Part shown: positions 1-64,000 of the stretch, in pieces
How the letters are laid out: each line of letters starts with the position of its first letter
Numbering within the stretch: the first letter of the stretch is position 1
Assembly: GCF_000224335.1 (NCBI RefSeq)
Contig: NZ_AFXZ01000067.1
Span: 186,001-250,000 of the forward strand
Direction of reading: 5' to 3'
From: Bizionia argentinensis JUB59
Lineage (GTDB): Bacteria; Bacteroidota; Bacteroidia; Flavobacteriales; Flavobacteriaceae
DNA: 64,000 nucleotides
Made by a program: the position numbers and the translations under genes
The notes under the pieces: generated by a model
Databases searched by the model: none
What the model was told of the DNA's origin: nothing
The model's input: only the letters and a program-made list of their open reading frames with translations

Positions 1-187
1 GGAGCGATAGGTATTTTATAATTTTCATAACTGATTGTTTTTTAGGTGCAATTTACAACAAAAAGTGAAGTTCGTAAAACTTCGTTTCTTAACGTCTTTT
101 GTAAGATTTCTATTCAAAAGGATTATGAGCAAGCTACTTATCATATTATTAACAATTCTTAAACTTATAGAAATCAAAAAAATTGTG

Positions 188-270
188 TAGCTTTGTATTC
201 ATATCTCGTGGAAGCGGGATTTTTGTATGCTGAACAGATTTGGTGCTAGCTAATATTTGTTTTCAGCATT
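188..270 (+). promoter_or_regulatory. greA promoter and structured leader
   Basis: TAGCTTTG at 188-195 matches the flavobacterial -7 element TAnnTTTG. The leader that follows carries a short hairpin (202-219, six pairs including a T-G wobble) with a T run after it, then an 8-bp stem ATGCTGAA / TTCAGCAT (227-234 with 262-269) followed by TTTTTTATT. Each looks like a weak intrinsic terminator placed ahead of the greA start at 299, so attenuation is possible. No clear -33 TTG was seen. The role is inferred from structure only. Confidence 0.4.
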
Positions 271-298
271 TTTTATTATTATTATAAATCATAAAATT

Positions 299-772
299 AT
301 GAGTAAAATATCTTATTACACCGCCGAGGGGTTAAAGAAATTACGTGATGATCTGCGCCAATTAAAGGATGTTGAGCGCTCAAAAGCATCACAAGCTATT
401 GGAGAAGCTAGAGATAAAGGAGATTTAAGTGAAAACGCTGAATATGATGCCGCCAAAGAAGCACAAGGTATGTTAGAAATGAGAATTTCGAAACTAGAAG
501 GTGTTTTAGCTGGAGCACGCCTTATTGATGAATCGCAATTAGACCTAACGAAAGCTTTGGTGCTTTCTAAAGTGAGAATTAAAAACCAAACCAATGGTGT
601 GGAAGTTATATATACATTGGTTGCCGATGGTGAAGCAGATTTAGCTTCAGGTAAAATATCGGTTAACTCTCCAATTGGAAAAGGTTTGCTAGGCAAATCG
701 GTTGGCGATGTTGCCGAAGTGCACGTGCCAAGTGGGATCATTAAGTTTGATGTTCTAGAAATATCTAGATAA
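299..772 (+). CDS. greA: Transcription elongation factor GreA
   Basis: The 157-residue product has the standard GreA length when the ATG at 299 (MSKISYYTAEGLKKLRDDL) is used; an upstream in-frame ATG at 257 would add a meaningless hydrophobic stretch inside the leader hairpin. GreA enters the RNA polymerase secondary channel and stimulates cleavage of backtracked transcripts. The N-terminal coiled coil carries the acidic tip GDLSENAEYDAAKE, with the aspartate and glutamate needed for cleavage. The C-terminal half holds the FKBP-like fold with the SPIGKGLLGKSVGD signature. A HIT-family gene follows, separated by a strong terminator. Confidence 0.97.
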   Translation: MSKISYYTAEGLKKLRDDLRQLKDVERSKASQAIGEARDKGDLSENAEYDAAKEAQGMLEMRISKLEGVLAGARLIDESQLDLTKALVLSKVRIKNQTNGVEVIYTLVADGEADLASGKISVNSPIGKGLLGKSVGDVAEVHVPSGIIKFDVLEISR

Positions 773-903
773 AATTCCTACGTCTACCTGTCAGTTAACA
801 TGAAAGTAGGTAAACTGAAAATTAGTGAAGCTAATCTGCTAATAAAGTAGAAATAGCCGCTGTTTTAACACACGATCTCCGGAAAAAAAGTATTCAATAT
901 ACT

Positions 904-941
904 AACAGCGACATGTTAATCCAACATGTCGCTGTTTTTTT
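904..941 (+). terminator. Intrinsic terminator after greA
   Basis: A perfect 14-bp stem (904-917 with 923-936) closes a 5-base loop and runs into a T tract. The greA to HIT gap (773-1074) also holds weak partial repeats near 788-815, but no other gene was seen in it. Confidence 0.85.
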
Positions 942-1074
942 ATACCATAACCCTAACTTTATTTTGGTTCTTAAGCGTATTTCATTTACTTATAATTTGT
1001 AAAAATTTGGTATGGATGATTCTTTGCATGTCAGGAATCTTGTTATATTTACAGGTATATCAATAATAGAAGCT

Positions 1075-1464
1075 ATGGCATCACTATTTACAAAAATTAT
1101 TAATGGCGAAGTTCCGTGTTATAAAATTGCGGAAACAGACGATTATTTCGCATTTTTAGATATTAACCCCAATGCTAAAGGACATACACTCTGTATTCCT
1201 AAGCAGGAAGTAGATAAATTATTTGATTTAGATGAGGTAGGTTATCACGGTTTGATGGAGTTTTCCAGACAAATTGCATTGGCTATAGAAAAAGCAGTGC
1301 CTTGCAAACGTGTGGGAATGACAGTTATAGGATTGGAAGTACCACATGCACATGTGCATTTAATTCCACTAAACTCAATGGATGATGCTCGATTTATGAC
1401 TAAAGAAACATTAACGGAACAAGATTTTGAAGCGGTTGCTGAAGCTATTCGAGCCCACTTATAA
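1075..1464 (+). CDS. HIT family nucleotide-binding hydrolase
   Basis: This is a 129-residue histidine-triad protein of the Hint branch: small cytosolic hydrolases or transferases acting on nucleotide phosphoramidates and similar AMP-linked substrates. The triad HAHVHL places histidines at residues 91, 93 and 95, with the central one expected to be the nucleophile. The N-terminal SLFTKIINGEVPCYKI is the usual Hint opening, so the ATG at 1075 is preferred over one 63 bases upstream. Its last bases overlap the 3' end of the convergent gene. The physiological substrate is unknown. Confidence 0.93.
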   Translation: MASLFTKIINGEVPCYKIAETDDYFAFLDINPNAKGHTLCIPKQEVDKLFDLDEVGYHGLMEFSRQIALAIEKAVPCKRVGMTVIGLEVPHAHVHLIPLNSMDDARFMTKETLTEQDFEAVAEAIRAHL

Positions 1465-1812
1465 ATTAGTAAGGTATATAGTTACAGCAATAGCAATTAC
1501 TATAATTCCAACTAGAGTGCCAATGGCAATATAAGCAGATCTTTTTAGTTTTAAAGATGCTTTTTTAGGTTCAAATGCGCGTTGGTGATAATCAAAAACA
1601 CGATCAATATCATCTGTCCAGTTTATGGGGTATATAGCTGTTTCACAGGTTTTACAAAATAACTGATGAGCAGTTTCACTAGTTAATGTTTTGTAAAAAC
1701 GTGTGTCCTTAAATTTTTGCTTAAAAGTAAGTTGCAAACCATTAGTGTTATAACACTCTGGGCAGTTATTATTAATAGCAACTTCTTTAATAGTAATAAA
1801 TTGATCGTCCAT
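1459..1812 (-). CDS. Small zinc-ribbon membrane protein, unknown function
   Basis: I do not recognise a named family. The 117-residue product has two CxxC pairs (C17/C20 and C53/C56), which fits a zinc ribbon, and one C-terminal transmembrane helix at about residues 93-114 ending a few residues before the stop. That suggests a tail-anchored protein with a cytosolic metal-binding head. It starts 2 bases after the stop of the upstream sensor kinase on the same strand, so the two are almost certainly co-transcribed and may work together. Confidence 0.75.
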   Translation of the reverse strand: MDDQFITIKEVAINNNCPECYNTNGLQLTFKQKFKDTRFYKTLTSETAHQLFCKTCETAIYPINWTDDIDRVFDYHQRAFEPKKASLKLKRSAYIAIGTLVGIIVIAIAVTIYLTNL

Positions 1813-1814
1813 AC

Positions 1815-3005
1815 TTAAATAGATTTAAAAACGATTTGCATGCTGGTTCCTTTATCAATTTCAGATTCAAGCACATGAATTTTACCATTATGGAATTCTT
1901 CTATAATACGCTTGGCTAACGATAAACCTAATCCCCAACCCCGTTTTTTAGTTGTAAATCCAGGTTCAAAGATACGTTTAAATTGCGTTCTAGAAAGCCC
2001 TTTTCCACTATCTATAATGGTTATTTTTACGTTGTCTTCTAATTGGGAGATCTGGATAATTAATTTGCCTTTTCCACGCATAGCATCTATAGCATTTTTC
2101 ACTATATTTTCAATTGTCCAGCTGTACAGCTGCTTATTTAATTGGACATAAATAGGATTTTCAGGAACTGATATTTCAAATTGAATGAGTTTGGATGACC
2201 GTGTTTTTAAATAATCGTAAGACTCTAAAGTTTCGGCTACAATATCTGCTTTTTCTAATTTTGGCAAAGAACCAATTTTACTAAAGCGCTCGGTAATAGT
2301 TTGCAAGCGACTAATGTCTTTTTCTATTTCAGTTATATATTCAGGATTAACGTGTTCTATTTTTAAAATTTCCGTCCAACCAATTAAAGAGGATAATGGC
2401 GTACCAATTTGATGTGCAGTTTCCTTGGCCATACCAGACCATAATTTGTTTTGAGTGGCAATTTTTGTGCTTCGGTAAAAGAAATATGCAACCGCCCCAA
2501 ATAATATGATAATGAGTAGGAGTGCGAGAGGATAATATTTTAGTTTAGTTATTAAGGGTGAGTTGCCATAATATAGATAACCATCATGTACTTTTTGATT
2601 CGTTTTGGGGTCAATATAAGAAAATTCAATAGGTACATTTTCAGCTGTTAATTGTTCTATTAGTTTTTTTGTACTCGTTTCATTTTTCAGGCTTTTATCT
2701 TCTATATTATTAGTTAATCCAACGGCTCCAGCTTTATCTACAACAATAATTTTGTTGTCATTTGCACTGATTAAAACACGGGCAACCATTGGGTTTACAT
2801 CATCTTCTAACATGTTTTTTTGAAATTCAATTTGAGCATATGCCCAGATATCCATTTTCTGTCGTTGTTCTTCTTTAAAATATTGAAAGAACACAAAAGT
2901 GTTCCACAGAATAAGGGATATAATAACAAAACTGGCGGCAACAATAATCCAATGAGTAAGGTTTCGGTATTTATAAAAAAGCATAGGTATAGTTTGTAAT
3001 GTCAA
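1815..3005 (-). CDS. Sensor histidine kinase
   Basis: The 396-residue kinase has an N-terminal transmembrane helix (about 18-40), an extracytoplasmic sensor region of about 115 residues, a second helix (about 158-178), a dimerisation domain with the phosphoacceptor histidine in AKETAHQIGTPLSSL, and a C-terminal HATPase domain with N box (ENIVKNAIDAM), DSGKGL and GWGLGLSLAKRI boxes. The QIGTPL H box is the variant common in Bacteroidota kinases. A second possible start lies at 2984. No response regulator is adjacent; its only operon partner is the small zinc-ribbon protein. The signal sensed is unknown. Confidence 0.9.
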   Translation of the reverse strand: MTLQTIPMLFYKYRNLTHWIIVAASFVIISLILWNTFVFFQYFKEEQRQKMDIWAYAQIEFQKNMLEDDVNPMVARVLISANDNKIIVVDKAGAVGLTNNIEDKSLKNETSTKKLIEQLTAENVPIEFSYIDPKTNQKVHDGYLYYGNSPLITKLKYYPLALLLIIILFGAVAYFFYRSTKIATQNKLWSGMAKETAHQIGTPLSSLIGWTEILKIEHVNPEYITEIEKDISRLQTITERFSKIGSLPKLEKADIVAETLESYDYLKTRSSKLIQFEISVPENPIYVQLNKQLYSWTIENIVKNAIDAMRGKGKLIIQISQLEDNVKITIIDSGKGLSRTQFKRIFEPGFTTKKRGWGLGLSLAKRIIEEFHNGKIHVLESEIDKGTSMQIVFKSI

Positions 3006-3105
3006 TATAATGGAAATCTGTTAATAATATTGTGTGAGATGCCTAGCAAATCGTTTTTAGTTCATTCTTAGATTAATTACATTTGTACAAAATTATAAAG
3101 TACCC

Positions 3106-3975
3106 ATGATTTCATACGAACCTAATCAGTTATCAACAGGCAAGTTGCATAGTTATTTGTTAAGTGCCGTAGCGCCAAGGCCTATAGCTTTTGCTAGTAC
3201 GATTGATGCGGATGGAAATCCAAATTTATCGCCATTTAGTTTTTTTAATGTTTTTAGTGCAAATCCGCCGATTATGGTTTTTTCACCAGCACGTCGTGTT
3301 CGTGATAATACGACTAAACATACATTAGAAAATATATTAGCAACTAAAGAAGTCGTGATAAATGTGGTGAGTTTTGATATGGTTCAGCAAATGTCATTAA
3401 GTAGTACAGATTATCCTATAGGCGTAAATGAATTTGAAAAGGCTGGTTTTAATATGTTGAAATCGGATATTGTAAAACCATTTCGTGTTGCAGAATCGCC
3501 TGTTCAGTTTGAATGCAAGGTAAATGATATTATTCATCTTGGAACAGAAGGTGGCGCTGGAAATTTAATAATTTGCGAAGTTGTAAAATTACACATCGAA
3601 GAGGATGTTTTAGATGAAAATGATCAAATTAATCAAGAGAAATTGGATCTAGTATCTCGTGCTGGTGGAAGTTATTACAGCCGCGCTAAAAATGGCTTTT
3701 TTGAAATTCCGAAGCCATTAACAACATTAGGAATTGGTGTAGATGTTATGCCAGATCATGTAAAAAATAGCATGATTTTAACAGGGAACCAATTAGGTAT
3801 GTTAGGTAATGTAGAGAAATTGCCAACAGCCGAAGCTGTAAAGGAATTTTTGGAAACGGTTAGTCAGAACCATCCAAATATTAAGGAAGCTTCACACAGA
3901 AATAAACATAAATTGGCACAAAACTATTTAAGCTTCGGCGATTTAGATAGTGCCTGGAAAATATTATTATCATAA
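3106..3975 (+). CDS. Flavin reductase-like FMN-binding protein
   Basis: The 289-residue protein belongs to the flavin reductase-like split-barrel family, which binds FMN and often reduces free flavin or serves as an oxidoreductase. The FMN-binding core is in the first 200 residues, including SAVAPRPIAFASTIDADGNP and the NLSPFSFFNVFSANPP segment; a longer C-terminal extension is usual in flavobacteria. TACATTTG at 3078-3085 is a good -7 promoter element 20 bases before the ATG. It is followed after 22 bases by a DUF3127 gene. The actual substrate cannot be told from sequence. Confidence 0.88.
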   Translation: MISYEPNQLSTGKLHSYLLSAVAPRPIAFASTIDADGNPNLSPFSFFNVFSANPPIMVFSPARRVRDNTTKHTLENILATKEVVINVVSFDMVQQMSLSSTDYPIGVNEFEKAGFNMLKSDIVKPFRVAESPVQFECKVNDIIHLGTEGGAGNLIICEVVKLHIEEDVLDENDQINQEKLDLVSRAGGSYYSRAKNGFFEIPKPLTTLGIGVDVMPDHVKNSMILTGNQLGMLGNVEKLPTAEAVKEFLETVSQNHPNIKEASHRNKHKLAQNYLSFGDLDSAWKILLS

Positions 3976-3997
3976 CACAGAAAATCAAATTTTAACA

Positions 3998-4375
3998 ATG
4001 GAAGTACAAGGAAGAATTAAAGTTATTGGTGAAACTCAATCGTTTGGTAGCAATGGCTTTAGAAAAAGAGAAGTAGTCGTTACAACAGAAGAGCAGTACC
4101 CACAAACTATAATGGTTGAATTTGTTCAAGATAAAACGGATTTATTAAACAGCTATCAAGTAGGACAGCAAGTAAAAATAAATATTAACTTACGCGGTAG
4201 AGAATGGGTTAACCCACAAGGTGAAACTAAATATTTTAACTCTATTCAGGGATGGCGTATTGAAGTAGCTCAAGCAGATGCTTCAAGTCCAGAAATGCCA
4301 CCTGTTCCACCAGCACAAGCTTTTGAGCCTGCTAGCGATTTGAACGAAGAAGATAACGACGATTTACCATTTTAA
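3998..4375 (+). CDS. DUF3127 protein with an SSB-like acidic C-terminal tail
   Basis: The 125-residue product starts at the ATG at 3998 (MEVQGRIKVIGETQSFGSNG); an in-frame upstream start at 3950 would lie inside the flavin reductase gene. Residues 1-95 match DUF3127, a Bacteroidota family whose strand-rich pattern (GRIKVI, REVVVTT, MVEFVQDK, VKININLRGREW) is compatible with an OB fold. After a Pro/Ala-rich linker the protein ends EEDNDDLPF, very like the acidic DDDIPF tip by which single-stranded DNA-binding proteins recruit repair and replication partners. The function has not been assigned; a DNA-associated role is inference. Confidence 0.85.
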   Translation: MEVQGRIKVIGETQSFGSNGFRKREVVVTTEEQYPQTIMVEFVQDKTDLLNSYQVGQQVKININLRGREWVNPQGETKYFNSIQGWRIEVAQADASSPEMPPVPPAQAFEPASDLNEEDNDDLPF

Positions 4376-4398
4376 TTAGTGACTAATCACGTATAATA

Positions 4399-4429
4399 AA
4401 CCTCAACGTTTTACTGCGTTGAGGTTTTT
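4399..4429 (+). terminator. Intrinsic terminator after the DUF3127 gene
   Basis: A 10-bp stem (AACCTCAACG at 4399-4408 with 4417-4426) has an 8-base loop and a T tract. It separates the flavin reductase/DUF3127 pair from aat. Confidence 0.8.
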
Positions 4430-4449
4430 GATTTTTAAGATTAAAATTT

Positions 4450-5076
4450 ATGCAATTTCTCAATCAAGATTTATGGTTTCCCGATGTTAGCCAATCTGAT
4501 GCCGATGGTTTTTTGGCTATGGGTAGCGATTTATCTGTTGAGCGCTTACTCCTCGCCTATAAATCAGGGATATTTCCGTGGTTTGAAGCCGGACAGCCTG
4601 TTTTGTGGTGGTCGCCAGATCCACGATTTGTATTATTTCCAGAGAAGTTGAAAGTTTCTAAAAGTATGAAACAGGTGTTGCGAAATGCTGATTTTACCGT
4701 TTCAATAAATCAAGATTTTAATCAGGTTATTACGGAATGTTCACGAGTAAAACGATCTGGTCAAGCTGGCACTTGGATTACAGATAGTATGATTGCTGCT
4801 TATAATGAACTGCATATAACAGGTTATGCCAAATCGGTAGAAGTATGGCAAAACGATGAATTGGTGGGCGGATTCTATGGAATAGATTTAGGAAACGGCA
4901 TTTTTTGTGGCGAAAGTATGTTTGCTAAGGTCAGCAATGCTAGTAAAGTGGCTTTTATAACCTTTATCCAAAACACTAATTATAAGTTAATTGATTGCCA
5001 GGTTTACACCAATCATTTGGAAAGATTGGGTGCGGAAGAGATTGCTAGAGAATCGTTTTTGGCGTATTTAAAGTAA
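4450..5076 (+). CDS. aat: Leucyl/phenylalanyl-tRNA--protein transferase
   Basis: The 208-residue cytosolic enzyme moves Leu or Phe from aminoacyl-tRNA to proteins with N-terminal Arg or Lys, marking them for the N-end rule protease ClpAP/ClpS. The family signatures are clear: LLAYKSGIFPWFE, VLWWSPDPRF, the central AGTWITDSM block, and GNGIFCGESMF. The length matches the family. It sits just after a terminator and converges on tag. Confidence 0.96.
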   Translation: MQFLNQDLWFPDVSQSDADGFLAMGSDLSVERLLLAYKSGIFPWFEAGQPVLWWSPDPRFVLFPEKLKVSKSMKQVLRNADFTVSINQDFNQVITECSRVKRSGQAGTWITDSMIAAYNELHITGYAKSVEVWQNDELVGGFYGIDLGNGIFCGESMFAKVSNASKVAFITFIQNTNYKLIDCQVYTNHLERLGAEEIARESFLAYLK

Positions 5077-5116
5077 TTTTAGTCTAGTTTGGCAAAATTC
5101 CTGTTGTAGCCCGCGT

Positions 5117-5680
5117 TTAAACTTCTTCATTTCTAAAGCAAGCCACTTCATGATCATTAACTAAACCTACAGCCTGCATAAAAGCATACATTACAGTAGA
5201 ACCTACAAATTTAAAACCACGTGTATTTAAGTCTTTACTCAACGTATCCGAAATTGCCGTTGTAGTGGCTGCTTCTTTGTAATTTTCTACATTATTTTTT
5301 ATGGGTTTATTATTTACAAAGCGCCATAAATAGTTGCTGAAACTTCCAAATTCCTCTTGAACTTCCATAAATAGCCTTGCATTAGTAACGGTGCCATTTA
5401 CTTTTAGTTTATTTCTAACAATACCAGTATCTTGCAATAAACTATCAATTTTTGGTTGCTGATAGTTTGCTATCTTTTTATAGTTGAAATCATCAAAAGC
5501 ATCTCTGAAATTTTCACGCTTTCGTAAAATAGTAATCCAACTTAACCCTGCCTGAAAAGTTTCCAATACTAAAAATTCAAAAAGAATCGCATCATCATAA
5601 ACTGGAACACCCCATTCTTTGTCGTGATAGGCTTCGAATAAATCATCTCCAACACACCATCCGCATCTATGCTTTTTCAT
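5117..5680 (-). CDS. tag: DNA-3-methyladenine glycosylase I
   Basis: The 187-residue base-excision repair enzyme removes 3-methyladenine from alkylated DNA. It has the TAG-type zinc snap: C6 and H19 at the N terminus (CGWC, then YHDKEWGVP) and the HEVAC His-x3-Cys near the C terminus. The FQAGLSWITILRKRENFRDAF block is the helix-hairpin-helix glycosylase core of this family. It is transcribed toward aat. Together with the alkyltransferase-like protein near 34.6 kb it gives this window two alkylation-repair genes. Confidence 0.96.
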   Translation of the reverse strand: MKKHRCGWCVGDDLFEAYHDKEWGVPVYDDAILFEFLVLETFQAGLSWITILRKRENFRDAFDDFNYKKIANYQQPKIDSLLQDTGIVRNKLKVNGTVTNARLFMEVQEEFGSFSNYLWRFVNNKPIKNNVENYKEAATTTAISDTLSKDLNTRGFKFVGSTVMYAFMQAVGLVNDHEVACFRNEEV

Positions 5681-5848
5681 AAAAATAAAAATTGTAAGTT
5701 TTCAACTTAAAGATAGACATAGATATGATATAAATCATAAGTTAAGAAGGTGAAACTTATTATTTTTGACCATGCTATGTAATAAAGGTTACCATTAGCA
5801 ATAAGATAAGACTGTACCTTTGTAGTAATATAAAATGAAATAAATTCT

Positions 5849-6469
5849 ATGGAAACTTTGAATACAACTGACATTTCAGATATCATTAAAGCAAGTTTAA
5901 AAACGAGTTATACGTACCCTGATTATCGCGATTTGGTAATAAATTTGGTCGCTAATGAATCGACCACCGGTAACGACAAATCTGAAGACATGGTAGAATA
6001 TACCAAGCTGAACGATAGACGTATGAAGCGCTGGGATAAAACGGTTAAATTATCGGAAGATACTTTAATGCGTATTTCTAATTTTAAAGGAAACGCTACC
6101 TGGATTGTTATTACAGAAAGTTGGTGTGGAGATGCTGCTCATGTGGTGCCTGCCATCCATAAAGTAGCCGAGCAAAGCGATCATATCGATTTAAAACTAG
6201 TGCTGCGTGATACGAATGAAGCGCTTATGAACCAATTTCTAACCAATGGCGGAAAATCTGTTCCTAAACTAATTATGATTGACACGGAAACGATTGAGGT
6301 TTTAAATACTTATGGGCCTCGACCAGCAGCTGCCAATAAATTAGTAGCTGATTATAAAGCGAAACATGGTGAAATAACAGCAGAGATTAAAGAAGATCTG
6401 CAAGTCTGGTACAACAACGATAAAGGTCAGAGTACTATTGAAGATTTACTTCAAATGTTAGGCGTTTAA
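5849..6469 (+). CDS. Thioredoxin-fold protein with a single active-site cysteine
   Basis: The 206-residue protein belongs to the thioredoxin superfamily. The active-site loop reads TESWCGDAAHVVPAI, so the second cysteine of the usual CxxC is replaced by alanine; a classical disulfide exchange is unlikely. The cis-proline strand (GGKSVPKLIMID) and following helix are present. It has no signal peptide, which suggests a cytosolic monothiol or structural role. TACCTTTG at 5815-5822 is a good -7 promoter element. It converges on the TonB-like gene with a 4-base overlap. Confidence 0.85.
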   Translation: METLNTTDISDIIKASLKTSYTYPDYRDLVINLVANESTTGNDKSEDMVEYTKLNDRRMKRWDKTVKLSEDTLMRISNFKGNATWIVITESWCGDAAHVVPAIHKVAEQSDHIDLKLVLRDTNEALMNQFLTNGGKSVPKLIMIDTETIEVLNTYGPRPAAANKLVADYKAKHGEITAEIKEDLQVWYNNDKGQSTIEDLLQMLGV

Positions 6470-7188
6470 CGCTTGCCTTCAAAATAAAAAGTAATAGAGC
6501 CGAGTTGCGTTTTTTTAGAATTATCTATACTGAAACGCGACTCATTGGCATATTCAATAGCGTGTTCATGTAAGCAATCATTGTTGACAGAGGCAGCTTT
6601 GTTAATCGTTGATTTAGTAACAATTCCTTTATTATTTACGGCAATATTTACGACTACTTTTCCCCCTACATCGCACAGGTAAATTGGCGTTGGTAAATAT
6701 TTATGCGTTCTCCCCACCAATGAATAATGCATGCTACTTTTGTTGTTAACCGATTGTGCGGCTAAATTTCCTTGCTGTTGTTTAAGCACGGCATTTGCCT
6801 CGTTATATGAGGTCATTAAATCTTCATTTATTTCAGAACTGAACCCTTCTCCTGTATCTTCACTCGTGGTTTCTTCTGTGGCAGTATCTGGCTTGGTATA
6901 TTCGTAATCTTTAGGCGGAGCAATTGGCTGATAAGCTTGGCTGAATTTCTTATAGTCTTCGGTTTCGTTATAAGCTTTATTGGTTTCGGCTTTTTCAGTC
7001 TGTTCAGCTGCTATTTTCTCCAAGGTTTCGGCTTCTAATTCTTTTTCAGTTTTAGGTTCCATTACATAATAGCTTTCTGCAAGTTTTTCGCGGTGTTGCG
7101 TAATATGAAAGCCAAATAGCATCATTAAAACCGTTGCCGAAATCAGGGCTGTAAGAAGGATTGCTTTATGTTGATCTGAAATGTTCAA
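6466..7188 (-). CDS. TonB-like energy-transducer family protein
   Basis: The 240-residue protein has one N-terminal membrane anchor (about residues 9-27), a long Glu/Lys/Thr-rich periplasmic spacer with some proline, and a C-terminal domain (last 75 residues, from PTPIYLCDVGGKVVVNIAV) resembling the TonB C-terminal fold that contacts outer-membrane receptors. No ExbB or ExbD gene is adjacent. It lies upstream on the other side of an envelope-biosynthesis set on the same strand. It could also be an orphan TonB-like protein with another periplasmic role. Confidence 0.75.
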   Translation of the reverse strand: MNISDQHKAILLTALISATVLMMLFGFHITQHREKLAESYYVMEPKTEKELEAETLEKIAAEQTEKAETNKAYNETEDYKKFSQAYQPIAPPKDYEYTKPDTATEETTSEDTGEGFSSEINEDLMTSYNEANAVLKQQQGNLAAQSVNNKSSMHYSLVGRTHKYLPTPIYLCDVGGKVVVNIAVNNKGIVTKSTINKAASVNNDCLHEHAIEYANESRFSIDNSKKTQLGSITFYFEGKR

Positions 7189-7246
7189 TGTTTGTGAAAT
7201 ATCTTTTTTAATAGTTAAATATCAGATTAATATACAAAAAAAGTAG

Positions 7247-7942
7247 CTATTTAGTTGCTATGCTTTTAATAAATGCTTCTGGTGAAAGTGCTTTATCCAC
7301 ATGGAAATCACCAATTTTGGTTCGTCGCAAAACCGATAAATGACCACCAGAACTCAAGGCTTTTCCAAAATCGTGTGCTATGGAACGAATATAAGTTCCT
7401 TTCCCACAAACAATGCGAAAATCGATATTTAAGTCTTTAATTTTGGTGATTTCAAAAGTTGAAATATGAATCTTACGCGAATTAATTTCGACTTCTTCAC
7501 CAGCACGTGCATATTCATAAAGACGTTTTCCTTCTTTTTTGAGAGCCGAAAAAACAGGTGGAAATTGATCGATATCACCAATAAACTGCTTGGTAGCTTC
7601 ATGAATCATTGTTTCTGTAATATGCTCGGTTGGAAAAGTAGTATCTATTTCGGTCTCTAAATCATAAGACGGCGTAGTGCCGCCCAAAACAATCGTGCCG
7701 GTGTATTCCTTATCTTGACCTTGAAAGGAGTCTATTTGCTTGGTCATTTTCCCTGTACAAATAATAAGTAAACCTGTAGCCAAAGGATCTAAAGTGCCCG
7801 CATGGCCAACTTTTATTTTCTTAATATCAAAGGCGTTACGTATTTCCCATCGTAGCTTGTTAACGGCTTGAAAAGAGGTCCAGTTTAAAGGTTTGTCTAT
7901 GAGTAAAACTTGTCCGGAAAGATAATCTTCAGCTGTTAGCAT
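7247..7942 (-). CDS. truB: tRNA pseudouridine(55) synthase
   Basis: The 231-residue enzyme isomerises U55 in the T arm of tRNAs. The start motif LLIDKPLNWTSFQAVNKLR and the catalytic block KVGHAGTLDPLATGLL, with the nucleophilic aspartate, are intact. RIVCGKGTYIRSIAHDFG is the usual TruB C-terminal motif. It directly abuts uppP on the same strand, with no gap, and belongs to the ftsX-DUF3098-uppP-truB order seen in Bacteroidota. Confidence 0.97.
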   Translation of the reverse strand: MLTAEDYLSGQVLLIDKPLNWTSFQAVNKLRWEIRNAFDIKKIKVGHAGTLDPLATGLLIICTGKMTKQIDSFQGQDKEYTGTIVLGGTTPSYDLETEIDTTFPTEHITETMIHEATKQFIGDIDQFPPVFSALKKEGKRLYEYARAGEEVEINSRKIHISTFEITKIKDLNIDFRIVCGKGTYIRSIAHDFGKALSSGGHLSVLRRTKIGDFHVDKALSPEAFIKSIATK

Positions 7943-8755
7943 TTAGATAGTGGTTAGAGGGAAAATAAAGTAATGAATTACAAATAAAGCGATACCTACA
8001 ACAATCCTATAATAACCGAAGATTTTAAATCCTTTTTTGCTTAAATAATCTATAAATGATTTAATAGCAATTAAAGAAACAATAAAAGCTATAACATTTC
8101 CAAGGATTAAATAATTGATTTGGTCGCTATTTAGTTCAAAACCTGCGTTGTAATAATCGAATAATTTTTTTGCTGTAGCACCGAACATGGTTGGTACAGC
8201 TAGAAAGAATGAAAATTCGGCAGCTGTTTTTCTATTCAGTTTTTGTGTCATACCACCTACAATAGATGCGCCACTTCTTGAGGTTCCTGGAATCATAGCC
8301 AAACATTGAAAAAATCCAATTTTTAAGGCAGTTGCATAACTTATTTCTGTGTGTGCTGTGGGATTTTTTTCGTCTTCTATTTCATTTGCTGCAAACCAAT
8401 CATCTACTTTTAATAAGATAAAACCACCAATAATTAAGGAGGTAGCAACTATTAATGGGCTTTCTAAAAGACCATCAATTACATCGTTTAGTAGCAGGCC
8501 TAGAATAACTGCAGGAATAAAAGCCACTAATAATTTATAGTAAAAATCCATACTTTGAAAAAAGCGTTTCCAATATAAAACAACTACGGCTAAAATAGCA
8601 CCCAGTTGAATAACAATAGTGAAAAGCTTGGTGAAATCGTCACTGGCAATTTTCATAAATGATGAAGCAATAATCATATGCCCTGTTGAAGATACTGGTA
8701 AGTACTCCGTAATACCTTCAATAATTGCGAGTATAATAGCGTCTAATAAATCCAT
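7943..8755 (-). CDS. uppP: Undecaprenyl-diphosphate phosphatase
   Basis: The 270-residue polytopic membrane enzyme dephosphorylates undecaprenyl pyrophosphate to recycle the lipid carrier for peptidoglycan and surface glycans; it also gives bacitracin tolerance. Signature motifs are [16 protein letters not shown] near the N terminus and [16 protein letters not shown] in the middle. I start it at the ATG at 8755 ([14 protein letters not shown]), since the ten residues before it are not family-like. It is packed against truB. Confidence 0.96.
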
Positions 8756-8832
8756 GTAGAAAAGTAATCGATAGTTAGGCAGCAAACTCTATTTGTAAAC
8801 AGAATTTGATTGTAAAAAAGGAATGTTTAAAG

Positions 8833-9102
8833 TTATTGATTTGAGCTTTTAGCTTTATTTGGGTTCAGTAAAATAGCGTAAATTTCGATGGCAAATCCTA
8901 ACAGTACTAATGTTGGTGCCAAACGAATACGACGAAAGCTGAATATTTCGGGGTTAAAAAAATTGGGGTCGTCATGTCCACCACCCGACATAAGAATAAA
9001 TCCTAGAGCAATACAGGCTAAACCTATTAGCATGAATTTATAGTTTTTTCTTCCGAAAACAAATTCGGTTTTTGTGTCTGATTTTTGTTTTTGTTCGCCC
9101 AT
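8833..9102 (-). CDS. DUF3098 small membrane protein
   Basis: The 89-residue protein has two transmembrane helices (about residues 24-41 and 60-80) separated by a short loop GGGHDDPNFFNPEIFSFRR, which is the DUF3098 pattern. The family is restricted to Bacteroidota and has no established function. Its fixed place between ftsX and uppP suggests a part in cell-envelope growth or division, which is inference from neighbourhood only. Confidence 0.88.
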   Translation of the reverse strand: MGEQKQKSDTKTEFVFGRKNYKFMLIGLACIALGFILMSGGGHDDPNFFNPEIFSFRRIRLAPTLVLLGFAIEIYAILLNPNKAKSSNQ

Positions 9103-9385
9103 AATTCGTAATTAATTTTCTGAAATTTTAAATCCAGATAAAAATTCTTTAAAAATAGTGTCATTGAAGTGCTAAGTGCAGCATGTTTTACCATACACAC
9201 AGCTAATTTTTTCAATCTCTGCAAAGTAACTGAATTATTTAAAACTTTCACGTTAAGAGAATCGAAATTTAACTAGCCTTCAAAACCCGAATTTATATAA
9301 TAAATTAAGCAAATGCTGAAGGCTAAAATAGTCGGGTTTAATGAGGTTTCTTTAATTTCTAAAAGTGCTTTTAATCCTTACTTTT

Positions 9386-10264
9386 TTAATAATATAACTG
9401 ATCGGTTTTTAAATTCAAGAATCGTTGGGTTGCAATAAATGTGCTGATCCATGTAATAATTACGCCTAAAACAAATATGGTCATAAATAAAACACCCAAT
9501 AGAATTCTGTTATTTAAAAGCTCTAATTCCGGGAAAGTTTTATCAATGTAATAAAGCACAATTGCCATACCTGTGATTGCTAAAACAGCGCCAATAACCC
9601 CTAGTCGAACACTTTTCCATACAAATGGACGTCTAATAAATTGTTTGGTAGCACCAACCATTTGCATGGTTTTAATGGTGAAACGTTTGGAGTAAATTGA
9701 TAAACGAATTGAACTATTAATTAATAATACTGCAATAAGTGTAAATAAACCACTGATAACTAAAATCCAAAAGCTGATTTTTTTAACGTTGTCATTCATC
9801 AAATTAACTAGATCATTATCGTAACGGACTTCATCCACAAAGTTTTTGCTAAGTGCTTCTTGGGCAATAATATCTAATTGCTCTGCGGTGACAAAATCTG
9901 CTTTTACATGAACATCAATAGAGTTTTGTAGTGGATTAAAACCTAAAAAAGCCATAAAATCTTCGCCGTTTTCTGCTTTCATAGATTCGGCAGCCTGTTC
10001 TTTGGAAACAAATTCTGTCGATTTTACATAATCGGACATCGCTAGGCTTTTTTCTAACTGTTTTGTTTCAACGTCTTTGGCTGTATCTTTCAAGTAAATG
10101 GTAACAACTACCTGCTCTTTAAAATGATCAGATACTTTTTTTGCATTTAAAACAAGCATCCCCAACAAACCTAAAAGGAATAAAACCAACCCAATACTTA
10201 ATACCACTGAAAAATAAGATGATATTAAACGGCGTTTTTGATAATTTTCAAAAGATGAACTCAT
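9386..10264 (-). CDS. ftsX: Cell division protein FtsX
   Basis: The 292-residue integral membrane protein has the FtsX plan: a cytosolic N terminus, one helix (about 21-43), an extracellular domain of about 110 residues, then three helices including the conserved TIKTMQMVGATKQFIRRPFVWKS coupling segment. FtsX pairs with the ATPase FtsE to regulate septal peptidoglycan hydrolases. ftsE is not in the window. It is divergent from leuS, with about 200 bases between their starts. Confidence 0.95.
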   Translation of the reverse strand: MSSSFENYQKRRLISSYFSVVLSIGLVLFLLGLLGMLVLNAKKVSDHFKEQVVVTIYLKDTAKDVETKQLEKSLAMSDYVKSTEFVSKEQAAESMKAENGEDFMAFLGFNPLQNSIDVHVKADFVTAEQLDIIAQEALSKNFVDEVRYDNDLVNLMNDNVKKISFWILVISGLFTLIAVLLINSSIRLSIYSKRFTIKTMQMVGATKQFIRRPFVWKSVRLGVIGAVLAITGMAIVLYYIDKTFPELELLNNRILLGVLFMTIFVLGVIITWISTFIATQRFLNLKTDQLYY

Positions 10265-10466
10265 AAATTTAGATACGTTAATGCTGTAAAAATATGAAAG
10301 AAATCCTATTCCTTTAGGATTACAACGTTTAAACTTTCAACATTGTTATAATAAGTTTAAATTTGCGCTCCTAAAAGGAATGATTGCTAGGATAAATACC
10401 AGGTAATTTGATGCCGAAATCCTTAAGCTTATTTGTTTAGGACCTTTAATATTTAGAACAATATAG

Positions 10467-13400
10467 ATGCAATATAATTTTAACGACATAGAAGCCAAGT
10501 GGCAAAAGTATTGGGCAGAAAACGAAACGTTTAAAGCCGAAAATCAATCCGAAAAACCCAAGTATTATGTTTTGGATATGTTTCCGTATCCAAGTGGTGC
10601 TGGACTACATGTTGGACATCCGCTAGGTTATATTGCCAGCGATATATATGCGCGTTATAAACGTCATAAAGGTTTTAATGTATTGCATCCACAAGGTTAT
10701 GATAGCTTTGGTTTACCGGCAGAGCAATACGCTATTCAAACGGGTCAGCATCCTGCGGTTACGACAGAAGAAAACATTAAAACCTACAGACGTCAGCTAG
10801 ATCAAATAGGATTTTCATTTGATTGGAGTCGAGAAGTACGCACATCGGATCCTAGTTATTATAAATGGACACAGTGGATTTTTATTCAATTATTCGAGTC
10901 TTGGTATAATAATGATACGCAAAAAGCAGAAGCAATAGATACGTTGATTTCGAAATTTTCTTCGGAAGGAAATGCTACTGTTAACGCCGTTTGTGATGAT
11001 CATATTGAAGCGTTTACTGCAGACGTGTGGAATAGCTTTTCATCAGGAAAACAACAAGAAATATTATTACAATATCGGTTAACTTATTTAGCAGAAACCG
11101 AAGTAAATTGGTGTCCGGGATTAGGAACCGTTTTAGCTAATGATGAAATTATTAATGGCGTTTCCGAACGCGGAAGTCACTCAGTTGTTAGAAAAAAAAT
11201 GACCCAATGGTCTATGCGAATTTCTGCTTATGCGGAACGTTTACTCCAAGGCCTAGATACGATTGACTGGACGGATTCCTTAAAGGAAAGTCAGCGAAAT
11301 TGGATTGGGAAATCGATAGGTTCTTCTGTTTCCTTTAAAATTATTGTTGAAAATAATAATTTTAAAGGAAACATCGAAGTTTTTACAACACGTCCTGATA
11401 CCATTTTCGGTGTGAGTTTTATGACACTAGCACCAGAACACGAATTAGTGTCTGTAATTACTACGCCAGAACAAAAAGATGCAGTTGCCGCTTATATTGA
11501 AAAATCAGCAAAAAGAAGTGAGCGTGATCGTATGGCCGATGTAAAAACCATTTCTGGTGTATTTACCGGTGCTTATGCGGAGCATCCTTTTTCTAAAGAG
11601 CCAATTCCAATTTGGATTGGCGATTACGTCTTGGCAGGTTATGGAACTGGCGCAGTAATGTCTGTTCCTTGTGGTGATCAACGTGATTACGATTTTGCAA
11701 AACATTTTAATATTCCTATTCCTAATATTTTTGAAGGAGTAGATATTTCTGAAGAAGCTTTTTCAGATAAGGAGAAAACGGTTATTACTAATTCTGATTT
11801 TTAAATGGTTTCCCGTATAAAAAAGCTTCAAAACGTGCTATTTTCGAATTGGAAAAAATAGGCCAAGGCCAAGGAAAAACAAATTATCGCTTACGTGATG
11901 CAGTGTTTTCCAGACAACGTTATTGGGGCGAACCATTTCCTGTTTATTATGTAAATGGTATGCCGCAGATGATTGATAAAGAACATCTGCCAATTCGTTT
12001 ACCAAATGTAGAAAAGTACTTGCCAACCGAAACTGGTGAGCCGCCTTTAGGTCGTGCTGATGTTTGGGCTTGGGACGCTGATAAAAATGAAGTGGTTAGC
12101 AATGAACTGATAGATAATAAAACGGTGTTTCCTCTAGAATTGAACACTATGCCAGGTTGGGCGGGAAGCTCTTGGTATTTCTTTAGATATATGGATGCGC
12201 AGAACGACTTGGACTTTGCAAGTGAAGATGCACTCAAATATTGGGAAAATGTCGATTTATATATTGGTGGTAGCGAGCATGCTACAGGTCATTTATTATA
12301 CTCGCGTTTTTGGGTGAAGTTTATGAAAGATCGTGGTTTTGTTGAAATTGAAGAGCCTTTTAAAAAGCTGATAAACCAAGGGATGATTTTGGGCACAAGT
12401 GCTTATGTTTATAGGTTGAGCTATATGTTTCTTGATCCTAAAGTTGAGGAAGTAGTTGGGGCCAAACTATTAAAGAAATTACAAAATATTTTTATTTCGC
12501 ATTCAGATTTTATTAGTAAAGGAGATTTAGCATCGGATAAAGACGCTTTAAAAGAACTTAAAAATACGCTTGCAGAAATTGCTGGTTTACCAAATGCTGA
12601 TACACTAGAGAATTTAATAGTTGTACCACTACCTATTCATGTAAAAGTACAATATGTAAATGCGTCTGATGAATTGGATATTGAAGGTTTAAAAAATGAC
12701 GGTGAATTTGGTTCAGATTATAAAGACGCGATTTTTATAGGAGAAAACGGCAAAGTTATTTCTTCTGAAAATGATTTAGGAGTGGCTTATAAAGTGGGTC
12801 GTGAGGTCGAAAAAATGTCTAAATCCAAATATAACGTTGTAAGTCCAGATAGTATTTGTCAGGATTACGGCGCAGATAGTTTAAGACTTTACGAAATGTT
12901 TTTAGGCCCATTAGAACAATATAAGCCATGGAATACAGCTGGTATTTCCGGTGTTCACGGTTTCCTTAAAAAACTATGGAAATTGTATGTTGATGATAAT
13001 GGCATTAAAGTAACGGATTCTGAACCGACAAAAGATGCTTTAAAAACATTACATAAAACCATTAAAAAAGTAGAAGAAGATATTGAGAGTTTTTCATTCA
13101 ATACATCTGTATCTACGTTTATGATTGCTGTTAACGAATTAACAGCCCAGAAATGTACAAGTCGTGCTATTTTAGAACCGCTTATTGTTTTAATGTCGCC
13201 GTATGCGCCGCATATTGCTGAAGAATTATGGAGTCAGTTGGGTTATGAAGAGTCTATTTCAATAACAGATTACCCAAAATTTGAAGCCAAGCATTTGGTG
13301 GAGAGCAGTAAAAATTATCCAATCTCCTTTAATGGTAAAATGCGTTTTACATTAGAGTTGCCTATGGATATGAGTAAAGAGGATATTGAGAAAGCCGTAA

Positions 13401-13492
13401 TGGCTCACGAAAAAACAATAGCACAACTGGAAGGTCGTACGCCGAAAAAAGTGATTGTCGTTCCTGGGAAGATTGTAAATATAGTCGGGTAA
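10467..13492 (+). CDS. leuS: Leucine--tRNA ligase, interrupted by a one-base frameshift
   Basis: Two adjoining reading frames together make one class I LeuRS. The first (445 residues, to the TAA at 11802-11804) has the HVGH form of HIGH at residues 48-51 and most of the CP1 editing domain. The second carries RYWGEPFPVYY, the KMSKS loop at 12812-12826 and the anticodon-binding end. At the break the T run 11798-11802 has five bases; six would restore ITNSDFLNGFPYKKASKR, the expected family sequence, with no residue lost. leuS is essential and no second copy is seen here, so a sequencing error in a homopolymer is the simplest explanation. A segment of about 60 residues (12430-12620) before KMSKS looks longer than in relatives I know. 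Confidence 0.93.
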
Positions 13493-13495
13493 CAT

Positions 13496-13515
13496 ATTCC
13501 TGCGAAAGCAGGAAT
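13496..13515. repeat. REP-like hairpin after leuS
   Basis: ATTCCTGC GAAA GCAGGAAT is a perfect 8-bp stem with a GNRA-type tetraloop, starting 4 bases after the leuS stop. It is not followed by a T run, so it is more likely a repeat or mRNA-stabilising hairpin than a terminator. Confidence 0.65.
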
Positions 13516-13550
13516 CTCATTATACTAAATGCCAAAGTTATTTACTCGTT

Positions 13551-13704
13551 AAATGTGTTTCACATTAGAATTATCAATGAATTTGAGTGAAATAGATATT
13601 AGAAAATGCGTTATGGCATATGAAAACACACAAGAACAGCTAGGAGACGCACACCTAAAAAGATAATCGTTGTTCCTGGGAAGATTTTAAATATCGTTGG
13701 TTAA
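13551..13704 (+). pseudogene. Diverged duplicate of the leuS 3' end
   Basis: This stretch aligns base by base with the last 155 bases of leuS (13338-13492). Read across one indel near 13645 and in-frame stops, it gives MAYENTQEQLG then RTPKKIIVVPGKILNIVG and a stop, against MAHEKTIAQLEG and RTPKKVIVVPGKIVNIVG in leuS. No upstream part of a second leuS exists. The similarity continues beyond the stop into a hairpin and the shared motif ATCTCATTATA (13514 and 13743). It is a non-functional relic, either an old tandem duplication or a leftover from allele replacement. Confidence 0.85.
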
Positions 13705-13708
13705 GCAC

Positions 13709-13742
13709 TCCTGCCTGCCTGTCGGCAGACAGGCAAGCAGGT
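13709..13742. repeat. REP-like palindrome of the CCTGCC family
   Basis: An extended imperfect palindrome centred on CCTGTCGGCAGACAGG lies 5 bases after the leuS relic, at the position that holds the GAAA hairpin after the real leuS. Related palindromes occur near 39824, 43246 and 57348. Confidence 0.7.
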
Positions 13743-13931
13743 ATCTCATTATAAAAAAAGTCAAAATATTTTAATGATGCAATTTGTTTTAAGTAGGAGT
13801 TGCAACGAGAAATATGCAAAGAACACATCAAGAAAACTGTTTTGTCTCATAAAAAAGTGATTGCTGTTAAGTTGCAGGCAGAAACCTTTTAGGTTCAGCG
13901 AAAACAACCTTATTAAACATATTATTCACGT

Positions 13932-13967
13932 AAAAGGCTTCACAAATTAGTTGTGAAGCCTTTTTTT
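13932..13967 (+). terminator. Strong intrinsic terminator downstream of the leuS region
   Basis: A perfect 14-bp stem (13932-13945 with 13951-13964) has a 5-base loop and ends in seven Ts. It is the first real terminator after leuS, which suggests the leuS transcript runs through the relic. Nothing else is recognised in 13755-14114. Confidence 0.88.
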
Positions 13968-14114
13968 GATCAAAAGCTTCTATTAAAAAAAGTAGTGATT
14001 TTCTAAAAAATGAGTGTCTCGAGAATTCGGAAAACTGACATAATTTCTTAACATGTATTTGGCGCACTATTTGCTATATATTCTGTAAATTTACCCTTCA
14101 AATAAAGAAAACAA

Positions 14115-14810
14115 ATGATTGGATATTATATATTAATTGGTGTTATAGCATTAGTAAGCTGGGCGGTAAGTAATCAATTAAAAAAGAAGTTTAAAAAGTA
14201 TTCTCAAGTCCATTTAAAAAATGGGATGAGCGGAAAAGAGATAGCAGAAAAAATGCTTTCTGATAATGGTATTTATGATGTTGAGGTTATTTCTACACCC
14301 GGACAATTAACAGACCATTATAACCCAAAAAACAAAACAGTTAATTTAAGTGAATCGGTTTATAACCAACGAAATGCTGCTTCGGCTGCTGTGGCCGCTC
14401 ACGAATGTGGTCATGCTGTGCAACATGCGCAAGCTTATAGTTGGTTAACTATGCGTTCAAAATTAGTGCCTGTGGTAAGTGTTTCATCGGGTATGTCTCA
14501 GTGGTTAATTATTGGTGGTTTAGTTCTTGGTGGTGCTGCAGGAATCGGAATTGGCTGGTGGGTTGCAGCTGCCGGAGTAACTATGATGGGTTTAGCAACG
14601 GTATTTAGTTTTATTACTTTGCCGGTAGAATACGACGCCAGCAACCGTGCATTAGCATGGTTAGAAAACAAACACTTGTTAACACGTGATGAACATGCTG
14701 CAGCAGAAGATGCTTTAAAATGGGCTGCCAGAACCTATTTGGTTGCGGCTATTGGTGCATTAGCATCATTGGCATATTGGGCTCTTCAAATTTTTGGAGG
14801 TCGCGATTAA
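14115..14810 (+). CDS. Membrane zinc metallopeptidase, YugP family
   Basis: The 231-residue protein is a YugP-like (DUF2268/M48-related) neutral zinc metallopeptidase. It has an N-terminal membrane helix, the zinc motif AAHECGHAVQHA (HExxH form HECGH) at about residues 95-106, two hydrophobic helices at 130-175, and the downstream LPVEYDASNRALAWLE segment that carries the third ligand region. YugP proteins are thought to act on membrane or misfolded proteins; the substrate here is unknown. It has its own terminator. Confidence 0.92.
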   Translation: MIGYYILIGVIALVSWAVSNQLKKKFKKYSQVHLKNGMSGKEIAEKMLSDNGIYDVEVISTPGQLTDHYNPKNKTVNLSESVYNQRNAASAAVAAHECGHAVQHAQAYSWLTMRSKLVPVVSVSSGMSQWLIIGGLVLGGAAGIGIGWWVAAAGVTMMGLATVFSFITLPVEYDASNRALAWLENKHLLTRDEHAAAEDALKWAARTYLVAAIGALASLAYWALQIFGGRD

Positions 14811-14832
14811 AACAAAAATTAGTGTAATATTT

Positions 14833-14866
14833 AAAAGTCAGGTGTTATACATCTGACTTTTTTTAT
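14833..14866 (+). terminator. Intrinsic terminator after the zinc peptidase
   Basis: AAAAGTCAG (14833-14841) pairs with CTGACTTTT (14853-14861) and a T-rich tail follows. Confidence 0.8.
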
Positions 14867-15293
14867 TTTTAAATTCAAACTACCATTCAGTTTTATTATA
14901 CAAAATAAGTTTAAGTATAAATTTTTCTTGAGCACTTATCTGATTTTTATATTTTTTTTCCAAAAACACCTATGCATGTGTGCTAATTGATATCTTTATT
15001 TGTTTTGAGCACTTTTACTTCAAAATGTTCTCATAGAAGCATTCATTTTATAAATGATCCAGGGTTAAAAACGACTCTTCAAGTTAAACTTTATGTTTTA
15101 GCAAATCGCGCATAAGAATATGCTGCTGTTTCTAAAAAAATATAGCCTAATAATATTCGTAATTCATTGCAGATAAGGAGTATGTATTCGTGTTTCCTCC
15201 TGATCTTTTTGGTTTTTATTTAAGAGATTTATCTTTTCAGGAATATTTTTTTGTACATTTATAACTCACTAATCTTCTTAAAACCAAATATTT
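14867..15293. other. Non-coding gap before a T9SS protein gene
   Basis: Very A+T-rich, with no ORF of note on either strand. TACATTTA at about 15254 is close to the -7 promoter consensus and may serve the secreted-protein gene at 15294. Nothing else was recognised. Confidence 0.5.
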
Positions 15294-16265
15294 ATGATTA
15301 AAAAACTACTTTTTACGGTGGCTCTAATTACAACGTATCAATTTGCTAGCGCTCAATTTGCGTTGGGAGACATTGCTTTTTCAGCTTATAATTCTGATTC
15401 AACAATAAAAGATGACGCTTTTACTTTTGTTGTATTAAGAGATGTTGTTGTCGGCGAACAAATTGTATTTGATGAAAACGGTTGGTTCTTTCAACTGGGG
15501 GGATTAAGAACTGGTGAGGGTGTTTTAACTTTTACTTTTGGAAATGCATACGCTGCAGGGACACAAATTATTATTTCGAGAATACCTTTTGAAGCAGTAG
15601 ATCAAAATGGGGATAGTGCAGGAGCAGTAACTGGCACGGGTTTAGGTCTTGCAACAGGAGGAGATTCTATTTTTGCTTATAATGTTGGTGCAGTACTTAC
15701 AACAACTGATGACTCTGGTTTCATTGCTGCTATTAATATGACTGGAGAATGGTCAACTAGTGGAAGTCTTTTAGGAAACACAACAACTACAGAAAAGCCT
15801 GATATTTTTACCGAAGGAATTAATGCAGTGTCTATCGAGTCTGAAATTGATAATGCACGAATTTCAGCCGCTAGTTGTGGAAGTTTTACCGATGTAGCCT
15901 CACTTAGAACGCTGCTTAATACAGCTGTAAACTGGGAAAGAGATGATGAGTTTCCCTATATGCAGTATCCAGTATTATGTGATATTTTGGCTACTTTAAA
16001 TGTCGCCAATCATGCGTTTTTAGAAAACCAAATTACATTAGCGCCCAATCCTTCAAAAGGATTAATAACTATTAAAAGTTCTGGAGTGGTTTTCGATCAA
16101 GTCACCGTCAAAGATATTAATGGACGAACAATTAGTACTCAGAATTTTAACGGGACAACGACAATTACCAGTTTGGATTTAAGCTCATTACTATCTTCAG
16201 GTATGTATTTTATGACAATAACATCCAGTAGTAATTCAATAATTAAGAAAATTATTATTCAATAG
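15294..16265 (+). CDS. Secreted protein with T9SS type A sorting domain
   Basis: The 323-residue product has a signal peptide (MIKKLLFTVALITTYQFASA, cleavage before Q21), a central domain of about 210 residues, and a C-terminal sorting domain (last 75 residues: LAPNPSKGLITIKS, a VKDINGRTI strand, LSSGMYFMTI, basic KKIIIQ end) that directs export by the type IX system. The opening GDIAFSAYNSDSTIKDDAFTFVVL with VVGEQIVFDENGW resembles a strand-rich domain found in other secreted proteins of unknown role. Location is cell surface or medium. It has its own terminator and no functional partner nearby. Confidence 0.88.
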   Translation: MIKKLLFTVALITTYQFASAQFALGDIAFSAYNSDSTIKDDAFTFVVLRDVVVGEQIVFDENGWFFQLGGLRTGEGVLTFTFGNAYAAGTQIIISRIPFEAVDQNGDSAGAVTGTGLGLATGGDSIFAYNVGAVLTTTDDSGFIAAINMTGEWSTSGSLLGNTTTTEKPDIFTEGINAVSIESEIDNARISAASCGSFTDVASLRTLLNTAVNWERDDEFPYMQYPVLCDILATLNVANHAFLENQITLAPNPSKGLITIKSSGVVFDQVTVKDINGRTISTQNFNGTTTITSLDLSSLLSSGMYFMTITSSSNSIIKKIIIQ

Positions 16266-16279
16266 GCAAATAGAAATAA

Positions 16280-16310
16280 AAAAAGCTCCTAAATAATTTA
16301 AGAGCTTTTT
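16280..16310. terminator. Bidirectional terminator between convergent genes
   Basis: AAAAAGCTC (16280-16288) pairs with GAGCTTTTT (16302-16310). With A and T runs on both sides it can end both the T9SS gene and the convergent lipoprotein gene. Confidence 0.8.
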
Positions 16311-16337
16311 CAGTATTAGAAAATTTCTAAAAGAAAA

Positions 16338-16865
16338 TTAATCTTCGTACTCTAATTCTTTGAAGGTACCGGACATGGTTGTTGTATGATTTCCATCCGG
16401 AGAGGTTGCAGTTGTATTAAATTTGCCAGAAATTAAACGATAACCAGGTTTTGTTGGATGTTCTCTGTTTTTAGTAATGGTAACATTCCCGTTAGAAGAG
16501 TAATAAGAGATTTGTGGCTGTTTTTGTCTTATTAAAATATAGTTTGTAAATTTATTTGAATCTACATTTCCCATTTCTTTAACCGTACCGCTTCCAAAAC
16601 CACCAGTTCCATTTAAGAATAAAGTAATTAATTCACCTTGAGTATCTACAGTTTCGATATTTAAAGTGTTTCCATTTGTTCCTTTTGAAACGTCGTAAAT
16701 GCCCAATGTAAAAGAGTACTCACTGTAATTACCTCCATTAATTACTGCTTGAAAAGTAGCATCTTGTGCAGGGGAATTATCATTACCATTATCGTCATCA
16801 CTGCTGCAGGATAGCAAAATGTTAACAGAAAAGAAAATAAATGTAAATACACACAGTTTTTTCAT
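16338..16865 (-). CDS. Lipoprotein, unknown function
   Basis: The 175-residue protein begins with a lipoprotein signal (MKKLCVFTFIFFSVNILLSC); the lipobox LLSC is followed by acidic residues SSDDDNGNDN, a pattern associated with surface exposure of lipoproteins in Bacteroidota. The rest is polar and strand-rich with no catalytic motif I recognise; it may be a small beta-barrel or adhesin-like domain. It is a single gene ending at a shared terminator. Confidence 0.8.
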   Translation of the reverse strand: MKKLCVFTFIFFSVNILLSCSSDDDNGNDNSPAQDATFQAVINGGNYSEYSFTLGIYDVSKGTNGNTLNIETVDTQGELITLFLNGTGGFGSGTVKEMGNVDSNKFTNYILIRQKQPQISYYSSNGNVTITKNREHPTKPGYRLISGKFNTTATSPDGNHTTTMSGTFKELEYED

Positions 16866-16994
16866 AATATAAAATTTAGGTTACGTGTAAATAGTACCTT
16901 TTATTTTTTAGATACTAGATTTTGGGAGTTAATTTATTCTGGGAGCAAAATTAATACATTAAAGTTCTGGAAGTAATTAAAACCCCTTTTAAAT

Positions 16995-17465
16995 TTAAAT
17001 TTCAATCTGTCTATCAATTTGTTGGTTTAAAGAAATAAAGGTTTCTGTTCTAGAAACTCCTGCAATAGACTGAATTTCTTTATTCAGTAAATGCATTAAA
17101 TGCTCATTATCTTTGCAAAGTATTTTTATAAAAACACTCCAATTACCCGTTGTATAATGACATTCCAAAACTTCTGGGATTTTCTGAAGCTGTTTTACAG
17201 CTTCGGGGTTACTCATGGCTTTATCCAAATAAATTCCAATAAAAGCCATGGTAGTATAGCCTAAAAATTTGGGGTTTATAACAAATTTAGAGCCTGATAT
17301 AATACCCGATTTTTCAAGTTTTCGAAGGCGTTGATGAATAGCAGCTCCTGAAATACCTACTTCACGTGCAATTCCTAGAACCGGCGTTCTAGCATCCTTC
17401 ATTAAGGAGCGCAAGATGGTTTTATCAATACCATCTATGGTTATTTCTTTGTCTTTTACTTTCAT
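16995..17465 (-). CDS. Lrp/AsnC family transcriptional regulator
   Basis: The 156-residue regulator has an N-terminal winged helix-turn-helix (DKTILRSLMKDARTPVLGIA through GAAIHQRLRKLEKSGII) and a C-terminal RAM ligand-binding domain (VLECHYTTGNWSVFIKILC). Lrp/AsnC proteins form octamers and respond to amino acids. It lies 31 bases downstream of a saccharopine dehydrogenase-type gene on the same strand, so lysine or a derivative is the natural guess for its ligand; that is inference. Confidence 0.93.
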   Translation of the reverse strand: MKVKDKEITIDGIDKTILRSLMKDARTPVLGIAREVGISGAAIHQRLRKLEKSGIISGSKFVINPKFLGYTTMAFIGIYLDKAMSNPEAVKQLQKIPEVLECHYTTGNWSVFIKILCKDNEHLMHLLNKEIQSIAGVSRTETFISLNQQIDRQIEI

Positions 17466-17496
17466 GGTTTAGTATTTCATGAGCGCTACTAAAATG

Positions 17497-18861
17497 CTAT
17501 AAGTTTAATGGATTATAGCCTAAATATGGCACTTCCTTTTCGCTAAAAGCTATTCCGTATGTTTCTAATTCTTTTAAAATAGGTTCGTAAACCTCTCTTG
17601 TTATGGGCATTTGAACACCTGGCGTAACAATTTTTTTGTTTAAAATAGCAAGCGTTGCAATAGCAACCGGTAATCCAACTGTTTTGGACATGGCGGTGTA
17701 AGTTTGATCTTCGCCAAGAGTAACCATGGTTGAATCTATTTGGTGTTTTTTACCATCTAATTCATATCCGAATTTATGATACATAACAATCATGTCTTTA
17801 TCTTCTGGAGATAAAGTCCAACTATCCATAAGTATTTTAAGAAGAATTTGAGCGGGTGTGGCTTTTTTCAATTCAACAGCTTTCTGGCCATTAAAAAGAT
17901 CTAATTCCAAAAGTTTATCCCAAACCATATCATCTTGATCAATTTTTAAAGCATGTCTAAATTTCAGCTCAACAGAATCTGTTGGGCTGTATGGTAAAAA
18001 TGCGTTTACAAAATCGCGGTAACTCATGTTTTCGCTATCATCCATCGTATAATTATCATCTGTCATTCCTAATTGAACAAACACATTCCAAGCACGACTA
18101 AAGCCAACGCGACGCATGGTTCCTCGATATAATGTACGTGCATGATCTAAACCATAAACAGATTGGTATTTTAACGAATCACGATTTGCATAACCTTCAA
18201 AACGGCCGTATCCTTCAACATCTAAAAATTCAGTTCTTCTAAATAGACGGTTGTAAGGAATGTATTTGTAAGTGCCTTCTTGTAAGAATTTTGCAGCGTC
18301 TCCTTGTCCAGCAACAACTACGTTTCTTGGGTTCCAAGTGAATTTATAATTCCATAAATTATTATCGCTTTCTGGAGCTACTAAACCACCTGTAAAGGAT
18401 TCAAAAAGAATCATTTTACCGCCAGCATCGCGAATTCTATCAATAACATGCATGGCACTCATATGATCAATTCCTGGATCTACGCCAATTTCATTCATAA
18501 AAATTAAGCCTTTATTACGAGCAGCTTCATCAAGTTCTTGCATCTCTTTACTAATATAAGAAGCCGTTACCATATTTTTGTTAAAGGTGATGCAATCGCG
18601 GGCTACTTCAATATGGAAGCGAGCTGGTAACATAGATATAACAATATCACATTTTTGAATCGCGTTTTGGCGTGATTCCTTGTCGAAAACATCCAAAGTA
18701 ATCGCCTCTGCATTTTCGTGATTGTCTATGAGTTTTTTGGCGTTGTCAAGATTTAAATCGCCAACAATGATTTTTAAATTCTCTTCTTTAGATTTCTCTA
18801 GTAAATATTTTATAAGGTAAGATGCGGATTTTCCGGCACCAATGAGCAATATCTTTCGCAT
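17497..18861 (-). CDS. Saccharopine dehydrogenase family protein
   Basis: The 454-residue protein has an N-terminal Rossmann domain (KILLIGAGKSASYLIKYLL, then VGDLNLDNAKKL) and the saccharopine dehydrogenase C-terminal domain (MNEIGVDPGIDHMSAMHVID). This fold is used for lysine degradation through saccharopine, for lysine 6-dehydrogenase and for carboxynorspermidine synthesis. The length and the Lrp gene downstream favour a lysine-related enzyme. It is divergent from a DUF423 gene. Confidence 0.88.
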   Translation of the reverse strand: MRKILLIGAGKSASYLIKYLLEKSKEENLKIIVGDLNLDNAKKLIDNHENAEAITLDVFDKESRQNAIQKCDIVISMLPARFHIEVARDCITFNKNMVTASYISKEMQELDEAARNKGLIFMNEIGVDPGIDHMSAMHVIDRIRDAGGKMILFESFTGGLVAPESDNNLWNYKFTWNPRNVVVAGQGDAAKFLQEGTYKYIPYNRLFRRTEFLDVEGYGRFEGYANRDSLKYQSVYGLDHARTLYRGTMRRVGFSRAWNVFVQLGMTDDNYTMDDSENMSYRDFVNAFLPYSPTDSVELKFRHALKIDQDDMVWDKLLELDLFNGQKAVELKKATPAQILLKILMDSWTLSPEDKDMIVMYHKFGYELDGKKHQIDSTMVTLGEDQTYTAMSKTVGLPVAIATLAILNKKIVTPGVQMPITREVYEPILKELETYGIAFSEKEVPYLGYNPLNL

Positions 18862-18939
18862 AATGAATTATGTTGAGTATTTTTGTAGTCACGAAAGTAA
18901 GAAATAGTAAGTGTTTTATAAACGGAAATCATAAATAAT

Positions 18940-19335
18940 ATGGATAAGAAGATGTTAATTTTAGGTTCTTTTTTAGGGTTAACAGCTGTAATTTTGGGCG
19001 CATTTGGAGCACATGGCCTTAAGGCGTTAATTTTACCAGAGCAGATTACAACATTTGAAACAGGTGTACGTTATCAAATGTATCACGCCTTGTTTTTACT
19101 TGTTGTAGGAAGTCTTTCTTCAATAGATGAAAAAACCAAGAAGGTTGTTTTTTACTTGGTTCTTGGAGGTGTACTATTGTTTTCGGGCTCTATATATGGT
19201 TTGGCAACAAATAATTTAACAGGATTCAATTTTAAATCAGTAGGATTTATTACGCCAATAGGTGGCTTACTATTAATTATTTCTTGGTTCCTATTATTAT
19301 TGAAGTTTTTAAAAAACAAACCTGAAATTTCTTGA
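18940..19335 (+). CDS. DUF423 membrane protein
   Basis: The 131-residue protein has four predicted transmembrane helices and the DUF423 signature: the N-terminal GAFGAHGLKALI loop and the RYQMYHALFLLVVG helix. The family is widespread (YgdD in E. coli) and its function is unknown. It is a single gene, divergent from the saccharopine dehydrogenase-type gene and followed by pckA. Confidence 0.92.
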   Translation: MDKKMLILGSFLGLTAVILGAFGAHGLKALILPEQITTFETGVRYQMYHALFLLVVGSLSSIDEKTKKVVFYLVLGGVLLFSGSIYGLATNNLTGFNFKSVGFITPIGGLLLIISWFLLLLKFLKNKPEIS

Positions 19336-19394
19336 AATTAAGTGCATAGGTTAAAATAATGTTTAATTTTGCAGTATAAACAACACAAATTATT

Positions 19395-21008
19395 ATGATG
19401 GATCATACTCAAGCATCAAAAACAGTTTCATTAGAAGAATATGGAATTAAAAATGCTAAAGTTCAATATCAATTATCATCAGAACAACTACACAATCTAA
19501 CAATTAAAAAAGGGCAAGGGGTTGAAGCATCTTCAGGTGCTTTAGCTGTAAACACAGGAGAGTTTACTGGACGTTCGCCAAAAGACCGCTTTATTGTTAA
19601 AGACGATGTTACTAAAGATCGTGTTTGGTGGGGAGATATTAATATCCCAATGAAATCTGATGCATTCGACAAATTATATAACAAAGTAACCGACTACTTA
19701 TCGGATAAAGAAGTTTTTGTCAGAGACAGTTATGCTTGCGCTGATGATGAATACAGATTAAATATCCGCGTTATTACGGAATTTCCTTGGATCAATATGT
19801 TTGCGCATAATATGTTTTTAAGACCAGAGGAATCTGAACTTAAGGATTTTGATCCAGAATGGACTATTGTAAATGCACCGGGATTTATGGCAGACCCTGA
19901 AGTTGATGGTGTGCGTCAATCCAACTTTGCGATTTTAGATTTTACTCGAAAAATTGTGTTAATTGGTGGAACAGGATATACAGGTGAAGTTAAAAAAGGT
20001 ATATTTTCTGCTTTAAACTTCATTTTACCAGTATTTAAAAATACCTTGCCAATGCACTGTAGTGCTAACGTTGGAGAGGATGGCGATACTGCTATTTTCT
20101 TCGGATTATCAGGAACAGGAAAGACTACTCTTTCTGCAGATCCTAATCGTAAATTAATTGGTGATGATGAACATGGTTGGACGAATGAAAATACCGTTTT
20201 CAATTTTGAAGGTGGTTGCTACGCGAAAGTAATTAATTTATCGGCAGAAAATGAGCCAGATATTTTTAACGCTATTAAGCCAGGCGCTATTCTTGAAAAC
20301 GTTATTATAGACGAAAAAGGCGATGTGGATTTCGCGGACACTTCTATCACTCAGAATACGCGTGTTAGCTATCCAATTTATCATATAAACAACATTCAAG
20401 TACCATCAACAGGTAAGAATCCTAAAAACATTTTCTTTTTAACAGCTGATGCTTTTGGTGTGTTACCTCCAATTTCAAAATTAACGCCAGGGCAAGCGGC
20501 TTATCATTTTATTTCTGGCTATACGGCTAAAGTCGCTGGAACGGAAGCAGGTATTGACGAGCCATTACCAAGTTTTTCAGCGTGTTTCGGTGCACCTTTT
20601 ATGCCGTTGCACCCAACTAAATATGCAGAAATGTTAAGTAATAAAATGCAAGAATCTGGTGTAAATGTTTGGCTGGTAAATACGGGTTGGACCGGTGGTC
20701 CTTATGGCGTAGGAACACGAATGAAATTAAAATACACGCGCGCAATGATTACTGCCGCAATGGATGGTAGTTTAGAGGCTGCTAATAAAGATAGTTATCA
20801 TGAGCATTCTGTTTTTGGCGTGTTGCAACCACATACATGTCCAAATGTGCCTTCGGAAGTATTAAGTCCGAGAGCAACATGGAATAATGACGAAGGTTAT
20901 TATAAGACAGCTTACAAATTAGCCGATTCATTTAAAGCAAACTTCAAGAAATATGAGGAGTATGCAAACGATGATATCATGTCTGGAGCTCCAAAAGTAA
21001 AGTTGTAA
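19395..21008 (+). CDS. pckA: Phosphoenolpyruvate carboxykinase (ATP)
   Basis: The 537-residue cytosolic enzyme converts oxaloacetate and ATP to phosphoenolpyruvate, CO2 and ADP, the entry step of gluconeogenesis. Visible motifs are the substrate loop GEFTGRSPKDRFIV, the kinase-1a P loop GLSGTGKTTLSADP, the metal-binding DDEHGW, and the C-terminal NTGWTGGPYGVGTRMKLKYTRAM. TAATTTTG at 19364-19371 is a -7 promoter element 23 bases before the start. The next methionine (19398) is an alternative start. Confidence 0.98.
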   Translation: MMDHTQASKTVSLEEYGIKNAKVQYQLSSEQLHNLTIKKGQGVEASSGALAVNTGEFTGRSPKDRFIVKDDVTKDRVWWGDINIPMKSDAFDKLYNKVTDYLSDKEVFVRDSYACADDEYRLNIRVITEFPWINMFAHNMFLRPEESELKDFDPEWTIVNAPGFMADPEVDGVRQSNFAILDFTRKIVLIGGTGYTGEVKKGIFSALNFILPVFKNTLPMHCSANVGEDGDTAIFFGLSGTGKTTLSADPNRKLIGDDEHGWTNENTVFNFEGGCYAKVINLSAENEPDIFNAIKPGAILENVIIDEKGDVDFADTSITQNTRVSYPIYHINNIQVPSTGKNPKNIFFLTADAFGVLPPISKLTPGQAAYHFISGYTAKVAGTEAGIDEPLPSFSACFGAPFMPLHPTKYAEMLSNKMQESGVNVWLVNTGWTGGPYGVGTRMKLKYTRAMITAAMDGSLEAANKDSYHEHSVFGVLQPHTCPNVPSEVLSPRATWNNDEGYYKTAYKLADSFKANFKKYEEYANDDIMSGAPKVKL

Positions 21009-21061
21009 CCCATTGCAAGCCAATTGATTTGGTTTAAAAAAGTTTCTCTTTTACTTGTTTG

Positions 21062-21110
21062 AAAAGGTTTAAAATTGTAGTTTTAATAAAACTAATTTTT
21101 TAAACCTTTT
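21062..21110 (+). terminator. Long hairpin between pckA and the next start codon
   Basis: AAAAGGTTTAAAA (21062-21074) pairs perfectly with 21098-21110, and the inside also pairs (TAGTTTT with AAAACTA). It ends in a T run only 4 bases before the ATG at 21115. It would end the pckA message, and it also sequesters the translation start region of the next gene. Confidence 0.7.
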
Positions 21111-21114
21111 TTTT

Positions 21115-22089
21115 ATGAAAAAAACTACATTTTTATTACTCGCAATTTTTACTGCTTTTCAATCATGGACGTTCGCGCAATGTCCTGGCACTCCAGATCC
21201 TGGATATACCTGTGTTCCTGATGTAGCATTTGAACAAGCTTTAATTACTTATAATTATGACAGTCTAGGTGTTTTAGATGGGCAAATTTTAACCGCTGAT
21301 GCAATAGCGGTAACAGGCACATTTGGCTTTTCTAATAAAGGTATTGCTGATTTAACTGGATTAGAAGCTTTTGTTAACCTTGAAGAACTTAATTTATCAT
21401 ATAATACGGGTATTACTACTTTGGATCTATCCGCTAATGTAAATTTGGTTGAGCTTAATTTAGAAGGGTGTTCTGGTTTGAGTAGCTTAAACGTTACAGG
21501 ACTGACTTTTTTGGAGGAGATTAATGTTTATGATACTGCTTTAACTACGGTAGATTTATTGACGAATACAGGACTCTTGACATTCAATGCTCGAAATGCG
21601 TCACTTCAATCTATTGATTTTTCCGGTAATACATTACTATCCAATGTTAATGTAAGAAATAATGCTTTGCTGTTTATTGATATGAGAAACGGCAATAATG
21701 CAAATACGGTTTTCAGGGCTGATAATAATGTTGGGCCTGGTTGTATAATTGTAGATGATGAAACTGAATCTAATTTAGTTTCTTGGAACCTCGGTGAATT
21801 GACTTTGTATGAAACCGAAGGAGCTTGTCCAACTTTTAGTACCGGAAAAACAAACGTAGTCGCATTTTCAATTTATCCTAATCCGGCCTCTGGTTCAATA
21901 AATATATCTTCCAACTTAAATCAAAAAACGAAGTTAGCGGTTTACAACATTACCGGCAAGCTAGTATTATCTAACACCATCTCCTTTGGTGAAAACCGAT
22001 TAAATATTTCATCATTATCGTCCGGAGTGTATTTAATGCGGGTTTCTACACCAGCTAAAACAATTACAAAAAAGCTCATTATAAAATAG
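21115..22089 (+). CDS. Secreted leucine-rich-repeat protein with T9SS sorting domain
   Basis: The 324-residue product has a signal peptide ending near residue 21 (SWTFAQC), about six leucine-rich-like repeats of 20-22 residues at 80-195 (LEELNLSYNTGITTLDLSAN and relatives), a short linker with two cysteines, and a C-terminal type A sorting domain (FSIYPNPASGSINISS through GVYLMRVSTPAKTITKKLIIK). It is expected at the cell surface, with the repeats offering a binding face. The short ladder resembles pentapeptide-like LRR proteins of Bacteroidota. The binding partner is unknown. Confidence 0.88.
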   Translation: MKKTTFLLLAIFTAFQSWTFAQCPGTPDPGYTCVPDVAFEQALITYNYDSLGVLDGQILTADAIAVTGTFGFSNKGIADLTGLEAFVNLEELNLSYNTGITTLDLSANVNLVELNLEGCSGLSSLNVTGLTFLEEINVYDTALTTVDLLTNTGLLTFNARNASLQSIDFSGNTLLSNVNVRNNALLFIDMRNGNNANTVFRADNNVGPGCIIVDDETESNLVSWNLGELTLYETEGACPTFSTGKTNVVAFSIYPNPASGSINISSNLNQKTKLAVYNITGKLVLSNTISFGENRLNISSLSSGVYLMRVSTPAKTITKKLIIK

Positions 22090-22106
22090 GTTTTAAAAAG
22101 AACATA

Positions 22107-22140
22107 AAAAAACCCAATTGAAAATTCAATTGAGCTTTTT
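22107..22140. terminator. Weak terminator after the LRR gene
   Basis: An imperfect stem around CAATTGA / TCAATTG with A and T runs on the two sides lies between convergent genes. Confidence 0.45.
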
Positions 22141-22157
22141 TAGGTATAAAATATTTC

Positions 22158-22907
22158 CTATTTCTTTTTATTTGCTTCTTTTATATACTTGTCTAAAGCC
22201 ATAGTCATAGATGGCGTCTCAGGCGTGGGAGCAGAAATATCCACACGTAAACCATGCTCTTCAACTGCTTTAATTGTTGTGTTTCCAAAAACAGCTATCC
22301 GTGTATTTTTTTGTTCAAAATCCGGGAAGTTATGAAATAAAGATTCAATTCCTGAAGGACTAAAAAACACTAAAATATCATAGGATACGTTAGCTAAATC
22401 TGATAAATCGCTAATAACTGTTTTGTAAAAAATAGCCTCTTTCCATTCCACGTTTAAAGCGTTTAAGGTTTCAGGAACTTCAGGCTTCAATTTATCCGTA
22501 GTTGGTAATAAAAAAGATTCGCCTTTGTATTTTTTAATTAAAGGTGATAAATCAGCGAAATTTCGTTTTCCTACATAAATTTTTCGTTTTCTGTATACTA
22601 CATATTTTTGAAGATAATAAGCAACAGCTTCAGACTGGCAGAAATATTTCATACTATCAGGTACCTTAAAACGCATTTCATCAGCCACTCTAAAAAAATG
22701 ATCTACAGCATTTCTACTGGTCAAAATTATAGCTGTAAATTTATTTAAGTCAACTTTTTGTTGTCTAATTTCTTTTGCATCAACGCCTTCTACATGTATA
22801 AACGGTCTAAAGTCAATTTTTACCTTTTGCTTTTCCTGGAGATCAAAGTATGGCGAATTTTCTATTTTAGGTTCCGGTTGAGATACTAAAATTGTTTTCA
22901 CTTTCAT
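22158..22907 (-). CDS. hemD: Uroporphyrinogen-III synthase
   Basis: The 249-residue protein matches the HemD fold: two similar alpha/beta domains joined by a two-strand linker. Recognisable parts are KFTAIILTSRNAVDHFFRVA in domain 1 and SYDILVFFSPSGIESLFHNF with TRIAVFGNTTIKAVEEHG in domain 2. HemD closes and inverts ring D of hydroxymethylbilane in tetrapyrrole synthesis. Its sequence is poorly conserved across bacteria, so the call rests on pattern. A DUF4271 gene lies just upstream on the same strand, a common pairing in Bacteroidota. Confidence 0.88.
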   Translation of the reverse strand: MKVKTILVSQPEPKIENSPYFDLQEKQKVKIDFRPFIHVEGVDAKEIRQQKVDLNKFTAIILTSRNAVDHFFRVADEMRFKVPDSMKYFCQSEAVAYYLQKYVVYRKRKIYVGKRNFADLSPLIKKYKGESFLLPTTDKLKPEVPETLNALNVEWKEAIFYKTVISDLSDLANVSYDILVFFSPSGIESLFHNFPDFEQKNTRIAVFGNTTIKAVEEHGLRVDISAPTPETPSMTMALDKYIKEANKKK

Positions 22908-22931
22908 AGGATATTTCTTTAATTTGAAGCA

Positions 22932-23579
22932 CTAAACATTTATAGCCATTTGGTATAAAATGATGTATGGTGCTATTTCAAGTGTGCAAAGATACAAAAT
23001 AAAATAAAACATGTTCTCTTTAATAAGATTATGATAAGTCTTAATCGTTGTTATAATGCCAATTACAAAGACTATTAAAATAATACTCCATGTAGCGTAT
23101 ATGATAGCTTTAGATGCTAAATCGCCATAAATTACAATAGCATTTAGAGGCATTAGAATTAGGCCTATAAAGTTTTTATAACTTGTTTTCTGAAACAGGT
23201 AATTTTCGATAATAAAATCGATGTCAAAAACACTTCCTATAAGTCTCTCTATTAGTGTCTTCATGATTAGGTAGATGGCGGTTATAGCTATCAGTTTTAA
23301 TAATACAATACCTGACATGTCTAAATCCGGAGAAATCTGATTAAAGGTAATAAAGCCAAAGATGGTAACGGCAAGAGCGAAGTTTAAGAATAATAAGCTG
23401 TCAAAAACATCAAAAAATTTCTGATCTTTTGAATAGATTTTAAGGTATTTAGAATTACCTAAAACCAACACGAAATCTTGAAAACGTTTGGTGAAAAGAA
23501 CCTTTGTAATTGTTATGAGAATAAAGCCTACAACAATTAAAATGGTAAATAAGTCGTTTGAAATGTAATTACGAAGCAT
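22932..23579 (-). CDS. DUF4271 membrane protein
   Basis: The 215-residue protein has about six transmembrane helices and matches DUF4271, a Bacteroidota family of unknown function. It starts MLRNYISNDLFTILIVVGF and ends in TLEIAPYIILYQM, the conserved end of the family. It is 24 bases upstream of hemD on the same strand, so the two are probably co-transcribed. Any tie to haem synthesis is inference. Confidence 0.85.
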   Translation of the reverse strand: MLRNYISNDLFTILIVVGFILITITKVLFTKRFQDFVLVLGNSKYLKIYSKDQKFFDVFDSLLFLNFALAVTIFGFITFNQISPDLDMSGIVLLKLIAITAIYLIMKTLIERLIGSVFDIDFIIENYLFQKTSYKNFIGLILMPLNAIVIYGDLASKAIIYATWSIILIVFVIGIITTIKTYHNLIKENMFYFILYLCTLEIAPYIILYQMAINV

Positions 23580-23686
23580 GATGTAAAATTATTATAATTT
23601 ATTGTACTTGTATCTACTATTTTAAGTAATATTTAAAAAAAACTATCTTTTAAATAGTTTACATTTGCTAAAAATTACGCTTTGTC

Positions 23687-24409
23687 ATGTCAGACACTAT
23701 TGTCATAATCCCCACTTTTAACGAAATTGAGAATATTGAGGCCATTATTAGGGCTGTCTTTTCTCAAGATAAATTGTTTCATGTGCTTGTAGTTGATGAT
23801 AATTCACCCGATTTAACAGCCCAGAAAGTTAAAGAATTACAAAGAGAATTTCCAGAACAGTTGTATCTTTTAGAGCGTGAAGAAAAAACAGGTTTGGGTA
23901 CGGCTTATATTGCCGGATTTAAATGGTGTTTGAAACGAGATTATTCGTACATTTTTGAAATGGATGCTGATTTTTCACACAATCCAAACGATTTAATTCG
24001 GTTGTATAATGCATGTCATACAGAAAACGCAGATGTTGCTGTAGGATCCCGTTATATAACAGGGGTTAATGTGGTTAATTGGCCTATGAGTCGGATATTA
24101 TTGTCCTATTTTGCGTCAAAATATGTGCGATTTGTAACGCGAATGAAAATTCACGATACCACAGCCGGTTTTGTATGTTATAAACGGCATGTATTAGAAA
24201 ACATTGATTTGAAAGCTATAAAGTTTGTAGGTTATGCTTTTCAAATTGAAATGAAGTTCAAAGCTTATTTAAAGGAATTTACCATTGTTGAGGTTCCCGT
24301 TATTTTTACGGATAGATCTAAAGGGAAATCTAAAATGAGTGGCGGTATAATTTCAGAAGCTATTTTAGGTGTTATAAGTATGAAGATTAACAGCTTTTTT
24401 AAAAAATAA
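23687..24409 (+). CDS. Polyprenol-phosphate mannosyltransferase (GT2)
   Basis: The 240-residue glycosyltransferase matches soluble polyprenol monophosphomannose synthases. It has the GT2 opening IVIIPTFNEIENIEAII, LVVDDNSPD, the DxD motif in EMDADFSHNP, GSRY, and the C-terminal FTDRSKGKSKMS block. It has no membrane helices, so it works at the inner membrane surface, probably transferring mannose or another sugar from GDP or UDP to a polyprenyl phosphate. TACATTTG at 23660-23667 is a -7 element. It is the first gene of an operon with dihydroorotase. Confidence 0.92.
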   Translation: MSDTIVIIPTFNEIENIEAIIRAVFSQDKLFHVLVVDDNSPDLTAQKVKELQREFPEQLYLLEREEKTGLGTAYIAGFKWCLKRDYSYIFEMDADFSHNPNDLIRLYNACHTENADVAVGSRYITGVNVVNWPMSRILLSYFASKYVRFVTRMKIHDTTAGFVCYKRHVLENIDLKAIKFVGYAFQIEMKFKAYLKEFTIVEVPVIFTDRSKGKSKMSGGIISEAILGVISMKINSFFKK

Positions 24410-24414
24410 TAAAT

Positions 24415-25764
24415 ATGAGTTTATCAACAGCGTTATTAATTAAAAACGGTAAAATAGTTAATGAAGGTGCTATTTTAGAAGGCGATATTTATATTGAAAA
24501 TGATATCATTATTGAAGTAGCCCCACTTATAAGCGTTAAATCCTCTAATGTTAAGGTAATTGATGCCGAAGGAAATTATATTTTACCGGGTGTTATTGAT
24601 GATCAAGTGCATTTTAGAGAACCAGGATTAACACATAAAGGTGATATTGCAAGCGAATCCAAGGCAGCGATTGCCGGAGGAATCACGTCTTTTATTGAAA
24701 TGCCAAATACCAATCCACAGACTACAACCATTGAAAAATTAGAAGAAAAGTTTGCTATAGCTGCCGAGACATCTTACGCTAATTATTCTTTTATGTTTGG
24801 AGGAACTAATGATAATTTAGACGAAATTTTAAAGGTTAACCCGAAAGAAGTGGCTGGTTTAAAGTTGTTTTTAGGATCGTCTACTGGAAACATGTTGGTC
24901 GATGATCCAGCAGTTTTAGAAAAAATATTCTCCAGCACGGATATGGTAATCTCGGTGCATTGTGAAGATGAAGATACTATTAAAGCGAATTTAGAAACCT
25001 ATACAGAACTTTATGGAGCGGATATTCCTATGAGTTTACATCCCGTAATTCGTAGCGAAGAAGCTTGTTATTTATCTTCGTCCAAAGCTGTTCAACTCGC
25101 TAAAAAAACAGGTGCGCGTTTACATGTTTTTCATGTGTCTACTGCAAAGGAAACGACGTTATTTAGTAATAAAATTCCATTGAAAGATAAGAAAATTACG
25201 GCTGAAGTGTGTGTACACCATTTATGGTTTAGCGATGAAGATTACGAGAAAAAGGGAACACATATTAAATGGAACCCAGCGGTAAAAACAGCTAAAGACC
25301 GTGATGGTCTTTGGAAAGCACTTTTGGATGACCGGATAGATGTTATTGCAACCGATCATGCGCCGCACACATTAGATGAAAAAAATAATGTTTATACAAA
25401 AGCGCCATCTGGAGGCCCTTTAGTTCAGCACGCACTGGTGGCAATGTTGGAAACGCATCATCAAGGAAAAATATCTATTCCTAAATTAGTGGAGAAAATG
25501 TGTCATAATCCGGCAATTCTTTTTCGAGTTGAAAAACGGGGTTATATTAAGGAAGGTTACTTTGCCGATTTGGTAATTGTAGATATTAATAATCCTTGGA
25601 CCGTTAAAAAAGAAAATATTTTATGTAAAAGTGGTTGGTCTCCATTCGAAGGAGCTACATTTAAATCGCGTGTTACACATACAATTTTAAATGGTCGTTT
25701 GGTTTTTGAACAAAATAAGTTTAGCGCAGAAAAGGCCGCAAAACGTTTAACTTTTAACAGATGA
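24415..25764 (+). CDS. Dihydroorotase (class I type)
   Basis: The 449-residue amidohydrolase matches the Bacteroidota dihydroorotases of pyrimidine synthesis. It has VISVHCED, LHVFHVST and IATDHAPHT ligand motifs and the HFREPGLTHKGDI substrate loop. The first metal motif, usually DxHxH, reads D62-D-Q64-V-H66, so one histidine ligand is glutamine. I recall this variant in other Bacteroidota annotated as dihydroorotase, so it is probably a clade feature. It starts 5 bases after the mannosyltransferase and overlaps the next gene by 4 bases. A related cyclic amidohydrolase is possible but less likely. Confidence 0.88.
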   Translation: MSLSTALLIKNGKIVNEGAILEGDIYIENDIIIEVAPLISVKSSNVKVIDAEGNYILPGVIDDQVHFREPGLTHKGDIASESKAAIAGGITSFIEMPNTNPQTTTIEKLEEKFAIAAETSYANYSFMFGGTNDNLDEILKVNPKEVAGLKLFLGSSTGNMLVDDPAVLEKIFSSTDMVISVHCEDEDTIKANLETYTELYGADIPMSLHPVIRSEEACYLSSSKAVQLAKKTGARLHVFHVSTAKETTLFSNKIPLKDKKITAEVCVHHLWFSDEDYEKKGTHIKWNPAVKTAKDRDGLWKALLDDRIDVIATDHAPHTLDEKNNVYTKAPSGGPLVQHALVAMLETHHQGKISIPKLVEKMCHNPAILFRVEKRGYIKEGYFADLVIVDINNPWTVKKENILCKSGWSPFEGATFKSRVTHTILNGRLVFEQNKFSAEKAAKRLTFNR

Positions 25765-26198
25765 AAAAAGTTGTAGTTTATTCTTTATTAACTTTAATTT
25801 TAGTTGGATGCAATCCTTTTAGTAAACCTAAAAAACCCAAGAATTTAATCACAAAAAATGATATGGTATCTATTTTGGTGGATTTGTCTATATTATCTTC
25901 CGCGAAAGGTATTAATAAGAAAATACTTGAAACTAACGGAATTTCACCAGAAGCCTATGTTTATAAAACGCATAATATAGATAGTTTACAGTTTTTAAAT
26001 AGTAATAAATACTATTCTTGGTATACTGAAGATTATAGTCTTATTATAGATCGTGTTGAAGACAGTTTAAATAAACTGAAAGTTAAATACAATACACAGT
26101 TTGAAGAAAATTTAATTAAAGAACGAGAAGCTAAACAGATAATAGCGGACAGTGTGGGCAAAGAAGCGAGTGAAATTAAAGGCACGAAAGCCCCATAA
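25761..26198 (+). CDS. DUF4296 lipoprotein
   Basis: The 145-residue protein has a lipoprotein signal (MKKVVVYSLLTLILVGC) and the DUF4296 pattern: LITKNDMVSILVDLSILSSA, a helical middle with YVYKTHNIDSLQF and YSWYTEDYSLIIDRVEDSLN, and a charged tail. The family is found in Bacteroidota and its function is not known. Its ATG overlaps the dihydroorotase stop (ATGA), showing translational coupling. Confidence 0.88.
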   Translation: MKKVVVYSLLTLILVGCNPFSKPKKPKNLITKNDMVSILVDLSILSSAKGINKKILETNGISPEAYVYKTHNIDSLQFLNSNKYYSWYTEDYSLIIDRVEDSLNKLKVKYNTQFEENLIKEREAKQIIADSVGKEASEIKGTKAP

Positions 26199-26214
26199 TA
26201 GTTTTATTATATTT

Positions 26215-27210
26215 TTAAAATTTTTCTGCTACAGACGCAATGCTTTCAGATATAGGCGTAAATTTATAATTTAACTGATTTTTTATCTTGGTATTATCGT
26301 AAACCACTTTATTCTGTGTGGACTTAACCATGTGTTTTACTAGTTTTCTTGGTTTTCCAGTTAGTTTATGTTTTAACCAATCTAATCGCCAGACAATACC
26401 TAATAGCCATGATTTCGCTTCTATATAAGGCGCTTTAGCATTCAGGTTTTTAGCAATCATTCCTAAAAATTCTTTATAAGAAACATGGTCAGCAACCAGG
26501 ATAAAGCGGTCATTTTTAATAGGGCTTTCTAAAAGGTCAATCATGATCTTAACCACATCAAATACGTCTATACACGCCACGTGACCTTTGGTGTAAAATG
26601 GTAAACCACCTTTAACCTGTTTAAAAATCTCACCTGTTCCCTGATTCCATAACCCTGGGCCCAAAATAACACCTGGGTTTACTATAACCGCATCTAAACC
26701 TTCTTGCGTACCACGCCAAACTTCAATTTCAGCACCATATTTTGTAATGGCATATACACTGTTATCTTTTTCCTTGTTCCAGGAATTTTCTTCGTTTGAT
26801 GGTTCGTTCTTAATATTTTCTCCAATGGCAGCAACACTACTTACATAGCAAAGCTTTTTAATATGGTTGCTAATGCTTAAATTAACAATATTGGTTGTGC
26901 CTTCAATATTGGTTTTGCGAAGTTTATGATAATCATTAGGCGCAAAGGAAACCATAGCAGCACAATGATAGACGTAATCCACGTTTTTAAAGGCATCCGA
27001 AAGTTTCGGGATATTCAATAAATCGGCTTCTACCCATTCAATTTTATTAAAAAGTGTTAAAAAATCATCGGAATAGTAAGAAAACACACGTTTTACAACA
27101 TCTTGCTTCTCTTCTGTTCTGTAAATAGCTCTTACCGACTTATTTGCGTAAACGAGTTGGTATAATAAATGCGATCCGACTAAACCGGTTCCTCCTGTGA
27201 CTAAAATCAT
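26215..27210 (-). CDS. NAD-dependent epimerase/dehydratase family protein
   Basis: The 331-residue extended short-chain dehydrogenase has the nucleotide motif VTGGTGLVGSHLLYQL, an active-site serine region (VSSVAAIGE) and the YxxxK pair in VYAITKYGAE. It resembles the dihydroflavonol-4-reductase-like group, which acts on varied ketones and sugar nucleotides. The substrate is not predictable. It is convergent with the DUF4296 gene and divergent from tyrS. Confidence 0.88.
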   Translation of the reverse strand: MILVTGGTGLVGSHLLYQLVYANKSVRAIYRTEEKQDVVKRVFSYYSDDFLTLFNKIEWVEADLLNIPKLSDAFKNVDYVYHCAAMVSFAPNDYHKLRKTNIEGTTNIVNLSISNHIKKLCYVSSVAAIGENIKNEPSNEENSWNKEKDNSVYAITKYGAEIEVWRGTQEGLDAVIVNPGVILGPGLWNQGTGEIFKQVKGGLPFYTKGHVACIDVFDVVKIMIDLLESPIKNDRFILVADHVSYKEFLGMIAKNLNAKAPYIEAKSWLLGIVWRLDWLKHKLTGKPRKLVKHMVKSTQNKVVYDNTKIKNQLNYKFTPISESIASVAEKF

Positions 27211-27300
27211 AGGTTACAATGTAAAGAATTATTCAGAAAGTACAGCCGTTAATGTATTGATTTTTATCTTTGCATTTATTTAATTTTATTAGTATATAAA

Positions 27301-28608
27301 ATGGCAAATGCATTTGTTGAAGATTTAAGATGGCGCGGTATGTTACATGATATCATGCCCGGAACGGAAGAGCAACTTTCAAAAGAAATGACAACCGCTT
27401 ATATAGGTTTCGATCCCACATCCGATTCTCTACATATTGGAAGTTTAGTACCTATTATTTTGTTGGTTCATCTGGAAAAAGCAGGGCATAAGCCTATGGC
27501 TTTAATAGGTGGTGCTACTGGAATGATTGGCGATCCATCTGGAAAAAGTGATGAGCGTAATCTTTTAGACGAAGAAGCTTTAAGTAAAAACGTAGCGGGA
27601 ATTAAAAGCGTATTATCACGTTTTTTAAATTTCGATTCCAAAGCGGAAAACGCACCTGTTTTAGTAAATAATTACGATTGGATGAAAGATTTTTCATTCA
27701 TCGATTTTGCTAGAGATGTTGGTAAGCGTATTACCGTAAATTATATGATGTCCAAAGACTCGGTTAAAAAACGATTTTCAGGTGAAGATGGGAATGTTGG
27801 GATGTCTTTTACTGAATTTACCTATCAGCTAATTCAGGGTTACGACTTTTATTATTTATATAAAAACCATAACGTTTTATTACAAATGGGTGGTAGTGAC
27901 CAATGGGGGAATATTACCACAGGAACCGAATTGGTAAGGCGGATGACGGTTGGTGAAGAAGGTAAAGCCTTTGCTATGACTTGTCCGTTAATTACAAAAG
28001 CCGATGGTTCTAAATTTGGAAAAAGTGAAGGTGGTAATATTTGGTTAGATACCGATAAAACCTCTGTTTATAAATTCTACCAATTTTGGTTAAACACCTC
28101 TGATGAAGATGCTGAAAAGTATATTAAAATTTTCACGTTTTTAGATAAGTCAACTATTGAAGCTTTAATCAAAGAGCATCAGGAATCCCCGCATTTAAGA
28201 TTACTTCAAAAGCGTTTAGCAGAAGAGTTAACCACATTTGTTCACTCTAAAGCAGACTATGAAAACGCTGAAAAAGCATCTAATATTCTTTTTAGTAAAT
28301 CGTTTAAAGAAGATATTAAAACCTTGGATGAAAAAACGTTTTTAGATGTTTTTGAAGGTGTACCGCAATCAGAAATTTCAAGAGCAGATTTTGAAAACGG
28401 TATTGATATGATTGGTGCTTTATCGGCCCATACTAATTTTTTAGCTTCCAATGGTGAGGCCAGGCGAGCGCTAAAAGAAAACGCTATTTCCGTTAATAAA
28501 GAAAAAGTAACCGAGAATTATTCGCTTTCAAATAATGATTTAATTAATGATCATTATATCATTATCAACAAAGGAAAGAAAAACACGTATATCATAAAAG
28601 TGTTATAA
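27301..28608 (+). CDS. tyrS: Tyrosine--tRNA ligase
   Basis: The 435-residue class I synthetase attaches tyrosine to tRNA-Tyr. It has the HIGH-like motif [12 protein letters not shown], the tyrosine-binding QGYDFYYLY and GGSDQWGN segments, the KMSKS-like loop [12 protein letters not shown], and a C-terminal S4 RNA-binding domain ([16 protein letters not shown]). TATCTTTG at 27265-27272 is a -7 promoter element. A strong terminator follows. Confidence 0.98.
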
Positions 28609-28612
28609 AATA

Positions 28613-28644
28613 AGAAACGCCTCGATAAATATCGGGGCGTTTCT
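28613..28644 (+). terminator. Intrinsic terminator after tyrS
   Basis: A 14-bp stem with one T-G pair (28613-28626 with 28631-28644) closes an AAAT loop and is followed by a T-rich stretch. Confidence 0.85.
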
Positions 28645-28717
28645 CTTATTAACCAATTAACTAAAAAAAATTAATCTTTTTCATAGCACTTATTTAGTCG
28701 TAAAAAGTTTAAGTTCC

Positions 28718-29698
28718 TTACAAAGCCATTAAGTTACAGCCACGTATATCTGAATTATCGAATCTGCCAATAATTTCAAAAGATCCATTAGCATGGACCT
28801 TTCCTAAATCTTGTGTGGCTATAAAGGCGCAAGAATTAACATTAGCCAAATCTATAATGTTTAAACCACCTGTTTTGTTAGCGTCGTGAATAGTTAGCGC
28901 ATCTTCTGTGTCGCGCGTTAAAATACGCATCCACGGAGGACAATTAAAAAGGCCATCACCTTTGGAGTAAGCCTGGCTTAACAGTTCTGTCATGCCGTAT
29001 TCACTGTGGATTTCCGAAACGCCAAAGCCATTTTTTAAAATAGCGTGAAGCTCATTTCGTATTAATTCTTTTCGCCTGCCTTTCATACCACCGGTTTCCA
29101 TAATAATGGTGCTTTTAAGCTGGAATTGATGGTGCTCTACCAAATCTAATAAGGCAAACGACACGCCAATTAGTAAAATTTTTCTGTTTTCAGATTCTAA
29201 TTTTAAAAGTATATTCTTTAAAGCCTCCAGATCATCCAGGTAAAACCCACTTTCAGGCTGTTTGGATTGCTTTATAAGTGCATCCGCCATATATATTAAG
29301 GAAGAGCCGTCGCGTTCTAAATAACTCGGTAGTAAAGCTAATACTACATAGTCTTCATTGTTACCATAAAATTTTTGAAAAGCGTTTTCATAACTCTTTT
29401 CATAAACCGATAAATCTGTTACTAGATGTTTACTGGTTGTTTGTCCCGTAGTTCCTGAACTAGCAAATATTTTTTGAACAGGAGCGGAGGAACTCACGAC
29501 ATCATGCGACTTAAAAAACTGAATAGGCAGAAAAGGAATGTCTTCAATACGATGAATATCACTTGGGTTTTTATATAATAAATCGCAAAAGGAACGATAA
29601 ACGCCATTGTTTTCAAATTGAAATTTAAAAACCTGTAAAGCTTTTTTTTCGAATGCTTCCGCAGAATCGATTTCGAATATGTCCGACGAATGTATCAT
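28718..29698 (-). CDS. LuxE/PaaK-family acyl-protein synthetase-like enzyme
   Basis: The 326-residue protein belongs to the adenylate-forming superfamily, close to LuxE acyl-protein synthetases. It has the P-loop-like adenylation motif IFASSGTTGQTTSKH, LLIGVSFALLDLVEHH, the METGGMKGRRKEL block and SEYGMTELLSQAY. I start it at the ATG at 29698 (MIHSSDIFEIDSAE), because the twelve residues before it are not family-like. Such proteins activate carboxylic acids as acyl-AMP. The substrate is unknown, and no lux genes are near. Confidence 0.85.
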   Translation of the reverse strand: MIHSSDIFEIDSAEAFEKKALQVFKFQFENNGVYRSFCDLLYKNPSDIHRIEDIPFLPIQFFKSHDVVSSSAPVQKIFASSGTTGQTTSKHLVTDLSVYEKSYENAFQKFYGNNEDYVVLALLPSYLERDGSSLIYMADALIKQSKQPESGFYLDDLEALKNILLKLESENRKILLIGVSFALLDLVEHHQFQLKSTIIMETGGMKGRRKELIRNELHAILKNGFGVSEIHSEYGMTELLSQAYSKGDGLFNCPPWMRILTRDTEDALTIHDANKTGGLNIIDLANVNSCAFIATQDLGKVHANGSFEIIGRFDNSDIRGCNLMAL

Positions 29699-29717
29699 AG
29701 TGCAAAAGTATGGAAAA

Positions 29718-29747
29718 TAAAAAAGCGCTACCAATTGGTAACACTTT
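29718..29747 (-). terminator. Terminator of the short T9SS gene
   Basis: On the minus strand a 12-bp stem with T-G pairs, centred on the perfect palindrome TACCAATTGGTA (29729-29740), is followed by a T run. It separates the T9SS gene from the LuxE-like gene. Confidence 0.65.
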
Positions 29748-29820
29748 AAAAACAGATGCTATTTTAAGTGCTGATTTTTTAAATTAATTTAAATTTTACA
29801 AATAAATAACATGGAGCTAC

Positions 29821-30156
29821 TTATTTGACAATCAGTTTTCTGGTTGCGTTTAACTTGTTTTCGGTAATTTTAATAATATATATACCTGCTTTTAATTCGG
29901 ATATATTTAATTCTTTACCAGAAAGTGATTGAGACATGACTTGTTTGCCTAAAACATTATAAACAGAAATTTGTTTTACAAAGTTATTCTTGGTAGCAAC
30001 ATACAATTTACCATTACTTACCGGATTTGGGTAGATTAAAAGGTTTTCTATATTTTTAGAATTTGCCGTAGCTTCCCTATCCAACGATTGCGAAAAACTT
30101 TCGCTTATCGAGAAAAGGGTAAAAAAAAGAAAAATTAAATAAGTAGTTTTTTTCAT
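29821..30156 (-). CDS. Minimal T9SS protein: signal peptide plus sorting domain
   Basis: The 111-residue product has a signal peptide (MKKTTYLIFLFFTLFSISES, cleavage near FSQ) and, after about 15 residues, a complete type A sorting domain (LLIYPNPVSNGKLYVATKN, ISVYNVLGKQVMSQSL, LKAGIYIIKITENKLNATRKLIVK). There is no cargo domain. It could be a remnant of a longer secreted protein, a small carrier whose sorting domain is itself functional, or a competitor for the sorting machinery. It is divergent from the PhoB/PhoR-like pair. Confidence 0.85.
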   Translation of the reverse strand: MKKTTYLIFLFFTLFSISESFSQSLDREATANSKNIENLLIYPNPVSNGKLYVATKNNFVKQISVYNVLGKQVMSQSLSGKELNISELKAGIYIIKITENKLNATRKLIVK

Positions 30157-30348
30157 GTGGTCAAATTAAAATAAAGATAAATATACGTAATATTACTGCA
30201 AATAGTTCACCAAAATTCTATTTTAAGAAATTTGTTGTTATATTATCAACAGTTAACCTAAAGGTTACCATAATGTTATTAATACGAGATAAGCTGTTTC
30301 CACTAGCCGATTAGTTTTATCTTTACCTTTTTGAACCATTAAATTTCT

Positions 30349-31044
30349 ATGAAAAAACGCGATATTAAGATATTATTAGTGGATGATGAACCAGATATTT
30401 TAGAAATAGTTGGTTATAATTTATCTGCTGAAGGCTATGAGATTTTTACAGCTGAAAATGGCGTAAAAGCCGTAAAAAAAGCAAAAAAAATAAAACCACA
30501 TCTTATTATTATGGATGTTATGATGCCAGAAATGGATGGTATTGAAGCTTGCGAATTAATACGAAAAGTGCCCGATTTAAGCGAAACCATTATTACCTTT
30601 TTAACCGCTCGTGGTGAAGACTATTCTCAAGTTGCAGGTTTTGATGCAGGTGCCGATGATTATATTACTAAACCCATAAAGCCAAAAGTTTTAGTAAGCA
30701 AGGTGAAATCCTTACTACGTCGTTTTAAAGAAGAAGATTCTGCGGAATCTATAGTGGAAATTGGGAATCTTATAATTAATAGAGATGAATATAAAGTTGT
30801 TTTAAATGGTGATGAATTGATTTTACCACGTAAAGAATTTGAATTATTATCTTTATTAGCATCTAAACCTGGTAAGGTTTTTAAACGCGAAGATATTCTG
30901 GATAGCGTTTGGGGAAATGAAGTAGTTGTTGGTGGCCGCACGATTGATGTTCATATTAGAAAACTTCGTGAGAAAATCGGCGATGATTCTTTTAAAACCG
31001 TAAAAGGTGTTGGCTATAAGTTTATCGAAACATGCAAAAACTAA
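30349..31044 (+). CDS. OmpR/PhoB-family response regulator
   Basis: The 231-residue regulator has a receiver domain (VDDEPDILEIV, phosphoacceptor D56 in LIIMDVMMPEMDG, lysine in YITKPIKP) and a C-terminal winged helix (KEFELLSLLASKPGKVFKRE through GRTIDVHIRKLREKIGDDSFKTVKGVGYKF). It overlaps the kinase gene by 13 bases, so the two are one operon. It resembles the PhoB-like regulators of Bacteroidota; phosphate control is possible but not shown by neighbours. Confidence 0.95.
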   Translation: MKKRDIKILLVDDEPDILEIVGYNLSAEGYEIFTAENGVKAVKKAKKIKPHLIIMDVMMPEMDGIEACELIRKVPDLSETIITFLTARGEDYSQVAGFDAGADDYITKPIKPKVLVSKVKSLLRRFKEEDSAESIVEIGNLIINRDEYKVVLNGDELILPRKEFELLSLLASKPGKVFKREDILDSVWGNEVVVGGRTIDVHIRKLREKIGDDSFKTVKGVGYKFIETCKN

Positions 31045-32069
31045 AGAAAACTTATAAATTTGCTGTTAAAACAGCCTTACTTTCTACATTACTATTAACA
31101 TTTTTTTTAAGTGTTTTTCTTTATGCGCTGCAGGTTTGGACCTGGTGGTTATTTCCCTTTGTTTTATTTTTCGGGTTCCTATCATTTGTAATTATTCAAT
31201 ATCGTGTAGAGCGTTTTATTTACAGACGGGTGAAAAAAATCTATGACGATTTAACACTTCTGGAATCTGCTAGCTTAACAAAACAGCCAATTACTACCGA
31301 TATGGCTACGCTTACTAAAGAAATTGATAAGTATGCGAAAGACAAAAAATTAGAAATTGAAACATTAAAAGTCCGTGAAGAATACCGTAAAGAATATTTA
31401 GGAAACGTTTCTCACGAATTAAAAACGCCCTTATTTACCGTTCAAGGTTACATTTTAACATTATTGGATGGCGCAATAGATGATAAACGCATTCGCAAGC
31501 GCTATTTAAATCGCGCAAGTAAAGGTGTAGAGCGCCTTATTTATATTGTGAAAGATTTGGATATGATTACCAAACTGGAAGTAGGCGATTTAAGCTTGAA
31601 CAAAGAGTTTTTTGATATTATTGAACTCATAGAAAACGTATTTGAATTGCTGGAAATGAAAGCAGCTAGAAAAAAAATAACCTTGACTTTCGACGCCGAT
31701 TATCCAGATCCTATTTTTGTTTATGCCGACAAAGAGCGTATTGAACAAGTTATTACCAATCTTGTAGTAAATTCCCTTAAATACGGCAGAGAAAAAGGGA
31801 CGACTGAAATTGGTATAGAAAATCTAATTAAAAATAAAGTCCTTGTACGCGTTACCGATAATGGCGAAGGCATAGCTGCAGAACATTTATCACGAATTTT
31901 TGAACGCTTTTACCGGGTCGATAAAAGCGGCTCGCGTAAAGAAGGTGGTTCTGGTTTAGGCTTATCTATTGTAAAACATATTATTGAAGCCCATGACGAA
32001 GGCATCTATATTGAAAGCGAAGCCGAAGTAGGTAGCGAGTTTTCATTTAGTATGGAAAAGGCTAAATAA
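31032..32069 (+). CDS. PhoR-like sensor histidine kinase
   Basis: The 345-residue kinase has two close transmembrane helices (about 14-34 and 38-55) with almost no periplasmic loop, a HAMP-like linker, the H box LGNVSHELKTPLFTVQGYIL, and a HATPase domain (ITNLVVNSLKYG, VTDNGEGI, GGSGLGLSIVKHI). The lack of a sensor loop suggests it responds to membrane or partner-protein signals, as PhoR does. It is co-transcribed with the response regulator. Its 3' end overlaps the convergent glycosyltransferase by 27 bases. Confidence 0.94.
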   Translation: MQKLKKTYKFAVKTALLSTLLLTFFLSVFLYALQVWTWWLFPFVLFFGFLSFVIIQYRVERFIYRRVKKIYDDLTLLESASLTKQPITTDMATLTKEIDKYAKDKKLEIETLKVREEYRKEYLGNVSHELKTPLFTVQGYILTLLDGAIDDKRIRKRYLNRASKGVERLIYIVKDLDMITKLEVGDLSLNKEFFDIIELIENVFELLEMKAARKKITLTFDADYPDPIFVYADKERIEQVITNLVVNSLKYGREKGTTEIGIENLIKNKVLVRVTDNGEGIAAEHLSRIFERFYRVDKSGSRKEGGSGLGLSIVKHIIEAHDEGIYIESEAEVGSEFSFSMEKAK

Positions 32070-33104
32070 TTCGGTGTAATTAGTCGCTTCTTTAAAACTA
32101 CGCAATCCTTTAAATTTAGAAACACGCTTTAATTGCTCTACCGTAAAATCATTTTGTTGGCAATACGGAACCATTTCATTTTGTTGTAATCGTTCTGCTA
32201 AATAATTTTGTTCAAACTGTCCGGGTGTTGGTATAAAAAAAGCCTGCTTTTCTAGTTTTGCCAAATCCATGAGTGTGGTATAACCGGATCTTGAAATAAC
32301 GAGCTGACTTTTATTTAAAGCATCTTCCAATAATCTGCTTGTTAAATAGTTGTAAATCGTAAAATTGCCGATAACTTCTTTTTTAATTTCGTTTTCAACT
32401 AAGCCTTTAATAAATAAGATTGCTCCAGGGTAATTAGCTAATTCCTTTAAAAGTTTCGTTTCCAGAAATTGTCGTTGTGGTTCCGGACCAGATAATAAAA
32501 CGAGAATATCATAAATTATAGGCGTGTCTTTTTTAGTGAATCGGCTTATAGGATTCATGTATTTAATAGTTGAAGTCAATTTCTTCACATGACCCAATTT
32601 ACCACTTAAATTAATTGCTCCTTCAGCATCAGGAATCCAACATTCATCAAATTTTTTAATAATATTTCTATGAATTTTGCTGCTTAGCCAAGTGGTGTTT
32701 CCGCTCAATACGTTTAGCTGATGCGTGATAAATACCGAAGGGACTTTAGAAGAGAAAACACCAAATCGATTATCTGAAATAATGCCCGAAATAGAATGTT
32801 CTTTAAGAATTTTGTCGATTGCCGATTTTTCAGCAGCCATATTTCTTAAAATTTTAGGCGTATCGGTCAGCAATTTAAATTTAAAAAAACGAGCATTTTT
32901 GGCATATTTAATATTGTATGAAGGCAATGTTAAACAAGTAAGATTCGGAAATTCAGTTTGAAGTAAAGCTAGAGCAGCGCCATCACTAGCCAGTATAGGC
33001 GTGAATTTATGGTGCATTAATTCTTTAATAATCGGGATGCATCTGGTGGCATGACCAAGACCCCAATTTAATGGCGCCACTAAAATGTGTTTCTTCTCTA
33101 ACAT
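32043..33104 (-). CDS. MurG-like glycosyltransferase (GT28-type), unknown acceptor
   Basis: The 353-residue protein has the GT-B plan of MurG-related transferases: the N-terminal ILVAPLNWGLGHATRCIPII and the C-terminal donor-binding ISRSGYTTLMDLAKLEKQAF with PTPGQFEQNYLAERL. I start it at the ATG at 33104 (MLEKKHILVAPLNW), since the eleven residues upstream are not typical. The donor is probably a UDP sugar; the acceptor is not known. It is not murG itself. It is convergent with the kinase gene and divergent from trmB. Confidence 0.85.
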   Translation of the reverse strand: MLEKKHILVAPLNWGLGHATRCIPIIKELMHHKFTPILASDGAALALLQTEFPNLTCLTLPSYNIKYAKNARFFKFKLLTDTPKILRNMAAEKSAIDKILKEHSISGIISDNRFGVFSSKVPSVFITHQLNVLSGNTTWLSSKIHRNIIKKFDECWIPDAEGAINLSGKLGHVKKLTSTIKYMNPISRFTKKDTPIIYDILVLLSGPEPQRQFLETKLLKELANYPGAILFIKGLVENEIKKEVIGNFTIYNYLTSRLLEDALNKSQLVISRSGYTTLMDLAKLEKQAFFIPTPGQFEQNYLAERLQQNEMVPYCQQNDFTVEQLKRVSKFKGLRSFKEATNYTELFSLFHTK

Positions 33105-33184
33105 TAAAAACAAAGGTAAGCATATAAGAGCTTCCACTTAATTCCGTAATTTTGCCAAAAGTTTTATAAATCAGTTTAGTAAAA

Positions 33185-33862
33185 GTGGGAAGTAAAAATA
33201 AATTAAAACGTTTTAACGAAAACGAGACCTTTAAAAATGTGGTGCAGCCATCACGTGAAGAACTCGTTAATAAAGAATTTCCTTTAAAAGGAAATTGGAA
33301 TCGCGATTTTTTCAAAAACGATTACCCAATAATTTTAGAGTTGGGTTGTGGTAAGGGAGAATATACAACTGCCATGGCAGAAAGGTATCCGAATAAAAAC
33401 TTTGTTGGAGTGGATATTAAAGGAGCACGTTTTTGGCGTGGTGCTAAAACAGCGCTCGAAGAAAACATGAGCAATGTGGGTTTTCTACGTACGCAAATTG
33501 AATTAATCGATCATGCTTTTGCAGAAAACGAAGTTGACGAAATTTGGATAACTTTTCCAGATCCGCAAATAAAATACAAGCGAACCAAACACCGTATGAC
33601 CAATGCAGAGTTTTTAGCACGCTATAAAACCATATTAAAACCAGACGGCGTTGTTAATTTAAAAACAGATAGCGAATTTATGCACGGTTATACATTAGGG
33701 TTGTTGCATGGCGCGGGACATGAAGTATTATATGCCAATCATAATGTTTATAAACAGGAAGGCAGCCCGGAAGATGTAACGCGTATACAAACTTTTTACG
33801 AAAGTCAGTATTTAGAACAGAACAAACCAATTACGTATATTCAATTTAAAATTAAAAATTAG
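33185..33862 (+). CDS. trmB: tRNA (guanine(46)-N7)-methyltransferase
   Basis: The 225-residue enzyme methylates G46 in the variable loop of tRNAs using S-adenosylmethionine. It has the SAM-binding LELGCGKGEYTTAMAERYP, NFVGVDIKGARFWRGAKTA, the catalytic-site ITFPDPQIKYKRTKHRMT, and LKPDGVVNLKTDSEF. It begins with GTG (GSKNKLKRFNE follows), the usual flavobacterial N terminus. The LysE-type gene overlaps its stop by one base. Confidence 0.96.
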   Translation: MGSKNKLKRFNENETFKNVVQPSREELVNKEFPLKGNWNRDFFKNDYPIILELGCGKGEYTTAMAERYPNKNFVGVDIKGARFWRGAKTALEENMSNVGFLRTQIELIDHAFAENEVDEIWITFPDPQIKYKRTKHRMTNAEFLARYKTILKPDGVVNLKTDSEFMHGYTLGLLHGAGHEVLYANHNVYKQEGSPEDVTRIQTFYESQYLEQNKPITYIQFKIKN

Positions 33863-34491
33863 TGGATTTAGCTCTTGTATTAATATTCGGTTTTCTGGCG
33901 ACTTTTATTGCAACTTTACCGCCCGGTTTGATAAATATTACGTCTGCCAAGATTAGTTTAAACGAAGGTCACACGAGAGGTGTTATGTTTGCTTTAGGCG
34001 CGTGTTTAGTAATTATTGTTCAAGCTTTAATAGCAACTATTTCTGCTCGTTACTTAAGTAATCATCCGGACGTTGTAGGTGTTTTGCGTATTGTGGCTAT
34101 GATTATTTTTGCGTTATTGAGTATTTACTTTTTGTTTATTGCTAAGCATAATGAACAGAATAAAAAAGAGGATGATTCACGTAGTAAAACCAAACGCTTT
34201 TTTCATGGCATGTTTTTGTCTGGTATTAACTTTTTTCCAATTCCGTTTCAAGCATATGTAGCTATGACTATGGCCTCATACGGTTTTATGAAATTCGAGA
34301 ATTTAGATATTGCCGCTTTTGTAATAAGTTCTAGTTTTGGCGCTTTTGTATCCTTATATTTATATATGCACTTTTTTGAAAAGATAAAAGACCATAAAAT
34401 AGCCTCAAAGAAAGTTATGAACTATATGATTGGCGCTATTACGGGAGTGGTAGCTATTTATACTCTAATTAGTATTTTAAAAGACTTGTAA
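33862..34491 (+). CDS. LysE-type exporter family membrane protein
   Basis: The 209-residue protein has six predicted transmembrane helices and the LysE/RhtB-like N terminus GFLATFIATLPPGLINITSAKISLNEGHTRG split over the first 40 residues. Family members export amino acids or metal ions; the substrate here is unknown. It starts with GTG, and its first base is the last base of the trmB stop. Its own stop overlaps the next ATG by one base, so trmB, this gene and the alkyltransferase-like gene are translationally coupled. Confidence 0.85.
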   Translation: MDLALVLIFGFLATFIATLPPGLINITSAKISLNEGHTRGVMFALGACLVIIVQALIATISARYLSNHPDVVGVLRIVAMIIFALLSIYFLFIAKHNEQNKKEDDSRSKTKRFFHGMFLSGINFFPIPFQAYVAMTMASYGFMKFENLDIAAFVISSSFGAFVSLYLYMHFFEKIKDHKIASKKVMNYMIGAITGVVAIYTLISILKDL

Positions 34492-34820
34492 TGAAGCCTG
34501 AAACGGTAAGTTTTTATGATAAAGTTTATCAGGTTGCTAGACAAATTCCTTTTGGACGCGTAACCAGTTATGGTGCTATTGCCACATTTCTCGGCGCAGC
34601 CAAAAGTGCTAGAATGGTTGGTTATGCAATGAATGGTTCACATAATAAAGATGTTCCAGCCCATCGGGTAGTAAACAGAAAAGGCTTATTAACTGGCAAG
34701 CATCATTTTGATGGTACTAACCTGATGCAACAGCTTTTAGAAAGTGAAGGCATACAAGTCATCGATAATCAAATTCAGGATTTCGATAGCGTGTTTTGGG
34801 AACCGCGTAAAGCCTTATAG
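34491..34820 (+). CDS. Alkyltransferase-like protein (MGMT family without the active cysteine)
   Basis: The 109-residue protein is the DNA-binding domain of O6-alkylguanine-DNA alkyltransferase alone. The helix-turn-helix with the arginine finger (TSYGAIATFLGAAKSARMVGYAM) is present. The active site, PCHRV in true enzymes, reads P56-A57-H58-R59-V60, so the alkyl-accepting cysteine is missing. Alkyltransferase-like proteins bind O6-alkylguanine and hand the lesion to nucleotide excision repair. It is the last gene of a three-gene coupled operon. Confidence 0.92.
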   Translation: MKPETVSFYDKVYQVARQIPFGRVTSYGAIATFLGAAKSARMVGYAMNGSHNKDVPAHRVVNRKGLLTGKHHFDGTNLMQQLLESEGIQVIDNQIQDFDSVFWEPRKAL

Positions 34821-35242
34821 AACTTCCTGTTATTTACTAATTTGTTAAGAATTAGGAGATAATTACAAAAATGTCATTATATAAATCTTACTAGTCACCT
34901 CGTTTAATTGGTCATGTACATTTTTCCATCCGCCCACAATCATTCGGCATAACACAATATTTTATTCCTAAAACGCGACAACTCACCATTCAATTCTAAA
35001 TATTTCTATTTTTAATCTTTAAAAAAAAGCGCGGTGATTTAGGCTCTATTCTCTATTTTTAGAAATAATTAACACCTCATAACAAAATCAAATTTAAACA
35101 TCAATCATTTCAATTAAAGCATTTCAAATTCTAAACAATTCACTGTATATTTGTAGTTTAGAATAGTTCTGAATAAATAAACAGCAAATCGTATAGATAT
35201 CATACTCATAAGCTGTTTTATCTGTGTATAAATAGTAGCATT
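34821..35242 (+). promoter_or_regulatory. Gap with promoter and leader hairpin of the mrp gene
   Basis: TATATTTG at 35146-35153 matches the -7 consensus; no clear -33 element was found. The roughly 80-base leader has an outer stem AAACAGC / GCTGTTT (35179-35185 with 35212-35218) around an inner GTAT / ATAC stem. A conserved leader of an iron-sulfur gene could be regulatory. No gene was seen in the rest of the gap. Confidence 0.5.
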
Positions 35243-36385
35243 ATGAAATTAAATAAAGAAGATATATTAAAAGCACTTGAAACCATAACCGTTCCTGGCG
35301 AAGGCCAAAATATGGTGGAAAGTGGTGCCGTTAAAAACATTATGACTTTTGGTGATGAGGTTATTGTAGATATTACCATTAGCAACCCAGCGCTACAAGC
35401 TAAAAAGAAAATGGAAGTTGAAATATTGAAAGCTATTCATGATCAGGTTTATGAGAAAGCAAAAATCACGATCAACACAAAAGTAGATGCACCGCCAGCT
35501 AAACCTAAAACGGCCAATGAGATTAAAGGCAAATCTATTCCAGGTATTCAAAATATAATCGCCGTTGCTTCAGGAAAAGGAGGTGTTGGTAAATCGACAG
35601 TTACAGCTAATTTAGCGGTAACCTTGTCCAAAATGGGTTTTAAAGTTGGAATTCTTGATGCGGATATTTACGGACCATCTATGCCTATTATGTTCGATGT
35701 CGAGAATGAAAGACCTTTAGCTACAACTGTGGATGGAAAGTCTAAAATGAAACCTGTAGAAAATTACGGTGTTAAAATATTATCTATTGGCTTTTTCACG
35801 CAACCCGATCAAGCGGTTGTTTGGCGTGGCCCTATGGCTTCGAAAGCATTAAATCAAATGATTTTTGATGCACATTGGGGCGAACTCGATTTTATGTTAA
35901 TCGATTTACCACCAGGAACAGGCGATATTCATTTAAGTATTATGCAATCCTTGCCAATTACTGGCGCTGTTGTAGTCAGTACGCCTCAAAATGTTGCACT
36001 TGCCGATGCTAGAAAAGGAGTTGCTATGTTTCAACAGGAAAGTATAAATGTGCCTGTTTTAGGGATTATAGAAAATATGGCCTACTTTACACCAGAGGAG
36101 TTGCCAAACAATAAATATTATATATTTGGAAAAGAAGGTGCTAAAAATTTAGCTTCCGATTTAGATGTACGTTTTCTAGGAGAAATTCCATTGGTACAAA
36201 GCATTCGTGAAGCGGGAGATTTAGGTCGTCCAGCAGCTATGCAAACAGGTACGCTATTGGAAAAAGCCTTTGAAAAACTCACACAAAATGTGGTCGAAGA
36301 AGTGGTAAAACGAAATGATGGATTGCCGCCAACTGAAGCCATTAAAATTACAACCATGGCTGGATGTTCCGCCGTTAAAAAATAG
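35243..36385 (+). CDS. Mrp/ApbC-family iron-sulfur carrier ATPase
   Basis: The 380-residue cytosolic P-loop ATPase has an N-terminal MIP18/DUF59 domain (1-80) and a Mrp/NBP35 ATPase domain with the deviant Walker A ASGKGGVGKSTV (P loop at residues 111-118), DADIYGPSMP and LIDLPPGTGDIHLS. Such proteins carry Fe-S clusters to target enzymes. The usual CxxC after IENMAYF is absent (TPEELPNNKYYIFG); a lone cysteine remains in the C-terminal MAGCSAVKK. A NifU-domain gene starts 3 bases after its stop. Confidence 0.95.
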   Translation: MKLNKEDILKALETITVPGEGQNMVESGAVKNIMTFGDEVIVDITISNPALQAKKKMEVEILKAIHDQVYEKAKITINTKVDAPPAKPKTANEIKGKSIPGIQNIIAVASGKGGVGKSTVTANLAVTLSKMGFKVGILDADIYGPSMPIMFDVENERPLATTVDGKSKMKPVENYGVKILSIGFFTQPDQAVVWRGPMASKALNQMIFDAHWGELDFMLIDLPPGTGDIHLSIMQSLPITGAVVVSTPQNVALADARKGVAMFQQESINVPVLGIIENMAYFTPEELPNNKYYIFGKEGAKNLASDLDVRFLGEIPLVQSIREAGDLGRPAAMQTGTLLEKAFEKLTQNVVEEVVKRNDGLPPTEAIKITTMAGCSAVKK

Positions 36386-36388
36386 GTT

Positions 36389-36631
36389 ATGACCACAGAA
36401 GAACTCACATTAAATATTGAAAAAGCACTTGATGAAATTCGTCCATTTTTACAAAGTGATGGTGGCGATATTTCCTTGCTTTCCATAGAGGATGGTAAAC
36501 TTGTAAGAGTGCAGTTAGAAGGCGCGTGCGTAGGTTGTAGCGTAAACCAAATGACGCTTAAGATGGGAGTGGAAATGACTATCAAAAAATATGCGCCTCA
36601 AATAGAACAGGTTGTCAATGTAGAGGCTTAA
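36389..36631 (+). CDS. NifU-domain iron-sulfur scaffold protein
   Basis: The 80-residue protein is a free-standing NifU C-terminal domain. It has ALDEIRPFLQSDGGDISLL and the cluster-binding motif EGACVGCSVN with C47 and C50. Proteins of this type bridge a 4Fe-4S cluster between two subunits and pass it to carriers such as Mrp. The tight spacing to the Mrp gene supports a shared cluster-delivery role. Confidence 0.96.
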   Translation: MTTEELTLNIEKALDEIRPFLQSDGGDISLLSIEDGKLVRVQLEGACVGCSVNQMTLKMGVEMTIKKYAPQIEQVVNVEA

Positions 36632-36849
36632 AGCAGATTATTGCTAGCAAACAGTGTTGCTTTAGCCTTTGACTTTCACTACCCGCTTAACCCATGAGAA
36701 TTTCGGGAGCGTTAACAACCTAGAATCGTCGAGACCAAATCCATCATACAAACTGATAAATATCATGAAAAACCCGTGATAATTATCCGAAATTTGCAAC
36801 TGAAACAAAAGTCGAATAAAAGAAGTACCCAACATTTTTGGGAATGACT

Positions 36850-37911
36850 ATGATAAAGACAGATATACTTATTATTGGCGCAGGGCCAACCGGATTATTC
36901 ACCGTTTTTGAAGCAGGATTACTAAAATTAAAATGTCACCTTATCGATGCATTACCACAAGCAGGTGGACAATGTACCGAATTATATCCTAAAAAACCGA
37001 TTTACGATATTCCAGCCTATCCAGAAATTCTGGCAGGCGATCTTACCATGAAATTGTTGGAGCAATGTAAACAATTTGAACCAGGCTTTACGCTTGGCGA
37101 ACGTGCCGAAACTATAGAGAAACAAGAAGATGGTAGTTTTATAGTTACCACTAATAAAGGCACGCAGCACCAAGCACCCGTTGTGGCTATTGCTGGTGGA
37201 TTGGGAAGCTTTGAGCCGCGTAAACCGCTAATTCATAATATTGCCGATTTTGAAGATAAAGGTGTGGAATACATGATTAAAGATCCAGAATTCTATCGCG
37301 ATAAAAAAGTAGTTATTGCTGGTGGTGGCGATTCTGCTTTAGATTGGAGTATCTTTTTAAGTGATATTGCTAGTGAAGTAACGCTTATTCACCGTCGTAA
37401 TGAATTTAGAGGCCATTTAGATTCGGTAGACAAAGTTCAAGAGCTAAAAAATTTAGGTAAAATAAATTTAATTACACCTGCTGAAGTAACAGGTATTGTT
37501 GGAGATGGTGCGGTTAAAGCTGTGGTCGTTTCACAAGCAAAACATATAGAAAAAGAATTTGAATTAGAATGCGATCATTTTATTCCACTATTTGGCTTGT
37601 CTCCTAAACTAGGACCGATAGCCAACTGGGGATTAGAAATTGAAAAAAATGCCATTAAAGTTAATAATGCGTTGGATTATCAGACAAATATTCCTGGTAT
37701 TTTTGCCATTGGCGATGTTAATATTTATCCCGGTAAATTAAAGCTAATTCTTTGTGGTTTCCATGAAGCGACATTAATGTGTCAAGCGGCTTATCAAATT
37801 ATGAATCCTGGAAAACGATATGTATTAAAATATACAACGGTAGCTGGTGTCGATGGTTTTGATGGAACCAGAAAAGAAGCACCGAAGGCTGTTGTTAAAG
37901 CATTCGATTAG
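36850..37911 (+). CDS. FAD-dependent ferredoxin/thioredoxin reductase-like oxidoreductase
   Basis: The product (353 residues from the ATG at 36850) matches the thioredoxin-reductase-like ferredoxin--NADP reductases. It has an FAD-binding ILIIGAGPTGLFTVFEAG, the NADPH-binding KKVVIAGGGDSALDWSIFL with VTLIHRRNEFRGH, and the FAD-contact GIFAIGDVNIYPGKLKLILCG. There is no CxxC redox pair, which argues against a thioredoxin reductase. Starts at 36844 (ATG) and 36838 (TTG) are also in frame. The 2Fe-2S ferredoxin gene just downstream is a natural partner. Confidence 0.92.
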   Translation: MIKTDILIIGAGPTGLFTVFEAGLLKLKCHLIDALPQAGGQCTELYPKKPIYDIPAYPEILAGDLTMKLLEQCKQFEPGFTLGERAETIEKQEDGSFIVTTNKGTQHQAPVVAIAGGLGSFEPRKPLIHNIADFEDKGVEYMIKDPEFYRDKKVVIAGGGDSALDWSIFLSDIASEVTLIHRRNEFRGHLDSVDKVQELKNLGKINLITPAEVTGIVGDGAVKAVVVSQAKHIEKEFELECDHFIPLFGLSPKLGPIANWGLEIEKNAIKVNNALDYQTNIPGIFAIGDVNIYPGKLKLILCGFHEATLMCQAAYQIMNPGKRYVLKYTTVAGVDGFDGTRKEAPKAVVKAFD

Positions 37912-37968
37912 TGGTTTCTTATTGCTTTTAGCGACAAAGCTTGATATTAGCGTATAATTAAAAACAGG

Positions 37969-37986
37969 TTCCCGTTTTCACGGGAA
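37969..37986 (+). promoter_or_regulatory. Hairpin in the ferredoxin leader
   Basis: TTCCCG TTTTCA CGGGAA forms a 6-bp G+C-rich stem ending 6 bases before the ferredoxin ATG at 37993. It could limit ribosome access or be a short interspersed repeat. Confidence 0.5.
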
Positions 37987-37992
37987 GAAAAC

Positions 37993-38325
37993 ATGGAGCA
38001 AGATATAAATATAACAATCATAGATCGCGAAGGCATTTCGCATACAATTGAAGCGCCAACCGATATGGCTATGAACCTTATGGAAGTTGTTCGAGTTTAC
38101 GAGCTGGCTCCAGAGGGAACTATTGGTATTTGCGGCGGCATGGCTATGTGCGCCAGTTGTCAATGCTATGTATTAAGCAATACACTATTGCCAGAAATGC
38201 AAGACGATGAAGAAGCGATGCTTTCCGAAGCTTTTTTTGTTAAAGATAATTCACGTTTAGGTTGTCAAATTCAGATGACACCGGCTATGGAAGGTTTGGA
38301 AGTTAAGTTGGCACCAGCTGAATAG
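37993..38325 (+). CDS. 2Fe-2S ferredoxin
   Basis: The 110-residue electron carrier is an adrenodoxin-type 2Fe-2S ferredoxin. Ligand cysteines are C47, C53 and C56 in GICGGMAMCASCQC (C-x5-C-x2-C) and C91 in RLGCQIQM. It probably takes electrons from the flavoprotein reductase encoded upstream and may feed Fe-S assembly or other reductive enzymes. The usual long acidic helix (MQDDEEAMLSEAF) is present. Confidence 0.96.
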   Translation: MEQDINITIIDREGISHTIEAPTDMAMNLMEVVRVYELAPEGTIGICGGMAMCASCQCYVLSNTLLPEMQDDEEAMLSEAFFVKDNSRLGCQIQMTPAMEGLEVKLAPAE

Positions 38326-38775
38326 ATTTATTGGTCTGAAATCAAGTTAAAAATATGTGCTTTATGGCATCTCGCTTTAGCTTCTAAAAAGTTTTGAGAC
38401 TAATTTTACGAATTTCAAAAATTCACTGGTTCCTTGAAAGAATCGGCGCAAATCATTTTCTATAAATTTAACCAATGCTACAGATTTCAGTCTGTTTTAA
38501 AAATCTATGGACTAAAGTTTCCTAGTGATTTATTTATCAGGGAGCATTCTAAAAACAGACCTCACAGGTTTTAATCCCGAAACGTCGGGACTGTGAGGTT
38601 TTAGCAAGAGCCGAGAAGTCGTGGGATTTTAAAATAATGCAAAAGCATGTAAATCTAACTTTAATCTAGCAATTTTCAACTATAGTATACTCTCTTCTCT
38701 ATTCTTTAAAACATATGATTTTTATCGAGACGGTCTAGCTTCTTCTTATAGATTCTTATTTCATATTTAGAAAAA
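38326..38775. other. Non-coding gap with a compound hairpin
   Basis: No gene was recognised. At 38559-38599 an outer 9-bp stem ACCTCACAG / CTGTGAGGT encloses a second perfect stem TCCCGA / TCGGGA; a short T run follows. It may be a REP-like element or a terminator for the ferredoxin transcript. The rest is A+T-rich. Confidence 0.6.
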
Positions 38776-39675
38776 CTAGCCCCCCTCATAATCCAATAAC
38801 TTCCGCGGCCCTTCCAATAAAACACGCACCACTTTCAGCGTGCCATCATCGGTTGTTGCAATCTGCCATTTAATAAGTGCAATTTCACCATTTTCAATTT
38901 CAATGCCTGTTATGCTTCGTGGGAAAACACAAGAACCATCATTAAAAAAAGCAATATCGTCTGTTTCTGGAAAACGCGGCCTGTGGGTGTGTCCGACAAT
39001 AGTCACCATATTATTTTTACTAATAATCCAGTGTTTCAAGAGTTTTTCAATGCGCATTAATTCCATACGATTTTTTGCCGGACTTGTCGGGTTCGAAATC
39101 CCCATAACATTGAGTGGTTTCCAAAGTACGCGAACTAAAAACCGACTCCACTTCCAAAAGGTATAATTCCACCAATCGGCTTGATGTCCATGGGTTAAAA
39201 ATAATTCCTGATGGTTTTCAGTATGCTTTAATATCAGCGCCTCATTAATAGTAATGTCTGTAAACAACGCTTCCTTTTTTCCAGTAATAGGCTCAAAATA
39301 GGTAGAAAGATGTTTTTTTACATAATCAGGATCCTTATAAGCCATATCGTGATTACCATAGAGAATCTGCAGCCTATTATTTTTATGGAATTCCTTGAGT
39401 AATAGATACACATGTTTATGCGCTTCAAAAATAGTTTTAAAGTTTCGATGTTCCCAAAGTTCATCGCCATCACCTAATTCAATATATGTGAAACCTTCCG
39501 CGTAATAATGTTTTAAAGCGTGAAAATAAGTGTTTGCATTGTTTGCAAAATCGTCAGCAAAACTATTATCACCTCTATGCACATCGCTAAACAATACAAA
39601 TTTACTCGTATTATCAAAATCAATGATTTTGGCTTCTTTATAAGCGCGGTCTAAACGTTTTTTACTGGATAGCAT
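38776..39675 (-). CDS. Metallophosphoesterase
   Basis: The 299-residue calcineurin-like phosphoesterase has the metal motifs KFVLFSDVHRGD, IELGDGDELWEH, ILYGNHDM, LTHGHQADWWN and TIVGHTHRPRF in order, so the dinuclear metal site looks complete. There is no signal peptide, which suggests a cytosolic enzyme. The Trp-rich segment after GHQAD is unusual in the wider superfamily and may shape a lipid or nucleotide pocket, as in UDP-diacylglucosamine hydrolase-like enzymes. The substrate is not known. Confidence 0.9.
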   Translation of the reverse strand: MLSSKKRLDRAYKEAKIIDFDNTSKFVLFSDVHRGDNSFADDFANNANTYFHALKHYYAEGFTYIELGDGDELWEHRNFKTIFEAHKHVYLLLKEFHKNNRLQILYGNHDMAYKDPDYVKKHLSTYFEPITGKKEALFTDITINEALILKHTENHQELFLTHGHQADWWNYTFWKWSRFLVRVLWKPLNVMGISNPTSPAKNRMELMRIEKLLKHWIISKNNMVTIVGHTHRPRFPETDDIAFFNDGSCVFPRSITGIEIENGEIALIKWQIATTDDGTLKVVRVLLEGPRKLLDYEGG

Positions 39676-40544
39676 TTAGTAAATGTAAACAAAAAAGTAA
39701 GAAACTAGCTTGTTGGCAGATGGGAAAATACAGGCTAAAGGGGTCTGCGTTATTGTGTGTTAAGTAAATGTCTGTGGTATTCATCTGAAGTCATAATTTA
39801 AAACGAATGACGGGTTAATCACCCTGTCTACCGACGGGTAGACAGTCTAAACGGCTAAAAAAGGTATGAGGTTTATTCGTCTAATTTTTAGTTGCATTTC
39901 CAGTCACAATTTCAAAATTCTAAACGATTTTAATATGCCAGTTCAGCTATTTTTAGAAACATCAAACTATATAACGAATTGAGCTATAAAGGTTCAAGGG
40001 AGTTATGACTAAAATTCTGTGAATATTCCTGAATAAGATTAAGGAACTGGCTTGCTTGGCGTAGTCATTTTCTTTAAATGGTTTTAATTTCCTACCTGCT
40101 GAAAGGCAAGTTTGGTTCTTTTTGTATTAAGGAGAAAGAATGAATAAAAAAGAATGTGTAGTAAATAACAAAACATAATTGATTTTAAATTTTATATTTA
40201 TTTTAGAAAGTATGATATTGAATGAAGTTTCGGAAAACAGCACTTATATTTGAAGATGAAAGTTTAGGTGCATAATAACTTTTAAGCCCAACCTATGGAA
40301 GTTATATCTAATTACTTGAACAATTCAAGTGTTTTTTAAAAATGGTGTTAAATTCAAAATATAAAATTATTGCAAATAGGTTTATTAAAAAACTATTTTA
40401 GTCAAACTCTTTATTTTACGGGTAATGGTAAATCCACTAATTAAAACTTATTACGTTTCATGGTAAGAGCTTATTTTAATTGGATGGTTTTTAGACAAAA
40501 GATTTAATTTAATCTAACATTTAAAACTTTTTGGTAGGCAAAAT
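39676..40544. other. Long non-coding gap at the edge of the eroded polysaccharide locus
   Basis: Stop codons are dense in all frames and no protein family is recognised. It holds the palindrome at 39824-39845 and, at about 40093-40130, a degenerate CCTGC element followed by TTTGGTTCTTTT. The same order (palindrome, then TTTGGTTCGTTTT) occurs at 43246-43280, so it is a two-part repeat. Confidence 0.55.
39824..39845. repeat. Palindromic repeat, CCTGCC-like family
   Basis: CTGTCTACC (39824-39832) pairs with GGTAGACAG (39837-39845) across a GACG loop. It is a variant of the palindromes at 13709 and 57348. Confidence 0.65.
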
Positions 40545-41505
40545 GCACCTAAAATTATAGCTATAAGTAAGGCGAAAATTCGTCTAACGGCATCCAATGA
40601 CCGAACCTCTCATAAAGGCATAGTAACCATTATTTAAGTTGTTGGTGCTTTACAGGCCTGCTGCTAACACTCTATATGTCCTTTAATGTTTGCTGATTAT
40701 AGCCAAATAATTAATTCATTAATTTTTAATATTTTTGCTCTCATTTTGTTGCTAATTGGTGTTCCGGACGAGATTATCATTTTAGCAATAAAGAAAAAAT
40801 CCTCTTACAACTCTTAATTGCTTTAATATCGATACTCGAAATCAGTATCTACATTCATTCTTTTGCGTGCCTGTTTACTATTAATGATTTACCAACAATA
40901 TTCGCTATTATCTCTACGGTCTTTGTTACTGTTTTAGGTATTAATAGCTACAATTTAATTGACGGTTTAGCTGGTTAGTTGGGTTTTATTGCATGTGGTG
41001 TTATGGACTTAATTTTCTTTTTTTAGGAATCACTTCCTTTATTGCGGCTTGTCTTTATCATTTGTCGGAGATTTAATAGAGTTCTTAATTACTAATTCTT
41101 CTCGCAAACGCAAAATGTTTCTTTGCGATATCCGATGTATGGTTTTTGATTTTGTATGGGTATATCAAATGGTTTAATATTAAATTTCTGAAGATCCAGA
41201 ATTCACAGTGTTTAAAAATGCACAATTTTTATCTTATCCTTTGTTTGAAACTCGACATGTATTTATAATTATATTTAAGAATAAATAAAGTCCTTTTATG
41301 GCGGACAAAAGCCATAAAGATCATCGTTTATTGGAATTTGATTTCCAACATAAATAAGCGATTTTAATAATTACATTTTATACGGTTTGGATTAAGACCC
41401 CAGTATTTCTTTAAAATGATTTGCCTATAGCTTATAGTCTTTGCCATCTTTTTACCCGTAAGTATTTTAATGGTTATAACTCCTTTTCTAATAATAGAAG
41501 TTTAA
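40545..41505 (+). pseudogene. Decayed WecA/MraY-type undecaprenyl-phosphate sugar-1-phosphate transferase
   Basis: Three frame segments with in-frame stops spell a glycosyltransferase family 4 protein in the right order: APKIIAISKAK with ASNDRTSHKG, DYSQIINSLIFNIFALILLL (frame of 40545), then QLLIALISILEISIYIHSF and VTVLGINSYNLIDGLAG plus stop (40802-40978), then SFVGDLIEF, SSRKRKMFLCDI and SPFMADKSH (frame of 41058). In working enzymes these are NLIDGxDGLAG, FLGDTGSM and HIHHR. The catalytic NLIDG motif has lost three codons and GDTGS is mutated, so the gene is dead. It would have started surface-glycan synthesis on undecaprenyl phosphate. Confidence 0.88.
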
Positions 41506-41701
41506 CTTGTTTAGATGTTAAAACAACAATTGTAGAATGTTTTTAAAGTTTAAAGCTCTTTTTAAACAAATTAATACAGAGAAATTGTTTATTTTTAATG
41601 CCTTATGAATTCAGTCTTTACAATCAAAGTGAAGTGGTCCTAATGCTGCATTACACATTAAGGATTAAAAAATATACTCATAAAAGGTTAAAACATATAA
41701 A

Positions 41702-42979
41702 ATGAAAATAGCTGTCATCGGATTAGGTTACGTAGGATTACCATTAGCGCGATTATTTGCCACCAGATACCCAGTTATTGGTTTTGATATAAACCAACAT
41801 CGTATTGCTGAATTACAAAACGGACATGATAGCACATTGGAAGTGGATGATGCTGACCTGCAAAAGGTTTTATTGCAGAAATCAGTAGAAACAGATAGTG
41901 CTAACGGCTTATTTTGTACCAATCAGTTGGAAGCTATTTCCGATTGTAACTACTACGTGGTAACCGTTCCAACGCCCGTAGATAAGAATAACCGCCCCGA
42001 TTTAACACCTTTATATAAAAGCAGTGAAACCGTTGCCAGCGTTTTAAAAATAGGCGATACCGTTATTTATGAATCTACCGTATATCCTGGTGTTACTGAA
42101 GAAGAATGCGTGCCTGTTTTAGAAAAACATAGCGGCTTAAAATTCAATGTTGATTTCTTTGTGGGGTATTCTCCAGAACGTATTAATCCAGGTGATAAAG
42201 AGCATACAGTGGAAAAAATATTAAAAGTCACTTCGGGTTCAACACCAGAAGCGAGTGTGAAAATAGACCAACTATACAAATCCGTAATTACAGGAGGAAC
42301 CCATTTAGCACCGAGTATAAAAGTAGCGGAAGCGGCCAAAGTCATTGAGAATTCACAACGTGATATTAATATTGCTTTTGTAAATGAACTGGCAAAAATA
42401 TTTAATCGGATGGATATCGATACCAAAGCGGTATTAGAAGCTGCCGGCACCAAATGGAATTTTTTACCCTTCAAACCAGGATTAGTCGGCGGACACTGTA
42501 TTGGAGTGGATCCGTATTATTTAGCACAAAAAGCACAAGAATTAGGCTATCACCCAGAAATTATTTTAGCAGGTCGTCGTATGAATGATTCTATGGGCGC
42601 GTATGTAGCTTCAGAAGTAGTGAAACTCATGCTGCAAAGCGATTTAAAAGTAAAAGGCTCCAAGATTTTAATTTTAGGAATTACTTTTAAAGAAAACTGT
42701 CCAGATGTTCGTAACACCAAAGTCGTAGATGTCGTTCGCGAATTAAAACAATACGGCGCCGATATTTGTATTTACGATCCCTTGGCCAATCCAGCACAAG
42801 TGGCTCACGAATACAACCTAACCACCACACAAAAATTGCCAACAGGCCCGTATGATTCTATTGTTTTAGCGGTAGCCCATAACGAGTTTTTAAGTTTAGA
42901 TTTAGAAGCTATAAAATCGGATAAAGGAATTATCTATGATGTAAAAGGCGTGTTACCAAATGCCTGCGGAACGCTGTAA
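41702..42979 (+). CDS. UDP-N-acetylhexosamine dehydrogenase (WecC/TviB/WbpA type)
   Basis: The 425-residue enzyme oxidises C6 of a UDP-HexNAc, such as UDP-GalNAc, UDP-GlcNAc or UDP-ManNAc, to the uronic acid with two NAD. It has the Rossmann motif [19 protein letters not shown], the substrate-binding block [20 protein letters not shown], the catalytic cysteine in [19 protein letters not shown], and the C-terminal UDP-binding [17 protein letters not shown]. Dead and frameshifted sugar genes surround it, so its product may no longer be used in a complete pathway. Confidence 0.93.
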
Positions 42980-43389
42980 AGTTGTTAGTTGTGGAGTCGC
43001 AGTGTTCAGTTTCATTCACAGCATTAAAAAGGCATTAGGTTTGAGGTATTAGGTTTATTATCGTAGTTTAATAAGATCTTAAACCATTTTAATAAAACTG
43101 CCAAATGGCCTACTTTTCGTTTTCGTAGCAAAATAAATAAAAGATTTAGCTTATGGCAGAGGAGGATGGCCTAGCGCAGTGGTTGCCATCCGCAGGAAAA
43201 GACTTGTATGCCGTTTTCAAGAAAACTAAAATCAGCCTGGATTTTCCGGCCTGACGGTAGGCAGGTTTGGTTCGTTTTTTCATCAATGAAATTGAAGATT
43301 CACGAACACTAACAATAAAACAATAGGTGCGTGAGTAAAAAAATGAACATTAAGAATAACTATACAATTATAATTCAAGCTAGAAATAC
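42980..43389. other. Non-coding gap with palindromic repeats
   Basis: No gene was recognised. GGATGGC / GCCATCC (43164-43170 with 43185-43191) forms a 7-bp stem. A degenerate copy of the CCTGCC palindrome (CCGGCCTGACGGTAGGCAGG at 43246-43265) is followed by TTTGGTTCGTTTT, as near 40093. Confidence 0.6.
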
Positions 43390-44396
43390 ATGAATTTAGA
43401 CCCATTTAAAAATTTAAAAAACAAAAGCATATTAGTAACAGGAGGAGCAGGCTTCATCGGCTCCAACCTTTGCGAAACCCTATTGCAAATAAATGCAAAA
43501 GTAACCTGTCTCGATAACTTTGCTACAGGCCACCGCCACAACATCCAACCTTTTCTAGAAAACAAAAACTTCACGCTAATTGAAGGCGATATCCGCGATT
43601 TAGAAACCTGTCAAAAAGTTTGTAAGGGTCAAGATTTCATATTACACCAAGCAGCATTAGGTTCCGTACCACGATCCATTGCCGATCCCATTACCACCAA
43701 CAACGTCAACATTGGTGGTTTTTTAAATATGCTTGTTGCAGCACGTGACAATAAAGTAAACCGATTCATTTACGCTGCCAGTTCCTCAACTTATGGGGAT
43801 TCTGAAGCTTTGCCAAAAGTGGAAGAGATTATAGGCAAACCTTTATCACCGTATGCTATTACTAAATACGTGAACGAGTTATACGCCGAGAATTTTTTCA
43901 ATACTTTCGGACTAAATACCATTGGTTTACGCTATTTTAATGTCTTTGGCAGACGTCAAGACCCTAATGGTGCGTACGCAGCAGTAATCCCCTTATTTGT
44001 AAAACAATTTATGAGTCACGAAAGCCCAATTATTAATGGGGATGGAAGTTTTTCCCGCGATTTCACCTACATCGATAACGTGGTGCAAATGAATTTACTC
44101 GCCATCACCACCACCAATAATGCTGCCCTCAACCAAATTTATAATACTGCGGTGGGAGATCGTACCACTTTGGTACAATTAACCGACTTACTAAAAAAAA
44201 CTTATTAAAATACGACTCTAAAATAGTAGATGTTAATATCGTTCACGGGCCAAGCCGTCAAGGTGATATTCCGCATTCATTGGCTTCTGTAGAGAAAGCC
44301 AAACGCTTATTAAATTATGAGCCCAGCCATACTATTGATAATGGGATTGAAGAAGCTGTAGAATGGTATTGGGGGAATTTGAAAATAGATTCTTAA
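43390..44396 (+). pseudogene. UDP-GlcNAc 4-epimerase-type gene with a one-base frameshift
   Basis: The first 272 residues are an extended short-chain dehydrogenase of the WbpP/TviC group: [28 protein letters not shown], and YAITK for the YxxxK pair. The frame then ends at a TAA at 44206-44208. The run of eight As at 44193-44200 needs nine to continue as [16 protein letters not shown] and on through SRQGDIPHSLASVEKAKRLL to a normal stop at 44394. The lost part is the substrate-binding C terminus. It may be a true frameshift in a decaying locus or a homopolymer sequencing error like that in leuS. Confidence 0.88.
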
Positions 44397-45181
44397 GTAT
44401 AATTATAAAGTAATTTAGATGTGAAGCTTAAAGATTTATTTTAAAGGTAAAAAAGAATAAGTCCTTTTGTAAACTTTCGTGTCATTATCTTTATTCCAAT
44501 TAGTTTGGAGGCCATTAATAAAGGTAATACTATAACTAGTTTCAAGAAATTTCAAAAATCACTTTTTATAAATGGAAAGTTTTATTTCATATTAAATATG
44601 CTTATTATAAGCCAGTTAGAAAATACAGATTACGATTATTGAATTTATAAAACGAGCAATTTGTGACGCAATACTGCATATTTATATCGTATTTAGTATA
44701 ACAATATGTTCATACAAAACAAACCTCTGCGAGATTGCCGAGTCTTTAAATGCGTGTCATACCTTTAAAAAAAACAGTATTTTCTTTTGTGTAAGCTAGT
44801 AATGAGATTCCTTTGTAATCTGCTTTTAATTAATATAGACCAAAAAACTGCAAAAGAAAAATCAAAATTCAATCCTGTTTCTACCGTTTTTCAATACATT
44901 ATTACAAATTTAAACTATTGCTTTTACAAAAATTATACTAGCAGACAAGCCTGCCAAAAATATATTTCAAAATTTGGAATGAAGGTATCGTAAAAATTTA
45001 GATGGTTTGATCGAGCAAAATCTTTAGAGGAATTCACAAAATTCAGGAATGAATGATAATTTAGATATAGTTTCGTAATATAGGGTTTTACGGTTGTTTT
45101 CGCTTCCAATGGAAAAAATGGATGTAAAAATGTATTAGAAATCACTAATTAAGTCATTAAACTAAACACTTTTAAAAAGAA
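44397..45181. other. Non-coding gap inside the polysaccharide locus
   Basis: No recognisable gene. Short open stretches exist (for example 44787-44993 on the plus strand, ending YTSRQACQKYISKFGM), and the spacing suggests one lost gene between the two epimerases, but I cannot name it. Confidence 0.45.
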
Positions 45182-46270
45182 ATGAAAGCTATAACTCTAG
45201 TGGCAGGAGCCAGACCAAACTTTATGAAAGTAGCACCCATAATCCAAGCTATTTCCGAAGTCCAAAATCAAGGTGTTGAGATATCATATCGTTTAGTTCA
45301 CACCGGACAACATTATGATAAGGAAATGTCTGGAAGCTTTTTCGAACAATTGGAAATTCCTGAACCTCATGTTAATTTAGGCGCTGGTGGCGGTACTCAA
45401 GCCGAGCAAACTGCTAATATTATGGTGCGCTTTGAACAGGAATTAATAGCCAACCCTTGCGATTTGGTGTTGGTAGTTGGTGATGTTAACTCGACTATGG
45501 CTTGTAGTATAACAGCTAAAAAAATGAATATTAAGGTAGCACATGTGGAAGCTGGTATTCGCTCTGGCGATTTATCAATGCCAGAGGAAATAAACCGTAT
45601 GATAACAGATGCTATTGCCGATTTGTTTTTTACAACATCCGAATTAGCTAACACCAATTTACGTCAAGCCGGTATTTCCGATGACCGAATTCACTTCGTG
45701 GGAAATACCATGATTGATACCCTACTAAAACAACGTCCAAACTTTAAAGCACCACCAATATGGTTAAAATTAAAGCTTTCCAGACAAAAATATATCGTTT
45801 TAACGCTTCACCGTCCAGCAAATGTGGATGAAGCCTCAAGGCTAAGAGCTATGCTCGATGAAATTATAGATAATACCGAAGGTATGCCATTGGTCTTCCC
45901 AATGCATCCACGAACGGCAAAAATTTTAGAAGACTTAAATTTTAGACACGATTGTTTGCACATGATTGAACCGTTAAGCTATTTAGAATTTAATTTTTTA
46001 GTAGAAAATGCCAAAGCCGTAATAACCGATTCAGGAGGAATAACTGAAGAAGCGTCGATAATGGGAGTGCCTTGTTTAACCTTAAGAGACAGCACCGAGC
46101 GACCAGAAACCATCTCTTTAGGTACAAATGAATTAGTAGGAACAAACCCCGAGAATATAAAACCTTATTTACAACGTCTTTTCGCCGGGAACTGGAAAGT
46201 AGGAAGCAAAATCCCAATGTGGGATGGAAAAACAGCCCGACGGATTGTTGAGGTGCTTCGTGTAAATTGA
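45182..46270 (+). CDS. wecB: UDP-N-acetylglucosamine 2-epimerase (non-hydrolysing)
   Basis: The 362-residue GT-B-fold enzyme interconverts UDP-GlcNAc and UDP-ManNAc. It has the N-terminal VAGARPNFMKVAPI, VHTGQHYDKEMS, VVGDVNSTMAC, HVEAGIRSGDLSMPEEINR and ITDSGGITEEASIMGVPCLTLRDSTERPE, so the UDP and active-site residues appear complete. Its product would feed the dehydrogenase at 41702 to make UDP-ManNAcA. The reading frame is intact, unlike its neighbours. Confidence 0.96.
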   Translation: MKAITLVAGARPNFMKVAPIIQAISEVQNQGVEISYRLVHTGQHYDKEMSGSFFEQLEIPEPHVNLGAGGGTQAEQTANIMVRFEQELIANPCDLVLVVGDVNSTMACSITAKKMNIKVAHVEAGIRSGDLSMPEEINRMITDAIADLFFTTSELANTNLRQAGISDDRIHFVGNTMIDTLLKQRPNFKAPPIWLKLKLSRQKYIVLTLHRPANVDEASRLRAMLDEIIDNTEGMPLVFPMHPRTAKILEDLNFRHDCLHMIEPLSYLEFNFLVENAKAVITDSGGITEEASIMGVPCLTLRDSTERPETISLGTNELVGTNPENIKPYLQRLFAGNWKVGSKIPMWDGKTARRIVEVLRVN

Positions 46271-46990
46271 TAAGGTATTCGTGAGGTTCTTTTAAGATTC
46301 ACAATTTGTGAATTTAAGTTGAAATAAAAAATAAAACAAACCTACGATTAGTCTTTATGTCTTCAGGCTACAACTTCTCTTCACCTGAAGAGAGGGGGCG
46401 GATATAGCTCTTTTAAATAAAAAATACAGCAAAATGTAAACTGCGACTTTTAACTATTAAATTAAACCTTAATTTTAAAAAACATCCCTGCCCATAATTC
46501 ATGACCTGTGAAATAACCTAAACAAAAAAGAATATAATTAGTATAAGACGCCCTTTTTTTAATGTTCATCTCTGTTATATTATAAAACCTAAACATGTTA
46601 TCTGTTCGAATTTAAAGCAGCAAGACGTCCTAATTGAATTATGTTTTAGATTGTTTATCTAGTGCGTTCAAAATGCCATTTTGCGTATGAGATAGACAGG
46701 GGTCGATATGCAAGACAATCACAGCAGTATTAGGATGTTTTTTTTACAACGTATTGTTTTTAGATGCGTTACCTGCTTCATCACTATAGACAATTTATTT
46801 AGCTTTAATCAATGGGTGATTAGAATATGCTTAACCAAATAGTTTATCGACTTTAAAAGATTAAGTCAGATTTTTATATCGAAGTCATAATCAGTTAACT
46901 GTTTAGTCGTGTTTTTAGCACTTCATAAAAGTACTCGAAACACCTGGATTCGGGAATTAAAGATTCAGTATGGTTAATCTCATAATTAAT
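46271..46990. other. Non-coding gap after wecB
   Basis: No intact gene. A minus-strand relic at 46639-46855 is listed separately. The remainder is A+T-rich; a CTTCTCTTCACCTGAAGAGAG inverted repeat near 46373-46395 was the only other structure seen. Confidence 0.5.
46639..46855 (-). pseudogene. Possible minus-strand gene relic, unidentified
   Basis: One minus-strand frame reads as protein-like sequence over about 70 codons with three internal TAA stops: KVDKLFG, AYSNHPLIKAK, IVYSDEAGNASKNNTL, then KKHPNTAVIVLHIDPCLSHT and QNGILNALDKQSKT. The composition is far more gene-like than the other frames here. I do not recognise the family. It could be the tail of a lost gene of the glycan locus. Confidence 0.35.
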
Positions 46991-47030
46991 AATAAAAAAA
47001 TGCTCCTCGATTATGAAGAGCATTTATTAT
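46991..47030 (-). terminator. Terminator of the acyl-CoA dehydrogenase gene
   Basis: AAATGCTC (46998-47005) pairs with GAGCATTT (47018-47025); on the minus strand a T run follows. Confidence 0.8.
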
Positions 47031-47075
47031 TACCGAACTCCCGTTCGAATTATAAGTTAAACAGAGCGTTTCGCA

Positions 47076-48254
47076 CTATTTAAAAGCATTTAAACCTGTA
47101 ACATCCATACCTGTAATTAGCAAATGAATATCATGCGTACCCTCGTAAGTGATTACACTCTCTAAATTCATAGAATGACGCATAATCGAGTATTCACCAG
47201 TAATTCCCATTCCGCCTAACATTTGGCGTGCTTCACGGGCGATGTTAATAGCCATATCCACGTTGTTTCGTTTTGCCATGGATATTTGTGCAGATGTTGC
47301 TGTGCCGTTTTCACGCATAACACCAAGTCTCCATGCTAATAATTGTGCTTTAGTGATTTCAGTAATCATTTCAGCTAATTTCTTTTGCTGTAATTGAAAC
47401 TGACCAATTGGTTTGCCAAATTGCATGCGCTCTTTACTATAACGTAAAGCGGTATCGTAGCAATCCATAGCGGCTCCAATAGCTCCCCAGGCAATACCAA
47501 AACGAGCAGAGTCCAAGCAGCCTAACGGCGCGCCTAATCCCGATTTGTTAGGTAATAAGTTTTCTTTAGGAATTTTAACATTATCAAAAATAAGTTCACC
47601 AGTTGATGATGCGCGTAGCGACCATTTATTATGAGTTTCTGGTGTTGAAAAACCTTCCATGCCACGTTCTACTATTAAACCGTGAATTCGACCTTCTTCA
47701 TTTTTAGCCCATACCACAGCAATTTGACAAAAAGGGGCGTTTGAAATCCACATTTTAGCACCATTTAAAAGATAATGGTCGCCCATGTCTTTAAAGTTAG
47801 TGGTCATGCCTCCTGGGTTAGAACCATGATCTGGTTCTGTTAATCCAAAAGACCCCATCCATTCACCTGAAGCTAATTTAGGTAAGTATTTTTTACGTTG
47901 TTCTTCATTACCATACTTCCAAATTGGGTACATAACTAAAGAAGATTGTACAGAAGCGGTGCTACGAACGCCAGAATCGCCGCGTTCTATTTCTTGCATA
48001 ATTAAACCATAAGAAATCTGATCCAATCCAGCACCACCATATTCCTCTGGAATATAAGGTCCGAAAGCACCAATTTCTGCTAAACCACCTATAATTTGCT
48101 TTGGAAATTCAGCACGTTGTGCATAATCTTCAATAATGGGAGATACATCACGTTTTACCCATTCGCGGGCTGCATCACGTACTAATTTATGTTCGTCTGT
48201 TAAAAGCTCATCGAGGTTATAATAATCTGGAGCTTCAAATAAGTCTGGCTTCAT
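47076..48254 (-). CDS. Acyl-CoA dehydrogenase, glutaryl-CoA dehydrogenase-like
   Basis: The 392-residue flavoenzyme has the acyl-CoA dehydrogenase plan: an N-terminal helical domain, the FAD-binding middle (SFGLTEPDHGSNPGGMTT, MWISNAPFCQIAVVWAK), and a C-terminal domain with ERMQFGKPIGQFQLQQKKLA. The catalytic glutamate sits in VITYEGTHDIHLLITG, a motif shared with glutaryl-CoA dehydrogenases, which oxidise and decarboxylate glutaryl-CoA in lysine and tryptophan breakdown. A lysine link would fit the saccharopine-type gene at 17.5 kb, though they are far apart. Confidence 0.9.
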   Translation of the reverse strand: MKPDLFEAPDYYNLDELLTDEHKLVRDAAREWVKRDVSPIIEDYAQRAEFPKQIIGGLAEIGAFGPYIPEEYGGAGLDQISYGLIMQEIERGDSGVRSTASVQSSLVMYPIWKYGNEEQRKKYLPKLASGEWMGSFGLTEPDHGSNPGGMTTNFKDMGDHYLLNGAKMWISNAPFCQIAVVWAKNEEGRIHGLIVERGMEGFSTPETHNKWSLRASSTGELIFDNVKIPKENLLPNKSGLGAPLGCLDSARFGIAWGAIGAAMDCYDTALRYSKERMQFGKPIGQFQLQQKKLAEMITEITKAQLLAWRLGVMRENGTATSAQISMAKRNNVDMAINIAREARQMLGGMGITGEYSIMRHSMNLESVITYEGTHDIHLLITGMDVTGLNAFK

Positions 48255-48317
48255 GTATATTTTTTTTAAGTAATAGCTGTAAAAATAACGAAAACGTTTA
48301 CCGTTAGCAATTTTAAA

Positions 48318-49055
48318 TTACATTTTCAGATAAAAATCTTTAGTAAGCGTCACGTAATCATCGGTGTATTTATGTCTCTCCGTTTCAATGATGAGGTGCG
48401 ATTTTTTTACTTCGGTATGGTTCCGTGTAAAAGTGATTAAACTGCGCTTTATTTCCGATTTGGGGTTTCCTTGAACATGCGTTAATCGACTCGGAAATAA
48501 CGCATAAGAAGCTGCTAGATTGATAAAGGTTTCTTCCTCTTGAAATGGAATAATAACGGAAAACTCACCTATTTCCGAAAGCAGTTTTGAGACACTTTTA
48601 ATTAAATGTTCAAAAGGCATAGCATCTTGAAAACGTGCTGTTTCTCGTGAAGATTCTAGCTTTTTCCCATCTTTAATTCTGGAAGCGGAAGGAAGCGAGG
48701 GTATATAGAAGGGAGGATTTGATATGATGAGATCGTATTGCTCTTCAATTTCATCCGTGAACTCTTCTAATGAAGCATGGTAACAGAATAGGCGATCTGC
48801 CCAAGCCGATAATTCGAAATTATCCACACATTGCTCATAAGCGGCATCGTCAATTTCAAGAGCATCAATAATTTCTGCGTTACTGCGCTGCGCTAACATT
48901 AAAGATAAAATACCAGTTCCAGTACCTATATCTAAAATAGAAAACGGATTAAAGCTTAAGGAGGTCCATGCGCCTAATAAAACGGCATCTGTACCTATTT
49001 TCATAGCACATTGCTCTTGATGAATAACGAATTGTTTAAATTTGAAGGGCGCCAT
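48318..49055 (-). CDS. trmN6: tRNA1(Val) (adenine(37)-N6)-methyltransferase
   Basis: The 245-residue SAM-dependent methyltransferase has the class I motif LDIGTGTGILSLMLAQR and the catalytic N6-adenine motif NPPFYIPS. The start FKFKQFVIHQEQCAMKIGTD is characteristic of the YfiC/TrmN6 group, which modifies A37 of tRNA1-Val. Other N6-methyltransferases of small substrates share NPPF, so the exact target is inferred from the overall match. Confidence 0.9.
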   Translation of the reverse strand: MAPFKFKQFVIHQEQCAMKIGTDAVLLGAWTSLSFNPFSILDIGTGTGILSLMLAQRSNAEIIDALEIDDAAYEQCVDNFELSAWADRLFCYHASLEEFTDEIEEQYDLIISNPPFYIPSLPSASRIKDGKKLESSRETARFQDAMPFEHLIKSVSKLLSEIGEFSVIIPFQEEETFINLAASYALFPSRLTHVQGNPKSEIKRSLITFTRNHTEVKKSHLIIETERHKYTDDYVTLTKDFYLKM

Positions 49056-49158
49056 TAATGAAATATATTTTAAAGTGATTCAAGGTGCTAAAATATTCTT
49101 AATTAATAAATAAGTGACGTATTAAATTGTAATTTTATGGCTTCTAATATTTTCAATA

Positions 49159-50367
49159 ATGATAACCCCATCTTTACCAGAAAATGAGAAGCAAAGACAG
49201 CGTGCTGTAGAGCGTTATGTTTTGTTAGACTCACTACCCGAAAGTAGTTATGATGAAATAACAGCTTTGGCGTCTTTAATTACGGACGCACCCATTTCAT
49301 TAATTACGTTATTGCATAGCGATCGAAATTTTTTCAAATCGCATTACGGTCTGCCTTTTAATCAATCTCCCAGAAATATTTCATTTTGTGGCCATGCTAT
49401 AATTTCTGATCACCCAATAACAATCATAGAAGATGCCAGAAAAGATGATCGTTTTCATGATAATCCTTTAGTATTAGAACAGGGTGCCGTGTTTTATGCT
49501 GGTGTGCCATTGGTAGATCCTCAAGGTTATAGATTAGGAACATTATGTATTTTTGATACCAAGCCAAAAACATTGGATCATAAACAAATTGCTACTTTAA
49601 AGGTTTTAGCAAATCAGGTTGTGCGTTTATTTGAAGAGCGTGTAGCTAATATGAAACTTGAAGCTCTTAAAGAGGAGTTGGTATTGCGTAATGAAAACTT
49701 AAGGAAATTCGCTAACGTAATTAGTCACGACTTAAAATCGCCTTTAGCAAACATTACATCCTTAATAGATTTACTTGAGGATGATTTTAAGGAGCTTGCT
49801 TCTCCTCAATCTTTAGAGTACTTGCAGTATTTAAAAAGTTCTTCAAACTCTTTAAGAGATTATATTGATGGTTTACTAATATTTTATAGCAATTCTGAAT
49901 TGGCTGAAAGTAACAAAGTGTCCATGAAATTTGAAGATTATATGGAGCATATTAAAAATTTATGTCATATAAATAGAGAGAAAGTTACTTTTAATTACAG
50001 TAAAAACGTTGGTGATATTGTAGTTAATAAATCAGCTTTATCGCAAATATTAATGAACCTAATTACCAATTCCATTAAATATAATGATAAGGAAGTAACG
50101 GTTATAGACGTTGCTTGTACTTCAAACGAAAACGATTATATTTTTGAAGTAAAAGATAATGGTCCTGGTATTCCAGCAGATAAAAAAGATGTTGTTTTTA
50201 ATTTGTTCTCTGTGATTGGAGAGGATAAGTACAAGAATAAAGGGACAGGAATTGGTTTAGCGACTGTTAAAAAGTTGGTTGAAAATTTAGGTGGCAATAT
50301 AAGGATATCCTTACCAGAAAGTGGTGGTTGTATTTTTACCTTTAATTTGAAACGTTCAGATAATTAA
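49159..50367 (+). CDS. GAF-domain sensor histidine kinase
   Basis: The 402-residue protein has no membrane helix. Residues 20-160 form a GAF domain (ITALASLITDAPISLITLLH, NISFCGHAI, FYAGVPLVDPQGYRLGTLC). A coiled linker leads to the H box FANVISHDLKSPLANITSLI and a HATPase domain (LMNLITNSIKYN, VKDNGPGIP, KGTGIGLATVKKL). GAF domains bind small molecules or chromophores; the signal is unknown. No response regulator is adjacent. Its stop overlaps the convergent rimM stop by 4 bases. Confidence 0.93.
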   Translation: MITPSLPENEKQRQRAVERYVLLDSLPESSYDEITALASLITDAPISLITLLHSDRNFFKSHYGLPFNQSPRNISFCGHAIISDHPITIIEDARKDDRFHDNPLVLEQGAVFYAGVPLVDPQGYRLGTLCIFDTKPKTLDHKQIATLKVLANQVVRLFEERVANMKLEALKEELVLRNENLRKFANVISHDLKSPLANITSLIDLLEDDFKELASPQSLEYLQYLKSSSNSLRDYIDGLLIFYSNSELAESNKVSMKFEDYMEHIKNLCHINREKVTFNYSKNVGDIVVNKSALSQILMNLITNSIKYNDKEVTVIDVACTSNENDYIFEVKDNGPGIPADKKDVVFNLFSVIGEDKYKNKGTGIGLATVKKLVENLGGNIRISLPESGGCIFTFNLKRSDN

Positions 50368-50891
50368 TCTAAATACAAATCGATTAAACCTTCAGGTGTA
50401 TCTAAAATAATTTCTTTTTTATCTTTGTCTACTTTGACGATAAAAGCATCGTTTAAGGGAATTAAAATTTCAGTGCCATCGCGATCAATTTCAAAAAGTA
50501 CTTGTGCGGTGGAGTCGTTTATAGAAGAAACGGTTCCAACATGTCCAAAATTAACATCGCTTACTTTAAAACCAATTATTTCGTGGTAGTAAAATTTATC
50601 GCCCTCTAGTTTAGGAAGCAAATCTAAAGGCAAATAGATATCGCTTTTTATCAGCGCGTCGGCATCTGCTTCGGTGTCTACATCTTCAAAGCGCACCCGT
50701 AATAAATCGGATTTATGTAATTGAGAAGATTCTATAAAAAACGGAACTAAATTATTGCGTAAATCCACAAACATAGAATCTAGATTCTCGTATAAATCGG
50801 GTTCATCTGTATCTAGTTTTATTAGCAGTTCACCTTTAAAACTATATTTAGATACTATTTTTCCTAAATAAAAACAATCTTCTTTTTTCAT
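50364..50891 (-). CDS. rimM: Ribosome maturation factor RimM
   Basis: The 175-residue protein binds S19 in the 30S head and helps late 16S maturation. The RimM N-terminal domain (CFYLGKIVSKYSFKGELLIK) and the PRC-barrel domain (KFYYHEIIGFKVSD through ILIPLNDAFIVKVDKDKKEIILDTPEGLIDL) are clear. It lies downstream of rpsP on the same strand, the order common in bacteria, but here a strong terminator and an inverted repeat separate the two. Confidence 0.96.
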   Translation of the reverse strand: MKKEDCFYLGKIVSKYSFKGELLIKLDTDEPDLYENLDSMFVDLRNNLVPFFIESSQLHKSDLLRVRFEDVDTEADADALIKSDIYLPLDLLPKLEGDKFYYHEIIGFKVSDVNFGHVGTVSSINDSTAQVLFEIDRDGTEILIPLNDAFIVKVDKDKKEIILDTPEGLIDLYLD

Positions 50892-50905
50892 GATGTTTCG
50901 TCTGT

Positions 50906-50962
50906 TCGAGCGCAGTCGAGAACTTTAAAATGTCAGGTTAATTACATCTCGACGGCGCTCGA
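50906..50962. repeat. Inverted pair of TCGAGCGCAGTCGAGA elements
   Basis: TCGAGCGCAGTCGAGA (50906-50921) and its near-complement TCTCGACGGCGCTCGA (50947-50962) form an interrupted hairpin in the rimM leader. A related half-copy lies at 57213-57233. Repeats of this sequence are common between flavobacterial genes. Confidence 0.65.
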
Positions 50963-50980
50963 TGTGACATTTGTAGATAT

Positions 50981-51011
50981 AAAAAAAACCCAGACTGAAG
51001 CAGTCTGGGTT
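50981..51011 (-). terminator. Strong terminator between rpsP and rimM
   Basis: On the minus strand AACCCAGACT pairs with AGTCTGGGTT across a 5-base loop and runs into eight Ts. It should end most rpsP transcripts before rimM. Confidence 0.88.
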
Positions 51012-51035
51012 CAAAAGTATAAAAAATTTTGTTTT

Positions 51036-51560
51036 TTATTCTTCTTCTTTTGAAGCATCTGCTTCAGCTACAGGAGCATCTTCCGTTACTTCTTCAGCAA
51101 CTTCTTCTACTACTGGTGTGTTGGCAGCAATACGCGCTGCATTTGTTGCTTTCTCAGCTTCTAACGCTTTTGCTTTTGCTTCAGCTTGAGCAACTGTTAA
51201 ACCTTGCGATTTAGCATCTACTTTACCTGCTTTTTCATCTAACCAAGCTGTGAATTTAGTTTCAGCTTGTTCTTCTGTTAAAGCACCTTTTCTAACACCA
51301 CCTGCAAGGTGATTTTTTAACATCGCACCCTTATAAGATAAAATACCTTTCGCAGTATCGGTAGGTTGAGCACCGTTTTGTAACCACGTTACAGCTTTAT
51401 CAACATCTAATTCAATAGTTGCTGGGTTTGTGTTTGGATTGTAAGAACCTATTTTTTCTAGGTATTTACCATCTCTTTTTGCTCGTGCATCGGCTGCTAC
51501 GATCCAGTAATAAGGTTTTCCTTTTTTACCGTGTCTTTGTAATCTGATTTTAACTGACAT
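51036..51560 (-). CDS. rpsP: 30S ribosomal protein S16 with long C-terminal extension
   Basis: The first 80 residues are S16 (MSVKIRLQRHGKKGKPYYWI, DGKYLEKIGSYNPNT, WLQNGAQPTDTAKGIL). S16 binds 16S rRNA early in small-subunit assembly. The protein is 174 residues, about twice the bacterial core length; the tail is rich in Ala, Glu and Lys and ends in an acidic run. Such tails occur in other Bacteroidota and their role is unknown. Confidence 0.97.
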   Translation of the reverse strand: MSVKIRLQRHGKKGKPYYWIVAADARAKRDGKYLEKIGSYNPNTNPATIELDVDKAVTWLQNGAQPTDTAKGILSYKGAMLKNHLAGGVRKGALTEEQAETKFTAWLDEKAGKVDAKSQGLTVAQAEAKAKALEAEKATNAARIAANTPVVEEVAEEVTEDAPVAEADASKEEE

Positions 51561-51574
51561 AAAAATTAATTAGT

Positions 51575-51589
51575 GAGGTTCGCGACCTC
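51575..51589 (-). promoter_or_regulatory. Hairpin in the rpsP leader
   Basis: GAGGT TCGCG ACCTC forms a 5-bp G+C-rich stem 14 bases upstream of the rpsP start. Ribosomal protein leaders often bind their own product, so autoregulation is possible. Confidence 0.45.
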
Positions 51590-52000
51590 TATTATTAATA
51601 AGGTGGCAAAGATACTATATTTTTTTATTGAATTTTAAATAGTTATGTAAAAATATATGATAGTATTTTCTTTTTGAACCCCTGTTTTACAATTTGTTAT
51701 AAGTCAGAAAAGTATAGTACCTCGACTACCCAAGCATATAATACTATCGGTTTAGGCGCGTTTTACTGTAATATGAATTAATTGATGAGGTTATAATGTT
51801 GAATATTAGGTTGTTTTTGTAATTTGTAAGGAGATTTTCACAAAAAAATTAACAAACACAGTTGTCTAGTGGAATTTAATGTTAAAAACAGCTAAAGTTT
51901 TAAAGGTATCCCTTGATATACTTGGCTTTACTCTTGATAAACTGTATATTAGAGTAGATGTGAAACAATACGCATCTATAAAAAACCTATTGAAATTTAA
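51590..52000. other. Non-coding gap between divergent rpsP and the DUF2383 gene
   Basis: It must contain the promoters of both genes. No ORF, clear palindrome or repeat was recognised; I see nothing else in it. Confidence 0.5.
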
Positions 52001-52462
52001 ATGACAGAGATTATGAAGTTCACAGAAGAAATTTCAAACAAATTAAACGAATTATTAGTCAAAAATTATGACGCCGAAAAAGGTTATATAAATGCTATGA
52101 ATAATGTGGAGCAATCCGATTTGAAAATGTTTTTCAAGCGCTGCGCTACAGAACGCAGTCAGTTTGCTAAAGAATTGCGAACGGAAATACTACAGTATGG
52201 AGAAATTCCAGAAGATTCAGGTAGTTTTAAAGGTACGATGCATCGAAATTGGATGTCACTTAAAGCCACCTTTTCATCTAATAATGAGGACGCAATTTTA
52301 GAAGAAGCCATCCGTGGGGAAAAAGAAAGTTTAGAAGAGTATAAAGACTTTCTTAAAGACAGAACTTTGCCACCAAGTATAGACGCGCTGCTAATAAAAC
52401 ATAAAAATGCGATTCAAGGCGCGATTAACATGGAGAAAGTCCAAGAGGAATTAATATCCTAG
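52001..52462 (+). CDS. DUF2383 ferritin-like four-helix protein
   Basis: The 153-residue protein is mostly helical and matches the DUF2383/PA2169 family, a ferritin-like four-helix bundle. It has the first-helix pattern KLNELLVKNYDAEKGYINAM, the RCATERSQFAKELRTEI second helix and AIRGEKESLEEYKDFL third helix, with Glu/His positions that could bind metal. Function is unknown; stress protection is often suggested. An in-frame ATG at 52013 is an alternative start. It is a single gene with its own terminator. Confidence 0.88.
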   Translation: MTEIMKFTEEISNKLNELLVKNYDAEKGYINAMNNVEQSDLKMFFKRCATERSQFAKELRTEILQYGEIPEDSGSFKGTMHRNWMSLKATFSSNNEDAILEEAIRGEKESLEEYKDFLKDRTLPPSIDALLIKHKNAIQGAINMEKVQEELIS

Positions 52463-52506
52463 AGTATATTGAAGTTAAGTACAAAAATTGCTAGAATTAG
52501 AATTTT

Positions 52507-52536
52507 AAGCGCAGCTGGAAATAGTTGCGCTTTTCT
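52507..52536 (+). terminator. Terminator after the DUF2383 gene
   Basis: AAGCGCAGCT (52507-52516) pairs with AGTTGCGCTT (52523-52532) with one wobble; TTTTC follows. Confidence 0.75.
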
Positions 52537-52814
52537 TTTGTAATGGTTTGGTTCGGAAGCGCTTTAAAATCTGGATATAAGCTTTTAAGAATTTAACTTT
52601 AGTCTAGTGTCTATATTCTAGCTTTTAAAATTATATTATATTCAGCATTAGCACTTTTTATAACGCCGCACAAATAACTCTAACTTCATTTTTAAAACCA
52701 TTAATAATACGTAATTTTATAGTCTTGTTTTTTTGAACAAACTCATAAATTATTTTGGTGTTTGAGCCAGGTTTAGTTCAGCTTAACGACCAACAAAAAA
52801 CAACTCTACAACAG
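52537..52814. other. Promoter-bearing gap before dnaE
   Basis: A+T-rich with no other gene. An in-frame ATG-less extension of dnaE back to 52755 (GTG) exists but is not family-like. Confidence 0.4.
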
Positions 52815-55800
52815 ATGTACTTAATTTTCGATACAGAAACAACCGGCTTACCAAAACGTTGGAACGCACCTATTACGGATACCGACAATTGGCCAAGATG
52901 TATTCAAATTGCTTGGCAGTTGCATGATGATATGGGAAACTGTATCGAACATCAGGATTATTTAGTGAAACCAGAAGGTTTTAATATCCCTTATGATGCG
53001 GAAAAGATTCATGGTATTTCTACCGACTTAGCCATGGAGCAAGGTGTGCCGCTAAACGAAGTATTAGAAAAATTTAACGAAGCTTTAAATAAAACCACGT
53101 TTGTGGTGGGTCAGAATGTGAAATTCGACCTGAATATTATGGGTGCCGAATTTGTTCGTGGAAACCTAGAAAATAAACTTCAAGAACTACCAGTTTTAGA
53201 TACGTGTACCGAGCATACCGCCAGTTTATGCGAACTACCAGGAGGGCGTTATGGTAAATTTAAACTGCCAACTTTAACGGAGTTACACCAATTTTTATTT
53301 AATAAACCGTTTTCTGAAGCGCACAACGCGACTGCCGATGTGGAAGCAACTACGCGTTGTTTTTTAGAGCTTATTAGAAGAGAGGAATTTACTGTTGAGC
53401 AGTTAGATGTTCAGCCAGATTATTTTGCGAAATTCTCCAAAGCGAATCCGCAGGAAATTAAGCTGATTGGTTTAAAGCACATCAATTTAAAGAAAGCGAG
53501 TACTAAAATTCGTGAGCGTATATTAAAAGCGCAAGATGATGGCTTGTCTGCTCAAGAAATAAAGGAAAACATTTCGGAGTTAAAGGCGGTGGATTTTGTC
53601 CATTTGCATAACCATTCGCAGTTTTCTATTTTACAATCTACTATTAGTATTCCTAAATTGGTTGCTAGTGCAGCAGAGCATAATATGTCGGCCGTGGCAC
53701 TAACCGATCATGCGAACATGATGGGTGCTTTTCACTTTGTAAAAGCTGTTGGGAATCACAATAGGAATGTTCAGGAAAAAAATATAGAAGCAGAAGCACG
53801 TGGTGAAAAACCAATATTAAAACAAATAAAACCCATTTTAGGTTGTGAGTTTTTTGTGTGTGAAGATCATAAAGATAAATCCAGAAAGGATAATGGCTAT
53901 CAAATTGTTTTATTAGCGAAGACTAAAAAAGGTTATCATAATCTAGCTAAATTATCGTCTCATGCCTTTGTAGATGGTTTTTACTATTTGCCAAGAATTG
54001 ATAAAAAACTCATCCAGCAATATAAAGAAGATATAATTGTGCTCACCGGTAACCTATATGGTGAAGTACCGAGTAAAGTTTTAAATGTTGGTGAAAAGCA
54101 AGCCGAGGAAGCTTTGCTGTGGTGGAAAGAAGAGTTTGGCGACGATTTGTATATTGAAATTATGCGTCATAATCAGGAGGATGAGAATCGGGTGAATCCG
54201 GTTTTAATTGATTTTTCACGAAAGCATAATGTTAAATTAGTCGCTTCCAATAATACCTATTATGCTAAAAAGGAAGATGCCAATGCACATGATATTTTGC
54301 TTTGTGTAAAAGATGGTGAAAAGCAAGCCACACCAATTGGTCGTGGTCGCGGTTACCGTTTTGGAATGCCAAATCAGGAATATTATTTCAAGTCTTCAAA
54401 CGCCATGAAGGAACTTTTTAAAGATATTCCAGAAGCTATCAGTAACATCCAAGAAGTAGTTGATAAGGTGGAGTCTTATGAGTTGGCGCGTGATGTTTTG
54501 TTGCCTGCTTTTGATATTCCTGAAGCCTTTAAAAATGAAGAAGATTTAGCCGATAAAGGCAAGCGTGGTGAGAATGCTTTTTTGCGACACTTAACTTACA
54601 TGGGCGCTAAAAAACGATATGGTGAAGAATTAACGGAAGAAATTACTGAACGTTTAGACTTCGAATTAAGCGTTATTGAAAACACGGGATATCCTGGATA
54701 TTTCCTAATTGTAGAAGATTTTATTCGCGAAGCCCGAAATATGGATGTTTCCGTTGGTCCTGGTCGGGGTTCGGCAGCCGGTTCTGTAGTAGCCTACTGT
54801 TTGTGGATCACCAATATTGATCCCTTAAAATATGACTTACTTTTTGAGCGTTTTTTGAATCCCGATCGTGTAAGCATGCCTGATATTGATATCGATTTTG
54901 ATGATGAAGGTCGAAGTCGTGTTATGGATTATGTAATTAAAAAATATGGAAGTAGTCAGGTAGCGCAAATTATCACCTATGGTACCATGGCGGCCAAATC
55001 GTCGATTCGGGATACGGCTCGTGTCTTAGATTTACCGCTTTTTGATGCCGATCGTATTTCTAAACTAATTCCTACCATGTCCAAATTAGGGAAGATTTTT
55101 GGCATGAGTGAAAAGGAATTGAGTTCTAAATTCCGCTCTGAAGATTTGCTAAAAGTCCATGAGCTTTTAAATATTTCTGAAGGGTCAGATTTACAAGCCG
55201 AAACCGTTAACCTGGCAAGAACGCTAGAAGGTTCGGTTAGAAACACCGGAATTCACGCTTGTGGTGTTATTATTACACCGGATGATATTACCAAATTTGT
55301 GCCTGTTGCAACCGCTAAAGATTCAGATTTATATGTTACCCAATTTGATAACTCTGTTGTTGAAGACGCCGGATTATTAAAAATGGATTTCTTGGGCTTA
55401 AAAACGCTGACCTTAATTAAAGACACGGTTAAATTAGTTAAGTCAAAACATGATATTTTATTGGATCCTGATAGTTTTCCGTTGGATGATGAAAAGACTT
55501 ACGAGTTATTCCAACGTGGTGAAACGGTTGGTGTTTTCCAGTATGAATCGCCTGGGATGCAAAAACACTTAAAGGAATTAAAACCTACAGTTTTTGAGGA
55601 TTTAATTGCTATGAACGCTTTGTACCGTCCAGGACCAATGGAGTATATTCCTAGTTTTACCAGACGTAAACACGGAAAAGAAGATATTGAGTACGATTTA
55701 CCAGCCATGGAAGAGTACTTAAAAGAAACTTACGGGATTACGGTTTATCAAGAGCAGGTGATGTTGCTATCGCAAAAGCTAGCCAACTTTACAAAAGGTG

Positions 55801-57203
55801 AAGCCGATGTTTTGCGTAAAGCCATGGGTAAAAAGCAAATTGCGGTTCTGGATAAAATGAAACCGAAATTTATTGAGCAAGCGGAAAAAAATGGCCATGA
55901 TGCTAAAAAATTAGAAAAAATTTGGAAGGATTGGGAGGCTTTTGCTAGTTATGCCTTTAATAAGTCGCACTCTACTTGTTATGCATGGATTGCATACCAA
56001 ACGGCCTATTTAAAAGCGCATTATCCAGCCGAATATATGGCGGCTGTACTGTCCAATAATATGAATGATATTAAGCAAGTGTCCTTCTTTATGGAGGAAT
56101 GCAAGCGTATGAGATTACCTGTTTTGGGACCAGATATTAACGAAAGTTTTTATAAGTTTTCAGTAAACCAAGATAATGCCGTGCGTTTTGGAATGGGCGC
56201 TATTAAAGGTGTTGGTCATGGCGCGGTGATGACTATTGTTACAAATCGTGAAGAAGTTGGGCATTTTAAATCGATTTTCGATTTTGCCAAGCGTATTGAT
56301 TTACGAGCCGCCAATAAAAGAGCCTTTGAAGGTTTGGCTTTAGCTGGTGGTTTTGATAGTTTTTCAGATACGCACCGTGCCCAGTATTTTCATGATGATG
56401 GTGATGGGATTACCTTTTTAGAAAAAGCGATTAAATATGGTGCCAAGCATCAGGAAAATGAAAACTCGGCGCAGGTAAGTCTGTTTGGAGAAGCTAGTGA
56501 TGTTCAAATTGCTGAACCCGAAGTACCGCCATGTGAAGAATGGGGAACCATGGAGAAATTAGCCCAAGAAAAAGAAGTGGTGGGGATTTATATTTCTGGT
56601 CACCCGTTGGATGATTTTAAAATAGAAATGAAAACTTTTTGTAATGCTAATTTAGCCTTGCTAGATAATTTAGAAACCTATGTGAATCGCGAACTAACGT
56701 TTGGATGTGTGGTTACCGATGTACAGCATCGGGTGAGCAAACAAGGAAAAGGATGGGCTATTTTTACGGTTGATGATTATACCAACAGTTTTGAATTTAG
56801 AATTTTTGGTGAAGAATATTTAAAGTTTCGACACTTTTTATTAAAAAATTCCTTTGTACATGTTAAGGTTTTGGTTCGGGAAGGTTGGATTAATAAAGAA
56901 ACTGGCGTTCGGAGTGATCCGCGAATTCAGTTTAATAGCTTTCAGTTGCTGCATGATGTGATGGCTGCTTATGCGAAAAAGTTATCGATACAATTAAATA
57001 TTGCCGATTTGGAAGAGTCGAAAATAAACGAATTACAAGGAGTGTTCCGAAGCCATATTGGGGATCATATACTGAATTTCATTGTTTATGATAATGAAGA
57101 ACAGATAAAATTAAAGATGATAAGTAGAAAACAAAAAGTACATATTACCCAAGAATTATTATTAGAGTTGGAGGAGCATGATGTTTTTTATAAGTTGAAT
57201 TAA
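52815..57203 (+). CDS. dnaE: DNA polymerase III alpha subunit with fused proofreading exonuclease
   Basis: The replicative polymerase is 1,462 residues from the ATG at 52815 (MYLIFDTETTGLPKR). Residues 1-210 are a DnaQ-type 3'-5' exonuclease with all motifs: D6 and E8 in FDTETTG, GQNVKFDLNIM, and HNATADVEATTR. Next come the PHP domain (HLHNHSQFSIL), the C-family polymerase core with catalytic aspartates in MPDIDIDFDDEGR and GPGRGSAAGSVVAYCLW, fingers, a helix-hairpin-helix and an OB domain (RELTFGCVVTDVQHRVSK). The fusion is typical of Bacteroidota and places proofreading in the same chain. Confidence 0.97.
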   Translation: MYLIFDTETTGLPKRWNAPITDTDNWPRCIQIAWQLHDDMGNCIEHQDYLVKPEGFNIPYDAEKIHGISTDLAMEQGVPLNEVLEKFNEALNKTTFVVGQNVKFDLNIMGAEFVRGNLENKLQELPVLDTCTEHTASLCELPGGRYGKFKLPTLTELHQFLFNKPFSEAHNATADVEATTRCFLELIRREEFTVEQLDVQPDYFAKFSKANPQEIKLIGLKHINLKKASTKIRERILKAQDDGLSAQEIKENISELKAVDFVHLHNHSQFSILQSTISIPKLVASAAEHNMSAVALTDHANMMGAFHFVKAVGNHNRNVQEKNIEAEARGEKPILKQIKPILGCEFFVCEDHKDKSRKDNGYQIVLLAKTKKGYHNLAKLSSHAFVDGFYYLPRIDKKLIQQYKEDIIVLTGNLYGEVPSKVLNVGEKQAEEALLWWKEEFGDDLYIEIMRHNQEDENRVNPVLIDFSRKHNVKLVASNNTYYAKKEDANAHDILLCVKDGEKQATPIGRGRGYRFGMPNQEYYFKSSNAMKELFKDIPEAISNIQEVVDKVESYELARDVLLPAFDIPEAFKNEEDLADKGKRGENAFLRHLTYMGAKKRYGEELTEEITERLDFELSVIENTGYPGYFLIVEDFIREARNMDVSVGPGRGSAAGSVVAYCLWITNIDPLKYDLLFERFLNPDRVSMPDIDIDFDDEGRSRVMDYVIKKYGSSQVAQIITYGTMAAKSSIRDTARVLDLPLFDADRISKLIPTMSKLGKIFGMSEKELSSKFRSEDLLKVHELLNISEGSDLQAETVNLARTLEGSVRNTGIHACGVIITPDDITKFVPVATAKDSDLYVTQFDNSVVEDAGLLKMDFLGLKTLTLIKDTVKLVKSKHDILLDPDSFPLDDEKTYELFQRGETVGVFQYESPGMQKHLKELKPTVFEDLIAMNALYRPGPMEYIPSFTRRKHGKEDIEYDLPAMEEYLKETYGITVYQEQVMLLSQKLANFTKGEADVLRKAMGKKQIAVLDKMKPKFIEQAEKNGHDAKKLEKIWKDWEAFASYAFNKSHSTCYAWIAYQTAYLKAHYPAEYMAAVLSNNMNDIKQVSFFMEECKRMRLPVLGPDINESFYKFSVNQDNAVRFGMGAIKGVGHGAVMTIVTNREEVGHFKSIFDFAKRIDLRAANKRAFEGLALAGGFDSFSDTHRAQYFHDDGDGITFLEKAIKYGAKHQENENSAQVSLFGEASDVQIAEPEVPPCEEWGTMEKLAQEKEVVGIYISGHPLDDFKIEMKTFCNANLALLDNLETYVNRELTFGCVVTDVQHRVSKQGKGWAIFTVDDYTNSFEFRIFGEEYLKFRHFLLKNSFVHVKVLVREGWINKETGVRSDPRIQFNSFQLLHDVMAAYAKKLSIQLNIADLEESKINELQGVFRSHIGDHILNFIVYDNEEQIKLKMISRKQKVHITQELLLELEEHDVFYKLN

Positions 57204-57212
57204 TTTGTTACA

Positions 57213-57233
57213 TTGAGCGCAGTCGAAGTGTCA
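57213..57233. repeat. Half-copy of the TCGAGCGCAGTCGA repeat
   Basis: TTGAGCGCAGTCGAAGTGTC begins 10 bases after the dnaE stop and matches the elements at 50906-50962. Confidence 0.55.
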
Positions 57234-57309
57234 TGATATATGTGTTTAAGCAAAATTATAAACATCTAATTTCTGCTATAACCCAATGATTAAGTCCCGT
57301 GTAAAGAAT

Positions 57310-57419
57310 GGTAGCGGTATCCTTTTTTGCCGTGAGAGCAAAAAAAGACCTGCCTGCCGGCAGGCAGGTTTAGCGTACAGCCTGAAGCTTTATAGTGGAA
57401 GCGAAAAAGGATTACACCC
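57310..57419. repeat. Long imperfect palindrome with a perfect 22-bp core
   Basis: Outer arms GGTATCCTTTTTTGC (57316-57330) and GCGAAAAAGGATTACACC (57401-57418) are near-complements about 70 bases apart. Between them the perfect palindrome CCTGCCTGCCGGCAGGCAGG lies at 57349-57368 (extended by one pair each side). The whole resembles a non-autonomous interspersed element or structured RNA. The gap 57204-57566 contains no gene. Confidence 0.65.
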
Positions 57420-57566
57420 AAATAGATAGTATAACTGCAAGTGATCCAACCATAAACAAAACAAATTGTATGGTTGTAAGCTTTTGCAAAATTTTTGACT
57501 AATATTGCATAGATGTCTGGTTACAGGCAGTTAAATTTGAAGTATAACACATTAAAATTAAATATT

Positions 57567-57884
57567 ATGGCATTAGAAATTACAGATGCAACGTTCGAGG
57601 AAACAGTACTAAATAGTGACAAACCTGTAATGGTTGATTTTTGGGCTGCCTGGTGTGGACCATGTCGTATGGTTGGACCAATCATTGATGAAATTGGTAA
57701 AGAATACGAAGGGAAAGCCATTGTTGGAAAAGTAGATGTAGATGCAAATCAGGAATTTGCTGCTAAATACGGTGTGAGAAACATTCCTACGGTATTGGTT
57801 TTTCATAAGGGTGAAGTTGTAGGTCGTCAAGTGGGTGTAGCGCAAAAAACAGCCTACACGGAAGCTATTGACGCACTTTTATAG
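57567..57884 (+). CDS. trxA: Thioredoxin
   Basis: The 105-residue cytosolic thioredoxin has the active site FWAAWCGPCRMVGPII and the cis-proline segment RNIPTVLVFHKGE. It reduces protein disulfides, for example in ribonucleotide reductase. The ATG at 57567 (MALEITDATFEETV) gives the standard length; an in-frame start at 57513 would add 18 atypical residues. A strong terminator follows. Confidence 0.98.
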   Translation: MALEITDATFEETVLNSDKPVMVDFWAAWCGPCRMVGPIIDEIGKEYEGKAIVGKVDVDANQEFAAKYGVRNIPTVLVFHKGEVVGRQVGVAQKTAYTEAIDALL

Positions 57885-57939
57885 AATGCTTTTGTCTAGA
57901 GATTCCCTGTCTATTAGATAGGAAAATAGAAAAAAGAAG

Positions 57940-57969
57940 AAAGGTTTGCTGTTATGGCAAACCTTTTTT
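57940..57969 (+). terminator. Terminator after trxA
   Basis: AAAGGTTTGC (57940-57949) pairs with GCAAACCTTT (57957-57966), ending in a T run. Confidence 0.85.
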
Positions 57970-58104
57970 AGTTTAGGGCTATAATTATTTAGATTCTTTA
58001 GTTTAGGAGTATTTTAAAAATAGAAAAATGTTCATGCAATATTTTGAAATATAGACGGTCAAGTCTAGTTTTTAACAGCGAAGCGATCTAATATCTATAA
58101 GAAA

Positions 58105-59034
58105 ATGGATTTACAAAGTGAATTAAATAAAGCAGGTGGTTTTAAAAATCTAGAATTACTTGCTAAGCAAGTTGTGGAAGGCTTTATTGCAGGGATACAT
58201 AAAAGTCCTTTTCATGGATTTTCGGCAGAATTTGCGGAACACAAAATTTATAATCAAGGAGAAAGTACGCGACATATTGATTGGAAGTTATTTGCCAAAA
58301 CCGACAAGTTATATACCAAGCGGTACGATGATGAAACGAATTTGCGATGCCATTTAATTGTGGATAATAGTAGTTCCATGCATTATCCGGAACTTAAGGA
58401 GTATGGCATTGATTCATTAAACAAAATAGCTTTTTCGGCATTAGCGGTGGCCTCTTTAATGCATATATTAAAAAAGCAGCGCGATGCGGTTGGTTTGAGT
58501 ATATATAGTGACAATTACGATTTCTATGCGCCCGAAAAAGGCAGTGAGCGTCACCACCAAATGCTAATGCATCAATTAAATACGATGATGTTGAATAATG
58601 GGCAGGGTAAGAAAACGGAAACTTACACGTATTTACATCAAATTGCAGAGAAAATTCATAAACGCTCCTTAATTTTCTTTTTCACGGATATGTTTCAAAC
58701 AGAAACCGACGACGAAGCGTTGTTTGACGCTTTGCGGCATTTAAAACACAATAAGCATGAAGTAGTGTTGTTTCATGTTTTCGATAAGCAAATGGAGCTT
58801 CAATTCGATTTTGACAATACACCCAAGCGTTTTATAGATATTGAAACTGGAGATCATATTAATCTGTACGCTGATAGGATAAAAGAGACCTATGAAACGG
58901 CGGTAAAAGATTATTTTAAGGCTATTCGCTTAAAATGTCAGCAATATCGAATAAATTATGTGGAGGCGGATATAAATAAAGATTTTAATAACATCTTGAC
59001 AACGTATATGATAGCGCGTGAAAAGTTCAAGTAG
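58105..59034 (+). CDS. DUF58 domain protein
   Basis: The 309-residue protein matches DUF58: SPFHGFSAEFAEHKIYNQGE, STRHIDWKLFAKTDKLYTKRY, then a von Willebrand A-like fold whose LIVDNSSSMHYP has the DxSxS metal-site pattern. DUF58 proteins usually accompany a MoxR ATPase and Bat proteins in envelope-stress or chaperone operons; none is adjacent here, so its partners must lie elsewhere. It appears to be cytosolic. Confidence 0.92.
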   Translation: MDLQSELNKAGGFKNLELLAKQVVEGFIAGIHKSPFHGFSAEFAEHKIYNQGESTRHIDWKLFAKTDKLYTKRYDDETNLRCHLIVDNSSSMHYPELKEYGIDSLNKIAFSALAVASLMHILKKQRDAVGLSIYSDNYDFYAPEKGSERHHQMLMHQLNTMMLNNGQGKKTETYTYLHQIAEKIHKRSLIFFFTDMFQTETDDEALFDALRHLKHNKHEVVLFHVFDKQMELQFDFDNTPKRFIDIETGDHINLYADRIKETYETAVKDYFKAIRLKCQQYRINYVEADINKDFNNILTTYMIAREKFK

Positions 59035-59067
59035 TAAAAAAAAATTTAAAATTTCTTGCAAAAACAT

Positions 59068-59097
59068 TTGTCATATTGAAAAAGCTGTTTATATTTG
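59068..59097 (+). promoter_or_regulatory. Promoter of tRNA-Asp
   Basis: TTG at 59068-59070 and TATATTTG at 59090-59097 are spaced by 19 bases, a full match to the flavobacterial TTG-N17-23-TAnnTTTG promoter. Transcription would start about 50 bases before the tRNA. Confidence 0.75.
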
Positions 59098-59154
59098 CAG
59101 CCGCTTGAGAGGGTAATACGAGAGTAATAAACAATCAAGCATGCAATATGCAAC

Positions 59155-59228
59155 GGTCTGGTAGTTCAGCTGGTTAGAATGTCGCCCTGTCACGGCGAAG
59201 GTCGCGGGTTCGAGTCCCGTCCAGACCG
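59155..59228 (+). tRNA. tRNA-Asp (anticodon GTC)
   Basis: The acceptor stem GGTCTGG / CCAGACC (59155-59161 with 59221-59227), D arm GTTCAGCTGGTTAGAAT, anticodon arm TCGCC-CTGTCAC-GGCGA with GTC at 59189-59191, and T arm CGGGTTCGAGTCCCG all fold normally. G at 59228 is the discriminator; the genome carries CA, not the full CCA, after it. It has its own promoter and terminator. Confidence 0.98.
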
Positions 59229-59238
59229 CAAAATTGCT

Positions 59239-59267
59239 AAAAGCTTCAAGAAATTGAAGCTTTTTTT
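59239..59267 (+). terminator. Terminator after tRNA-Asp
   Basis: AAAAGCTTCAA (59239-59249) pairs with TTGAAGCTTTT across a GAAA loop and a T run follows. Confidence 0.9.
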
Positions 59268-59291
59268 GGCAATAAAATTTAGTTGTGTTGT

Positions 59292-59349
59292 TTGATAGAT
59301 GTAGTAGTCTATCAATGGTTTAAGTAGTTAAACCGATGGAAAGCTTTCC
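59292..59349. other. Cluster of three perfect inverted repeats
   Basis: In 58 bases: TTGATAGA / TCTATCAA (59292-59299 with 59308-59315), GGTTTAA GTAG TTAAACC (59317-59334), and GGAAAGCTTTCC (59338-59349), the last followed by six Ts. A further pair TTCATGA / TCATGAA lies at 59442-59464. It may be a small structured RNA or a protein-binding region ahead of the sigma-54 activator gene. No gene is seen in the rest of 59268-59662. Confidence 0.55.
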
Positions 59350-59662
59350 TTTTTTCTTTATAGAAGATTGGGATGCTTTTTTGTTTTAGGGTGGTTTTGA
59401 CTTAAAGAAATGCCGTATTTAGTTCATTACTTATTTAGCGCTTCATGAACTATAAGATCATGAATTTTTAAAAGCATAAGTTTAATTTATAGCTAATAAA
59501 ATGTTATCTTTTTGGAATAATAAGAATACAGCAAATTTACAAGACAAATTTAAATACTATGTTTATAGGTTGCATGGGCCTTTAATCAATCGATTTTAGT
59601 TGTAATTGCATGTAAGTTAATTAGTTATATTGTTGTTGAAGCAATTCATTAAAGCTTGTATA

Positions 59663-62600
59663 ATGAACCGATCACATAATAAAATAGACACATCAAATGC
59701 TTTCCCATTCTGTGAAAGTGTCTATCCAAATATATTTCATACTAATCCAACACCCCAATTTCTATCAAATAAATTGGATGGAAAACTTATTGATGTCAAT
59801 GAAGCTTGGGAGTCCTTTACTGGCTATAAAAAAGAAGCAGCAATTGGGAAGTCTTTACAGGCGCTTAACCTTATTAAATTTAATGATTCAGATTCTATAA
59901 AGGAGGTGTTAGCGGGAAAAGAGCTTTCCAATTACCACCAAGTAGAAATTACTAGAAAAGACGGCGAAATCACATATGGTTTGGCAACTTTTCAACTTAT
60001 AACTTATGGAGAAATCACGTATGTTGTTTCTACGATTTTAGATATCAGTAAATTAAAGAAATCGGAAAATCAACTATTTATCGCTAATAATTTCTCTGAT
60101 CGTCTGTTAGATTGTATGCATGAAACTATGGTTATATTGAATGCAGATCTTACCTGTATAAAAGTAAATAAAGCATATTGTGAATTAACAGGTTTTGAAG
60201 CAAAAGATATTGTTGGAACTAAAGCGCCGTTTCCACATTGGCCAACAGAACAATATGACGTTATTCAAGAATACGTGCAGAAAGTTATAAAGGGAGAATT
60301 TAAGAGGAAGCAAGTTATCTTAAAGAAAGCTAATGGAGATAGATTTGAGTCTTCCATTGCCTTGACGAAAATCACCAATCACAATAATGATATTATCGGT
60401 TATTTTAGTATAGCCGTAGATATTTCAGAGCGTTTACAATATCAAAATGAATTAGAGGCAAATGCGAGAAAATCTATACAGAAAAAGGATGCTATTTTAA
60501 AACTAGTAGACCTGATCGGAAAAGATTTTAATGAAACACTCAAAGAAGTCACTTCTATTTCTGCCCAAGTAATGGAGGTTAATGGCGTGCGTATTTGGCA
60601 GTTCAATGCGGATGAAACTGCTATGAAGTGTTTAAGCGCCTATAATATAAATGAAGATAAGCTTAAAAGTGATGCCGTAATTTACACCAAAGATTACCCT
60701 AACTACTTTAAAAAACTTTATAAATATAAAAGCATTAGGGTTGATAACGCTTTTGAAAGTGATTTAACAATAGAGTTTATTGAAGAGTATTTAAAACCTT
60801 TAGGGATTTCCGCTGTTTTAGATGTGTTTGTAAAAGGTAGTGATGGGCACTTTGGGGTTATCTGTTTTGAGCATATAGGTGAACCCAGAAAATGGACAGA
60901 TGAAGAAGAGGAGTTCGCAACAATGGTTGGCGGTATTGTATCATTAGTAGTAGAAAACTCTGAACGTAAAAAGATTGAAAAGAAGTTAATTTTAGAGAAA
61001 GAATTTTCTGAAGAACTAATAGACTCTTTATTAGAAGGTTTGGCGGTTGTTGATTTGGATAAAAAAATTATTCGGGTCAATAAAACCTTATGTTCAATGA
61101 CTGGATTTACCGAAGAAGAGTTAATAGGTGATATCTTTCCCTATAAATATATGCCGACTGAAATCCATGATAGAATTACTTTTAGCGGTACACGTAAAGA
61201 GAAAAATAACACGCGGCAATTAACCTTTATGCGAAAAAATGGCGAGCGATTTCCGGTGTCCTTAGCATTCTCATCAGTCAAGGACAGGAGCGGCAAGACA
61301 ATTGCGTACTTTACTACGATTATAGACATAACAGATAAGGTTAAAGATGAAGAAGCCTTAAAAGAGCATGTCCAAATTGTTTTAAGGCGAAAAGAGGTTA
61401 TCTCTAAACTCGTTTCTATGGTTGGTCTGGATTATGAGTCTACCATATATCATATTGCCAAGCTATCGTCCGAGGTTTTAAACGCCGACAGAATTACCAT
61501 TTGGGAGTTTAAAGAAAATGAAAATCAATTGGCAAACAAGATTTTTTATAATGTTAAAGAAGATGTTCTAGGTAAGGAGGATTTGATATTGCCAAAAACT
61601 GATTTCCCGAAATATTTTGAAGCTTTTGATACGAATTCAATTCTAAATATAGCCAACACAAATAACCACCCAGCAACCAAAGAGTATGCTAAAGTTTTTA
61701 TGTCACCACCTCAAATTACATCGCGTTTGGATGCCGTAATTCACGGTAGGGAAATGCGCTATGGATTAATTAGCTTTGAACGTTATGGCCAGGATGCAGT
61801 TTGCTCGGGAGAAGAGGAAAGCTTTGTGGCTGCAGTAGCGAATATTATATGGCTTATGGTAGAAAGCAAAGAAAGGAAAGCAGCTGAAAGTGAGCTTAAA
61901 AATGTAAATTTAAACTTACAGTCTGTTAACACAGAATTAAAAATGCTTAAAAAAGAGTTAGAACAAGAAAATATTTATTTACGAGAAGAAATCGATTTGG
62001 TTTTTAACTACGAAGAAATGGTTTACGGAAGCAGGGCTTTTAGTCAAGTTCTCACCGAGGTAGAGCAGGTTGCCGGCACCAATGCAACCGTTTTGCTTTT
62101 AGGGGAATCGGGAACAGGAAAAGAATTGATAGCTCGGGCAATACACAACATTAGTGAGCGAAAAAACAAACCGTTAATAAAGGTGAATTGTGCTGCCATT
62201 CCGAAGGAATTGATAGAAAGCGAATTATTTGGCCATAAAAAAGGGTCGTTTACTGGAGCATTCAAAGACAAGCTAGGGAAGTTTCAGTTGGCTGATGGCG
62301 GCACTTTGTTTTTAGATGAAATTGGCGAATTACCTTTAGATATGCAGCCAAAACTATTAAGAGCCATTCAGGAATTTGAAATAGAACAAATAGGCGGCAC
62401 AGTAACTCAAAAAGTAGATATTAGAATTATAGCCGCTACAAATAGAGATTTAGAGCAAGAGGTAAAAGCAAAAAACTTTCGAGAAGATTTATTTTTTAGA
62501 ATAAACGTTTTCCCCATTACCATTCCACCTTTAAGAGAACGTATTGAAGATATTCCAATCTTAATTGAGCATTTTGTAAACAAATACACAAAATTATATA

Positions 62601-62941
62601 ATAAGAAAATTAAATTTATTTCAGAAAAAACAAAGAGTAGTCTCCAATCGTATTCATGGCCAGGAAATGTAAGGGAATTGGAAAATCTGGTGGAAAGGGC
62701 TGTTATTTTATCTAACAATGAGAAACTTGCTATTCCTAAATTCGAATCTTCAAACGAGGAAACCTTAATTTCTGCTACGGTTATTTCTCTTGACGATGTG
62801 CAAAGAATTCATATAAAAAAAATTCTTAAACAAACAAATTGGAAAATAGATGGTCCAGAAGGAGCAGCGGAACTCTTACAAATGAAATCCAGTACTTTAC
62901 GCGATAGAATAAAGAAACTAGGCGTGGAAAAATCTGTATAA
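59663..62941 (+). CDS. Sigma-54-dependent transcriptional activator with PAS and GAF sensors
   Basis: The 1,092-residue regulator starts at the ATG at 59663 (MNRSHNKIDTSNAF). Order: PAS (about 25-135), PAS (145-265), GAF (280-435), PAS (445-565), GAF (580-745), a short coiled coil, the AAA+ sigma-54 activation domain (776-1020) and a Fis-type helix-turn-helix (1045-1092, AAELLQMKSSTLRDRIKKLG). The AAA+ part has Walker A GESGTGKE, Walker B GGTLFLDEIGELP and a GSFTGA form of the GAFTGA sigma-54 loop. It has no membrane helix, receiver or kinase domain, so it senses cytosolic signals directly. Its target may be the operon just downstream. Confidence 0.95.
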   Translation: MNRSHNKIDTSNAFPFCESVYPNIFHTNPTPQFLSNKLDGKLIDVNEAWESFTGYKKEAAIGKSLQALNLIKFNDSDSIKEVLAGKELSNYHQVEITRKDGEITYGLATFQLITYGEITYVVSTILDISKLKKSENQLFIANNFSDRLLDCMHETMVILNADLTCIKVNKAYCELTGFEAKDIVGTKAPFPHWPTEQYDVIQEYVQKVIKGEFKRKQVILKKANGDRFESSIALTKITNHNNDIIGYFSIAVDISERLQYQNELEANARKSIQKKDAILKLVDLIGKDFNETLKEVTSISAQVMEVNGVRIWQFNADETAMKCLSAYNINEDKLKSDAVIYTKDYPNYFKKLYKYKSIRVDNAFESDLTIEFIEEYLKPLGISAVLDVFVKGSDGHFGVICFEHIGEPRKWTDEEEEFATMVGGIVSLVVENSERKKIEKKLILEKEFSEELIDSLLEGLAVVDLDKKIIRVNKTLCSMTGFTEEELIGDIFPYKYMPTEIHDRITFSGTRKEKNNTRQLTFMRKNGERFPVSLAFSSVKDRSGKTIAYFTTIIDITDKVKDEEALKEHVQIVLRRKEVISKLVSMVGLDYESTIYHIAKLSSEVLNADRITIWEFKENENQLANKIFYNVKEDVLGKEDLILPKTDFPKYFEAFDTNSILNIANTNNHPATKEYAKVFMSPPQITSRLDAVIHGREMRYGLISFERYGQDAVCSGEEESFVAAVANIIWLMVESKERKAAESELKNVNLNLQSVNTELKMLKKELEQENIYLREEIDLVFNYEEMVYGSRAFSQVLTEVEQVAGTNATVLLLGESGTGKELIARAIHNISERKNKPLIKVNCAAIPKELIESELFGHKKGSFTGAFKDKLGKFQLADGGTLFLDEIGELPLDMQPKLLRAIQEFEIEQIGGTVTQKVDIRIIAATNRDLEQEVKAKNFREDLFFRINVFPITIPPLRERIEDIPILIEHFVNKYTKLYNKKIKFISEKTKSSLQSYSWPGNVRELENLVERAVILSNNEKLAIPKFESSNEETLISATVISLDDVQRIHIKKILKQTNWKIDGPEGAAELLQMKSSTLRDRIKKLGVEKSV

Positions 62942-62945
62942 AACG

Positions 62946-62994
62946 CGGTATACCGTGGATATGTTTTTCGTCGAACATTAACCTCGGTATACCG
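62946..62994. promoter_or_regulatory. Two perfect CGGTATACCG palindromes, possible activator binding sites
   Basis: CGGTATACCG occurs at 62946-62955 and again at 62985-62994, centres 39 bases apart. They lie about 90-140 bases upstream of a sigma-54-like promoter and just after the activator gene, the position expected for its upstream activating sites. The two can also pair with each other to make a hairpin followed by a T-rich stretch, so a terminator is the competing reading. Confidence 0.55.
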
Positions 62995-63084
62995 TGCTTT
63001 TTATTTCAGATAAATTACTCCCTAATTATTTAGGAGTGCTGTATTCTAGGTGTTTATGGTTTTTAAAAAGGCAATTATTTTGTT

Positions 63085-63100
63085 TGGCACATATATTGGC
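63085..63100 (+). promoter_or_regulatory. Near-consensus sigma-54 promoter
   Basis: TGGCACATATATTGGC matches TGGCACR-N4-TTGCW except that C of the -12 GC is G. The -24 TGGCAC is exact. The start of transcription would fall near 63111, 28 bases before the ATG of the next gene. Confidence 0.6.
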
Positions 63101-63138
63101 ATTAGTATTATACTATAAGCTCCCAAAAATGCTAACAA

Positions 63139-63543
63139 ATGAATGCGCTTATTTTAAATAAACTCGACACTGTAAAATTTTGGATTGAAAACGACATTCT
63201 GTTTTGTAAATTTAATCAACTTGATTACTATTTTTCGGAAGATGAAGCCCGGTTTTTTTTAACTAAAATTGAGAAACTCACCAAAGGCAATCCCATGCCT
63301 TGCGTTATTGATGCGCGTCAATTTGTTGGGAATTTCTCTCCATCAGCGGCAAAATTATTTACAGCTAGTCCAATTATAGAAAATATTCTGGTTCATGCTT
63401 TTATAGCAGACACCTTCAATGTTAAACTTCTTATTGGTTCTTTTATTAGAATCTTTGGACAAAAGGCCCATATGCAAATTTTTAACACACCAGAAACTGC
63501 TTTAGAGTATTGTATAATAGCTAAAAATCTACGTGATGCTTAA
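63139..63543 (+). CDS. Small protein, unknown function, possible STAS-like fold
   Basis: I do not firmly recognise this 134-residue protein. It is soluble and has an alternating pattern (VKFWIENDILFCKFNQLDYYFSEDEARFFLTKI split over residues 12-43, PCVIDARQFVGNFSPSAAKLF, VKLLIGSFIRIF) that resembles small STAS or SpoIIAA-like proteins, which act as partner-switch regulators. It follows a sigma-54-like promoter and overlaps the next gene by 8 bases (ATG at 63536, TAA at 63541), so the two are translationally coupled. Confidence 0.7.
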   Translation: MNALILNKLDTVKFWIENDILFCKFNQLDYYFSEDEARFFLTKIEKLTKGNPMPCVIDARQFVGNFSPSAAKLFTASPIIENILVHAFIADTFNVKLLIGSFIRIFGQKAHMQIFNTPETALEYCIIAKNLRDA

Positions 63544-64000
63544 AGAAACTGCAACGTCTGTCCTAGGAACGCAGGATAAAGTGCTATTGGCATCTTTAAA
63601 AAGTCACTTTCTTATTGTTATTTCAAATACCTGTGGAAAACTTATTTATTGTAATGATAATTTTTCGCAATTAATAGGTTTGCCTAATGATTCGATTACT
63701 GGCCAAACGAAACAATTGCTAAATTCTGTTATAAATTATAAAACGATTTTTTATAATTTATGGAGGACGCTTTTAACAGGTAAAGAATGGAGCGGTATTC
63801 TGTTTCATAAAAGCACAAATAATAAAGCTTATTCTTTAAATGCAACTGTTACGCCAGTACATAATGATCAAGGAGAGGTGGTTAAGTACACAACTATTTG
63901 TAAGGATATTAGTAATTATTACTCAAAATTTAAAGATAGTGCACCTCAATTTTGTGAAAAAGGTTTTTGGCAAGATAACTATATAAAAAATATTTTGTAT
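63536..64000 (+). CDS. PAS-domain signalling protein, cut by the window end
   Basis: An open frame runs from the ATG at 63536 to the window end (155 codons, no stop). Residues 20-135 form a PAS domain (SHFLIVISNTCGKLIYCNDN, FSQLIGLPNDSITGQ, LTGKEWSGILFHKSTNNKAY, then VKYTTICKDIS). The output domain lies beyond the window; a histidine kinase is the usual case but cannot be seen. It is coupled to the small gene before it. Confidence 0.85.
   Translation, partial: MLKETATSVLGTQDKVLLASLKSHFLIVISNTCGKLIYCNDNFSQLIGLPNDSITGQTKQLLNSVINYKTIFYNLWRTLLTGKEWSGILFHKSTNNKAYSLNATVTPVHNDQGEVVKYTTICKDISNYYSKFKDSAPQFCEKGFWQDNYIKNILY

Follow-up and report, generated by a model that had tools for sequence, protein, structure and literature searches.

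Bacterial DNA repair is organised by the C-terminal tips of SSB, and a small protein of the DUF3127 family encoded by Bizionia argentinensis JUB59 was observed to end in a tip of the same type. The question raised by this locus is whether such a protein could represent a second SSB-type hub in Bacteroidota. The gene lies in the window, i.e. the whole stretch of 64,000 nucleotides that was analysed (contig NZ_AFXZ01000067.1, positions 186,001 to 250,000 of the forward strand). The following features were annotated, with positions counted from the first letter of the window:

3106..3975, + strand: flavin reductase-like gene, 22 nt upstream of the DUF3127 gene and with no evident functional link to it (PF01613, E 8.8e-22)
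3998..4375, + strand: DUF3127 gene, 125 aa plus stop (translation; PF11325, E 3.8e-31; PHROG 4932, E 6.9e-48)
3998..4267, + strand: predicted OB-fold core, residues 1-90 (AlphaFold2, Foldseek, VIA-align)
4268..4345, + strand: linker, residues 91-116, variable, of low confidence and probably disordered (pLDDT, conservation)
4346..4372, + strand: SSB-type acidic tip EEDNDDLPF, residues 117-125 (family conservation; the same DDLPF on an SSB of the same genome)
4399..4426, + strand: terminator-like element (hairpin with a downstream T run) in the gap that separates aat from the DUF3127 gene (folding of 4376-4449)
4450..5076, + strand: aat, leucyl/phenylalanyl-tRNA-protein transferase, with no evident functional link to DUF3127 (TIGR00667 over its cut-off; PF03588)

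The DUF3127 protein and its acidic tip

Translation from the ATG at 3998 to the stop codon at 4373-4375 yielded the 125-residue protein ending in EEDNDDLPF that a preliminary description of this DNA had reported, while the opposite strand is interrupted by several stops. The window protein was assigned to PF11325 (DUF3127) with 107.6 bits (cut-off 27), covering profile positions 1-85 of 85, and also matched PHROG 4932 over its full length (protein residues 1-125, profile positions 1-117 of 117). The source genome harbours this single DUF3127 gene and two SSB genes (PF00436). One of these SSBs, of 157 residues, terminates in PKDDLPF, and since both proteins end in DDLPF, their tips are alike within one cell. 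The second SSB (L113:1486-1821; 111 residues) ends without any acidic tip.

To establish how widely the tip is shared, a cellular set (n=258), composed of the 81 closest relatives (own locus included) and members from a phylum-wide genome scan, and a viral set of 115 DUF3127 proteins were analysed. For the phylum-wide members, 178 loci were fetched out of about 226 matches, the remainder being mostly near relatives; locus L221, which has no family match, was dropped, and two SSBs that matched the DUF3127 profile through tail and linker (locus L112 and an ORF of L075) were removed before counting. A tail was scored when a PF end was preceded by at least two D/E among the six residues before it. 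This tail was present in 252 of the 258 cellular members (PF end in 253), compared with 1.05 expected when the last 35 residues of these members were shuffled. It was found in 172/178 of the fetched phylum-wide members and in 28 of 29 family-level groups, in 26 of which every fetched copy carries it. Among viral members, 100/115 possess the tail and 106/115 the PF end; in three further proteins a single residue follows the PF, and one protein is truncated at a contig end. When cellular and viral members were pooled and thinned to 62% identity, the tail was retained in 74/80. The resemblance to the SSB tip, previously noted for one protein, is thus a trait of the family, and a chance or one-off tail was ruled out by the shuffles and by the breadth across groups.

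Furthermore, the last five residues were DDLPF in all 81 closest relatives, in which they are encoded by 30 distinct 15-nt strings. Conservation among these relatives was 1.00 for the tip, 0.94 for the core and 0.75 for linker residues 91-117, and the combination of an invariant peptide, many codon strings and a drifting linker is indicative of selection on the peptide rather than on the DNA. The same DDLPF terminates all 27 Bacteroidota SSBs whose ends were read among 30 loci; an ORF on the opposite strand of L389 was spurious and was left out of this comparison.

Departures from this pattern were confined to a few groups. The three fetched copies of group f13 (L201, L207 and L208) have lost the PF end and the tail, with the core being kept; the classical SSB of one f13 genome (L402) still ends in DDDLPF. 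Groups f7 and f11 include extra tail-less copies (tail in 1/2 and 4/6, respectively), among them L219 and L220, and L204 retains QPF without acidic residues. In one f11 genome (G373), three additional DUF3127 copies have open frames 102-105 residues long; the two that were fetched (L219 and L220) lack the tail and lie amid unnamed genes, possibly on mobile elements. The DUF3127 tip of group f18 (e.g. L245, L249 and L110) frequently takes another form, such as DDCPF or DGDMPF, whereas the SSBs of these genomes retain KDDLPF, suggesting that one tip cannot always stand in for the other; this drift is a hint of client specialisation.

Predicted OB fold and relationship to SSB

An AlphaFold2 model of the window protein, built on 76 sequences, comprised strands at residues 2-10, 21-30, 37-43, 58-71 and 77-90, a short strand at 14-16 and a helix at 44-52, in agreement with the strand-rich core described earlier. 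Block-mean pLDDT values were 92-97 for residues 1-90 and 47-58 beyond residue 90. The best 50 Foldseek matches in the PDB were all SSBs (top E 4.5e-7), and VIA-align superposed the model on Salinibacter ruber SSB with a Z of 12.2 (90 residues, rmsd 2.6), with PriB chains scoring Z 10.7-11.6, tied with SSB. The OB fold that had been suggested for this core is therefore supported by prediction, as a fold of the bacterial SSB/PriB type. The same topology was predicted for a distant viral member (32 sequences, mean pLDDT 79.1), the structure matches of which were SSB, PriB and MCM OB domains (E from 7.6e-5), with PriB high in the list.

Across 80 thinned members, aromatic residues occupy positions F21, Y34, W70, Y79, F80 and W86 in 91-99%, and basic residues occupy K46, R68 and R87 in 90-91%; judged by sequence, these are the sort of positions that could stack on and hold ssDNA. 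Conversely, the mean net charge of the core (-0.3, n=80) is on average not basic, which argues against an SSB-like role. In a profile alignment, the R-x-W motif of the fourth SSB strand was aligned with R68-x-W70. The Trp of this motif is presumably Trp-88 of E. coli SSB. Trp-88 is listed among the base-stacking residues in the available part of PMC3991886.

The window protein fell below the PF00436 cut-off (13.3 bits against 26; E 0.089), and only 3 of 44 diverse DUF3127 members matched this profile at E ≤0.1 (best 2.6e-4). A phmmer search of the PDB with the window protein returned no relative. A profile of 76 members gave 16 PDB matches at E ≤10, 15 of them SSBs, with a single match under E 0.001, namely D. 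radiodurans SSB (E 5.8e-4); a 44-member profile gave ten weak matches including six SSBs (best E 0.0041). Profile-profile comparison of tail-less DUF3127 with Bacteroidota SSBs scored 67%, with none of 60 column shuffles exceeding 4.2%; the score was 80% for the 212-row majority, 7% for the 81 WGDK-type rows alone and 15% in global mode. At the level of sequence profiles, the link between the two families is real but weak. By the strict Pfam test DUF3127 is not a PF00436 SSB, yet it appears to be SSB-like in action. A translation-factor identity, as proposed by Pfam IF3_C (E 0.031), was rejected as the match is weak and below cut-off.

The predicted architecture of DUF3127 resembles that of bacterial SSBs such as E. 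coli SSB and Flavobacterium psychrophilum FpsSSB, i.e. a single OB fold, a flexible linker and an acidic tip ending in PF, although its core is shorter (about 90 versus 105-110 residues in SSB) and scores below the PF00436 cut-off. The Bacteroidota proteins FpsSSB and PtoSSB end in DLPF according to the part of PMC3991886 available, matching the end of the window protein. The family has been described as having no assigned function; this holds for Pfam, where it is a DUF, but not for PHROGs, where PHROG 4932 bears the name 'single strand DNA binding protein'. All 44 diverse cellular members match PHROG 4932, so that the two entries represent the same family. The PHROG name is a database label on phage proteins, for which no underlying functional test was found, and RefSeq phage entries also use it for DUF3127 proteins, whereas chromosomal members, in the records consulted, are entered as 'DUF3127 domain-containing protein'. 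The SSB idea is thus partly in databases already, with the chromosomal family still a DUF.

The literature searched contained no experiment on DUF3127, including any DNA- or client-binding measurement, no description of the chromosomal family and no occurrence of 'PF11325'; regarding a second SSB of Bacteroides, nothing was found beyond duplication of E. coli ssb. In the accessible portion of PMC8004638, gp25 of Pantoea phage AAS23 is described as an SSB with a DUF3127 superfamily match; an OB/PRK09010 domain is matched by gp25 as well. The tblastn matches listed for the window protein and for a distant member did not include gp25.

Distribution and genomic context

DUF3127 (PF11325) was detected in 218 of 392 sampled Bacteroidota genomes and, within the same class, in 102/105 genomes. 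From the other three it is absent both by PF11325 and by the 44-member profile, indicating that the gene is dispensable there. Classical SSB (PF00436) was present in 389/392 of the same genomes and in 216 of the 218 with DUF3127, which is therefore a separate gene, present in addition to SSB. Among 14 named control genomes, only a Bacteroides encodes DUF3127, and the named phage hosts among the matches listed are Bacteroidota. These results fit the specificity to Bacteroidota proposed earlier, with absence outside the phylum judged from the 13 control genomes without a match and from host names of phage records.

DUF3127 is also widespread in phages, with 130 phage records matching the window protein and 69 a distant member by tblastn. 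Neighbouring genes were examined in 83 non-redundant viral loci, clusters being named from one representative each. The commonest neighbour was a replication initiation/primosomal protein (31/83 loci), followed by NinG (17), Erf annealing protein (16), primase/helicase (15), helicase (14), exonuclease VIII (12), RecE/YqaJ exonuclease (12) and RecT (11); no function name could be given to cluster 10 (12 loci). The representative of the 31-locus cluster (L283:6894-7619) matches Pfam DUF6291 and PHROG primosomal/replication-initiation families, and DUF6291 is a candidate replication initiator of phages. For example, phage P12024L shows the gene order Erf annealing protein, YqaJ exonuclease and DUF3127, and RecT is located near DUF3127 in phi13:2, while Leeuwenhoekiella phage Arctus_1 has the order RecT, exonuclease and classical SSB. 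Two phage contigs of 274 and 369 kb (L288 and L289) each encode two DUF3127 proteins, the second being divergent.

SSB and DUF3127 nearly alternate in these phages. A PF00436 SSB was missing from 38 of 39 DUF3127 phage records picked among long contigs, although none of these was rated at least 90% complete, and the absence may in part reflect fragmentation. Conversely, four out of four SSB-bearing Bacteroidota phages lack DUF3127, and such phages often encode a classical SSB (80 Flavobacterium phage records). This near-alternation is expected if DUF3127 does the job of SSB there. In a tree of 143 sequences (95 columns), cellular and phage members were intermixed, with 17 changes between the two, at least five of which are forced by starred branches. 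Given the few columns, the few starred inner branches (19/140) and this mixing, the tree does not resolve the direction of transfer. The phage members compare, by description, with the SSB of phage HK620 (host E. coli), which the available part of PMC5928155 presents as the partner of the annealing protein Sak4 and which is likewise encoded near it.

Chromosomal neighbours, read within 1.5 or 3 kb of fetched loci, were less informative, and for the majority of copies were housekeeping genes without a link to DNA, which argues against an SSB-like role. Within Flavobacteriaceae, DUF3127 follows a flavin reductase gene and precedes aat, from which it is separated by a terminator-like hairpin; in the window, folding of 4376-4449 gave -21 kcal/mol (z -5.1; 0/200 shuffles as good), and Rfam produced no match in positions 1-12000. 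Flavobacteriaceae neighbours comprise GreA, HIT, histidine kinase, flavin reductase, Aat and methyladenine glycosylase genes. An operon-based function on the chromosome was rejected, as no DNA-repair operon is shared in this family and the hairpin parts the gene from aat. Among 178 cellular loci, aat was found near 35, exonuclease genes near six, RecQ near five (one at 32% identity) and dnaN near four; DnaA (five loci) and AlaRS (17) were recognised by eye only. DNA-related neighbours do occur: in Bacteroides finegoldii, DUF3127 is divergent to dnaN-exonuclease-coaBC-recN; dnaN adjoins all four main f11 copies; and in some f18 genomes RecQ lies upstream and an RNase_T-type exonuclease downstream, as in the L249 order RecQ-DUF3127-exonuclease. 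Locus L413 (NZ_OY725936.1, 'plasmid 34') carries dnaN, recN, coaBC, murB and rlmB, and resembles a piece of chromosome.

Proposed role and alternative explanations

Taken together, the predicted fold, the conserved tip, the co-occurrence with SSB and the phage context make it probable that DUF3127 is a second, Bacteroidota-type SSB, the OB core of which binds ssDNA and the tip of which recruits SSB clients. The N-terminal domain of ~90 residues, as a single SSB-type OB fold, would be expected to coat ssDNA, and the protein probably oligomerises, as SSB does. A flexible linker of 25-50 residues would present the tip (D/E-D-D-L-P-F), which could occupy, on RecO, RecQ, PriA and exonucleases, the basic and hydrophobic pockets that receive the SSB tip. 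For E. coli, the text available of PMC7145534 states that the isolated SSB tip suffices to bind RecO, PriA, PriC and chi, and that RecO accommodates the terminal Pro and Phe of this tip in a hydrophobic pocket. Similarly, the last six residues of HK620 SSB are reported, in the part of PMC5928155 available, to be needed for binding of Sak4 to SSB-covered ssDNA. The chromosomal protein would act beside classical SSB, for which division of labour, backup or a response to phages are candidate reasons, whereas the phage protein would usually fill the SSB slot and serve the annealing protein, exonuclease and primase/helicase. More tentatively, the class may possess two SSB-type hubs, with SSB serving the fork and the smaller-core DUF3127 serving gaps or recombination intermediates, both drawing on one contested client pool; phages may have repeatedly taken or given the second hub, thereby steering host RecO, RecQ or PriA as well as their own annealing proteins.

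The structural tie with PriB, its high rank among matches of the viral model and the primosomal protein as commonest phage neighbour would also suit an accessory OB protein resembling PriB, at work in replication restart or in a phage primosome, which binds ssDNA but mainly bridges a primase or helicase loader rather than serving as a general hub. DUF3127 nevertheless differs from PriB in its nearly universal SSB tip; PriB is not known to carry an SSB-type acidic tip. The best 50 Foldseek matches of the window protein were moreover all SSBs, and in phages DUF3127 also takes the position of SSB next to annealing proteins and exonucleases, rendering this explanation unlikely.

The tip itself, being more strictly conserved than the core and, in group f18, unlike that of the same-genome SSB, could alternatively belong to a tail carrier that does not bind ssDNA and competes with SSB for clients, thus tuning them, as would be compatible with a core charge near zero. 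Such a role is quite improbable given that conservation of the OB core is strong and extends to basic positions and to aromatics of the stacking type, and that phages place DUF3127 into ssDNA recombination cassettes instead of SSB. An RNA-binding OB protein of the cold-shock or translation type, with a tail only fortuitously similar to that of SSB, is hardly credible: its basis is the match to IF3_C together with NCBIfam infC (E 0.082), both far below cut-off, whereas the tail frequency is far above that of shuffles, the phage context is DNA replication and recombination, and the structure matches are SSB and PriB.

If DUF3127 is indeed a second SSB, models of repair and recombination built on one SSB would not transfer to Bacteroides, Flavobacterium and their relatives, a Pfam DUF would gain a function, and the protein would be a likely partner of phage annealing proteins for Bacteroidota recombineering tools.

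Elsewhere in the window, leuS (10467-13492) is interrupted around 11804-11849, where the reading frame changes and the gene falls into two ORFs, each matching TIGR00396 below cut-off, indicative of either a sequencing error or a real break.
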